Part shown: in pieces, positions 1-64,000 of the stretch
Layout: each line of letters opens with the position of its first letter
Numbering within the stretch: the stretch's first letter is position 1
Assembly: GCA_036873135.1 (NCBI GenBank)
Contig: JAPTYO010000007.1
Location: 12,382,763 to 12,446,762, forward strand
DNA: 64,000 nt
Reading direction: 5' to 3'
Origin: Clarkia xantiana subsp. parviflora
Taxonomy: Eukaryota; Streptophyta; Magnoliopsida; Myrtales; Onagraceae
Position numbers and translations under genes: made by a program
The notes under the pieces: generated by a model
Told to the model about the DNA's origin: nothing
Seen by the model: the letters and a program-made list of their open reading frames with translations, nothing else
Databases searched by the model: none

Positions 1-790
1 ATAGCGTATAAAATATATGGACCCATTATGTTCTCACGTTATAGCAGAAGCAGCAATCTCTTGACTTTCTAAAAAATAGAAAATATTGACAGTCTAGTAT
101 TGAGGTAGAATCTATCAATGCTACAGAATGTGCTAAGCATATTTTCTGAGTTAGAAGGGTCATAGCCTATCTGCATTTTCAGCAACCTAACTCAACTATA
201 ATGTTGTGTGATAACAGTTCTACTAAGGTTTACTAAAAATCATGTTCTGTATGGAAGATTTAAGCATATCGATGTAAACTACTATTGAAAGAGTGATGAT
301 AATAATGCAGACATTTTCACAAAAGCATTGAAGATTTAGGGTTTTGAGTATCTTAGATCAAAGTTAAAGGTTGATTAAGCTATTTAAACTGAACTTCATG
401 CATGATACTTAGTTTAGGGGAGGATAGTGAAGAGGAGACTCATGCTTGATGATGAAGAAGTACAGAAGCCAAGAAGATCTGGATAGTAAACACGGAGAGA
501 CTTGCAGCAATTAAGATCAACAAAACTTGCAGCTCAAAAAGTCGTCTGAAGTCCAATAAGACTTGTTTACTTATGTTTGGTATGTTTGTGATAAAGACGG
601 ACGGTTATGTAGACAGTTATGTTACTTATGTATATTGGTAGCAGTTATTGTTGTTTGAATTAGGAGTTACTTTAGTAACTTAGTATATAAGGTTGTAATG
701 CTTTCTGAACAATCTGGTTTTATGAAGTTTAACTTGTATTTGCTGCATCAATTCGATTCTCGCTTATATTTTGAGAATATTAGTTTTAAT
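1..790 (+). mobile_element. Ty1/copia remnant: RNase H end and probable 3' LTR
   Basis: This is the decayed 3' end of a copia retrotransposon entering from the left edge. Read on the plus strand with frame changes, it shows the RNase H motif CDNSSTK (207-227), then a block reading HVLYGRFKHIDVNYY (241-285), then the typical copia terminus ADIFTKAL (308-331). In-frame stops show it is dead. A purine-rich tract near 414-430 (aggggaggatagtgaag) fits a polypurine tract, so about 430-790 is probably the 3' LTR; its right edge is not defined because the partner LTR lies outside the window. Confidence 0.75.
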
Positions 791-1074
791 CTTAATTAAT
801 ACTTGATTGTGACAATCAAGATCATTTACTTACAAACTCTTCATAATTAAAAAATGGATCAATATTATACCTCATGTGCATGACTCTTTATGAGTATTTT
901 TTTTTTCGCAAGAAATAATATTATTTTCATAGTATTCACACCAGCGTTAATTTTCTGAATTTTTTATAAACATCTTAATCTCATGTGGGTTCACGATGTC
1001 CGTAGAGGTAGGAAGCTCGGGCATTATTATTCTTCATATCCTATTGTCCGTTTTTTTTAATCAATGAAAACTTT

Positions 1075-1845
1075 GTTTAAATGACATAAAATTGACCCTA
1101 AATCGAAACATAATACAAGAAATATATTAACAAAATTGAAAAAAAAGTAATTATATAAAAGTTATAAACTAAAAAATAATAAATTAGTAATTGTGAAAAA
1201 TATTCTAAAAATAAATTATGTTGAAGATATAAATTATAAAAAAAAACAGTGATGTAAAACGTAAAAAACTAAATACTCATAATTTTTTAAGTATAAAAAT
1301 ATAAAAATGAAAGCGTACATAAACCCTAAATAAAAATGCTAAATGTATAAAATTAGTGAATGAGAAAAAATCGATAAACTAATTAAATTTGAAAAATCAA
1401 TAGAATAAAATTACGAATGAATTTTAGTTTGTATATTTTTTTTCATACTCTTGATGAATAATTTTTATATCAATATATAGTTTTTTTTTCTCCAAGATCA
1501 TGTAGTTTCAAACCTTATTTATTTTTAAATTTAAATTTGTTTCCTTTAATTTTATATATTTTTTAAGAATTGAATTCTAAAAAAAAATGTTTGTTTGATT
1601 ATTTTTTAATGTTAATTTTCAACATTTAGTTAATTATTTATTTATTTTTTCCATTTTTAATTTTTTTCATACGTCTAATATTCTTAATTTTCACTTTTTT
1701 TTTTCTTATATTATATTTCGATTGAGGGTTCATTTGTAACATAATGTAAACTTTAGAATGTAAAATAAATAATATATATTATTAAAAAGATGAAGAAACC
1801 TCTTTTTAAAATTAATTTCTAAACAAAACTAGATTAAAAATTAGT
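1075..1845 (-). repeat. Non-autonomous repeat element, copy A
   Basis: A very AT-rich stretch with no coding potential. Its reverse complement matches 8793-9683 for nearly its whole length, including the segments around ttgaccctaaatcgaaaca, gaaagcgtacataaaccc and tttacattatgttacaaatg. The two copies are therefore one dispersed family in opposite orientation. Its outer left end seems eroded compared with copy B. The class of transposon is not identified. Confidence 0.65.
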
Positions 1846-2395
1846 TTCAAAATGTGACGTACATTGTAGTTTCATTCTCATTTGATTAGGAATAATGAAG
1901 CAAAATCGTTACGTTATATTTCTTCAAACTTCTTCCTTCATAAAAGATACCTAAAGCTACATGTAGCTTACTGTGCCTGATTGAGGCCCACTATTAATGG
2001 TCTTTTTTTTTTTTTTGGCTGTTGGTCAATTCAAAAAGATGTTAGCACTTAGCATCATATTGTAGTCTAGTCGAGTGAACCATCAGCACGATTGGTCACT
2101 TTCTGTTATTTACTTCTTTTTACTGAGGTAGTTTTTTTTTTTTTTTAACCTTCAATTATTGATGTCGTTTGATTGAGAAAGAAAGTAGCATTGGCATTTT
2201 TTATTATTATTTTTGCAAATGCAGTTAAACTTCTCAGACATCAGCTCAGTTTTCAAGACGAGAAGTTTACAGTGTTGATTGACTTTTTACCTTGATCTGA
2301 TTGAGTGCAAATGGTTTGGTCAAGTATCAATTATTTGTTTATCATATTGAGTATTGTAATGATTTTTTTTTTTTAACATTATTGTAGTTAGGACC
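1846..2395. other. AT-rich intergenic stretch
   Basis: I see poly-T runs and no gene, RNA or clear repeat here. Confidence 0.5.
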
Positions 2396-2559
2396 AGGGA
2401 GGGGTGACTACGGGACGGGATGAGAGGACATTTTTTGTGAAACTGAGCCCGAAATATTCTGACTTAGTATCCATAGACTTGAGTCGGTGTCCGAACCAAG
2501 CACAAGAAAAAAGTCCCGTCCGAGACAAGTTTAAGCTTGAAAAGGGGCATTTCAAATCG

Positions 2560-2800
2560 GACCTAGGCGACCCAGATTAAGGGTCGGACATAGTTTTAGG
2601 CTAAATTCGGCTATGTCAATTTGGATTAACAGTTCGATATTGAAATTTTTGGATTATATTGAACAAATTAAAAGTTAGGAATGTATTAGATAGAAAAAAT
2701 TAAACAAAGTCAAAAGTTTAGGACCGTTCATTTACAAGGCACATAATTTTTAACGATCAAAATGGACGAAACTTTGACGAATGTTAAAGTTAAATATCGA
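2560..2800. repeat. Truncated MULE-like MITE arm
   Basis: This block (cggacctaggcgacccag, then ggttcgatattgaaattt-like text, then aacaaattaaaagttagga, ending in aaaatggacgaaactttga) matches the right arm of the long inverted-repeat element at 45357-46032. The left arm and the outer terminus are missing. Confidence 0.5.
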
Positions 2801-3011
2801 TTATCCATTTAAAATTGTCGATTGATTTATCTTTAGCACATTTTGATGTTAAAGATCCCTAACTTCAAAACTTGATGTCCAAAATTACAAAAGAGTAGAA
2901 CGTTTTTAAAATATATATATAATATAAAAACTCTGATCGTCCTACTGTTTCTTGTATTTAAACCATTAATAAGTCTGAAAAAATGGTTTTGGTAATAATA
3001 TTTTTTTAAAT

Positions 3012-3345
3012 ATATAACGTGTTTCAAAATAAAACTAAATGAAATTTTTTTCAATTATTTGTTTAAAATTGTCCTCAAATACATTTTAAAGTTACAAAAT
3101 TAACTTAACAATTTTATAAATATAAAATCAAGACCTAATAACTTATACTGGCGTTACAATAATGTTCCGACTCGATTAAGACTCTACTGATTCCCAATCG
3201 GTTGAAATATGATTTGATTCAATTGTAACAGCTTTATAAGCAATTAGGGCTTAATTGTGATACTTTGAATTTACTCAGATAATTTTGTATCAATTATTAT
3301 TGTTTTGAAACACGTTGTAAATTTTAAAACATATTCGTACAAAAC
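3012..3345. repeat. Dispersed repeat with ACGTGTTTCAAAA inverted ends
   Basis: The stretch opens with acgtgtttcaaaa and closes with ttttgaaacacgt, an inverted repeat. Its interior (acattttaaagttacaaaat, then aagacctaataacttata) recurs at 46033-46330 and 52795-53155. It holds no coding sequence. The size and inverted ends suggest a MITE. Confidence 0.5.
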
Positions 3346-4366
3346 CCCAATTTTTATTTTCCAAACGTCTTGTATAGTATATATAATGTTTTCAATAAAA
3401 TACGGTTATAGGTTAATTTTCACAATTTTTTTTTTATATATAACGTATCCACAATATAAAATTTATGAATCTATATAGATAAGATATTATGCATGTATAG
3501 ATGTAATAAATATCGTTGAAGAGGAGGAAGGTGTGATTTTGTGCCAACTTTGATGGAAAAGCAATATGAGCTTTTAGTTTTGCTAAGGGGTAGTGAATAA
3601 GGGGTAGGAATAGTAGGACGCTCACTTTATAGTTAGTTACTATTATTAGCTTTTGTGGATGGTGGGAAAATATGAAGGATAAGGCAAACCTTCTCTTGAA
3701 AATTAATGTACGGTTAATGTAAACCTATTAATTGCTCAACCGTCGTCTCTCTGTTATTTTCTTGCAGAAGAAATGAGAAACGAATTGGGCCAAACCTGGC
3801 CCACTACATCAATACCTACCACTTTCATATATTATTCTACGGCCCAACTGAACGGATAAAGCGGCCTAACCAGTAACTGGCCACCGTGCAGGTCTACGGC
3901 CGGTCCGATTATGATAACGCTAATCCCACGTAACGCGCTGATAGAACAACGTGAACAAATCTCGTAAGTAAACTCCTAACTAGAAATAACTTAGTTGTAA
4001 TAGAACGTGTAATATTCGTATGATGATTTTGCTTTATTTCCAACTCTATCTATCGTTATAGTTTTGTTTGCCACAGATTCAATACGAATTTATCTCATCA
4101 TAACTCAATGTGTGAAAGAAAGTTTATGTGGTGATGGTCAACTAATTGGACCGCCGCGTCCAAAAAATTTAGGTAAAATAATCTGACAAGACCACCCCAC
4201 TCCAACATATAAGTCTTTCCTCCCAATACTATACATCTGTCATCCATTACCCGCAAATCACTGCTCCATATACATGTACTTTTCCCCCTTTTTTAAATTA
4301 AATTTCTCAAAAATAACAAATTCATTATTATTAAAATCTAAGAAATTTTTAATTGGTCCACCTCAC
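3346..4366. other. Upstream region of the EXORDIUM-like gene
   Basis: I see no gene or known element. The last few hundred bases would carry the promoter of the gene beginning at 4457. Open frames here are short and lack any recognisable family. Confidence 0.4.
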
Positions 4367-4373
4367 TATATAA
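4367..4373 (+). promoter_or_regulatory. TATA box of the EXORDIUM-like gene
   Basis: TATATAA lies 84-90 bases upstream of the ATG at 4457. This spacing predicts a transcription start near 4400 and a short leader. Position and sequence are the only evidence. Confidence 0.55.
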
Positions 4374-4456
4374 GTGTAGCCAGTCACAGACCAGACACAG
4401 AAAGGAACACTTGCCGCTTCTCTTTTTTCTCTCTCTTCCGTCACTCTCTCACTAGA

Positions 4457-5923
4457 ATGAACACTTCTGCGGCGGCAACCTCTGTGCTCTTTTTCTTCCT
4501 CTTCTTGTTCGCCGTCCCGGCAGCTGCATGGCGCCCGTGGCCGCGCCTCCTGGATAACATCACCGGCGCCGGAGCACTCATTGGCGACTCCAAGAAGTAC
4601 GAGGGCTCGTCGGAGTTCGTCGACCTCAAGTACCACAATGGACCAATCATGACGGACAACATCACCGTCCACGTCATTTGGTACGGCGCGTGGCAAAAGC
4701 CGCAGAAGAAGATCATCCGCGAGTTCATCAGCTCAATCTCCGCCGCCGGCGTCAAGGGGCCATCCGTCGCCGGGTGGTGGCGGATCGTACGGACGTACAC
4801 GGACAAGGCCGGGAAGAACATCTCTGGCACCGTCTTCCTCGGCCAGGAGAAGAGTGACCGCTTCTACTCTCACGGGAAACGCCTCACCCGCTTATCGGTA
4901 CTATTTTCGTTCCTAATTAACAACTAAGCCAATTATTAATTCAATTTTAAAAAATAATTATTCCCGATGATATGTGAGATGAAAGAAAATAATGGACATA
5001 AGTAAATATGATGCATTTGTATAATTTCTCGATAAAACAGTATCAGCTTGCTTACTCTTAATAACTCACAAACAAGATTTTATACATGATGTTATTAAGC
5101 TTTATTATTACGACGTGAGATTCAGATCACTTAATTCTACTGCTTAACTTTTCGTGCTTCAGATTATGCATTACTATTAATATTGTGACATGTATTTTTA
5201 GATTTAATATTTTTCTTCTAAAGTATGAAATATTAAAATTACATTTTCAAATATTTAAAAAGATTTATTATTATTACTAGCTACTAACTACCGGTTAATA
5301 ACAAATAAAAATGATGTTTATTATCCAATTATAATGGATAGGTGCAATCGGTGATAAAGAGTGCGATCACGGCAAAAACGAAGCCGCTCCCGATCAACTC
5401 GAAGAGCGGAATCTACCTAATCCTGACCTCGGACGATGTCTATGTCCAAGACTTCTGTGACAACGTATGTGGGTTCCACCACTTCACCTCGGTCTCCGAT
5501 GTGGGCCACGCACTCCCTTTCGCCTGGGTCGGGAATAGCGCCCGATTTTGCCCCGGAGTATGCTCCTACCCGTTTGCAGTACCTGAATACATACCGGGTT
5601 TGAAGGCTCTCACCCCACCCAACGGAGACGTAGCAGTAGACGGCATGGTGAGTGTGATCGCACACGAGTTAGTAGAGACCGCCTCAAACCCGTTTGGGAA
5701 CGCTTGGTATGCGGGGCCCGACCCAACGTTTCCCGTGGAAATCGCGGACCTTTGTGAGGGTATTTACGGGACGGGAGGTGGCGGTTCCTACACGGGTCAA
5801 ACGATCGAGGGTGTGGATGGGGCCACGTATAATATGAATGGGTTAAGGAGGAGGTTCTTAGTCCAGTGGGTGTGGAACCACTTGGTCAATTACTGTAGCG
5901 GTCCGAATGCACTTGATCAGTGA
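4457..5923 (+). CDS. EXORDIUM-like secreted protein (phosphate-induced protein 1 family)
   Basis: Two exons, 4457-4897 and 5342-5923, join in phase 0 at LTRLS|VQSV to give 340 residues, the usual length for the family. The donor is TCG|gtac and the acceptor is gatag|GTG. An in-frame ATG lies upstream at 4274, but the one at 4457 follows a TATA box at 4367 and starts a clean signal peptide (about residues 1-24, ending VPAAA). Family hallmarks include the KYHNGPI-like block, VHVIWYGAW, the GYH-type loop with paired Cys (DNVCGFHHF), VSVIAHELVETASNPF and DLCEGIYGTGGGG. EXO-family proteins are apoplastic and linked to brassinosteroid-dependent growth and low-carbon responses; their biochemical activity is not settled. 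GC is much higher than in the surrounding DNA. The single intron carries a MITE fragment (5118-5225). Confidence 0.93.
5118..5225. repeat. Intronic MITE fragment, copy 1
   Basis: Inside the EXORDIUM-like intron. The text gattcagatcactt, then ctact, then tagatttaatatttttcttc matches the repeat in GH9 intron 2 (28286-28510) and more weakly that in GH9 intron 1 (29063-29300). The 3' end is not recognisable here. Confidence 0.5.
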
Positions 5924-5969
5924 ACCATGTCGGGTCGGGATTGTGCTTTTTGCGAGAGGAATTGAAATA

Positions 5970-6152
5970 GAGAAATTATCAAGCACCACCGCTCCAACAC
6001 ATTGTGCTGACATGTTGTCTCTATAACCAATTAATTAATAGTTGACACGTCTATTATTATTGCTGACACTTGGATAGTTGTTTCACATTAATCGGTTGAA
6101 GTTGCAACATGTCAGCTCCATGTGTTGGAGCGGTGCTATTGAATAATTTCTC
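5970..6152. mobile_element. MULE-type MITE just downstream of the EXORDIUM-like gene
   Basis: A 183-bp element with terminal inverted repeats of about 33 bp: gagaaattatcaagcaccac at the left and the complement of gtgctattgaataatttctc at the right, with ccgctccaacaca in both arms. The flanks are attgaaata and attgaaatg, a 9-bp target duplication with one change, as in Mutator-like elements. It lies 47 bp after the stop codon and may sit in the 3' UTR. It has no coding capacity. Confidence 0.75.
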
Positions 6153-8792
6153 ATTGAAATGATCATAAGATTGTCGTTAGTTAACTAACTAACTCCGCCC
6201 TTAATTGTTGAGTACACGATTAATAATAAGTTTAGTACACAATGGCGGTTCCCGCCAAATGATATAGGGAAGGAATTTAATCCATGCCGTTGGAAAAGCA
6301 TGGCAATTTTTAAATCTAAGGTTAAGATATGATGATATATATAGATATATAGGTAGAAAGTAGAAAGAGTTAGTAACTTAAATTATCTAGTGGTCCTTAT
6401 ATTCTACGAATTTGAATAAAAAGGGACAAATTCCACCTGCTTTTCTTTTCTTTTAATTAATATATAATAAAAATAATTGCTTTAGTTTACTTTTTTTTTA
6501 AATTTTTTTTTAATAAAATATAAAATAAGAATATCTATCAACTTTATGTCTTGCAAAGAAGCACGGTCCATACTCATCTCCTATTCATTATTCCAACTCG
6601 GGAAGTGTTCGCCTTGAATATATATATATAGGTATTCACATTTATGCACTGTGATCCATGTATTTGGCTTGGGTTTTAGCCGCATGACATTAATACAAAG
6701 TGATAACTGGTTAAGCAATATTATGACACCGAAAACAGCTATCAAACTCATCACTATCAAGTGAACAAGACCACATATATTTGGCCTCACCTCACATTGT
6801 TCATTCACATGCACTCATAAATACTCGCATAAAGAAGAAGTTTAATTAATTATATGCACAAAGCACAGCATGAAGAGAATATATATAATCAATGGGAGTG
6901 AAGGGACCCATCTTTTTGTCCTTTCTTGTTTTTTCTTTACAGGGTTTTGAGCCTGCCTGGCCTGGCCTGGAGTGCTATTTTAGAACAAGCACTCTATTTT
7001 TTTAGGTCCTTTAGTAATAAAGTAATTTCCAATAGCTTGTGACAACGTGAACTAGAAGTTACTTATTGGGATTCTATTTGATAAAGACATGGCTGGTCTA
7101 TTGAGAGAGGTGAAGAAGAGATAACACATGTTGCGTTGTCATAATTATTTCAATACAATTTTCTATTTGTCCTACTTTTTCAGTCATTATACCGATAGAA
7201 ATGTATTCCCAACCCCGTTGTGTATATAACCTCTTAACTGAGGCTAAGTTCACATTCCAAATTTGGCTTAGGAAGTATGAAGAAGATATGATAACATATA
7301 AAAAGAGTTGATAAATCGCACCTAACATTATTGCACACTTTCAATGCCCATTAATTAGTCATAATAAGACTTGATCTAGAGTAGAGAGGAGGAAAAACGA
7401 CCAAATCCATGTTCCCGTAGCCTATGAACATACAATATATATATATAAGGGAACCTAGAATCTTTAAACTCATGTAGTTGATGACTATCTAATCTAGCCA
7501 CTTTTTGCTTGAAAATGTAACTTAATTATATATTTTCACTTTCAATTAATTACTTGTTTGTAGAGTTTTCGCAGGTAAGTTTAAGATAAAACTGGATGGA
7601 ATGAAAGTAATGCAAAGAATTGCCTTAATTTATTACTAGCACCCCCGCAATAGTAGGTGAGATTCAGCTAACTAAGGAGTTATTACTCATCATCTATTCT
7701 TCTATTGTATAATATTAATTAGGCAGGCACATAAATATAATCACTTACCTCCACAGTCGGCAACACCCCAATAATACAATTAGTAGAGACGCCTCAACCA
7801 CAAGCTTCCCTTTTGGTCCATGTAATGTATGCATAAACAAACACTCTCCTGTCACATTCTTTTATTTTATTTAATTTAATCCATAACACTTGAGCAAATC
7901 AATAAACAAAACTGCTGTTCTTCATGATGTCAAAAACCAATAGGGGAATGTCCAACTCTGTGTCCACTGGCTTCTTGTTTCTTGAGTTTGCCGTAATCAG
8001 TCTCTTATGCAATGTTGCACTTTTATACAACATTCTTCTTGCATGACATATAAATCTGATCTTCAATAAGAGCACAACTGATGCTGCAGAAACTTAGAAA
8101 ATCTGTTAATACTGTTAAAAGAAAGACCGTAATAATTAGCAATCAGTGAAGAACTAACTCATTGACCACAATTTTGGTTCTTTGATTTGTCAAAAAACTA
8201 CTAGTTTGGTGCCAAAGACACTATGATTACGATTTATGAGAAGATAGACTTAGTTAATAATAATTTCTAAGAAGGGCCTAACTGTTTGTAACAGGGAAAT
8301 GACAGTGACACACTTAATTCTACAGCACCATCGTATACCTACCTAGCTAGCTAGCTACTTACTGCCAAGAAATGCACATAAAAGGCAGCTAGCTTTCCAT
8401 TTCACTTATAAATCGTACCTTCCATGCAAATAATGGCGAAACCAACACAAGCTCAGTCTGTGGGGGGTAAGCCATCAATATATATATTTACCAAAAGCTC
8501 GAACCGTGTGGGAGTTGGGACACCTATCTATTTTATGGAAAATGATATAAAGAAAGAAAATTCTGCCGAAATTTTAGCAGAAAGTGTTCTCTGTCCAATT
8601 ATAACTGCAGAGAGAAAAGTTTGTATAGGACAAGTTGAGTGCTATGTGGCAAACTAGCACTTTCGGTTGATATTTCTGCTAGAATTTCTGTTTCTATAGC
8701 ACTACCCCTATTTTATTATCTGTATAAATACACAGTGCACAAATTTATATGCTCAATTATAGCAGCAGACTGGTAACAAAAATGAGTGAATG
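6153..8792. other. Intergenic region without recognised gene
   Basis: AT-rich with simple TA runs (for example near 7434-7447). An open frame of 77 codons at 8424-8657 resembles no family I know. I see no convincing gene, RNA or complete transposon. Confidence 0.4.
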
Positions 8793-9683
8793 ACCAAACT
8801 AGGCTACTTCTCGAAACTAATTCCCAAACTAGGTTTGTTCAGAAACTAATTCCCAAAATAGGTCTCTTTATATTTTTAATAATATCTATTATTTATTTTG
8901 CATCCTAAAGTTTACATTGTGTTACAAATGAATCCTCAATCGTAATAAAATACAAGAAAAAAATTGAAAATTAAGAAAATTAAATATATGAAAAACATAA
9001 AAATAAAAATGGAAAAAAAAAATAATTAATTAATGAAATGATAAAAAAAATACACATTAAAAAATAATCGAACATACATTTTTTTGTAGCTTTTAATTTT
9101 TTAAAAATATATGAAATTAAAGGATACAATTTACATATAAAAGTAAATAAGTTTTTAAACAACTTTATATTGGCAAGAAAAACAACATATAATGGTATAA
9201 AAACTATTCATCAAGAGTATGAAAAAAAACTATACAAACTGAATTCATTCTTAAATTTATTCTATTGATTTTTCAAATTTAAATTAGTTTTTCTGTTTTT
9301 TTTCAGTCACTAATTTTATAAATTTAACATGTTTTACTTAGGTTTTATGTACGCTTTCATTTTTATATTTTCATACTTAAAAAAATCACAAGTATTTAGT
9401 TTCTTTACATTTTATATCACAACTTTTTTTTTATAATTTATATAATTTAATTTCACAGTTTTTTTTCACAATTAATAATTTATTATTTTTTAGTTTTTAA
9501 CCTTTACATATAACTACCTTATATTTTCAATTTTTCTAACATATTTTTTGTATTATTTCGGTTTAGGGTCAATTGTAACAAAATATAAACTTTGGGATGT
9601 AAAGTAAAAAATATATCTAATTAAAAAAAATAAAAAAACCTATTTTGTGAATTAGTTTTGAAAGAAGCCTAGTTTGGCCAACC
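8793..9683 (+). repeat. Non-autonomous repeat element, copy B, with terminal inverted repeats
   Basis: The left end reads ccaaactaggctacttctcg and the right end reads agaagcctagtttgg, an inverted repeat that continues as gaaactaattcc versus gaattagtttt. The left terminus contains an extra internal copy of aaactaattcccaaa. The interior is the reverse complement of 1075-1845. There is no coding capacity, and I could not assign a clean target duplication. Confidence 0.65.
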
Positions 9684-9839
9684 AACCTATTATGGGAATT
9701 CACTCTAACAAAAAGAGAGTTAGAACCTGCATTCAATTTTAGGAATCAATACAAGAAGGCAGTTGTAGATTCACAGGAAACAGATGGAATGGACACTACT
9801 TCTCTATACAATTGAATTTTTTGCTCATAAATAAACTGC

Positions 9840-10930
9840 ATGTTTGGTTCACATAATAAGAATAAGAATAAGAATAGGTATAGGTAATATTATTATGATG
9901 TTGTTTTGTTGACATGAGCAATATGGAATGAGGATTCTAAATCCAATATTTGATTGATAAAATGTTATCGTAAAAGAATAGAATAAGTCCTAATTGACAA
10001 ATATACCATTTTGATATTTTATTAATTAAATTAATATTATTAAACATGAAAATGACAAATCATGTATTATTAAGCGAAAATTGATTTTTTTTTTTTCTTT
10101 AAAAATGATTATTTTTTACAAAAACCATTATTTAAAAAAAATATTTTTTTAGACATTGTAAAATTCACTATAACTAATATAATAGTGAATTGTAAATTAA
10201 AAATACATGTTAAATTATAATTCTTAATTAAATTAAAATTGATCACTTTTAATCAGATTTACCATGACTAACATTTTATCCATAACTGAAAAATAATACC
10301 AATTAAAAAAGAACAATCAATTAATTAAATCAGCTTAAACTACATCAAGATGATATTTATATACAAAGGCAAGCATCATATTTTATTGGTTTTATGTGGA
10401 TGAAATAAAATTTGTTAATATTGAATATTATTTAAGCAATTGTACGACATACATATAATCAAAAGAAAATTGAGTATACAACATATAGAGAAAACTCAAA
10501 TTGGCAGCATAATATGCTTCACTAACAATCAAGCTTGCTGTAAAATATATAAAATTTTATGAAAATAAATTTTTTATAACATACCTTATGAAAACAAACA
10601 CATAGTAGGCAGGGCACTCAGTAGGTAAGGCAACAAGGCACACAGTAGGGAAGCGGGGTACGCAGGGAAGCGGAAGCAGGGCAGCATGAGCAGGCAGCCG
10701 TCACAACAATTCTTTTGTTGGTTTGCAGGACCAATAAGATCATAATGGATATATAATAATTAAATTAGATTAGGATTAAAATATGATTTTTATTTTTATG
10801 TTTCTTTTAGGAAATTTGGAATACTCAATTCTAGGGGTTAGGCTAGGATTAGGTATTCTTTCAAATTTAGCAATTAGGAATTCTAATTCTACAATAATTA
10901 ACTAACCAAACAACATAATAAACCAAACAT
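9840..10930. repeat. Probable MITE-like element with GTTTGGTT ends
   Basis: The left edge has atgtttggttcacataataa and the right edge has the complement of ataataaaccaaacat. Both flank AT-rich, non-coding DNA with a short GC-richer patch of imperfect repeats (gtaggcagggca-like, 10605-10690). No target duplication was found, so the borders are uncertain. Confidence 0.35.
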
Positions 10931-10944
10931 AGTGTTAAGCAATC

Positions 10945-11165
10945 ATGTCAAGAATAAGACGTGCGTCTTAACTATCTATCGCATAAGTTCGAGCTTGTTG
11001 GTGAAGTTATTCGGCACACTCTTTTTATACTAACTTCAACATCCTCCCGAGTCCCGACTACCAGAACTAGAACTTGTACGATCCGGTATCAAGTCAAGAA
11101 TAAGACGTGCGACTTAATTAACTGTCCAATAAACACGAACTTGTGGGGTGAAAACATTCGACACA
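10945..11165 (+). repeat. Short direct duplication (gtcaagaataagacgtgcg)
   Basis: The block beginning gtcaagaataagacgtgcg occurs at about 10947 and again at about 11092, each followed by a diverged cttaa..ta..ta segment and a cgaacttg/cgagcttg segment with cacact further on. It is a diverged tandem copy with no coding sense, possibly a relic of a larger repeat. Confidence 0.45.
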
Positions 11166-11387
11166 CTTTTATATTTCCTTCGACATTACTTTTCCCAGAA
11201 ACCCTTCAATCAGGTATAGAGTCGGGATTTTCAGTTTAGGGGAATCAAAGTTTTAAGAGAGGCAACTTAACAATAAATCTCAATAGGCTGAATGATGAGT
11301 GAAATTTGTCAGTGCATATGGTCTGATTTTCTAATATAAACAAAATCACTTAATTAAACACAGTTGAACAAATCGATTTACAAAAAA

Positions 11388-11486
11388 AGAGGAAGCAACC
11401 AATGTTGCTATTTAATCATTCACTTATTCGTTACATGTAATGAATAAGTGAATGATTTCAAGAGCAACATGAATTGCTTCCTCTTA
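11388..11486. repeat. Near-perfect 99-nt inverted repeat (hairpin)
   Basis: The left arm reads agaggaagcaa, then atgttgct, then tcattcacttattc. The right arm is its reverse complement: gaataagtgaatga, then agcaacat, then ttgcttcctct. The arms differ only at a few short bulges and meet at a gttacatgtaat centre. The structure could be a small MITE or the fold-back of a young MIRNA gene; the sequence alone does not decide. Confidence 0.7.
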
Positions 11487-12682
11487 CACAAACAACACTT
11501 ACTTTATATATGTAAGTTTCTTAATGTTAAATACAGTAGTATAATCTTTGTATATTTTGTAATTATTAATTTCCTAGTTTAGCTCTTTTCATATCTATTT
11601 ATTATACTCGTTATATATTCATGTATTACCGATCAGAGAATATACTGAGTTTTACCAAAATTACACTTAACTAACCATTAACCGAAAGCAAAGATAACTG
11701 CTCCTAATTACATGGAAAGTAACTGTTTCAGTAACTATCATATCTAACATCAAAAACTGCAACAAAACTTATCCAAACATAAACAAAAGTTGACAGCTAC
11801 TTGATCTCCTCCAAGTAAGCGCCTTCCTACAAGTCCACTTTGTCAAGTAATATAGTATTCATCCAACTTCTTCTGCAATTTCATCTCCTAATGCTGGAGC
11901 AATTTCAAAGTTATTGGTGCTGCAAATCTAACTTTCAATCTTGTCCTTACATAGTAGTCTTCCCTAAATTGGACATTCTTGCAAAAAAGATTTAATTTTT
12001 TTTAGGCAAATTTTTCAGTCCACAATAAAAATACCAAGGTTCATACGTGAATACTCAAAAGATTCTATTTATTACTGGCAATTTATTATTCCTCAGTTAA
12101 ATCTATTGTAAACCAGTTCCGTGGAAAAAAATATGAAAAAATGTATTATGTTTGCCTAAAATATTTTTGATGCAACATGTTTTCAGTCGTTCGTTTCATA
12201 AGTAATATGTTTGTAAACAGTAAATCGGTACCATGTATTTAGCTTTTTTTTAGAAGTCGTTAAATACTCTAAATGAATGTTCGGGTCTTTCTTGGAAATT
12301 TCTTTGAAATAAGAATCAAATAATTTTATGTGGTTTGAAAAAAAAAATTACTCATGTTATTTCCTACTGACGTCATTATTTTGGCTAAAAATAAGTGAGG
12401 ACATTTGAATAAAAACTTGAAGAGAGATATAATGGAATCCATTGGAGGAAGAAAGTTGATATACTGAAAATAAGATTGATGCAAGATTTTTGCAAGATTG
12501 TTTCCTTTCAAAACTGTAACTGAAAATGATTCATGTTTCTCTCTCCTCCCTTCCCTCTCCACCTCAGGTCTGTCGATGATTCTTCAGGCGTGTTCTTCGA
12601 TTTTCCATTTTTCGATCACTGGACAGTCACGATAACGATGATAGAATGACGACTCCAATGATCGACGAGTCAATTTTCCTCT
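11487..12682. other. Intergenic and leader of the IRE-type kinase
   Basis: No gene is recognised. The last 120 bp or so probably form the kinase leader and include out-of-frame ATGs at 12576 and 12646. Confidence 0.4.
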
Positions 12683-19813
<7,131 letters not shown>

Positions 19814-22089
19814 TATGACCATCGATGATAAATTAAATCAAAATCAAATATATTTGCATATAGTATGATCTCCGGAGTCATGACCATCTTGTTTGATCGG
19901 TGTCTTCTCATGATCAATGTTGCTCACTTGAAGATAGATGAATTTTTTCAACTTGGTATGAGCTCAATTTTTTCGTGGTGAAGCAGCCACTCTTTTGTTA
20001 GCTAGTGGTGAGGCGAAATGAGAGTTGTCACCCTCAAAAGGGTAATTTGTGGTTTTTACCGCTCAATTATTGAGTGGCGGTATATAAAATTGATTTGTAG
20101 AGTTTAATATCTGTAGAGTATAATATAATTTATACAAAGCGTATTTGCTTGGAGGTGAAGTTTTGTTCGGTAGGTTATTCAATTCCACACAGTCGTATCT
20201 CGTGAACTTGAATTAATCTCATTCGTATTCGTCAGTCATATAATGTGAACTGTTGACTGCATTCCACTTTCTAGATTCTCTCTCTCCTCCTCTCCCTGGG
20301 ATACAGTTAATAATTTGGGTTGATTAGTATAATTAGTTATACAATATCAAATCATGTCCAGTGATGCTGATTTTAATATACCCATGCATCAAGCATGGTG
20401 TACTTAATTACATGTGTCCGTATCGTATCGGATCACGTTGATGTTGTTGTTGTTGGCATAAAATGCTAATTTAAAACATGACATCGACAGCATAAATTAG
20501 TTGGCCTTTGTTTTGTTCTAAACGACAAATTTAATTTTAAGAGCTTAATTAATTAATTCACTGGTGAGGTGAGCACTGGGCAGTTCGAAGATGTTGAAAG
20601 TTTAAGTTGAATGAAATTGACGAGAAGGTTGTATTTAATAATTATCTGGTCGGCAAAAACATCCTCGGCGATTTCCAGTTACAAACCCATTAATGTCTGT
20701 CTAGAAACTTCCGATAAATCGGCGGGACCAAAAACAATTATTTCATACTTTATCTTTGCAATATCTTCTTTTAGACAGAAAATGGAATCCAATGTATCCT
20801 AGAACTCGTGTATTATTGGTCTAATAACTAATATCTACTACTTTACTAGTAAACAAATATGTAATATTTATTTTCTTCCTTCTCAGATTCAATATTTTAA
20901 GAATAAAAAAGTATTTATAATTATCACTTTATCTATTTATTATAGGTGAAGTATCTGATCTGAATCTTGAATTTTGCAATTTTATGATCATAAAGTAAAA
21001 CTATTTGAATTCTTTATAGGATCTTAATCTTGTAAGATTTTAAAAGAACATTATTCTGATATTAGAGTTTTACTTACGATTCTGTGACCTCAGTTAAGTA
21101 ATGATCATACAATTCAAGTAAACATAAAATTATCTATAGTAATGATGAATGCGAGAGTCAATTGATTAAGCAAATCAACGTCTCTATTATATCTATAAAT
21201 TTAAGCTGCAAAATTGAATTTTTAAACTTTAAAAATAATGTTAACGCTATTTTAAAATTTAATGGGACAAATTTTCCATCATCTCATAAAAGTTTATTCT
21301 ATATTTATATCATTTGTGTAATAAATAATATATATTATAATTATTCATAATTATTTATTATATGAAGTATTACACTATAATCTTATATACGATAAAACCA
21401 TTTAATATTTTATACCGTACATAGTTTTGAAAAATCAATTTATTCAAAAACCATATTCGATATAAAATATTGCTTTCGATAAACTAATTTTCATACATAT
21501 ACCAATATTGGTACATATATGAAAATATTTTTTTTTTGGTTATTGTTTATTAATTGATAAATAGTAATTTATATACAATATTATATTTTTCTTAATGATA
21601 TATATTTATAATTATTGTATAATTTTATAATATGATCCGATCATACGAACAATATGAGCATATCCTAACACAATCCTAGTTAGGATTTAAATCTTAACCG
21701 CTTGTTTATTGCCGGACATGATATGAATGAATATTATTACATATGTGAATCAACTATACTACTTATATTGCTCTCTTGATAAAATACTACAAAAATATAC
21801 CGACTAGTGGATGTAAGTATATCAATCGTGTAGCCGGTATTTATGCACTGTTCGACCCCAGTGTGGGTCCAATAGTGTTGATTTTGGCCATTGTTGAGTT
21901 CTATTCAAGCCATCTATTCGGATTTCAGGGCACGAATTTTATACCTTTCTTTGCTATTTGAGAAATGCATACCCGTTTATATAATTATTAATTAATAAAT
22001 TAAAAAAAGTCGTCATCGATTTTGTAGCACGTAAAAATGTATTACTTTCCCAATATATAGGGCTCCACTTTTCTTTTGTGATGATCTAT
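19814..22089. other. Intergenic region without recognised gene
   Basis: The first few hundred bases would hold the kinase 3' UTR and terminator. The rest is AT-rich, with open frames up to 63 codons that resemble nothing known. I see no transposon with supported ends. Confidence 0.4.
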
Positions 22090-22097
22090 CTATAAAT
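22090..22097 (+). promoter_or_regulatory. TATA box of the PMEI-like gene
   Basis: CTATAAAT lies about 50 bases before the ATG at 22144, giving a predicted start near 22122 and a very short leader. Confidence 0.5.
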
Positions 22098-22143
22098 GAA
22101 GGTGCTCTTAAAGTAAGTCATTAGCTACTTCAACACTATAATA

Positions 22144-22740
22144 ATGGCGAGAGCAGCTGCTATATTATTATTATCTCTTCTCTTCTCCATCTTCTGCTGC
22201 ATTTCCGCCGCCCCTGAAACCGCGTCATCACCAGACGCCGGCAGCTTCATAAAATCCTCCTGCAGCGCCACCACATACCCAACCGTGTGCGTGGAGTCAC
22301 TCTCCGCCTACGCAGCCTCCATCCAGCATAGCCACCGCCAGCTGGCCCAAACCGCCCTCTCCGTCAGCGTTGACCGGGCCAAGGACGCGCGTGACTTCGT
22401 GAGCCGCTGCCACAAGCTCCTTGGGCTCAGGCATCGAGAACTGGAGGCCGTGAAGGACTGCTTTGATGAGGTCAGCGACGCCGTGGACCGCCTCGGACGC
22501 GCGGTGAAGGAGCTGAAGCAGGTGGGGCCCGGCAAGGGTAGTGAGGAGTTCGTATGGCACATGAGCAACGTGGAGACGTGGGTCAGCGCGGCGTTGACGG
22601 ATGACAGCACGTGCATGGATGAGTTTGCGGAGAAGGCGTTGGATGGGAAACTCAAGGAGTCGATTAGGGGAAAGGTGTTGAATGTGGCTCAGCTCACTAG
22701 TAATGCTCTTGCGTTGGTTAATCAGTATGCCAACAACTAG
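22144..22740 (+). CDS. Pectin methylesterase / invertase inhibitor (PMEI-domain) protein
   Basis: A single-exon gene of 198 residues. Residues 1-22 form a signal peptide (hydrophobic run AAILLLSLLFSIFCCISA). The mature protein has the PMEI four-helix pattern: SCSATTYPTVC gives the first disulfide pair (the N-terminal hairpin), and DCFDE and TCMDEF give the second. A further Cys in VSRCHKLL is present in addition to these. Family members work in the apoplast, binding either pectin methylesterase or acid invertase; sequence alone does not separate the two. The coding region is far more GC-rich than its flanks, as in many intronless plant secreted-protein genes. The ATG is the first after the TATA box at 22090. 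Confidence 0.92.
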   Translation: MARAAAILLLSLLFSIFCCISAAPETASSPDAGSFIKSSCSATTYPTVCVESLSAYAASIQHSHRQLAQTALSVSVDRAKDARDFVSRCHKLLGLRHRELEAVKDCFDEVSDAVDRLGRAVKELKQVGPGKGSEEFVWHMSNVETWVSAALTDDSTCMDEFAEKALDGKLKESIRGKVLNVAQLTSNALALVNQYANN

Positions 22741-23764
22741 CTACTTTCTTCTCTTCATCTGTATTATTATTTACTAAATAAATTTTAATTATTATTATAA
22801 ATATAAAGAATGGTGTGATGTGATTTTGCTTTCAACTCGGAGTGAAGATAATAAAAATATATTGAAACTAACAATTGAACTAGGAGATTCGGTACGGAGC
22901 TAAAAAAATTCTTCAGGAATTAAAAAGTTTTGAGAACACTATAAGAAAGTTAGGAACATGTATAAATTGTTACCGAATAATTTGAGAAAAATTACAATTT
23001 TAGAACAAAAACTACATATATATAACAAAAATTGAAGAGTAATTACTTTCTCATACCTTAATAACTTCTTCCCGTGACCATTTGTCGTAGTGGATCATGT
23101 GATCACGTGGGAGACAATATTTGTCGGCAAGTACCAAGATTGCTGGGACCAATAGTAAATAGGGGTTACAGGTTCAGTTCGAATTTCAATCAAAATCTTG
23201 TTTTAAGTCCTTTTGTCTTAAGAAATGTCATGGATTGAAATCTTAAGAAATGTCAGTGAAACCTCTTAATTCTTACATATAAAAAATATAATAGAAAACT
23301 ATATATTTCAACGCAAAACTTTCAGTTTCAAACTCTATCGAGACTAAAAATGAAAAAAAAAATTATTAATACTTTACTTCTTATAAATTGGTCATATACG
23401 AACATAACTTATTTTAGAGATGAAACAATCAAATTTAAGAGTCGGGTCCCATTTCATCAGGAAAAAGTGTCGTAGATGACACAAATGAAGGCCCATACTA
23501 TTTATCTATGGACACACAACACATGAATGACAAATCATCGTACTAATAATTCTTCATCTTAAATTTTTACATGATCACACATACTGAACAAATTTTGGAT
23601 ATATGACATCAACCATACTATTTCTTAGTAGTTTTGATTGCTACTACTGGATTCATTAATTAATTTAGGAAAAACAAAAGCATACATAACACTCAAAGCA
23701 CACATGTTTGTGTTCACTTGATTAAAGCATCAAAACAATGTCTAAAAACGATCACTAATCACTA
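22741..23764. other. Intergenic region between convergent genes
   Basis: AT-rich and holding the 3' ends of the PMEI gene (+) and the membrane protein gene (-). I see no gene or defined repeat. Confidence 0.4.
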
Positions 23765-25492
23765 CTATGAAGCTCTCTTTGGAGGAGACATGTTGCTGAC
23801 GAGTGATGCAACCGTCTTGATTATCAACATCTGCAGCATCAATCCTGTGAAACCCAATTCATAATCCAATGCTTAGGACATATTATCATCATCATCATCA
23901 TCATATGTTAGTATCCAATCCAAGAAAGAAAACACAGGGTTTTACCGAGAACTACAGTGACCCCTTCAAGTAATTCCATTTTCTTGCTTTCCAACTTCTT
24001 TACATTCTGTATATCCTGATGATGAACATAATTGCATGAATATACATCACCAGACCTTGACTTCATCAATATCAAACTTTTTGGAAACATTATTACAGAG
24101 CAGAGACCTATGAAATCATTTTGTTATATGCTAATTGAATTAGGCTGTAATTTAAAGCCACAACAACTTACAGGCAGAAAAAATACTTTACCATATCACT
24201 ACTATGCCATCAAGAAGAGAGGGACACAGAATACCAGCATAAAGAAAACAACGTTCTGCGGAAATTTTCTTATTTTGCAGTCCCCCTTAGGTATATTATA
24301 TTTGTTCTATTTCCAAAGAAATGCAACAATTTCAGTTTCTTGCTTTCTTTCCATCTTATATGGTTTGCCTCTACTTAAACCTTATCTTCTTTCTCATCTT
24401 CCCTATTTATAATTAATTTGCCACACCAACAATCCTTTGTCATTGGTATGGATTGGATCACAAATCACCGGAAGCTCCTTAACCAATTGAAACATCTCCT
24501 GCTGCAAGTATCATTGTACAAATGCCTTCATGATGCTGCTATCACAGAATTACATCTGAGCTAATCTCTTATATGATTCCTATAATTCCAAAAATAAGCC
24601 GAAAAACTTGCTCACATGCTCTTACACAGAATATTTTCACGGTGGTCTAATCCAATTAAAGACTTTCTTTTCAGTTTCACTTAACGATTAGGATCTGTAC
24701 ACTATTTTTCCAGATGATAGGAGACATGCAACATTAGTCAGCTACAATAGAACAATGTCTACATACCTCCAGAGTTAGATTGCCTGTAGCTACACAGAGT
24801 ATTGACAGGGCTGATGCAACAGACGAAGCAAACATGTAGAACTTCAAGAAACCTGCTCTGCTGCGCTTTAGACCTAAAATTGTCACAGAATCAGCTCCGA
24901 TGGGTAATAAGCACAAGTTAAGGGAATCTCACCACAGGTATGTAGATTTAAAGCTACCTATGGACCCGAAAATAAGACCAAAACCACCAAAAGCTAGAGA
25001 TGCTAAGGCAATTGAATTCAATGTCTCCTCCTTCAATGCTGCCAGAAACAGAAGCAAAGCTCCAACGAATTGCACAAGCTACAGTTACAAAATGCAAAAG
25101 GAGAGTCATTGATACATCCATAATCTCATAGAGCAGTAAAAAAATATGATCCATTACTATATTGTTGCGGATCAACTGATAGAAACAACAATTTAGGGAG
25201 GATCAATAATCAGCTCGGAGACAATCAATCCAAGAGGAAGCTGATGTACCTGAACCCGGAGCAATGTCTGCAGACGTGACCTTCCATCAGCTACTCTCGT
25301 GTAGCCTAACAGAAAGCAAATCAAGAAATCCAGATTGAATAGTCAATCAAGAAGTCAAGAAGAGGAGGGGGAAGAAGAGATGGAGAGAATAGAAGCATTA
25401 CGAGAGTCAACGACCATGCGGTAAGAGAAATCGGAGCCATCCGTTCCGGAGGGACGGCCGGCGGCGACGGCAGAAGACCTCCTCTGCTGCAT
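23765..25492 (-). CDS. Small conserved-looking multi-pass membrane protein, function unknown
   Basis: Six exons on the minus strand: 25492-25402, 25305-25250, 25078-24958, 24873-24767, 24006-23946, 23844-23765. All junctions are GT-AG and phases close, giving 171 residues. The N-terminus is Gln/Arg/Ser/Gly-rich and cytosolic in character (MQQRRSSAVAAGRPSG), followed by YRMVVDSRYTRVADGRSRL. Three to four hydrophobic stretches follow: LVQFVGALLLFLAAL, then SIALASLAFGGFGLIFGSI, then FYMFASSVASALSILCVA, and a last weaker one, LMLQMLIIKTVASLV. Charged segments separate them. I do not recognise a catalytic motif. The close fit of short exons to one continuous hydrophobic protein makes a real gene very likely. 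The compartment is not evident; there is no cleavable signal. Confidence 0.85.
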
Positions 25493-26391
25493 CTTTTTCC
25501 TTTCTCTCCGACTCCGACTAACAAATCACTGACAAACGGAATATGAAAGAAGATGGATCCTCCAGAACCCGACCCGACCCTGAATGAAACACCATGGCCG
25601 TGGGCCGGGTCTTTAAGCCTTCTATTGAGTTCAGATCCAGAAGCATGTAATGGGCTTTCTCACTGAATATTGGGCATGCTTATGCTTATGCTTATGCTTA
25701 TGCTTTTTTCTTTTTGCTTTACCACAATTATGAATTTTTTTTCTAAAAAGAAAAAATAAATTAAAGAATAAAATATATACTTTACGCTATCAAGCATAGT
25801 TAATTTAAAATAATATACTTAATTTTATCATAAAAATGTTTAAATATTTACATTACATATAAGAAATATTTACATTACATATTAGATAATACACATTGAG
25901 ATATGTGCAATGTCTGAGATATAATGAATTTTTTTTTATATAAAATATAATACATTTTCTCTTGATTTAAGGGCTACAAATTTTGTAGTCTACTACTATT
26001 AATTAGTCAAACAATTCATTAATTTTGCCAAAAACCATTAATTAATCAAGAAACCAATTAATCCATTTTCTTTCCGGAAAAAATATATGGTCAAGTGCTA
26101 TCTTTTTGTAAAGGAGCCAACTAGCAAGATCAATTCAGTTTGTCGAAATTTTTATTCCTCTTTTGTTGGGCAAAAAAGTAATTAAGTAATGTTCTTTTTA
26201 ATTACGTTATAGTTGATTATATATTACTATTTTTTTGTGTTATACACACATTATTATGTATAGTTTGCATTTATTTATTATAAATTACACGTTACGTTTT
26301 CTAAAATACAGAAATTCTCTCAATTATATATACCACCTCACATTACAATGTGGGTTTATGTTACACGAAATGATGAGAAGAAGCTAGCTAA
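25493..26391. other. Intergenic region with a hexanucleotide repeat
   Basis: It contains the promoter side of the membrane protein gene, a short simple repeat at 25676-25705, and AT-rich sequence leading to the 3' end of the cellulase gene. No other feature is seen. Confidence 0.4.
25676..25705. repeat. Hexanucleotide microsatellite (ATGCTT)n
   Basis: About five uninterrupted copies of atgctt. Confidence 0.9.
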
Positions 26392-29300
26392 TTAACCCGC
26401 CGGATGCGATTTAAAGTAGGCCAAAACTCCGACAAACGGCGCATTTATGTAGGTAGTTGGCTCTGAATGGGCGAAATCAGATCGGTCATCGCCGTAGCTG
26501 TCGTTGATGTCGGGTCCTCCTACTATAGCACCAGTGAGCACATTAGGGTTTGGATTGGTGCTGTAAAAGTAGGAAGATCCGTCTGTACAGTCGATCTTTT
26601 GAGGGTGTTGGTCGATAGAAGGCAATGTAGAACCCCGATGGTGTATCTTCTGAGGGTACTTGCTTCCGTACCCCACCATGTACGACATTTTCAAAGGGTT
26701 GTCTCCTAGAATATAATCTACCTGCATATCCATGCATGCATTATATATACACAATTATAAAATGTAATTATTCTTAATTTAACCCTTTAAAGTATAATAT
26801 TTGCAACCCTTGAATTTTTTATATCGACGATATTGATTATCTGCTCCTAGTTCAATATTCTTCCCCCGATGAAAAAAATTCTTGACTTCGTCACTGATGA
26901 TAAGCTAATAAGTACCTGTTTTTGAGCTATTTGAATAAGTCGATCAGGTGCGACATGCACGTTACCGCACTGAATCGTTCCGTTCAAGCGGCGGGTGTAC
27001 GTGAGGAGAAGAAATGATAGGGTTGTTGCATGCTGTAAGTTGCTGTTTCCTGGTTTGAATAGGAGGCCTCCTGGTGATAGGAATATGAATTTTGTAACCA
27101 CAATAAAGAGTTTTTGGTCATTTTTATGGATAAACAAACCATAAAATATGATCATGATAAATAAAAAAATTGGACGAATTAAGAAGTTACCAGGTGAGTA
27201 GTTGACTGCTTTCGTCGACGATTCGGGCAGAACCGAGCAAATAAACTTCTCTGCGTTGTTCTTAAAGGCACTGGAATCCGAGTTTTTTGGCGGAATAATC
27301 TGCATCCAAAAATTGATAGGAATCACTAATGCATTGAAATTAATTAAACAAGTTTGTTCAATTTTCCAACACACACCTTTGATATTAGTACATTGATTCC
27401 AGCATGTTTGGAATCCCACCCGAACTCATTGAGTTTATAGATGTCAAGTTTACTAATATTTTGGTCAATGTATTTCCAGTATTTAGGATTTCTCGTCGCC
27501 TTAAATAACCACGCTGCTGCCCACATTAACTCGTCCTGCAATGCATTTCGACTTTCGAGTGAACCCTAGCTAATTATTAACTATATCCATCAATAAGAAG
27601 TAGCAGTACATACGTAGAGTGTGGATAATTATATGTGATATATATATATATATATATACCTCATAACCGCTGAAATCGCAGTAGAAAGGGCACACCCAAG
27701 AACCAAGGATTTCATTGTAAGACCCTCGGTACTTGTCCGCAAACTCAAACACCTGAGTCATAACATATATAAGTAAACCCTAAATTCCATGCCAAATTAG
27801 ATGCTACATATAGAGAGCGTCCGTTCGGACCATGAGTACCTAGGGCCGGTAGTTTCTGACACGGCAAAATTAAACGGTATGTAATACACTATTAGACAAA
27901 CACTTGTTTGACACGAACACATCTAGTTTTACTAAACAACTCTTAAATGTTTAAGCGTGATTAATCAATTATGTTCAAACAACTCTAACATGGCATTATA
28001 TATATGTTCAAACAACACTAATATGCAGGCACACGAATAATCACATTTAAAAAATTGCAATCTTGAATTTAGACTAGTGATATTAAGCCAATCAATTTTA
28101 ATGGATTTGTTGTTTCAAAAGTGAAGTCTGGAATTTTTCCGTTAAATTATGACGATACTGCAGGTAGGTTTTGAACATATATATTCATGTTTGTCTTGTA
28201 TCAAAGAGATCTGGAACATAATTTAAAACCGATCCTTCTAGACAAGACACGATTAATGTCATGTCAAATTGGGTGAAACGAACGGATTCAGATCACTTGC
28301 CCTACTATTCATGTTCCAGATTGTGATTCACCGTTAAGATCTTAACATGTGTTCTTAGATTTAATATTTTCCTTTTGGGTTCACCATCCCCAATAGGATT
28401 TTAGAAAGAAAAAAACTACGAAATTAATTACTAACATAGGTCAAAATTTTAAGGCAAGACACGATTTGAAACATAAATAGTAAGGCAGAATATCTGGATC
28501 CGAATCTAAATCTAAAAACGAAAAAGGTGTTGCATTGACGACAATTTACTACAACTACGATATCATAATTATGTTACCGTTTTGGCCCTATCAAGTAGCG
28601 CAGCGGAGTAGTTAGGATCAACTTGCTTAAACACCAAGGCGGAAGCTGCAAGTGCAGCAGCGATCTCACCGGCGACTTCAGAACCAGGGAAGCGACTGCT
28701 AACTGCATAAGGTGTCCTAACGGTGTCCATATCCTCCGGCCTCTCCCAACAGAAGTGATCGCCGTAGGGCTCCCCCACCTGCACAAACACAAGCCCGGGG
28801 ATGCTCGTGGCCTTAAGCAAGTAGTCAGTGCCCCACCGTACGGCGTCGATTGCATAGGGTTTAGAGGCACCCATCGATTTGCCAAACTCGATCACGCTCC
28901 ATGAGAGCATTGTGATTGAAAAGGCCATTGGAAAGTTGTACTTTACGTTGTCTCCTGCGTCGTAGTATCCTCCTGTCAAATCCACCTAATAATATAATAA
29001 TTACCATTATTAAATTCACCTCTTTTTTCAACTTTCCATAACAGGCTTCTAAAGTTATTTGGATTAAGATTGCATCACCTTTTCGATCTGCACTAAATCG
29101 TGTCTCACCGTTAAAATATTGATCAGATGTGTCATTAGTTTTAATACTTTCCTTCTAGGTTCACCAATATCAATAGGTTTTAAAAAAAAAATCACAAAAT
29201 TGATTACACGCGTTACACGTGTCAAGATCTTAACGGTGGAGCACAATCTGGAACAGGAAGAGTTATGCATGTGATCTGAATTTGGATCGTGATGGATTAT

Positions 29301-29710
29301 CTTAACTAAAATAGAAAATAATTAAGTAATTGATTGTATTATTGCAATATTCATATATTTCTATCAGTCAATAACTTATAATTCCTTAAGTATTTTTCAT
29401 TTTTCTTACTATATACATGGCTTATTGATTCTTCAAAGAAAAAAAAAACATTGAAGGGATTTTAGAAAGAAATGAAGAATATAATAATACGTACCCCGAT
29501 TTGGTGTCCATCTGTGAGAGCGGAATCCTTTCGCCATTTCATCCGCTGCATCGGAGGAAGCTTCCCTGACCTCTGACCTTCAAAGAACAAGATGCACTTG
29601 CTTAATGCATCACCGTAGTCAACATTAGATGACGATTCTACCCCCGATATCACCATACTCACCACCATCACCACCACCACCACCATCTTTACGCCGCTAT
29701 CATTACTCAT
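26392..29710 (-). CDS. GH9 endo-1,4-beta-glucanase (secreted class B-type cellulase)
   Basis: Seven exons on the minus strand: 29710-29495, 28985-28578, 27752-27660, 27535-27377, 27299-27191, 27070-26916, 26721-26392. All junctions are GT-AG and phases close, giving 489 residues, typical of the family. Residues 1-26 form a signal peptide ([14 protein letters not shown]), so the enzyme is exported. GH9 marks are YYDAGDN at residues 79-85 (the catalytic-base Asp pair), the WGTDYLLKA block, HHRG at 407-410, and [10 protein letters not shown] near 459-468 with the presumed proton-donor Glu at about 467. There is no N-terminal membrane anchor and no C-terminal carbohydrate module after the GH9 fold, which fits class B. 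It would cleave internal beta-1,4-glucosidic bonds of cellulose or related wall glucans. Introns 1 and 2 carry MITE copies. Confidence 0.95.
28286..28510. repeat. Intronic MITE, copy 2 (GH9 intron 2)
   Basis: The outer ends are inverted (ggattcagatcactt versus the complement of atctggatccgaatct, with ctactatt/aatagtaag just inside). The core ttagatttaatattttcctt, then ggttcaccat, then caatagg is shared with 29063-29300 and, in part, with the EXORDIUM-like intron at 5118-5225. Confidence 0.55.
29063..29300. repeat. Intronic MITE, copy 3 (GH9 intron 1)
   Basis: It shares caccgttaa, then tgtgtcattagttttaatac, then ggttcaccaatatcaatagg with the copy in intron 2. Its ends (gattgcatcac / gtgatctgaatttggatc) are diverged. 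Confidence 0.5.
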
Positions 29711-29871
29711 GTTTATGGTATCCTAACTGATACTGAATGTTTAAGAACTGACAGAGAGAGTTATAGTGACAAGTACATAGACACACACTACCAAAATGAA
29801 AGATTTGAGATGATACACTAAATAAAGAAAATATGAGATTTTCTAGCTAGAGTAATAGTGTTTTGGTGTGA

Positions 29872-29881
29872 TATATATATA
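29872..29881 (-). promoter_or_regulatory. TATA box of the cellulase gene
   Basis: An alternating TA run that reads TATATATAT on the minus strand, about 165 bases before the ATG. It is the nearest good candidate; the start site is inferred. Confidence 0.4.
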
Positions 29882-30492
29882 GAATTCCGCATGTCTATAT
29901 ATATACTTTTCTTAGTTACAGGTAATAGATTGACCTCCCTATTAGTCTAATTTACTATATTGTTACAAACTTACCATAACAAACATGGACTGAATAGTTA
30001 GTTCCTATTCCGAGTGTGGAAACAAAATTAATTTTTTTTCTTTTTATAATGTAACATGCCGATATTTAATTTAATGATATATTTAAAGATACAGCCATAA
30101 AATATAAGATGTAATATTTGACCATTTTGAGTTCCCCTTCCACAATCTACCTGTATTTATCATCTATATATATGTATACTATTTAGCATTTAGAGGAAGC
30201 AAAGTTCTACAATACAATATTTTTTTAATCTAAATTACTCGAAAAATCTTAATTTACATCAGTCGTGACTAAATAAAATCGCCCTTTATAATAAAAGTCA
30301 GATAAATATATACAATTGTTGTAATGTTGATGTGACTTAATTAAAGATGTTCTCTTTTGTGTAGCGATGAAGCTTTAAACCAATAACACTAACCTTAAAT
30401 TTAAAAAATAAAATAAAAGGGAGGAAAAGGGACTAATTTGAAGATATCACTCAAAGTAACAAGCCGTAAGCCGCCATGTGTGGAAAGCCGCC

Positions 30493-30545
<53 letters not shown>

Positions 30546-32000
30546 ATATATAACGTACGTACATGCATGAGGATATAAATATATATATTTTTGATTCTAT
30601 ACGAAAACAATTGTTCTTTATCCGATTCTAATGATTCGCATGTATACCTCATCCACTCCCACCATCTCCACTGCATCTACCAACACCACTGACATTAAAG
30701 CGTCATCCTCGGCTCGGGTTATACAACAAGTTTCGTTATGACTCGAGTGACGATTCTAACTATTTTAGAAATAAACAGTATCAACTCTCAGTTTAGTAGT
30801 GACTAGTCCATATCTTAGAAACCGAGAAAGGAGTATCCAAAATTATCTTGAAAAAACATAGGGCCAACTGTAGGACTCAACTTGGAGAACTCAGAAAGTT
30901 CCGGGCCACTTTGACTTTTTTCAATTTTAGTGCAAAAGTCGCTTTTCTTGACTTACAAGTAACTAAGAAGTTTGGCCAAAAAAAAAAGTAACTAAGAGAT
31001 GTTAATCAATAATATTGATTCTCGAAATTTAAACAAAATATGAAGAAATTGCGGCCTTCTTAAAAATACTAAGATATTGGTGGTGCTATGTTGATGAGAT
31101 GTCCTAATTCTCACTATTCTCTCGTCCATAAAGATGGATTTGAGCCGGCAAGAAGTGGAAAATGAGTTGAAAAGGGGAACCATACAATTGCAACTAACTA
31201 TCAGCTAGTTCCCTGAAGTGTTTTTTCTTAAAATAACACACAAATAATCTATTCTCTATTTAAAAGTCAAAGTAGACTTGAGTTAGTTCCAACACACTCT
31301 CATTGTACGCTCAGTTAGATATTTTTACAGCAATATACACCTTTTCATTCTTTTTTTTTGCCAATCGTTGGCATTTTGCAGCAATAAATGTATACACCTT
31401 TTCATATATATATATATATATATTTTCCAACCGGTTTTTTTTTTGCCAAATCAAGCGTTGGTTTTGGCAGAACATTTAACTGCCCTTTCGCTTTCAAATC
31501 ATTTTTTTTGCCCTATCAAACTATACCAACTCTGATCATATGTCACGCGACCGACAAATTTGATGGAGCGCGAGGAAATCCAAAGGCGACCGGAGGCGTC
31601 TGTGCTCAATGGTCACGAAGATCTTGGAGTAGGCACGACGCAAGTGTAATTCTTGAAGTATTCACAATTGAAAATTCATGTTGATAAGGAAAGACATGAT
31701 TTGAGCATGGTAGACAGAGAAGTGGTGCTAATTCTCTAACGATACAAAGAGAATTCAGTGAAGGTCATTTTCGAGAAGATTTGATTATGTGAATTATGGT
31801 CAAAGCATGCGCTTCTAAATCACTTATACAACTCATTAATATCTGATTGCTGGTTGCAATTTTATTTCGCATAATTTGTAATTTACAAATTTAAAACGCT
31901 TATTGTAATATATTTTTAATCTATAGTCCCGATATATTGATTACCCATAGTGCCGGAACCAATTTTAAAATGAAGGTGTAGTATTAAAAAAATAATCAGA
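29882..32000. other. Intergenic region with microsatellites
   Basis: It holds the cellulase upstream region, a TTA repeat at 30495-30540 and a TA run near 31405-31423. Open frames up to 98 codons occur but resemble no family. Confidence 0.4.
30495..30540. repeat. Trinucleotide microsatellite (TTA)n
   Basis: About fifteen uninterrupted TTA units. Confidence 0.95.
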
Positions 32001-32009
32001 TAAATTAAA

Positions 32010-32617
32010 GGGTTAAATGTACTTTTCATACCACATGTTTGACCGAATGTGACTTTTAGTACTGGAAGTTTAGTTTTGTATACTTTTGGTACCAAACGTT
32101 TGAAAAAATGTGGTTTTTCGTACATCCGTTAGTTGGCCGTTAGTTTTGGCCGTTAAATGACATGTGCAAGTCACGTGATCGACTCTAAACTTTTAATTTT
32201 GTTCAATTTAGTCCCTAAAATATATTCATAACTTTTATTTTGTTTAATTTAGTCCTGAAGCTTCAAAATCGAACCCAATTGGGACCTATCCCCAATTGGT
32301 TAAATTTGACCCAAATGAGGCTATGTCAATTGAATTCGATTAGTTTAATTGGGCCCGATTTTAAAGTGTTGTGACTAAGTTAAACAAAATAAAAGTTAGG
32401 AATATATTTGAGGGACTAAATTGAACAAAATTAAAAGTTTGGAGTCGATCACATGACTTGCACATGTCATTTAACAGCCAAAACTAACGGCCAACTAACG
32501 GATGTACCAAAAGCCACATTTTTTCAAACGTTTGGTACCAAAAGTATACAAAACTAAACATCCAGTACTAAAAGCCATATTCGGTCAAACATGTGGTATG
32601 AAAAGTACATTTAACCC
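32010..32617. mobile_element. Non-autonomous MULE (GGGTTAA family)
   Basis: A 608-bp element starting gggttaaatgtacttttcat and ending with its complement. The inverted arms are about 230 bp or more and highly matched, making almost the whole element a fold-back. Perfect 9-bp duplications TAAATTAAA flank it at 32001-32009 and 32618-32626. It has no protein-coding content. Confidence 0.92.
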
Positions 32618-32626
32618 TAAATTAAA

Positions 32627-34510
32627 CTTTACCTTAAAAGAATGGATAAACTAAACTTTGATAGAATATACTTTTTAGATTAATAAAAGAAAAGTCAATG
32701 ATAAAATTCATCAATTGGTTTTTAATTCGTTAACTTTATTAACACTAGGGTTCTCCTTTTTTATATATAATATATATATATTATATGTATGGTGATATTA
32801 AAATGTTTATTGAGATATATGTCCATTTAGCGAATAATCGACCATATACTTCCCTTCCCTTTATTATTTGATGCCATGTGCAAATTCTATTGCAATTCTT
32901 TACATTAATAAAACCTTTGACATGAGCCGATCCAGTGGACGAATAATACCAAGTGTTTGAATTATGGATATACTTTCAAACTCTACCTTTCATAGGTTAA
33001 TCATATTTAGTCTTTTTATTTTCTACTATCAGACAAACATGTCAATGTTGACAATGATTTTAATTTAAAAGGCAATGTTGGTTTTCTTAATACTTGTAAA
33101 TGCTTTTTTTTTTTTAAAATATAGAATACAAAAAACACAAACATATATTTATTACATATGGTCACACGTGCGACACACGTGTAGAATTCACTAGTTTTTA
33201 AAATGTAGAATTTATTTTTTCAGAAATTATAGAAGTTTGTTTTCTATTTTCTAAAGATTATTTGCACAATTTTTTTCCATAATAATTTTTTTCAACATAT
33301 ATACATTTTTTCGTAATATATTTCTGTATTTTCTGTTTTTTTTTTTAAATATTGGTTCTGTTGTGGATTCCGCGCTTCAAACGGTCTCAGACCAAAATTA
33401 GGATCAATATCGTTAAAGACCGAAAATAGAGGACTATTGCTCTGGACTCAAACGGTCATAAACTTTTCGGTTTGGTCCTAAATTTTATGGAATTTTTAGT
33501 CACACCTAATTATTATAGCCATAGCGTTTTAGGCATCGGTCCAAGTCTCTTCGCGCAACGTCATTTAGATCAAAGACTAGCTGTCCTTAATTTGATACCA
33601 CAGAAGCAGAGGGACAAGATAAAATCACATTATATGTCATCAATTAGTAGTATATATGTATACTATGTGCGTTACCCGCGCGTTGTGAAATGAGATATGT
33701 AACATACAAATAGTCAAGATAAAATAGTTTGGGCAAAAAATTTTTTTTATCAAAATTGTAATAATGAATTTGTTATACCACATTTGTATGTCTATATATA
33801 ATATTTAGTAAATAATATTATTTATTATACCACAATTGTATGTCTATATATAATATCTAGTAAACCACTCTACATGAAAGTAGGTTTCGGGGCTGGCAAA
33901 TATCACTCATTTCCTCACTAATAAAAGTAGTACATTAAGGTGTGTCCATCAATTTGTCAAACTGGTAAGTTCATCAGGTCTTCCGTTTAAGGCAATTGGG
34001 TTACATTCAAAAGAGGCAGTAGTAAGCTTGGCTTTAGGCTACCCAGATCTCAGCTATTTTGATGGGAGGGGAAAGAAAGCGAGCATTAGGGTGTCTTCCA
34101 TCACATTGATATGGGTGTCTTTATATATTTAGGGATGCACCATAGTCAACTGAAGACGCTTCGTTCCTAGAACCTTCAGGAATCAACGCATGAATTGAAT
34201 TATTACCTTACCGAGATGAATGCATGAATGCAGGAGATGCATACATCTGTACATATGAATATGTTTCTCAGTCATTACTTGGAAATTGCAGTGACTTAAT
34301 TGCGCATCGGTCTCGTTCATGGGTTTGACAGCAAACCCTTAGCTCAATGCAACGATTACAACATTGAAAAACTATTAACTCCACATTCACTCTGTTATTA
34401 TATTTCATTTAGAATTTATATAATATATAGATTAATAATATATAGATTAGATTAGACGGGATAATGCTATCAGATGCACTAATTAATTCTTTAAAGTTAT
34501 TTTTTTTATA
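32627..34510. other. Intergenic region without recognised gene
   Basis: AT-rich. Short duplicated text (tgtatgtctatatataata) occurs at about 33787 and 33838. No gene or element with supported ends is seen. Confidence 0.4.
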
Positions 34511-34579
34511 TTAATCCAATTAATATGTGAATAAGTTTTCGTATTTTTGGCATTGATACTCTCTAGAGTGACATCCTAT

Positions 34580-34775
34580 TGAAGTATATATGTTGAATGA
34601 CCAAAGTTTACCTTCTCTAGTGTTACAGAGTGAAACTCAGTTAGCAATTCAGTTTTACATAGCTTAGTATATAATCAAGATTTGTACTCTGTAATCATCG
34701 CTGAGAATTCTTGACTCTCCACTTGCTGATTACATTCTTCAATTCTTCGTTCCAGATTCATACATTTGAACGAAA
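34580..34775 (+). repeat. 5' LTR of the outer copia element
   Basis: It matches 42115-42337 in order, with many substitutions and indels, so this element is much older than the inner one. Confidence 0.65.
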
Positions 34776-35090
34776 ACATGGTCTTAAGAACAAATTTTGT
34801 TGAATGAAAACATTGTTATTTGTTGGAGGTTACAAGTGTTAAGTGTATATGTGAGTGAGTTGTACCACTCCGGTTAGATTGAAGAGTTGGAATACTATAT
34901 AAGTTTGGTTGGCTATTCCTACTATTACCAATTGGTTTTAGTATGGAACCTCAGTGGGTATGGACTCGATCCCCAGTTTTAATCTCCCAATAACTGGTAT
35001 CAGAGCTGGTGGCTCGGTCCAGGAAGTTGACAAAGACACGAAGTGGTGAGTCCGGATAAGGGGGAGATTGTTAATTGTACATGTAAGTGG

Positions 35091-35398
35091 TTTTGAGGTC
35101 TTTGGGGACTGATTTATCAAGCTTGAATTTGTTCCCTAGTTGATATTCTATTTTGTTTGTGTATGTCCTGTAAATACTGATTAGTATTCTTTTATTTCTG
35201 TTTGGGCCTATTTGTTGTGTTCCTTCTATTTGTGGATCACTTTTTGATCACTTATATAGCTATTAGGATTGAAGTGGAGGTAGACCAAGTGAAGGAACTC
35301 TACATGAGAAGCTTCAAACGTTGCGTCTTTTCTTCTGCTAGGGTTTCTGTTCTTGATGAGTTTTCATATTTTCTTTCCTTCGATATGAGAGTTTATCA
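35091..35398 (+). repeat. 5' LTR of the inner copia element
   Basis: It matches 40422-40737 closely (ggtctttggggactgattta, taaatactgattagtattct, gaagtggaggtagaccaagt). The 3' copy has a short insertion (attttgtaaattg) relative to this one. Confidence 0.88.
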
Positions 35399-35566
35399 TG
35401 GTATCAGAGCAGAACATGCGTGATTTTGCGCCTTGTTCTCGTTCGCGTCTTTTCTTCTGCTAGGGTTTCTGTTCTTGATGAGTTTTCATATTTTCTTTCC
35501 TTCGATATGAGAGTTTATCATGGTATCAGAGCAGAACATGCGTGATTTTGCGCCTTGTTCTCGTTC
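35323..35566 (+). repeat. Tandem 122-bp duplication spanning LTR end and primer-binding site
   Basis: Bases 35323-35444 are repeated at 35445-35566 with essentially no differences. Each copy contains the LTR end (gagagtttatca), the tRNA primer site tggtatcagagc and the first leader bases (agaacatgcgtgattttgcg). The 3' LTR shows no such repeat. Confidence 0.92.
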
Positions 35567-35774
35567 CTGGCTTCTGCGATTCTGCTTGTTGATTATGTCG
35601 ATTCATCTTCGAGTTACGATTCGAAGTTCTTCGCAAACTGCGATTCGTTTCTGGATCTCCTCTGGTGGATTGGATTCTTGCGTTAACGATTCGTTGTTCA
35701 TCACGAACTGCGATTCGTTTCTGGCCTTCTTCTGACGCTTCGATATCTCGCGATTCAATCGATTACTGCCTACC

Positions 35775-36257
35775 ATGAATGGAAGCAAATCTGAAGAGAA
35801 GGATGACCGAAGCATACCTGATCCATCCAAATCTTCAACTGATAAGGCGGTGATCGATCTTTCTGGCTTCCCTGAGGTACATGCACATCACCCTCTATAC
35901 CTTCACCCCTCTAATAACGCTAGCCTGAGTTTTGTTGCCACGAAACTAGCCTCTTCTGATGATTATCCTATGTGGAGCCGTGCTATGTTCATTGCTTTGC
36001 ATGGTAAAGACAAACTCGGTTTCGTTAATGGTAGCTTTACTCGTGATAAGTTTGATGTCTCGCTGCATGATTTGTGGGATAGATGTGACATGGTCATGTT
36101 TGGATGGATTCTTAGTTCTGTTTCTCGTGATGTGGCCAACAGTATTATGTATCAGACCAGTGCCTATGTTGCCTGGAATGATCTCAAAACAAGATTTGAT
36201 AAGAAAAATGGTTCCAGGACCTATCAGTTGCATAGAGATATTATTCTTTCCAAATAA
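35775..36257 (+). pseudogene. copia gag, N-terminal part, ending in a stop
   Basis: 160 codons beginning MNGSKSEEKDD. It shows the copia gag (UBN2-like) pattern: PLYLHPSNNASLSFVATKL, then YPMWSRAMFIALHGKDKLGF, then LHDLWDRCDMVMFGWILSSV and AYVAWNDLKTRFDKKNGSR. A TAA at 36255 interrupts it, and gag sense continues directly afterwards (GLDDVTTNFTKLKFLWAEFD). The protein would package element RNA in virus-like particles. Confidence 0.82.
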
Positions 36258-36378
36258 GGCCTCGATGATGTCACAACCAATTTCACCAAACTGAAATTTC
36301 TTTGGGCTGAATTTGACTCTATCTGTGCCTTACCTTTTATCCCTGGCGATGATTTTCAGAAGCATCTTGATCACAAAG

Positions 36379-36475
36379 TCCGTATAGCCCTACTAAAAAT
36401 TGAAAATAAAAAAATGGTATCGTTTTCATTTCCTCATTAAGTAATGTATTCTTTGTTATTTGTAACCGGTTGCAG
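36379..36475 (+). other. 97-bp intron-like insert in gag
   Basis: Gag sense reads DHK just before and ENHRLFSFLMGLND just after. The intervening 97 bp carries stops, begins tccgtatag after AAAG, and ends with a pyrimidine-rich stretch and ggttgcag. Removing it restores the frame. Whether it is a true intron or a small insertion is open; the left boundary lacks a standard GT unless one G was lost. Confidence 0.5.
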
Positions 36476-36501
36476 AAAACCATCGTTTATTCAGTTTTCT
36501 C

Positions 36502-37494
36502 ATGGGTTTAAATGATAGTTGTTCTGCTATTAGAAGTCAACTGTTATTACTTGACCATTTGCCCTCTGTCAGTCAAGTTTATGGTATGTTGATTCAAGAA
36601 GAAAGCCAACGTGTGGTCTCCTTTGACATTTCTATCTCTTCTAATCCCATTTCTGGAAATGTTGGTATTAATGTTGACAAGCCCAAACGTTTTCTGAATC
36701 CCAACCTTGAATGTGATTTTTGCCACAAGAATGGTCATTCGACTGAGAGGTGTTATGATAAGGGGTGTGAATACTGTAAAAGGAAAGGACAATGTATGGA
36801 CAATTGTTTTAAATACAGAGATTTTGTTAAGGGAAAGGGATCTGTTCCTAAAGGAAATGCTGCCTCCTCTGGAATTGGTAGCACTTCAGATGACTCCCAA
36901 TCCCTTAACCTTAGTGTCCAATCCTCTTCTGACCCTTTGATCACCTTCACTTCAAACCAGTTTGAGAAATTTTTACAGACTATGAGGCATGGTAGTTCTA
37001 CTGCAGCTCCTAGTCAACCTTCTCAAACTTCTCAGGCAAATTATGCTGGTATTTCTCTTTCTAGCACTTCAAACTTTTTTCTTAATCATTGGATACTTGA
37101 CTCTGGTGCTACTAACCATATGAAAAATCGTTTAGATTGGCTTGAAAATTTTAAATCTGTCAGTGGACCCAAAGTTCAATTACCCAATGGTTCTCAATGC
37201 AATGTTTCTGGTGTTGGCAACCACTCCATTTTTAAAAACCTGAAAGTTCAGAATGTTCTTTACCTCCCGGATTTTAAATACAATCTTTTATCTATTTCTA
37301 AACTTCTCAAAGATCTGAACTGTTCAGTTACTTTCTTTTCCACTATTGCAATTTTACAGGATCTCTCAAGTGGGAGGGTATTGGGGAGTGGGAATGCTGA
37401 TTCTGGCCTCTATTTTTTAAACCTCTTTGTAATAAAACAGACACTATTAGTCTGCAGTCTACTATTGTTAATAATGCTGGTCTGTGGCATATGA
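36502..37494 (+). pseudogene. copia gag C-terminus and aspartic protease
   Basis: 330 codons. After the gag end (FLMGLND) it has a Cys-rich nucleic-acid-binding knuckle, CDFCHKNGHSTERC, followed by a second CEYCKRKGQCMDNC cluster. It then has the retroviral-type aspartic protease active site WILDSGATNHM and VQNVLYLPDFKYNLLSISKL. The frame is lost near 37430-37494, where it should flow into the pre-integrase domain. Confidence 0.85.
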
Positions 37495-38507
37495 GATTGG
37501 GACATGCTTCTCTAAGAGTTGTCCATTATATTGATTCTCTCAAATTTTTGAAAGTTAAAGATTCTGATGTTCACAACTGTACCATTTGTCCACATGTCAA
37601 GATTATTAGACCTAGTTTCCCTCTTTCTGATTCTAAAGCTGAGGCTCTTTTCAATCTTGTACACGCTGATTTTTGGGAGCCCTACCATTCTGTTACCCAT
37701 CATAATAAAAGATATTTTCTTACCTTGGTTGATGATTTTTCTAGAGTGACTTGGGTGTTTCTTATGCAATTTAAATCAGATGTTGCCCAGATTATAAAGA
37801 ACTTCATTGCCATGATTGAAACACAATTTAAGAGTAAAATCGGAATTTTTAGATCTGACAATGGTGGTGAATTCTTTAATGACCAAACTCGATCTCTTTT
37901 TTCCTGATATGGGCATCATTCATCAATCAAGTTGCTCTTACACACCACAACAAAATGGTAGGGTTGAGCGTAAACATAGACATTTATTAGAAATGACAAG
38001 GGCCTTGAAACTTCAATCTCATGTTCCTAATATGTTTTGGGGTAACTGTATTCTCACTGCTTGTTATCTCATAAATCTTTTACCTACCCCTGTACTGAAT
38101 GGAAAATCTCCCTTACAAATTTTAAGAGGATCTTTTGTCTCTGTCGAACACTTGAGAGTCTTTGGATGTTTAGCTTTTGCTAAGAATTTATTGGTGACTG
38201 ACAAATTTGCTAGTAGGGCAGCTCCTAGTGTTTTCCTTGGATATTCTGAAACTCAAAAATGTTACAAGCTTTATGATTTAGCAAATGAAAAATATTTTGT
38301 CAGTAGAGATGTAATATTCAAGGAAACTGTATTTCCATTTGCCCATAGCAAAACTGATCAGTTGCCTATTTTCTTTGAGCAACCACTCTCAACTGAGGTC
38401 AATGATTTCAATTTCCATGTTTTTCAAGATTATGAGGAATCAAATAATAATGATCATGTTCCTTCTGAGATTTTTCATAATGATGTTGAAGTTTCTGAGC
38501 TTATTTA
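37491..38507 (+). pseudogene. copia integrase (frameshifted)
   Basis: First frame, 37491-37907: MRLGHAS, the zinc-binding HH-CC remnants, the first catalytic Asp in LVHADFWEPY and the second in FRSDNGGEF. Second frame, from about 37895: SCSYTPQQNGRVERKHRHL with the catalytic Glu, then TPVLNGKSPLQILRG and VFLGYSETQKCYKLYD, stopping at 38507. One frameshift near 37890-37910 separates the halves. Confidence 0.85.
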
Positions 38508-38643
38508 AGATGATGAGGTTCTCATTTCCTCTGATATTGATGGTATTCATGCTACAGATATTCATGATGAAACTACTGAAGTTTCTGATCCCATTATTCC
38601 AGTTTCATCAGACATTACTCAGACTGGTCATCTTCCCCCAAAG

Positions 38644-39555
38644 ATGACCAAATTTGGTCGTGCTGTCAAGCCACCCATTTGGCAGCAATCTTATGGTATG
38701 AGCTATTGTTCCACTGATTATCCCATTTGCAACTATATTTCTTATAACAATTTATATGTTCCTTTTAGTTGCTTTATATCCTCTATTTCAAGGGCTAGTG
38801 AACCCAGATCCTTCACTGAGGCAAGTAAAGATCCAGCTTGGGTTTCAGCAATGCAAGATGAAATTCAAGCTTTAGAAGACAATGGTACTTGGAACTTGGT
38901 TCTTTTACCCTCAGGTAAGATTGTTATTGGGTCTAAATGAGTCTTTAGAATCAAGTATAAATCTGATGGAACTATTGAAAGATACAAGGCAAGACTAGTA
39001 GCCAAAGGTTTTAAACAAAAGTATGAGATTGATTATAATGAAACATTTTCTCATGTTGCTAAAATGAATACAATTAGAACTGTCATTGCCTTGACATCTA
39101 TTAATAGTTGGCATGTTTATCAGATGGATGTTTATAATGCCTTCTTACAATGTGATCTTTTTGAGGAAGTTTATATGTCCGTGCCCCCTGGATTTGAACC
39201 TGATTCTAACTTGGTCTGTCACTTAAGAAAATCTCTTTATGGTCTGAAACAAGCTTCTAGACAATGGAATATTAAACTTACAGAAGCTTTACTTTTATCT
39301 GGGTATTCTCAGTCTAAATTGGATTACTCTATGTTTACAAAGAAGGAGGGTGCAGACATTGTTATCTTGTTGGTATATGTTGATGACTTGCTCATTTCTG
39401 GCAATAGCTTGACTCTTATTTCTGAGATGAAATCTGTTTTGGAGAATAATTTTAAAATGAAAGACCTTGGTGATCTCAAATACTTAGTAGGTATTGAAGT
39501 TGCTAGGTCTGATGTTTGTATTGTTTTGTCCCAAAGAAAGTATTCTTTAGAGTAA
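38644..39555 (+). pseudogene. copia reverse transcriptase with nonsense changes
   Basis: It starts with FTEASKDPAWVSAMQDEIQA and TWNLV, and is broken by TGA at 38938-38940 where the family has Trp. It resumes as VFRIKYKSDGTIERYKARLV, then MDVYNAFLQCDLFEEVYM, KSLYGLKQASRQW and the polymerase active site LLVYVDDLLISGN. A TAA follows at 39553-39555. Confidence 0.87.
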
Positions 39556-40385
39556 ATTTCAGAAGTTAGTCTCTCTGGTAGTAAGCCATTCAGAACTCCT
39601 ATGGAGCATAATCTGAAACTTACCACTGTTGAGTATGATAAACATCTGGAAATTAACTTTGATGATGAGTTGTTAACTGATGTTGGTTCATATAGACGTA
39701 TCATTAGTAAATTGTTATATCTGACTATGACGAGGCCTGACATTTCTTTTGCTAACCAGAATCTGAGTCGGTTTCTTAAGAATCCTAAGGATTCTCATAT
39801 GCAGGCTGCTTTGAGAATTATTAGATATGTTAAGCTTGCCCCCTGGTAATGGTATCTTGCTTTCTTCTGCTTCTTTGCTTGTATTATCAGCCTATTGTGA
39901 CTTAGATTGGGGCAGTAACATTATTTATAGAATGTCTGTTTCTGGTTATGTGGTTTATGTTGGTAATTCAAAGGTCAAGAAACAGTCTACTGTTTCTAGG
40001 TCTTCTGCTGATGCTGAATATATCAACATGGGTAAGGTTCTAACATAATTGATTTGGTTGAGCAGGCTTTTAACTGAGTTGAGTTTTAACAATACTGCCC
40101 ATATTCCAATGTTTTGTGATAACAAAGCTGCTATCCAGATCACTTCTAATCATGTTTTCCAAACATATTGATATTGAATGTCATTTTATTCGTGACATGT
40201 TTCTTAAAGGTTTTGTGCAGCCTAGATATATTGCTTTTGAGAATCAACTGGCAGACTTGTTCACCAAGTCTTTATTGGGTCATCAGCATCATTACTTGCT
40301 TAGCAAGTTAGGTATGAAAAACATATTTTCTTCGGGTTCTGATTTGCTTGACAAGGTTTATGATGTGCAGGATTCTCAAGCTTGA
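39556..40385 (+). pseudogene. copia RNase H region and 3' end of pol
   Basis: Frames at 39601-39849, 39827-40048 and 40116-40385 carry SYRRIISKLLYLTMTRPDIS, then a piece with SRSSADAEYINM, then DNKAAIQI, HIDIECHFIRDM and ENQLADLFTKSLLGHQHHYL. Stops and shifts break it. A polypurine tract (gaggggga, 40384-40391) follows, before the 3' LTR. Confidence 0.85.
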
Positions 40386-40421
40386 GGGGGAGTTTTCGTG
40401 GTCTTCAAGCTTGATGGGGAT

Positions 40422-40737
40422 TTTTGAGGTCTTTGGGGACTGATTTATCAAGCTTGAAGACTTTGTTCCCTAGTTGTTATTCTATTTTGTATGTGTATGT
40501 TCTGTAAATACTGATTAGTATTCTTTTATTTCTGTTTGGGACTATTTGTGGTGTTCCTTCTATTTGTTGACCATTTTGTAAATTGATCACTTTTATAGCT
40601 ATTAGGACTGAAGTGGAGGTAGACCAAGTGAAGGAACTCTACCTGAGAAGCTTCAAACGCTGCGTCTTTTCCTCTGCTAGGGTTTCTGTTCTTGATGAGT
40701 TTTCATCTCTTCTTTCCTTCGATCCGAGAGTTTATCT
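40422..40737 (+). repeat. 3' LTR of the inner copia element
   Basis: It is the partner of 35091-35398 and ends tttatct just before the AGTGG target duplication. A second copy of ttcaagcttga lies just before its start, making the left edge ambiguous by up to about 30 bases. Confidence 0.85.
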
Positions 40738-42114
40738 AGTGGACTGTACCACATCGGTTAGATTGAAAAGTTGGAACACTATATAAGATATGGGCTACTC
40801 CTACTATTACCAATTGGTTTTAACCTGGAATATCAGTGGGGACTCGCTCCCCGGTTTTAATTTCCCAACAACAAGAACTCTGAAATTTCATGCATTCATT
40901 TCCGATAAGTTTTGGGGCCATTGTGTGTTAACATTATGTGTATTGATTGGTGAGACCCCTTTTGAAAGGCATTAGAAGGCAGACTACAATCATCTCAGGA
41001 TCTTAGGTTGACTTTGCCTTGTGTTGATGTAAGAGTTGCAAGCAAACTGAAACCATCATTTAGTGCATCATCATGAGTTATTCTCCTACACAAAAGTGTA
41101 TAAACTGATGGATATCTCTACTAGAGTGTTCTTTGTAAGCAGAGATATATATTATTTCTTATTGCATAAGAAGAATGATTTCAACATCTTCTCTTCAAGT
41201 CGGCGCATATGATATCTGCACAGAACGAAGAAATCAATGTTGCAGAAGTTGTTGATTCAACTGATGAGGAACATGATCAAAATAATGAACCTCCTCAAGA
41301 TACAGAAGTTGATATGATATGATATAAGTTCCTCTATAAGATATGTTGCTTACCAATCAAGTACTACATCCACTGCCACAACAGCCAGCTGCCATTCGAA
41401 GGTCCACAAGAAGAACACAATTATCAAGGGGATTGCAGATAGATTATATTTTTCCTTGCAAGGCTGTGAATAATAGTTACAGGAGTGACCCGTACATGTG
41501 TTTCCTTGGGGTTCTTGAAATGATTCATGAACTTACTTCTTTTCAAGAAGCAACACAAGATAAAAATTGGGTAGCTGTCATGAATAATGAGGTTGAAGCT
41601 CTGTAAGCAATAACACATGGGAAATAGTCGCTCTTCCAGTTAATAAGAAACTAGTTGGATGTAAATGGGTGATTTTAGAGTACAAAGCTCAAAATCAATT
41701 ATCTGAAACAACCGCCTACTGTAACATTGTTTGAAGTAAAAAAATAGGTCACAATAATCAAGTGTTGAAACGAAATATCTGAGCATGGAAATGTGCTTAT
41801 CTGAGATCATTTGTATCAGAGAAATTTGGCGGAGATGAAGTTGAGGATGACATGACCTAGTATGTTGAAATGGGATAATCAAGCAACAATTAAGATTTTT
41901 AAGAACCTTATGTTCCTAAAGTACATCAATGTTACTTTGTAAGAGATAAATTGGTGGATGGTGTCATATCAGCTGCTTATGTGAGCTCAGAAGAGCGACT
42001 CGCTGATTTACACACTAAGACATTACCAAAAGAACATGTTTTGCTGCTTAATTGCTTTGGCGTGGAGAATTTATATGAAACACTGAAGGAGTAAAAAAGG
42101 AGAAGAAGCTAGGA

Positions 42115-42337
42115 TGAAGTATATAAGTTGAAGGACTAAAGTTTATCTTCTCCAGAGTTACACGGCCAATGTATTAATAGTGGAACTTAGTTAGCAATTC
42201 GTTATACATAACTTAGTATATAAGCAAACTTTTGTACTCTATAATCATGGATGAGAATAAGCAGATCAAGTTAGGAAGATTCTTAACACTCCATTTTCTG
42301 ATTGAATTCTTCATCCAGATTCGTACATTTGAACTCA
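42115..42337 (+). repeat. 3' LTR of the outer copia element
   Basis: It follows a purine-rich tract (aaaaaaggagaagaagctagga) and ends aactca before TCCCA. It pairs with 34580-34775. Confidence 0.65.
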
Positions 42338-42497
42338 TCCCAAACACAATAGTTTTTGCACTATATCTCTGATCAAAGTAAACGTCGAAGGTGACGTGAC
42401 CATAATCAAATTTAATGGTACAAAAGAAGAGAGCTGTAACCCAAATGTCCATTATGAAGTGAAAATGGTAGTACTAATAGGAGCTAGTTAGAAATAA

Positions 42498-42992
42498 GGG
42501 TTAATAACCTATGAAATGTCTGATTTTTTACATATGTTAACCGGAAATGTCTGAATTTTCAACTTTGTTAATATAAGAGGTCTCCGTCAATTTTTCCCGT
42601 TAAAACCGACGGAATTTGGTCACATACTTGGCATGTGAACGGAAATAAACTTAAATCCTGAAAATGCCCTCCAACCAAAGTGTGTCCCTCACATGCTAAA
42701 CCTGAAAAGATGAAAATGTCCCTTAAAGTTAAAAAAAAAACATTATCTTAATTTGACTTCAGGGGTAATTTTGTCATTTCACATTTTCTCAAATAAGGTA
42801 TTAAATAAAAAAAATATTAAAAGGAGTAAAAGTGTCATTTCACACAATTCTGTTAAAGTTAACCCTAAAATTGGACGGAAAACCAAAACTTAACAAAGAT
42901 GAAAATTCAGACATTCCAAATTAACTTTTGAAAATTCTGACATCTCCGCTTAACATAGGTCAAAATTCAGACATTTCATAGGTTATTAACCC
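42498..42992. mobile_element. Non-autonomous MULE (GGGTTAA family) beside the SPH pseudogene
   Basis: A 495-bp element beginning gggttaataacctatgaaat and ending with the complement. Flanks are TAGAAATAA (42489-42497) and TTGAAATAA (42993-43001), a 9-bp duplication with one change. The interior has acggaatttggtcacatac and no coding sense. Confidence 0.87.
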
Positions 42993-43001
42993 TTGAAATA
43001 A

Positions 43002-43429
43002 ATATATATATATGGATAAATTTCACACACCATCGGACCTACAAAACACAATTTCAAACTTGTAATTTCAAATTCATCATAATCCAAACACCATAATATA
43101 TATATTAACTAAAGTTAGGACGGGTTCGAACTTTTCGGAATTTTAAGTAAAAAGCCCGAACTCAACCTTAGGTGAAAAGTTCTAACTGACGGAAGAGTTG
43201 TGATAGCGGTTCCGAATCTGACATTCCGATTCGGTTCCGACTGTTTCTAAATGGCAGCAGTCGTAATTTCCATCAACTCCTGGGGCATAAACAAAACACA
43301 CACAATCGGACTTCTTCGGAACAGGAGAATCGGAATGAGAATCATTTCCGCCGACGGAAACTCTATCTGATTTCAGGATGGTTTCATGTCGGATTTCGGA
43401 CCCTCAGCAGTCCATTACATCATATATAT
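43002..43429. other. Intergenic repeat-like stretch
   Basis: It contains text resembling 46620-46870 (tttcacacacca, aaacacaatttcaaac), so it is probably part of an older repeat or of the SPH duplication. No ends can be defined. Confidence 0.35.
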
Positions 43430-45060
43430 GCTAACAAATTGATAAGATAGATTAAGTTTGGTGTCTTTCTCTTAACTGCTATTGACACTCACGAAACATG
43501 CCGAATATGCATTTGACAAAACCAAATACATTTCTTTGTCATTTAGCCGTGTTTCTAAATTGTTTATTTACCCATTATAAGTTTGTTTCCAAAAGGAAAA
43601 GTCAAATATGGAGAACATTTACCAAAAAAAAATATGGAGAACATAAATGAATTATTAGTAATACAATTACTTAGTTGCCATATAAGTATTATTCAAATTA
43701 AGGAAGGAAAATTATTATCAGTTTTTAGTTGACCCTTTATTGTAATTAAGAATTCATTATAGTAATTATTTTTTAGAGTAATTATTTAGTGAGGGGCCGG
43801 TTACAAAGGAAAAGCGTCCGGATTAAACATGTACGGTTGGTTTGGCCAAAGTAAATGATGTTGAAACTAGCTTGATGACGAAAATTCGTAATCCACTTCA
43901 ACTTGATCGTGTCCTAATTACCTTTCGATCTAGAAAATTTGTAATTACGTCAACTATTAAACATTATTAAAAGAAGATGGTATCCGTAATTGGTGTATTA
44001 ACCTTGAACCAATCAGTTTCTGGGGTTCAAATGTTCTACTCATAGAAATTAGAGTAAAAATAATAAGAAATTAATAGGATGCAATAAGACATAATAAAAT
44101 AATTAATTAGACTAGATAGGGAATTATTATCAGTTATAATTAGATAGAAAATGATTACATAATAGAGTTGGGGGATTATTTAGTCCATTTGATAGTGAGG
44201 TCATGGACATGACCTTCTTCTTTAAAGCCATTGATACTCTGTGGAGTGACATCCCAATCGCAAAGTTTGGTGCACCTTTTAATATCTCTCTGAGCGTAGT
44301 AGACGTCAAAAACAGCTTGACCATAATCAGATTTAATGGTACAGAAGAAGAGAGTTGTAGCCCATACGTTCATTCTGAAGCTAAAAGTGTATTTCTGACC
44401 TGGCCATATATCATGGAACCCCAGGTCGTCGTTTTTGGACTTGCAGTGAACGTTGAATGATCCTGATGCAAACCTATTATACACTTCAACGTGTATCCTG
44501 GGATTCACATCCATCGGATCAATTCCACTTCCACTTCTAATTGAAGCAGAACAAGTCACCACACACACAGCTAGCAAAGCACCTAAAACCAACACAACAC
44601 CACTACCACTCCTCATTTTTCAACAATATCTATCAGAGCTATCTAGAAATACCCTTTTTTCTTCTTCTTTCTAATATAATTGAAAAATATTAATATATAC
44701 TACTAAAGTCGTGGACTATGAGTGACAAATGTCACCTAATTATCAATATTTTAATTGAAACTCCAGTTTTATTTATAAATAAAATATAATTCGATCCCTA
44801 TTATTTTAGTATATGACACTTATTATTTATTTTAGTATATGACACTTATTATTTTCCGTAACACATTAAGATCTCAATTATTAGTTTATAATATCTCATT
44901 CAATTCATACAAAAAAAAAAAACTAATCAGGTTTAAGTTTTGAATCTATGACTTGCGGACGCTATTGTAAATTTTATCATTTAACTCTCTTTTACTAGAT
45001 TATGAATTGTATTTACTCTAATCTAATGTCATACGAGAGTCTAATTTATAAGGAAAATTA
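43430..45060. repeat. SPH segmental duplication, unit 1
   Basis: The 3' flank (gataagat..., cgaaacatgccgaatatgca, gccgtgtttctaaat, aaattaaggaaggaaaatta), the gene at 44176-44616, and the promoter side (gacaaatgtcacctaattat) recur in the same order at 46880-52790 and 53285-56830. This unit is the most compact of the three. Confidence 0.8.
44176..44616 (-). CDS. S-protein homologue (self-incompatibility S1-like), copy 1
   Basis: A single exon of 146 residues; the SPH family is typically about 120-160. A signal peptide covers about residues 1-24 (VVLVLGALLAVCVVTCSA). The mature part carries the S1 fold marks: IHVEVYNRFASGSFNVHCKS, DDLGFHDIWPGQKYTFSF, TTLFFCTIKSDYG and AVFDVY, plus four spaced Cys (HCKSK, FFC, RC, LC). 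The first such protein is the secreted stigma determinant of poppy self-incompatibility; most family members are small secreted proteins of unknown role, and only that can be said here. The ATG is the first in frame, and a TA-rich run upstream (44690-44700) may act as TATA. It is nearly identical to copy 2 over its first 110 residues. Confidence 0.9.
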   Translation of the reverse strand: MRSGSGVVLVLGALLAVCVVTCSASIRSGSGIDPMDVNPRIHVEVYNRFASGSFNVHCKSKNDDLGFHDIWPGQKYTFSFRMNVWATTLFFCTIKSDYGQAVFDVYYAQRDIKRCTKLCDWDVTPQSINGFKEEGHVHDLTIKWTK

Positions 45061-45356
45061 TGTGGACCTTTCTACAATGCTCTTGGAGCACCATGCTTTT
45101 GCCACTAATTTTTTTATTTTTCTATTACCCTAAAGGTGAACCCCATAGGGAAATTGATATTATTAATAGTATGATACACATCTTAGGTGTAGTTAAAAAA
45201 ATTCATATTTTTTTCATACTTTTAAAGTTTTACTTATGTTACAATTAAATCCACCATAGTATTAAAAAAACCAAAAGCATGGTGCTCCCAAAGCATGGTA
45301 GAAAAATCCAAATTATGTAAACCAAAAACATGGTTTTTATACTAACATTTTTTAAA
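44617..45356. other. SPH1 upstream region
   Basis: Promoter side of SPH copy 1, shared with copies 2 and 3 up to about 45060; AT-rich beyond that. No further gene is seen. Confidence 0.4.
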
Positions 45357-46032
45357 GGGTTAATGATTCACTTCATACCATATGTTTGTATAAATCCACT
45401 GTTCATATCATATCTTTTATTTTTGTGTACCAATTCGGTACCGAACGTTTCCATTTTGTACCGTTTTCATACCTCCGTTAAAGTTCCGTCCATTTTGGTC
45501 GTTAAAAGTCACGTGTCATGCACGTGAGTGACCCTAAACTTTTGATTTTATTCAATTTAGTCCCACTATTCTAACTTTTAATTTGTTCAATTTAGTCCTC
45601 AAATTTCAATATCGAACCCTTGACCCAAATTGACCAAGCCGGACCTAGCTAGGCTAGGTCTGGCTGGGTCAATTGGGACCTAGCCCCAATTGAACCTCAG
45701 GTACGCTGGACCCAGGCGACCCGACCCAGGTTCGGACCTAGCCCTGGGCTAGGTCTGGCTAGGTCAATTTGGGTCAAGGGTTCGATATTGAAATTTGAGG
45801 ACTAAATTGAACAAATTAAAAGTTAGGAATATATTAGAGGGACTAAATTGAACAAAATCAAAAGTTTAGGGTCACTCACGTGCACAACACGTGACTTTTG
45901 ACGGCCAAAATGGATGGAACTTTAATGAGGTATGAAAACGGTACAAAATGGAAACGTTCGGCACCAAATTGTAAAAAAAAAAAGAAGATATGGTATGAAC
46001 AGTGGATTTTGTGAAAACATATGATATGAAGT
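45357..46032. mobile_element. Non-autonomous MULE (GGGTTAA family), right terminus lost
   Basis: It begins gggttaatgattcacttcat, with inverted arms through cataccatatgtttgt, cgtccattttggtcgttaaa and gtcacgtg. The complement on the right ends at gatatgaag without the terminal TTAACCC. The centre is an unusually GC-rich palindromic patch (cctagctaggctaggtctgg, near 45640-45770). No clear target duplication is left. Confidence 0.75.
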
Positions 46033-46330
46033 TTTTAAAATGTACAACATGTTTCAAAACAAATGTAATTGATACTCCCTTCAATCATCCATCAAAAGTT
46101 CAAACATTTCGTCAAATACATTTTAAATTTACAAAAGTATTTTTAAATATCAAAATTAAGACCTAATAACTTATAATATTGTTACAATTGTATCACGTCT
46201 CAATTTGCAATTTGACTCAACTGATCCAATCAGTTCTGGTCTGATTTGACTCAGTTGTAACATTTGTATAAACCATTCATGTTTTTTTATAATACTTTGA
46301 AAAAGACTCATTTAATTTTGTACATTTAAA
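46033..46330. repeat. Dispersed MITE-like repeat, second copy
   Basis: ttttaaaatgtacaacatgt, then atttacaaaa and aagacctaataacttataat match 52795-53155 and 3012-3345. It abuts the truncated MULE, and its right end is unclear. Confidence 0.5.
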
Positions 46331-47514
46331 TTGTATTTGGACTCAGTCTTGGGACATCCGAAAATTCTGAGAACGAGCATTTTTCTGAAGAAAACAAAAA
46401 ACAAAAAACTCGCACATTCTGTCACTGATAGGGAAGGGGCTTACCTCGGAACAGAACATGCTAGTTTTTTGTTTTTAATTTTTTTTTCTAAAAAATGGCC
46501 CAATCTCATAATTTTCGGATTCACTATCCAGTATCCCAAGACCGAATCCAAGTGTAAGGAAATAGTCTGATCCGAGTTTGGGATTTCGGGACAGGTTTGG
46601 ACTAGCCTGAAATTTAAACAAAAGTATGTTGCAAACACCATTTCAAACATCACAAACTTAAAGAACACTATTTCAAACACCACTTCCAAACTTAGAAAAA
46701 CCACATTTCACACACCATTAAACCTAAAAATCACAATTTCAAACTTTATTCTAGTCCAAACTGAGCTGATAAAAAGTCCCGCTCGGGAGAGCTCGTGTCT
46801 ACTTTCAGGATTTACTCGTATCCGATTCACTGAAATTTCGGACTTCTCAGATTTTGTTCTTCCCTATCCATGATATCATCATGTATGATGTATCTACATA
46901 TTATAGTACTAACGAATAGATAAGATTAGCTTTGGAGTTTTTCTCTTAACTTCCATTGACACTCGCGAAACATGCCGAATATGCATTTGACAAAGAGCAG
47001 TGCTAAAATACATTTCTTTGTCATTTAGCCGTGTTTCTAAAAAAATTATTTATTAACCAAAAAAAATTATTTATTTACCCATATAAGTTTGTTTCCAAAA
47101 GGAAAAGTCTTGGTAAAAAAAAAAAAGGAAAAGTCAAATATGGAGAACATTTACCAAAAAAATATGGAGAACATAAATGAATTATCAGTAATACATACAT
47201 TTACTTAGTTTTTTTTTCTGCCAAAAATACATTTATTTAGTTGCCATATAAGTAGATATATATATATAGGTTGACCCATTATTCAAATTAAGGAAGGAAA
47301 ATTATTATCAGTTTTTAGTTGCCCTTTATTGTAATTATGAAATTATAGTAATTAATTTTTAGAGTAATTATTTAGTGAGGGCCCGGTTACAAAGGAAAAG
47401 CGTCGTCCTCACAATTCCAGATTAAACATGTACGGTTTGGCTAAATACGTCAATTGACTTGAAAGTAAATGAATTTGAAACTATTAAACATTATTAAAAG
47501 GAGATGGTAGTTCA

Positions 47515-48532
47515 TTCTATATATCTATATATCAATATATTATTTGTATTGGATCCTCTCTTTGACACCTTTTTATTTTATAAACAAAAAAATATATTAT
47601 ATTTAATTTCAATATTTTATAAAACATTTATTTATCTTTAATATTATTATTAAATTATTATTTAATTTTTGTTATTTTTTTAAGGTCGGCATGTCATAGT
47701 AATTTTAATTAACTTACAATCCAATTATTCATATCAATTTAAGTCAGCCATATCATACTCATTCCGTTCAAATTTCGGATACATGTAAATTTTTTTTATT
47801 CAACGAATTATATAGATCGAGTGATATATGTTCCGCCTGTTGAGATTTTTCTATCACATAGATCAACCACTTACCAAATTATATATATAACAAGTCAAAA
47901 TATGGGTAACCTCTCGTACAAATAACATTTTACTCATCGTCCAATATTTATGGACTCAAACTATTAATTTAGTTCTTCTATTTGTTAATCCAATCACATT
48001 GTGTACAACCTAATTAATGTTAACTAAATATTATTGTAAATTCAAGTCTAAACTTTATATTTTTGTGATTTAATTTTATCTTTATTGTTAAATCAAATTT
48101 TGTTGCTATTGTGATATTGTATATAATTACGTTTGTATAGGTCAAATTTGTCCATTGATGACTCAAAGTAGTTAAGAACAAGTTTACATTCTTGACACCT
48201 CAAGTTGATGAGTTAGATACAATTGAGCCGTTAATGACCAACGTAATACTCGACCCAACTCATTTATATATCTAACTATAAGGCTAACTTAGTACCGTAA
48301 CTGAAGACTTTAGTTAATTTTTACTTAATTATCTTCTTCTATTTCTCATGTTTTGAATTACGCTATGTCGCTCTTCTCTATCACATAGATTCGTTTCTCA
48401 CAACGAATCAACTTGCCCATATTTTACTTTGATTAATTATAAATATTAGTAAACTTAAGATAGATTATATATCTTAAAATTTAAATGATCGATGTGCGTG
48501 CAACGCACGCGTTAATTCGTGTTAATAACTAG
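47515..48532 (+). mobile_element. Non-autonomous Helitron 1
   Basis: The 3' end has the Helitron signature: a hairpin gcgtgc-aac-gcacgc (48496-48510), then a short AT-rich spacer, then CTAG (48529-48532) followed by T. The 5' end reads ttctatatatctatatatca. The last 400 bp are homologous to the last 400 bp of Helitron 2, including cgtttgtataggtcaaa and tcctcaagttgat-like blocks. No Rep/helicase coding is present. Confidence 0.75.
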
Positions 48533-48719
48533 TATAATTTAAAAAAGGTGTGGTACATTCAGTAGTTTTTATATAAAAGATAGATGTAATATAATATTTA
48601 AATAAAATGTATACTAACAATTTTTTTAAAGAGTATAACATTTGAATACCAAATATAAATATTTTTTTAACTAGGAATATAATTTCAAAAATTTAAACAG
48701 AACGGGGTGTTGTGGTTAT

Positions 48720-49279
48720 GTTGGGGTTAGTGCTGGTAATTTGTGACAATCACGACACGATAGCACAAATACGTATGAAAAAAACCGTGTTCGTGCAAAT
48801 TTATGACAAAACGATAACAAGATCATGAACACGATTAACACTATTTAATATGCGTGTCGTGTTCGTGTTTATGTATCACAATACGACACACACGATAGCA
48901 CGATAAAGTTGTACTACTAAGTTTTACTCTTGAGTAATATTATGAAAAAATCTTACTTAATAGATTTTAAAACTCCAATAAGTGGTTTAACTTTTAGAGT
49001 TTATCACATATATATATATATTACAAACTTAAGAATAATGACATATTATTCATAATCTTTTGCCTTATGAAGTTAATTATTTTGATTTTTGCTTAAAGAT
49101 CTCGTATAGACATGTACAAAGAAATAACTTCGAACAAAACGATAGCACGACACGAACACGCATGAAAATTCAGTGTTTGTAAAACGTGGCACGGTAAGCT
49201 TACTGTTCGTGTTCGTGTTCAGTAGGTTTAACACGACGCGACTATTGACACACGCACGATAGCACGAATTGCCACCCCT
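48720..49279. mobile_element. hAT-like non-autonomous element
   Basis: The right end reads cacgatagcacgaattgcca then cccctag, the complement of the common plant hAT terminus TAGGGGTGGCAA. The left end (ggggttagtgctggtaattt, then cacgacacgatagcac) is its diverged inverted partner. Arms rich in cacga/tcgtg motifs fold back. No transposase coding and no clean 8-bp duplication were found. Confidence 0.6.
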
Positions 49280-49339
49280 AGTTGGTGTATTAATCTTGAA
49301 CCAAACATTTTCTGGGGTTCAAGTGTTCCGACGAATAGG

Positions 49340-51699
49340 AACAGATATGTGTATGTGTATATGTATGGGGTCACAAGACACCGCTTAACTCGGCCGAGTT
49401 AGAGCAAAAAATTAACTACTACAGATAATGACCCCATATAAAAATTGCAAAGGACTCCGTATAAAAATTAGAAAAGAAAATCTTAACATATAATGTTTAG
49501 TTGGTTTTGCGTGCACTTATTAACTCCCTATTCAAATCTCATCATACACACTTTTACCATTATTATTATTAAGTCTTAGTCTCCTCCATCTTATGTCATC
49601 TTTTCAATTTTAATATTTTTTCTATCGTATTTAATATTTATTTTCCATAATTTCATTATACTAGGTTTTAACTTAAATTATTATACATAATCTAATCTTT
49701 TATAGCATCCTCCATCTAATGTCGTCTTTTCACTTTTAATATTTTTTCTACCATATTTAAAAAATTTCTTATTTCCGTTATACTAGGTTTTAATCTTAGT
49801 TATTAATATAATTTAATCTCCTCCATCTTATGTCATCTTTTTAGTTTTAAACTAGATTAAAAAATATATTCATGGCAAAAAAAAAAAAAACTAGATTAAA
49901 AAATATTATTATTTTACTGTTTATTTTTTTTTTTCTTTATTTAAGTCTCGTTATTTTTCTCCATGTGTCGTTGACAAATGTTTCTTGCAATTTTATAAGT
50001 CTTTTTTACAACAAAAATATTATTAGTTTTTTATGTATTTCATTCTAATCGATGGTTTCTTTCTTTGATTGACCCGAAACAATTATAATTTTTGTCATAA
50101 TTCTTTATATTTGTATGGATGATGTTTGAGTTTTTTTTATTCATTATCTTTATACCAATATAAAATGTGAAAGTTGTCCTCACCCCCAAAAGGTACCTCT
50201 TGAACATTTTTATTTTTATTATATATATATATATATACGTGTAATATTTAGTTCCCCTATTTTTATAAAATTGGCGATTTAGTCTTTTTATCTTTGAGAC
50301 TCATCTATTTATCTTTACTATTACTAATAAAAACCATTTAGTTACATTTTTTTATTTTTAGTTTTTTAGGTCGCTTAATTGGTAGGTCACCGTAGTTATT
50401 ATTAATTTCTCCATCAAATATACTTATCAATTAGAGTCAACATGCATTCAATAGGTGCAAATGTAAGGTCGATGCATTTTTCCATTCACTATATCACCGA
50501 TTTGGGGATGTTCCGCTTGTTGACATTTTTGTATCAAATAAATTAGTCACTTGTTAACTCATATAAAATATCAAATATGGATCAAACGTGGTTCTTGAAG
50601 TTTGACTTTACATATAACATGTTACTCAATGTTTAATACTTAATGACTCGAACTATCGATTTAGTTCTTACGTTTGTAAATTCAATCATATTTGGTATCT
50701 CCTAATTGATAGTTGAATAAATAGTTAAGTTGAATTCAAATATAAACTTTTAGACATTAGTGTTTTAAAAAAACTGATGATTTAGTCCATACAATATTTG
50801 AGTATTACTAAATATTTCATTAGATAAATTGCATTAACTTTTTTGTTAAGGTCGCTTAACTGACATGTTACATTAATTATCATTAACTTATTAATACAAT
50901 ATACCTATAAATTTGAGCCACCCATAAAATATGATATGTACTCAACTCATGCAAACTTCGAGTACATGTTGAGATTTTTTTGTATCACATATATCAGTCA
51001 CTTGTCAAATCATATCAAATGTCAAAATATGGGTCAACCACGGTTCTTGAATTTTGATCTTTTACAGATAACTTGGTCCTCATTGTCCAACATTTAGGGT
51101 CTCGAATCATTAATTTAGTTCTTCCGTCTGTCAATTAAATCAAAATGTAACCTAATTAGTAGTTAAATAAGTAATTTACATATCAAGTATAAACTTTAGA
51201 TTTTAATGAATTAAAATTTCCTTTAGCATCCCGTTGGCCAAATTTTTTTTCATTTAGCGTTAAATCAATTTTTGTTGGTATTATGATATAAAATTGCATG
51301 AAAAGTGTATAGTTACGTTTGTATAGGTCAAACTGCTCCACCGATAACTCTAAGTGGCTAATTACGGGCTTACATTCTTCACTCCTCAAGTTGATAAATT
51401 AGATACAACTTTGTCGTTAAAAACTCACGTCATGCTCAATCCAACTCATTATTAGTTATAACAGTAAATTAGTATCGTAATTTAAAATAATAGTTAATTT
51501 TTTGACTTAATTATCCTCTTCTATTTTTCCTGTTTTGAATTACTTTGTGTCGTTCTTTTCGATCATAGATTCAATTCTCGCAACCCCTAGATTTGGCCAT
51601 GTATTAACTACATATTAAAATATTAGAAAACTGAAGATAAATTATGTATTTTGAAATTCAGACGATTGATACGCGTGCAACGCACGCGTTAATAACTAG
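49340..51699 (+). mobile_element. Non-autonomous Helitron 2 (left border uncertain)
   Basis: The 3' end has the hairpin gcgtgc-aac-gcacgc (51673-51687), gttaataa, then CTAG (51696-51699) and T, the same terminus as Helitron 1. The interior carries related modules at about 50515-50760 and 50965-51190 (tttttgtatcaaataaatta versus ttttttgtatcacatatatc). The left border is placed at the break in SPH flank homology (49339); the true TC start may lie further right. Confidence 0.6.
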
Positions 51700-52001
51700 T
51701 ATGAGTACATATATAATTATACTTTAACAATTTTGTTAGAGAAAACTTTTTGTTAGTTTGAATTGGAATTATATTTGACCTGATTGAATTTTTAGCTATA
51801 GAATAATTATTATCTACCCACTAATCCCTGGTTCCTGAATTCGTCACTGCGGATGCATGAAGATAGAAATTACAGTAAAAATAATAAGAAATTAGTAGGA
51901 TGCAATAAGACACAATAAAATAATTAATTAGAGAAGGTAGGTAAGGAATTATTATTAATTATTAATTAGATAGAAAATGATTACAAAATAGAGGTGGGGG
52001 A

Positions 52002-52448
52002 TTATTTAGTCCATTTGATAGTGATGTCACGTAAATGGGCGGGACCTTCATCTTTATACCCAAAGATGGCATCTGAAAATGCATCCCAAATGCAGAGTTT
52101 GCTGCACCTTTTGATGTCTCTCTGGGCGGAGTAGACGTCGAAGACAGCGTGACCATAATCAGATTTAATGGTACAGAAGAAGAGAGTTGTAGCCCATACG
52201 TTCATTCTGAAGCTAAAAGTGTACTTTTGACCTGCCCATATATCATGAAACCCCAAGTCGTCGTCCTTGGACTTACAGTGAATGTTGAATGATCCTGATG
52301 CAAACCTGTTTACCACTTCAACGTGTATCCTGGGATTCGCATCCGTCGGATCAATTCCACTTCCACTTCTAATTGAAGCAGAACAAGTCACCACACACAC
52401 AGCCAGCAAAGCACCTAAAACCAACACAACACCACTACCACTCCTCAT
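52002..52448 (-). CDS. S-protein homologue, copy 2
   Basis: A single exon of 148 residues with the same signal peptide and SPH fold as copy 1 (HCKSKDDDLGFHDIW, TTLFFCTIKSDYGHAVFDVY, four Cys). It differs at only about eight positions over the first 110 residues. The stretch after the third Cys (SKLCIWDAFSDAIFGYKDEG) is strongly diverged from copy 1. The shared end DxTIKWTK is restored, with one extra residue before it. A TATATATA run at 52543-52552 (minus strand) is a plausible TATA box about 100 bases before the ATG. Confidence 0.9.
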   Translation of the reverse strand: MRSGSGVVLVLGALLAVCVVTCSASIRSGSGIDPTDANPRIHVEVVNRFASGSFNIHCKSKDDDLGFHDIWAGQKYTFSFRMNVWATTLFFCTIKSDYGHAVFDVYSAQRDIKRCSKLCIWDAFSDAIFGYKDEGPAHLRDITIKWTK

Positions 52449-52794
52449 TTTTCAACAAAATCTATCAGAGCTATCTAGAAAGACCCTTTTTTCTTCTTCT
52501 TCTTTCTAATATATAATTGAGAAATATAAATCATGACCTCTCTATATATATACTACTAAAGTTGTGGACTATCACTGACAAATGTCACCTAATTATCAAT
52601 AATTTAACTGAAACTCCAGTTTTATTTAAAAAAAAAAAAAAAAAACTCGAACCATTATTATTTTAGTATAGAACACTTATTATTTTATTTATCATTTGAC
52701 TATCTTTTACAAGATTATGAATTGTAGTTACCTAATCTAATGTCATACGAAATGTCTAATTAATAGGGAAAAGATAAAAACATTTTATACAGCA

Positions 52795-53155
52795 TATTTT
52801 AAAATGTACAACATGTTTCAAAACAAAACATAACAGATACTTCATTCAATCACACGTCATAAAAATTCATCAAATACATTTTAAATTTACAAAATTATTT
52901 TTAAATATCAAAATTAAGACATAATCACTTATAATATTGTTACAATCGTGTCTCGTCTCGATTTAACTCAACTGATCTCCCCAACGGTTTTTGTTTGATT
53001 TGACTCAATTGTAACATTGTATAAACCATCATTTTTCTTTGTAATACTTTGAAAAATACTTTGTTAGTTTTGTAAATTGTATCAAACAACCAAAAAATAG
53101 TTAGATGGTATAAATTATTATTGTTTTGAAACAAATACATTTTAAAACATATTAG
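52795..53155. repeat. Dispersed MITE-like repeat, third copy
   Basis: The left end is ttttaaaatgtacaacatgt then ttcaaaacaaa. The right end is attgttttgaaacaaataca then ttttaaaacatattag, an inverted relation. The interior atcaaaattaagacataatc matches the copies at 3012 and 46033. Confidence 0.55.
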
Positions 53156-54000
53156 TATAAAAATGTTTTTCAAACATTTTGTATATTTAATATTTTTTTT
53201 TATAATCTGTATATTTAATATAACTATCTCAATGAAATATATTTGTATATTATCACGATTTTTTTTTATATAGCGTACCCATTATGAGACGCCACTACTG
53301 CCAATAACAAATAGATAAGATTAGGTTTGTTTTCTTTCTCTTAACTTTCATAGACACTCGCAAAACATGCCGAATATATGTATGATATGATTATGATATG
53401 CATTTGATCAAATACAACATTTGTTTTAAAAAAAATCAAATATATATAACATGCCTTTGTTCATTAAACTGTGTTATTAATATATTTAGTAATTAGTCAT
53501 TAATTCGCGTTTTGTGCAAAATTGATCGTAAATGATATATGTTATAATATTTATTATCTTTTTTGCAGTCTGTGCAAAAGTTTTTATTAGTTTCATATAT
53601 ATTAAAAATATTTAGACATTTTTCCTAATTAATTTATTATGTTAATGTACATATTAAATATACATTACATGTAATTAAGAAGCTTTTCACATCTATTTTC
53701 AGATGAAACAATAGGTTGTACTTGTACCAAAATATACACCCGCGAAACATGCCGAATATCCATTTGACAAAACCAAAATACATTTCTTTGTCATTTAGCC
53801 GTGTCTCTAAATTATTTATTTATTTACCCATATAAGTTTGTTTCCAAAAGAAAGTCAAATATGGAGAATATTTATAAATAAAAAAATATGGAGAACATTT
53901 AATACATTTACTTAGTTGCCATATAAGTAGATATATATGTTGACCCATTATTATTCAAATTAAGGAAGAAAAATTATTATCAGTTTTTAGTTGACCCATT

Positions 54001-54614
54001 GGAGGTGTTTGGATGTATATTATATGAGATGTAATCTCATATTACGTCTCATATTACATTTAGATTACGTTGTTTGATTTGTCAAACGATGTATTGTGCA
54101 TTGTAATGTACGTCCAAACTTAGTTCAACGTAATGTGAGATTACATAAAAAAACAGATGTAATGTAAGATTACGTCCAACATTACAAAGTGTTATGATTT
54201 ATTATTATTTAATAAATAGATAAAATATTTTGTATTATCTATATAGTTTATTATGATAATAATATTGTTATTATTATTTTATATACTTCATGAATCCTTA
54301 TTTTAATAAATAATAATGCACATCATTTCCGTATAAAATGACTAAGTCTTTTCGTTACATTTTTTTAATGAAAGTTATCTTATATTCTTTAAAATGTTAT
54401 CATATTAAGATATAATATACTCTCATATAGATTAATAAAATAATAAAAAAAGTCACATTACAATGCATATTACAACACATACCAAATACTGTAATCTAAC
54501 ATTATATTTCACATTAGAGCACAACCAAACATTGCAACATAACATTACATTACATAGCTCACATTACTTGTAATCTCACATTTCAAATAATTTATGTTCA
54601 TCCAAATGCCCTCT
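54001..54614. mobile_element. MITE with GAGGTGTTTGGAT ends
   Basis: The left end gaggtgtttggatgtatatt and the right end atgttcatccaaatgccctc are inverted, and both are followed inward by tgtaatctcatatta-type text. It splits the 3' flank of SPH unit 3: gttgaccc lies before it and ttattgtaattaag after it. Target duplication and superfamily (hAT or Harbinger) are undecided. Confidence 0.65.
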
Positions 54615-54665
54615 TATTGTAATTAAGAAGTCATTATAGAAGCATGCAAGAATAGATAAAATAAA

Positions 54666-55377
54666 GGGAATAGAACCTAAAAACTGTCCCAATTTTGACA
54701 CGAGTGTCAGTTTGGTGTCTCAATTTTAAACTGTTGATATTTAGTGTCCAAATTTTCAGTTTTGTGTCTATTTGGTTTTCTATTAGATTTTGGGGTTAAG
54801 TTTAACAGATTGAGTTGAAAAGACTATTTTGCACTTCTTCTTTTTTTTAAAGCCTTTGATTCCGGCCACCCCTATTCCGGCCACCCACCTCCAGCCACCC
54901 ACCTCCAATCGGTCGGAATCGGCCGGAACCCTAAACCGGAGCTGCTTAATCCTAAATCGGCAAGAATAGGCCGGTAATCGGCCGCAATTGGCCATAATCG
55001 GTCGGAATCAGAACGGGTTCAGCCGAAATCGGGGTGGGTTTGGCCGGAATCTGGTGGGTTTGGTCGTAATCGGCCGGAATAGGGGTGGTTTGGCCGCAAT
55101 ACGTCGAAATCGGGTGGGTTTGGCTGCAATCGGCCGGAATCGGGTGGGTTTGGTCGGAATCGGCCGGAACCTAATTATGGTCATGGGGTATTTTTGGAAT
55201 TTTGAAAATTGACAACTCACGTGATAATCACGTGACTAGATTCCGTTCAACTTAATCCCAAAATTTAATAGAGACACAAAATAGCAACACATATGAAAAT
55301 TGGGATATTGAATTTCAACCTCAGACACCAAACTGACCCACGAGTCAAATTTGTTAGTGTTTTTAGGTGATATTCCC
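54666..55377. mobile_element. Non-autonomous MULE (GGGAATA variant)
   Basis: A 712-bp element starting gggaatagaacctaaaaact and ending tgatattccc. Inverted arms share cgagt and cagtttggtgtct. Perfect 9-bp duplications TAAAATAAA lie at 54657-54665 and 55378-55386. The centre contains a GC-richer array of tcggccggaat / gggtgggtttgg units (55000-55170). Confidence 0.88.
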
Positions 55378-55462
55378 TAAAATAAATAATTAAACTAGGT
55401 ATTGTAGGGGAGTTGTATTGTATTGCTGGAAATATTATTATTAATAATTAGATGGAAAATGA

Positions 55463-55933
55463 TTACAAAATAGTAGAGGTGGATTTATTCCATTGGATAG
55501 TGATGTCATGTACATGGATGGGACCCACATCTTTATAACCATCGATGGCATCTGGACATACATCCCAAACGCAGAGTTTGCTGCACCTTCTGTAATCTCT
55601 CTTGGCGGAGTAGACGTCGAAGACGGCTCGACCAAATTCAGATTTAACGGTACAGAAGAAGAGTGTTGTATCCCAAAAGTTGATTCTGAAGCTAAAAGTG
55701 TACTTCTGACCTGGCCATATATCATGGAACCCTAAGTCGTCGTCCCTGGACTTGCAGTGAATATTGAATGCTCCTGATGCAAGCCTGTTGTACACTACAA
55801 CGTGTATCCTCGGAATCAACACTACATCATCTCTACTTCCACTTCTAATTGAAGCAGAAGAAGAAGAAGAAGTCACCACACACACAGCCATCAAAGCACC
55901 TAAAACCGACAACGCACCACCACCACTCCTCAT
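55463..55933 (-). CDS. S-protein homologue, copy 3
   Basis: A single exon of 156 residues. The signal peptide is followed by a Ser-rich stretch (SSSSSASIRSGSRDD). SPH marks are HCKSRDDDLGFHDIWPGQ, TTLFFCTVKSEFGRAVFDVY and four Cys. It is more diverged from copies 1 and 2 than they are from each other, and the C-terminus extends by a few residues (NKSTSTIL) in place of the KWTK ending. The promoter side has ctctatatatact (56041-56053), a candidate TATA on the minus strand. Confidence 0.88.
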   Translation of the reverse strand: MRSGGGALSVLGALMAVCVVTSSSSSASIRSGSRDDVVLIPRIHVVVYNRLASGAFNIHCKSRDDDLGFHDIWPGQKYTFSFRINFWDTTLFFCTVKSEFGRAVFDVYSAKRDYRRCSKLCVWDVCPDAIDGYKDVGPIHVHDITIQWNKSTSTIL

Positions 55934-56138
55934 TTTTCAACAAAATCTCTACCAAGCTAGGTATCTAGAAAGACCTTTTTCTTCTTCTTTCTAATCTAAT
56001 TGAGAAATATAAATCATGGTCCATCATATCATGTATATTTCTCTATATATACTACTAAAGTTGTGAAGTTATGGGTAACAAATCTCACCTAATCAGCAAT
56101 ACTTTTTTAAGGATTCTAGGTGTATTTCATAAAAGAGA

Positions 56139-56649
56139 GGGTTAAGAATTTATAAACTGTCTGAATTTCCGAATGTTGAAATTTGGTGTCTAAAGTTTGA
56201 AATGTTAAAATGGACAACATCGGGTTTCATTTTTGTTGAAATTTGGTGTCGCCGCGCGTCTTTTCATCCATCTTCAAGCATTTTCAATAACTGACTCGCC
56301 CACTTATATAATTCACATCACTCTTTACTTTTGACAAAATCGTCAAATTTCACTCAAAAAGTTGAACATCCAAAAGAAAAGGTTTCCAGTAGAGTGGTGT
56401 GGAGCGATTTTCAGCGACTTGTGGCGTGGTGCGCGAATGTGGTCAGCTTCTTATGTGACGGTCTCGGCAAAAGTGACAGGAAGGAAGAATACATGGGAGC
56501 TCGAATTTGACAGTCGGTTTCGTCGGGATTGACTTCTCTAAAGTAATCACACTGAGACACCAAATTTCTACTAAAATAAAACCTGAAACATGCAATTTAA
56601 ACGTCAGAAACCAAAATATGACTATTATTTTGGTATAGGTTCTTAACCC
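56139..56649. mobile_element. Non-autonomous MULE (GGGTTAA family), sister of the kinase-intron copy
   Basis: A 511-bp element beginning gggttaagaatttataaact and ending aggttcttaaccc. The interior matches 15361-15892 in reverse orientation (ttgacttctctaaagtaatc, acgatt/aatcgt blocks). Flanks are TAAAAGAGA and TAAAATAAA, a 9-bp duplication with two changes. Confidence 0.82.
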
Positions 56650-57724
56650 TAAAATAAAATGTAACTCGAACTCTTATTATTTTGTTATAAGACTCTTATT
56701 ATTATCTGTAAAATATAAAAATCTCAATTATTATTTTGTAACACCATATTCAATCCATTTGAAAAACAACTTATCAAGTTTTAAGTTTTGGACTTATGAC
56801 TTGCAGACGGTAGTTGATCACGTGACTTGCAAGTCTGTAACTACTGACTATTTAATTAGATCACACAAAGTTTAAATGTACAATAATAAATATTTATATA
56901 TTTATATTTAAATAATATAACTTTATTTAATAATGTGAAATTTTCTAGTGCATTTTAAAATTTAAAAGACTAACCTGCGGAATTGGAGCTTGTTCCGACA
57001 AAGGGATTTGAGTAATAGTTGTACCATAACAAAATATCAAGAAACCAGGCCTAAAAACTTATAATTTATTTTCAATTTTAAAATAATAGCTTTATTACGT
57101 GTATTATTATTATTTTATTTAATAAGAGTAATTATATTTATTTCCATATAAGTTTGTGCAAAATAAATATAGTCAATGTAAAACATAAAATTCTTGACCA
57201 AAAAAAATGTAAAACATAAAATTATTAATAAAATAAATTTAATTTGTTGCCATAGAAGTGCACATTTATGATGACCAGTTATTAAATTATGAACAGTTTT
57301 TAGTTGACTCAAAATTATGATATTTATTGATATTACTTTTGTTTAGAAAATTATAAAAATAATGTATTGGATTAAATGATCTTTTGGTGACATATGTTTA
57401 TCAAAGTTGGTTTTTCGTGTCACGTTTTTTTTTAAACTTTTGGTATCATACGTTTAAGTTTTGTAAACTTTTTGCTGCATTTGTTAGTTGACCGTTAATT
57501 TTGATACAGTTAAGTACTCAAGTACATCAGCTACTCTTTTTCCGACCACCGCCCAAGTCCGTCAACCAACACCCAAGTCTACCTACCACCACTCAAGTTG
57601 GTCGGCCACCACCAATTGGGACCGGCCGACCCTGATCTGGGCCACATAGGGCTCTAACTGAGCGCCCTCTAGGACTCAACTGGATCCAAAGGGCTCCAGA
57701 TCGGGGCCCCTGGCTCTGATTGAG
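56650..57724. other. AT-rich intergenic stretch with a possible MULE fragment
   Basis: The end of the SPH unit-3 homology lies near 56830. Around 57370-57540, text such as ttaaatgatcttttggtgac and tttttcgtgtcacg weakly resembles the left arm of the 32010-32617 element. Next to it is a GC-richer run of ccaccacccaag units (57540-57620). No gene is seen. Confidence 0.4.
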
Positions 57725-59426
57725 TCACATAGGGCTCTTATTGAGTCTTCTATAGTTAATAGGTAAGCCATAGAAAAATGAGGAGGCCTTCTCGGAGAGA
57801 GTTGTTTGGAATAGTGTCGCGTAATGATCATCGTCGGTGCCTCTTCTTAAAAAGAAAGAGTTGTGCTTGTCGATGTGCTTAACAGAGTTGCCTTCTCCCA
57901 TATAGCCATCGATTTTTCTAGCAAAGATATCAGGTGGTATTCTGGTAGAGAATAGTCTTTTGGAGAAAAGATAAGAAGATTGGTCTCTTACTACAAGCAT
58001 GCTTCCTTCCTATCTCTTCCTATTTTCCAAGAGTTCTTCCACTTGGTCCAGAGTGTACAGTATCTGCTTATCGTCTTGATGATTCATTAGGGCAGCTCTT
58101 TTGACGATAGATGGAGCTGGGTTTCTTGTTCCCATGGTTTTGACACTTGAAAATGCTTCTTCCTAGTGTGATACCAAATGAGCAAGATCCTTTGGTGGTG
58201 GGACTATTCTGGTTTGACCTTGAGGCTAAAAGGTAGCAAAGGCTGCCAATACTTCCGGAGGTAAAGCTGTGGTTGGTGGTGTTACTTAAGCCACAGTGGG
58301 CGGGGCAAATAATGAGGGTCGTGCCCCATTTGCCACTCCATTCATCTCTGAAAGTGGCTCTCTTGTTGATTCTTCATTCCCCCGGTGGGATGATTGGGAA
58401 TCGATTCCAGGTGCAGATACCTTCTTAATTACAAATGCGGTTATTTTTGTTGGCTTGTTCTTCAGTGACGGCATGACTTCCTTATCAGGATTTCCACTGA
58501 ATGTGCCAAAGTCTGGCTTAGGCTTGGAGTTAACTCTTTTAGGTCTCGCCTGGGCGTCTCTCTAAAGTTTAGAGCTTTTGGACTAGCTTTGATCTTCTTG
58601 ACGGGACTCTACTGGTGTGAGCTGCAAGAGGGATCGTGTGAGGGATTTTCCCCTGATTCCACTTTAAAACTTAAATTAGTATAAGTTGATTCTAATGATG
58701 GAATTTTGTACAAGAATGTAAATGTCTTACTATTTATAGAGTTTGTAAACCGACTCCATGGCGGCGTTACCTTCCTCTGAGAATTTTCTTCTGTGGCGGT
58801 TTATAAGTAATTGCCAAGTTGGTCGTCACTTCACCAATCCTTACGAGGATGAGTTTCCTTATGGCGGTGTCAAGCAAGTCGCAATATCACCATTTCTTAA
58901 GAGGATAAGTTTTCTCTAAGTCGGTATCAAGCAAGTCGCCACCTCAATTATACTTAGGAGGGTGGGCTCCTTGTGACGGTGTCAAGCATATCGGCAACAT
59001 TCTTTAAGATGATGAGTTTTCTCCAAGTCAATATTAAATTGGTCGTCACCTCACTATTCCTTAATATGATATGTTTACTTGGAGCGTTACTTCACGTACC
59101 ATCCTTAGAAATTTTTTATAGGGTGTCACCTTTTGAGCTTTCCTTAAGAATTTCCTTTGACCAGTATCTATTCGTTGTCGACTTTTGTGTGACGCTTCAT
59201 ATTGATTTCAACAGCAGATAAATTTTACTAAATGTGGAGGAGAGGTTTTAACTTTTAAGTAGACTTTGTTACTAAAGAGTATACAATATGCACATAAAGT
59301 TAAAAAGCTATGCAGCTCCTTTTGATAATTGTCTCCTTAGCTAAATTTATATCGGGTCCGAATGATTAATGACTAGTTTTTTTCCCGATATAAATTTTAA
59401 CTTCGAGTTAAGTGGTGTTCCGAACA
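57725..59426 (-). mobile_element. Truncated LTR retrotransposon (probably Ty3/gypsy): LTR plus gag relic
   Basis: On the minus strand a likely LTR runs from 59426 (tgttcggaac) to about 58654 (ggaatca) and contains a TATA-like ctataaatag near 58730. Beyond it, 58600-57725 reads as a broken gag-like protein. The best piece (58000-57725) has ARKIDGYMGEGNSVKHIDKH and FQTTLSEKASSFFYGLPINY, matching the spacing of the retrotransposon gag domain (YDG..DP..H, then F..TL...A..W...LP). Several stops are present. Pol and the second LTR are missing at the left. Confidence 0.55.
58790..59075. repeat. Imperfect ~57-bp tandem repeats in the LTR
   Basis: Units share the core gtcaagcaagtcgc and an aagaggataagttttctc-like half. 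Cores start at about 58870, 58927 and 58982, with diverged units on both sides. Confidence 0.7.
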
Positions 59427-59889
59427 CTACACATGGATCCGTCCCTGAGTACAGGGGCAAAGGTAACAGCCCAGCTAGTTAGTTATTAAGCCCTACAAGT
59501 TTGAAACCTAATAATGGCGTCTGCCCCCACGCCGGACCAGAAGCCGCCACGTTCTTAGATGGGGGTTGGGTGTGGGCCTCACTTTCCACCGCTCACTCTA
59601 ATTAATTTAATTTGTTGGGCTAACTAAATTAACCCATGACTAATGATGACTACCAAAGTGGAGCAAAGCGTATCAATCACGAGCAGAACTTAATCAATAA
59701 TTAATTTAATTATCACATCATATTATCAAATATAGAAAAATGGAGAAGCTAGCTTGCTAGCTATATATGTTGAATATATATATACTTGTTGGCACAAAAA
59801 CAAAAAGGTACTAGTGGCATGTATCTATGTTTTTTTAGAGTTCAGTGCATTTTATAGCGTGGTAATGGTATATATAAAGTTAAAATAAA
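59427..59889. other. Intergenic, no gene recognised
   Basis: A GC-richer patch (59510-59590) has no coding sense that I recognise; the rest is AT-rich. Confidence 0.35.
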
Positions 59890-60029
59890 GAGGAATGATA
59901 TACATTCTGAAGTGTTCCGATTGTTCTGTCCATAAAATTATCCTAAAAGTTGGCTAATATTACATCCATGCCATTTACACTCATTTCGTAACACTTCGGA
60001 ACGTCTGGGCGGAATGTATATCATTCCTC
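59890..60029. mobile_element. 140-bp MULE-type MITE
   Basis: It begins gaggaatgatatacattctg and ends gaatgtatatcattcctc, with inverted repeats of about 35 bp. Perfect 9-bp duplications TAAAATAAA lie at 59881-59889 and 60030-60038. Confidence 0.88.
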
Positions 60030-60038
60030 TAAAATAAA

Positions 60039-62099
60039 GAACTTACCTTCCACGTTTACATTCGCAACTATATATATAGCTACCGCACATAATTCTTTTG
60101 CATGATTTATGTAATGATAGAACTGAACAAACTTCCACTAGTCTAGAACTATATATATATTTGCATGCTATAGCTAGCTCTACTTAATTAAGTAGTAGGC
60201 ATAATTAATGTATGTGATTACTTCTAGTTGGTGGCCATTCTCTTTAAGTGCACTTCATGATAATTAATATGAAGATATATAGAAGAACCCTAAAACATAC
60301 ATATGGTATTGGTCTATATACCTCTAGGGGTTTGTACTATATATATATACATATATTACTATATGTATGTAATATGAATCATCATTCTTTATATATATAT
60401 ATATATTTAAGATTGCTTGCATAATTTCGGGCTTAAAACGTTAATGTTAAAGCTCTTTCCAAAAAGACGTCTCCAATGAAATTTGAACTCGGTTCTTCCT
60501 CGATTTACCAGTTAGTTCAACTAGCACTGGATATGATTGATCAATCAACATGTTAATTACAAGAAAATATAAAGAGTCTGAAACATACATTATGCCCACT
60601 GTGTTTCTATTATGTAAATGGACTTAAAGTTAGACAATAATTACCATAAGTATCACTAATAATTCACTATGTCTTGTTTTGGCACTTTTCATGGCATGAG
60701 GTTCGGAAGTTGTATCACTGGTCATGTTATCTTTCAATATTTCTCATGCACCTCACGCAGAGTAGTTATGGCTTCCCAATAAAATACAAACAAACAATTA
60801 TAAAGAGATTGGAAATGGTAGGGACGATGAATTTGAGCTCGGACTAACGTGGACCTACCCTGCCTATATATAGAGAGAGAGATGAATACTTAGGCTTTGG
60901 GTGGCGGTTGTTGGTCAAGTAGGCATCATATAGGCTATATATTGTTCTCATTCATTACAAACTTCCAAAAGCTTTTAAGGTTTGGGATGATATATATATA
61001 TATATATATTATGTATACGAAAAGGAACTTAGCGCTAGGGGATGTAAACGCCACGATTCGAGTATCTGACAAGTTCAAGTCGACTCAAATCATTTATTCT
61101 ATCTCGAACTCGACTGAGCTGATTATTTCAAGTTCAAGCTCGGCTCGGCTCGATACCATACTCGATGAGTTCAAGCTAAGCTCGGCATGATTTCAGTTTG
61201 ACAAGTTTAAAAATATTGAGTTAAATTATAAATGGTGCACTTTAACTTGAGCTCAAACTCGAAATCGACTCGATAGCTTGTGTATATGACTATATATATA
61301 TTATATGTAAAGATCAAATTCGAACTCGACTCGAATAGATGGATATAGATCAACTCGAACTCAGCTATATATGTACCAAAAAATTCACGACTCAAGCTCG
61401 ACTTGAAATTTACCGATCGAGTAGCTTGACTCTCTTACGATACTATAGTAGCTACTCGGCACCACGCAAATTTTATATTCAAACAGTGGTAGCACCAAGA
61501 AAATGAAATCATTAGCTATATATATTGTGAATACTCTCAAGTAAGATGATCATGTGAGCTCAACAAAGTTGTCTTGTTTAGTGCGTTCTACAGAAATATA
61601 TCTAAATCATCTAAATATGCATCACATGGCTCGGATATGTAGTTACCCACATGTTCAACTAGATACTCAAAGACACTAATCCAAGTTAAAAGTAGTGATC
61701 CATGTAGTAAAAGATAAAATATTAAGTTTTATGACTTTTTTTTGGAAGTTAAACTCTAACTAACTAATTCCTAAGCGAGTTTAAATTTTTACACCATGCC
61801 AATGAATATAATAAGTGTTGGTAGCTGTTTTGGTTTTTCTTAAAAAAAAACTGTGATGGCCGCTAACTTAGTGAGCCTAAAATGCAAATGAGACATTTTT
61901 CGGAGTGTAGTTAATTATAGTGTAAATACTAAACTTATCTAAGAATTTATGTAACGGAATATTATATTTATACATATATATTATATAAAAGAAAAAACTA
62001 TACTCAAAATATCTTAGCCATTGCTAGCTAGCTTTAAGTTCCTTTACCTAATCTCCTCCCTTTCTCTCTGATATCATAGATTAGAGACTTAAAATCCCT
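60039..62099. other. Upstream region of the NAC gene
   Basis: It contains TA microsatellites (for example 60990-61009) and an AT-rich background. No gene is recognised apart from the repeat at 61034-61440. Confidence 0.4.
61034..61440. repeat. Probable hAT-related repeat rich in ctcgaactcg motifs
   Basis: The start ctaggggatgtaaacg and the many aactcgactcg/gagctcgagct-type inverted segments resemble common plant hAT MITEs (TAGGGGTGTAAACGAGC-like). The right end and target duplication are not defined. Confidence 0.35.
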
Positions 62100-63649
62100 A
62101 AACCCTAAAAATTGAGCTCAAAATCTCAACGCGTGTGTCCCTATCAGTTGTGGGTGGTGGCAGCAGAGAGAGAGAGAGAAAGAGAGATTTCCTTCTCTTC
62201 CATACAAACACCTTCTCATTGTTCCAGCCAGCCACCATTTTTGTCGGTGAAAAAAATACTTGCCCATCAATTTAGCTGATCAAGCTCGACAAGAAGAGCT
62301 TATGAAGCACGAAGATTATCAAACAATCAATCAAGAAATAAACATACATTTTATTGTGTATTTGTATCTTGATGAATAGGGTTTCTTTGACACCATATAT
62401 ACCAAACCCTAGCTCTCTTAAGTTCTTCTCTGCCTTTTTCTGATCATCTTAAATTCCGTGAAGAAAGACAAACATTCTCTCTCTTTCTCTGTAATATTCC
62501 TGCAGATCATCCGCCGACAGAGAAGCTTCTCGGATCAATTCCCGAGGAGCTTGTCGTTGTATTCTCTCTCTCTTTTCTCTCCAAGTGTGCAAAACTAAAA
62601 GCTTGATATATCATATATATATTCGGTGGTACCAAAAGAAATTATCACGGCTCTTGGATCAAGGCAGCTTCAAGTTTTCTGCGATCCAAGACCTGTAAAT
62701 TAAGGAGTTGCTGCAACAAAGGTACTTTGGCTCATCTCAGATGGATCTACCTATTTTTCTGTATCTACATATCTAGCTAGAATGCATGATTTGCCAAGAA
62801 TAATTTATTTTTTTCTGCTGGGTTTATTACTTGAGTATATATACATAGATCTATGATTTTTCCATTTTATTTTCTTATTATTCTTCAGCATTAATATATA
62901 TCTTATCTACACAAATTTATTCTTCAGTTTTGACATGTCTAGCTAGAGTTATAGCAATCATATGATCTTCCTTTTCATTACTGATTTTGGGCATTCAATG
63001 CTTGTAATACATTTCTTCTCCTATTGTTAAGTAATAATTTATGCATTTTATTTGAATTGAGATCATGTAATTCAAATTTAGATTTGTATATGTATTGTAT
63101 AATATTTATTTTCTATGAACTTTTATTTTTGTAAGGTTTTTCATGATATGCTTATCTCATTTTCAGAAAAATAAAATAAAATCCACGATTGCTCGTTGCT
63201 CTCTCAATATTTTTACAGGGAGAAATTGTATTAGCTAGGTTGTTTATTGTTTTTTCGCTTTATTTATATCATAATAACTTCTATTTATAGATCTCCCATG
63301 AAAATCAAATACTTCCATATGATCATATTCTTGAAGACAGTAAGAAAATCCACGATCCGGCAGTCATAATGAATGTAATTATATATGTTCGGAGACAGAT
63401 CACCTCTTTTCTTTTTCACTTTGTTCGACGTCGACTTGTTTAGCTCCTCAGTTTGCTTTCTGAACTATATATCTTGAACTGAATTAAACTCACATATTTT
63501 TATATCGTTTTTTGTAAGGGTTTCATGATCATGAACTGCAAAATGAATCATCAAGCTTCAATTAATATGTTGTATATAATTACTAACGTAAACACACATC
63601 TGCACAAATCTAAGTATATTGCAGTTCAATCAGACCAAAAAGATTGAAT
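62100..63649 (+). other. Probable 5' leader and leader intron of the NAC gene
   Basis: The stretch 62040-62720 is pyrimidine- and GA-rich with a ctctctct character typical of plant leaders, including a GA microsatellite at 62164-62187. A good donor (caaag|gtact) is at 62722 and an acceptor (ttgcag) ends at 63622, giving a likely 901-bp leader intron, so the ATG would sit 28 bases into the next exon. A 25-codon upstream frame runs 62302-62379. Transcript extent is inferred, not seen. Confidence 0.45.
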
Positions 63650-64000
63650 ATGAATACATTCTCGCGTGTTCCTCCCGGATTTCGTTTCCACCCAACCGAT
63701 GAAGAGCTCGTGGATTACTACCTCCGTAAAAAGGTTACCTCGAGGAAAATCGACCTCGATGTCATTAAAGATGTCGACCTTTACAAAATTGAACCATGGG
63801 ATCTTCAAGGTATGTAATTGTATAAATTGATGATGATAATTTTTGTTAGAACATAGTAAGATATATATACAAAAAAAAGTAACTAAATTCTATCCATAAA
63901 ATCAACAGAACTGTGTCGAATCAGTACAGAAGAACAGCAAGAATGGTACTTCTTCAGCCATAAAGACAAGAAATACCCGACTGGAACTCGGACAAATAGA
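63650..64000 (+). CDS. NAC transcription factor of the VND (VASCULAR-RELATED NAC-DOMAIN) type, 5' part
   Basis: Coding exons 63650-63809 and 63909-64000 (running off the window) join in frame across a GT-AG intron (CAAG|gtatg, caacag|AACTG). The 83 residues seen cover NAC subdomains A to [21 protein letters not shown], then [20 protein letters not shown], then [20 protein letters not shown] and [11 protein letters not shown]. The start [11 protein letters not shown] and the wording of subdomain B match the VND1-6 group, nuclear activators of xylem vessel differentiation and secondary wall formation, better than other NACs. The intron after ..WDLQ is at the conserved NAC position. The rest of the DNA-binding domain and the activation region lie outside. 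The exact VND paralogue cannot be named. Confidence 0.92.

Follow-up and report, generated by a model that had tools for sequence, protein, structure and literature searches.

A three-level nest of retrotransposons lies inside an SPH-like sequence in the 64-kb stretch of DNA analysed here (the window), and its structure is confirmed. We identify three insertions, the order in which they occurred, and an SPH origin for the outermost target. By our best explanation, held with high confidence, a copia element entered an SPH-derived copy, a TRIM then entered that copia, and a further copia entered the 3′ LTR of the TRIM. The geometry fixes the succession from outer copia through TRIM to inner copia, which is supported at all three levels by target duplications and by flanks that rejoin. 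The target duplications, from outer to inner, are TCCTA/TCCCA (4/5), ACAAG (5/5) and AGTGG (5/5). With fixed ends and equal base frequencies, the chance of a match of at least 4/5 is 0.016, and that of a 5/5 match is 0.001.

The split SPH sequence

34551–34578, minus strand: SPH remnant, C-terminal-side piece, including TCCTA at 34574–34578; 25/28 identical to 44229–44256
42338–42466, minus strand: SPH remnant, middle piece, including TCCCA at 42338–42342; 93/122 identical to 44176–44619
44176–44619, minus strand: intact SPH reading frame, reference paralogue (Pfam PF05938, E 1.5e-25)
42498–42992, no strand assigned: MITE-like element, 495 bp, with 23-bp perfect terminal inverted repeats and flanks TAGAAATAA / TTGAAATAA

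A previous reading of this DNA from the letters alone (the sequence-only reading) had placed the SPH fragments 7.76 kb apart and had them rejoin at a single position of the paralogue. Both statements hold, as the insert between the duplications measures 7,759 bp and it is at the target duplication that the two pieces come together on the paralogue. On the paralogue, their BLAST matches overlap at 44250–44254; when the ends are set from the LTRs the duplication equals 44252–44256, the two extra BLAST bases being the final CA of the LTR. The right piece matches the paralogue from 44250 onward (BLAST E 1.1e-20, 75%) and includes an open stretch of 35 amino acids without a stop (tblastn E 3.5e-11).

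That these pieces are chance similarity or transposon cargo, a reading to which the shortness of the left one (28 bp) lends itself, is extremely improbable. When that 28-mer was scanned along both strands of the window (127,946 placements), only the paralogue itself (28) and 34551–34578 (25) scored above 19, which rules out chance similarity of the left piece; the BLAST E values are 6e-5 (left) and 1e-20 (right), and the pieces stand outside the LTRs, meeting at the target duplication. We also considered whether the fragments overlap or derive from different paralogues, a check proposed in the sequence-only reading, and found no conflict. The left piece is nearest to 44176–44619 (25/28, compared with 15 for 52002–52451 and 18 for 55463–55936); the right piece lies as close to 44176–44619 as to 52002–52451 (93/122 each, with 88/122 for 55463–55936). 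Both pieces are too short for a tree.

What is left of the SPH copy amounts to about 152 bp matching 159 of the approximately 444 bp of the paralogue, or about 36% of it. A 7-bp gap relative to 44176–44619 breaks the frame, the N-terminal half and the C-terminal tail are missing, and no complete reading frame for the S1-like domain (PF05938) is present. By comparison, the three neighbouring SPH reading frames match PF05938. A protein search with SPH gave 3 matching proteins among 39 candidates, the best at 62%.

The MITE-like element is separated from the right SPH piece by about 30 bp; it has the inverted repeats and flank duplication (8/9) of a MITE, and the list of open reading frames contains none of at least 100 amino acids there. 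Elsewhere in the window, the reading frame at 13891–15354 gave 239 protein matches; all 120 of the 120 listed carry PF26031 (by its name, IRE-like N-terminal), and the best among those listed stand at 62% and 64%, with Gossypium at 53% and Ilex at 55%.

The outer copia

34579–42337, plus strand: outer copia, old and internally deleted (LTR pair and tblastn pol remnants)
34579–34774, plus strand: its 5′ LTR, ends approximate (alignment to 42115–42337)
42115–42337, plus strand: its 3′ LTR, ends approximate (alignment to 34580–34772)

The LTR pair (34580–34772 / 42117–42334) shows 24 differences over 180 aligned positions, and the duplication TCCTA (34574–34578) / TCCCA (42338–42342) has one mismatch. 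When the duplication fixes the ends, the 5′ LTR begins with TTGAAG rather than TG. Because LTR similarity spans 34580–34771 and reaches 42334, the ends have 1–3 bases of freedom, the final bases having been placed partly with the aid of the duplication. Assignment to Ty1/copia, judged on pol pieces, follows from copia-type pol between the LTRs together with the 4/5 duplication. The tblastn remnants comprise integrase (E 2.5e-10), a piece ahead of the reverse transcriptase core (E 1e-8) and the 3′ end of pol (E 3.7e-11). Three of the five pol pieces of the inner copia match the outer remnant in tblastn at E 1e-8 or better, while its reverse transcriptase core piece reaches only E 0.65 and one more piece is unmatched. 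Only about 60 bp separate the 5′ LTR from the TRIM, which already sits at integrase codons, so that most of the 5′ coding part of the outer copia has probably been lost.

The TRIM and the inner copia

34837–40870, plus strand: TRIM element, 382 bp minus the inner copia (LTR pair, ACAAG flanks)
34837–34992, plus strand: TRIM 5′ LTR, 156 bp (aligned with both halves of the 3′ LTR)
35069–35090, plus strand: TRIM 3′ LTR, initial 22 bp, ending in AGTGG (alignment to 5′ LTR)
40743–40870, plus strand: TRIM 3′ LTR, other 128 bp (alignment to 5′ LTR)
35091–40737, plus strand: inner copia, youngest (LTRs, AGTGG duplication, Pfam domains)
35323–35566, plus strand: 122-bp perfect tandem duplication (122/122 identical at offset 122; TRF 35319–35566, 99% matches)
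40376–40433, plus strand: 29-bp imperfect tandem duplication (TRF, 86% matches)

The TRIM had been described as sitting within the old copia, and this is borne out: ACAAG is exact on both sides (34832–34836 / 40871–40875), within the 4–6 bp of TRIM duplications, and joining the flanks restores the integrase reading frame of the outer copia. The joined empty site reads KHCYLLEVT/RTLKFHA (slash at the join) in a single, copia-integrase-like frame. In a single-protein comparison, the joined peptide shares 26/67 identities with the integrase of the inner copia (BLASTP E 6e-14), and in the part from the left flank 6/9 residues are identical; a Pfam scan of the 61-aa empty-site peptide found no family at an E value of 10 or below.

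The TRIM LTRs (156 and 150 bp) differ at 23 of 150 positions, with 2 indels, and enclose 76 bp, too short for a retroelement protein. A primer-site-like motif, TGGTATCAGAGC, lies at 34995–35006, two bases past the 5′ LTR, and is presumably complementary to initiator tRNA-Met; a purine-tract-like motif, GATAAGGGGGAGAT, precedes the 3′ LTR at 35055–35068. Cassandra is the TRIM type that bears 5S sequence; an Rfam scan of the entire 64-kb window returned no family at gathering score, and thus no sign of a Cassandra-type TRIM.

The placement of a younger copia within the 3′ LTR of the TRIM proved correct as well. AGTGG is exact (35086–35090 / 40738–40742), and the two halves of the TRIM 3′ LTR rejoin to match the 5′ LTR, gapless at the insertion point. 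The LTRs of the inner copia (35091–35398 / 40422–40737) show 18 differences in 308 positions and 2 indels; with AGTGG taken as the duplication, TTTTGAGG opens the 5′ LTR, which ends with ATCA, and the 3′ LTR ends with ATCT. Pfam domains were matched on 5 of the 7 submitted reading frames, in the order Retrotran_gag_3, Pol_BBD, gag_pre-integrs, rve, SH3_retrovirus and RVT_2, while the frames 38509–38940 and 40083–40385 gave no Pfam match. With gag, integrase before reverse transcriptase, LTRs and a target duplication, the element is of Ty1/copia type. Its reverse transcriptase retrieved 6027 protein matches, the best among the 120 listed being 65% (Solanum stoloniferum), and is an ordinary one for a copia. 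The 122-bp duplication spans the end of the 5′ LTR, the primer-binding site and the leader of this element; the 29-bp one involves its purine tract and LTR start.

LTR divergence and the order of insertion

The K2P distance between LTRs is 0.147 (95% 0.089–0.213) for the outer copia, 0.175 (95% 0.108–0.259) for the TRIM and 0.061 for the inner copia. Of 5000 bootstraps, 99.6% gave the inner copia a lower value than the outer copia and 99.9% a lower value than the TRIM; just 29% gave the outer copia a higher value than the TRIM. Dating of the LTR pairs, suggested in the sequence-only reading as a check, therefore agrees with it in that only the innermost element is clearly the youngest, but does not support the TRIM being younger than the outer copia: by point estimate the TRIM is the more divergent, the outcome that the sequence-only reading had set against itself, though not significantly so, as the intervals overlap. 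For these two levels geometry outranks the LTR clock. In a survey of plants, inner LTRs were more divergent than outer ones in 25% (1042/4126) of nested pairs (PMC7251063, in excerpt). The locus thus illustrates cleanly how nesting settles the succession of insertions where the LTR clock leaves it unresolved, and calls for caution in dating short, old LTR pairs.

State of the SPH copy at insertion

The sequence-only reading had a copia cutting an SPH gene, by disruption and not chance. The SPH-derived target and the exclusion of chance stand; an intact gene at that moment does not follow, given the truncation and the gap. Two accounts have to be weighed. We give an even chance to a variant of our best explanation in which the SPH copy was already truncated and dead when the outer copia arrived, so that no function was lost. 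SPH similarity stops near 34549 (to the left of which ungapped similarity is at background) and near 42470–42476, away from the ends of the LTR elements; only about 152 bp remain, their frame broken by the 7-bp gap; 29/122 positions of the right piece differ from 44176–44619, and as many from 52002–52451, these two differing mutually at 10/122; and no SPH sequence was found just right of the MITE (tblastn of SPH protein, E up to 10; blastn of 43003–43500). Against this, a stretch of 35 codons is free of stops, and the entire decay could be later than the insertion. Pairwise Nei–Gojobori dN/dS over the 35 remnant codons is uninformative: values for remnant pairs (0.44, 0.52 and 0.91) overlap those for intact pairs over the same codons (0.15, 0.39 and 0.76), so relaxed selection is not demonstrated.

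The account of the sequence-only reading, in which the outer copia killed an intact SPH gene and truncation and frameshift came later, falls somewhat short of even probability. The copy shares strand and array with the three intact SPH reading frames and its pieces rejoin at the target duplication, but both gene ends are missing, and intactness at insertion would have to be assumed.

S-loci have been described as low-recombination regions that collect retrotransposons, including the Turnera S-locus, which holds an SPH gene. It is very unlikely that the cluster here forms such a region and that the outer copia, on inserting, destroyed a functional SPH gene of pollen–pistil or mating-type recognition.

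Returning to the best explanation, a tandem SPH cluster of a flowering-plant genome included one further SPH-derived copy, oriented like the three intact reading frames beside it. This copy was entered by a Ty1/copia element, with a 5-bp target duplication, and deletion presumably removed the greater share of the 5′ coding part of that element; the TRIM entered the remaining integrase region, and the second copia the TRIM 3′ LTR. The SPH copy is a dead remnant today. At every step we infer ordinary integrase-mediated insertion.

Comparison with known systems

Pseudogenes interrupted by transposons and LTR elements nested in one another are both well known, and ordinary in plant genomes. No title among the matches listed, for searches that paired SPH with pseudogenes or transposons or that concerned TRIMs, nests and LTR ends, dealt with a transposon-split SPH gene; this is weak evidence of absence, because only part of the matches were among those listed. 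As many as 100 SPHs are cited for Arabidopsis (PMC3166141, in excerpt) and 1552 family members were used in one study (PMC9862265, in excerpt). The neighbours fit this family (PF05938), whereas the copy in the nest is a remnant and not a gene; it adds a further decayed tandem copy to the record of the family and opens no new question. The reported loss of citrus S-RNase through transposable elements (PMC11022811, in excerpt) is alike as a transposon-caused loss of a self-incompatibility gene; SPH, though self-incompatibility-like, is a different family, and any part of the present cluster in self-incompatibility would be hypothetical.

TRIMs are shorter than 1,000 bp and have target duplications of 4–6 bp, and layers of nested insertions have been described (PMC4717578, in excerpt). 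Our element resembles TRIMs in its 382 bp, short LTRs, 5-bp duplication and primer-site-like and purine-tract-like motifs. The locus as a whole has the element-in-element layout of nested plant LTR retrotransposons, every level having a separate target duplication and LTR pair, and does not differ from them in kind; it has three levels, one of which is a TRIM.

The SPH cluster and its broken copy

Three intact SPH reading frames, all recognized by Pfam as PF05938, are present in the window (G+C 33.7%):

44176-44619, minus strand, intact SPH reading frame
52002-52451, minus strand, intact SPH reading frame
55463-55936, minus strand, intact SPH reading frame

To their left lies a fourth, broken copy, also on the minus strand, split by an insert of 7,759 bp. 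Upon using 44100-44700 as BLAST query against the window, we obtained a left piece (34551-34576, 92%, E 6e-5) and a right piece (42336-42465, 75%, E 1e-20) that overlap on the reference at 44250-44254; the extra CA in this overlap is the LTR end of the outer copia, the element occupying the gap. Once the LTRs are used to fix the ends, the target duplication comprises TCCTA (34574-34578) and TCCCA (42338-42342), identical at 4/5 positions and corresponding to 44252-44256. The LTR similarity itself starts at 34580 and stops at 42334, so the element's ends are free by one to three bases. The left piece shares 25 of its 28 bases with 44229-44256, and among 127,946 placements of this 28-mer on both strands of the window only the reference itself and the left-piece site score above 19. 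The claim, made from sequence alone, that the two pieces rejoin on an intact paralogue is hence borne out.

It had also been proposed that an SPH gene was cut. An SPH-derived copy is indeed split; together its two pieces match 159 bp out of the ~444-bp paralogue, the N-terminal half and C-terminal tail are absent (similarity ends near 34549 and near 42470-42476) and the frame is broken by a 7-bp gap. No SPH sequence was found just past the adjacent MITE-like element, either by tblastn with the whole SPH protein or by blastn of 43003-43500. Compared with either of its two nearest paralogues, the right piece has differences at 29/122 sites, versus 10/122 between those two, so the remnant is an older or faster-decaying copy; over 35 codons, its dN/dS is not separable from that of the intact pairs. 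The outer copia may have killed a live SPH gene, or it may have struck a copy that was already a dead fragment.

Order of insertions

The nested elements are as follows:

34579-42337, outer copia
34837-34992, TRIM 5′ LTR, 156 bp
35069-35090 and 40743-40870, TRIM 3′ LTR in two pieces, 150 bp
35091-40737, inner copia

Between the TRIM LTRs are a primer-site-like TGGTATCAGAGC and a purine tract, and the element is flanked by an exact ACAAG duplication (34832-34836 and 40871-40875). When its flanks are rejoined, KHCYLLEVT/RTLKFHAFISDKFWGHCVLT reads in one frame over the junction (the slash marks the join, which the R codon straddles). This peptide is identical to the inner-copia integrase at 26/67 residues (E 6e-14, against that single protein), the left flank contributing six identities (KH, LLE, T) in nine residues; Pfam did not recognize the damaged 61-aa peptide. 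The TRIM thus inserted among integrase codons of the outer copia, a position that settles the order of these two elements with no clock required. The inner copia, in turn, lies within the TRIM 3′ LTR with exact AGTGG on both sides, and the proposed succession of outer copia, TRIM and inner copia was confirmed.

Five inner-copia pol pieces were searched by tblastn in the region right of the TRIM (40876-42116). Three matched: integrase (E 2.5e-10), the piece preceding the RT core (E 1e-8) and the 3′ end of pol (E 3.7e-11), which by position we take to be RNase H. The RT core gave only E 0.65, and one piece found no match in that region. Since only ~60 bp separate the outer 5′ LTR from the TRIM, which is already at integrase codons, most of the 5′ coding part has been lost.

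Copia gag, integrase or RT domains were identified by Pfam in 5/7 submitted frames of the inner copia, whose coding region is interrupted by stops and frame changes and so falls into several frames. With the exact AGTGG duplication as boundary, its 5′ LTR would begin TTTTGAGG and not TG (segments 35091-35105 and 40728-40742); non-canonical LTR ends have reportedly been described (PMC5659011). A perfect 122-bp tandem duplication (35323-35566) takes in the end of the 5′ LTR, the primer site and the leader, resulting in two primer-binding sites. Its copies are identical at 122/122 positions while the LTR pair differs by ~6% (18/308 sites, 2 indels), so the duplication probably arose after insertion, although conversion between its copies or an assembly error would leave the same picture. 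At the opposite end, a 29-bp imperfect tandem duplication (40376-40433) comprises the purine tract and LTR start.

LTR divergence

K2P distances were obtained with 5000 bootstraps, the counts being the same under three alignment settings. As aligned (34580-34772 versus 42117-42334), the outer LTRs differ at 24/180 sites, with five internal indels.

LTR-pair divergence (K2P, 95% bootstrap interval)
Outer copia: 0.147, 0.089-0.213
TRIM: 0.175, 0.108-0.259
Inner copia: 0.061, 0.037-0.090

The inner copia is the youngest. By point estimate the TRIM exceeds the outer copia enclosing it, which is, taken literally, the outcome that the sequence-only reading had named as telling against its order. The outer copia exceeds the TRIM in 29% of bootstraps and the inner copia in 99.6%, and the TRIM exceeds the inner copia in 99.9%; the clock therefore puts the inner copia last and cannot rank the outer copia and the TRIM. 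Transversions only, on few sites, rank the elements in nesting order (outer 12/180, 0.067; TRIM 7/150, 0.047; inner 10/308, 0.032).

Neighbouring repeats

The following element lies to the right, ~30 bp past the point where SPH similarity ends:

42498-42992, MITE-like element, 495 bp, 23-bp perfect inverted repeats, flanks TAGAAATAA and TTGAAATAA

By blastn within the window, its right part has diverged relatives at 15352-15470, 15792-15893, 54716-54849 and 56138-56247. A further inverted-repeat family is represented by 45370-46032, a long inverted repeat with arm pairs 89-97% complementary and relatives at 2559-2779 and 32005-32558 (blastn). The segment 43421-43838, which separates the nest from the first SPH gene, occurs again at 46897-47437 and over parts of 53305-54000, so blocks of intergenic sequence are repeated within the SPH cluster. 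At 16717-17022, a 158-bp tandem duplication (95%) lies between frames read as IRE-like kinase exons, a reading for which the protein search was made with the upstream frame 13891-15354 only.

Comparison with known systems

According to PMC3166141, which puts the family at as many as 100 SPHs in Arabidopsis, no function had been assigned to any SPH by 2011. PMC9862265 describes an SPH gene at a distyly S-locus and notes that S-loci accumulate transposable elements; nothing links the SPH cluster studied here to a mating-type locus. In size and target-duplication length the TRIM agrees with the elements described in PMC4717578 (under 1,000 bp in total, 4-6 bp duplications). All the components, from LTR retrotransposons in nests to TRIMs and decayed copies of gene-family members, are of known kinds; the sequence-only reading was correct and careful, and the event itself is an ordinary one.
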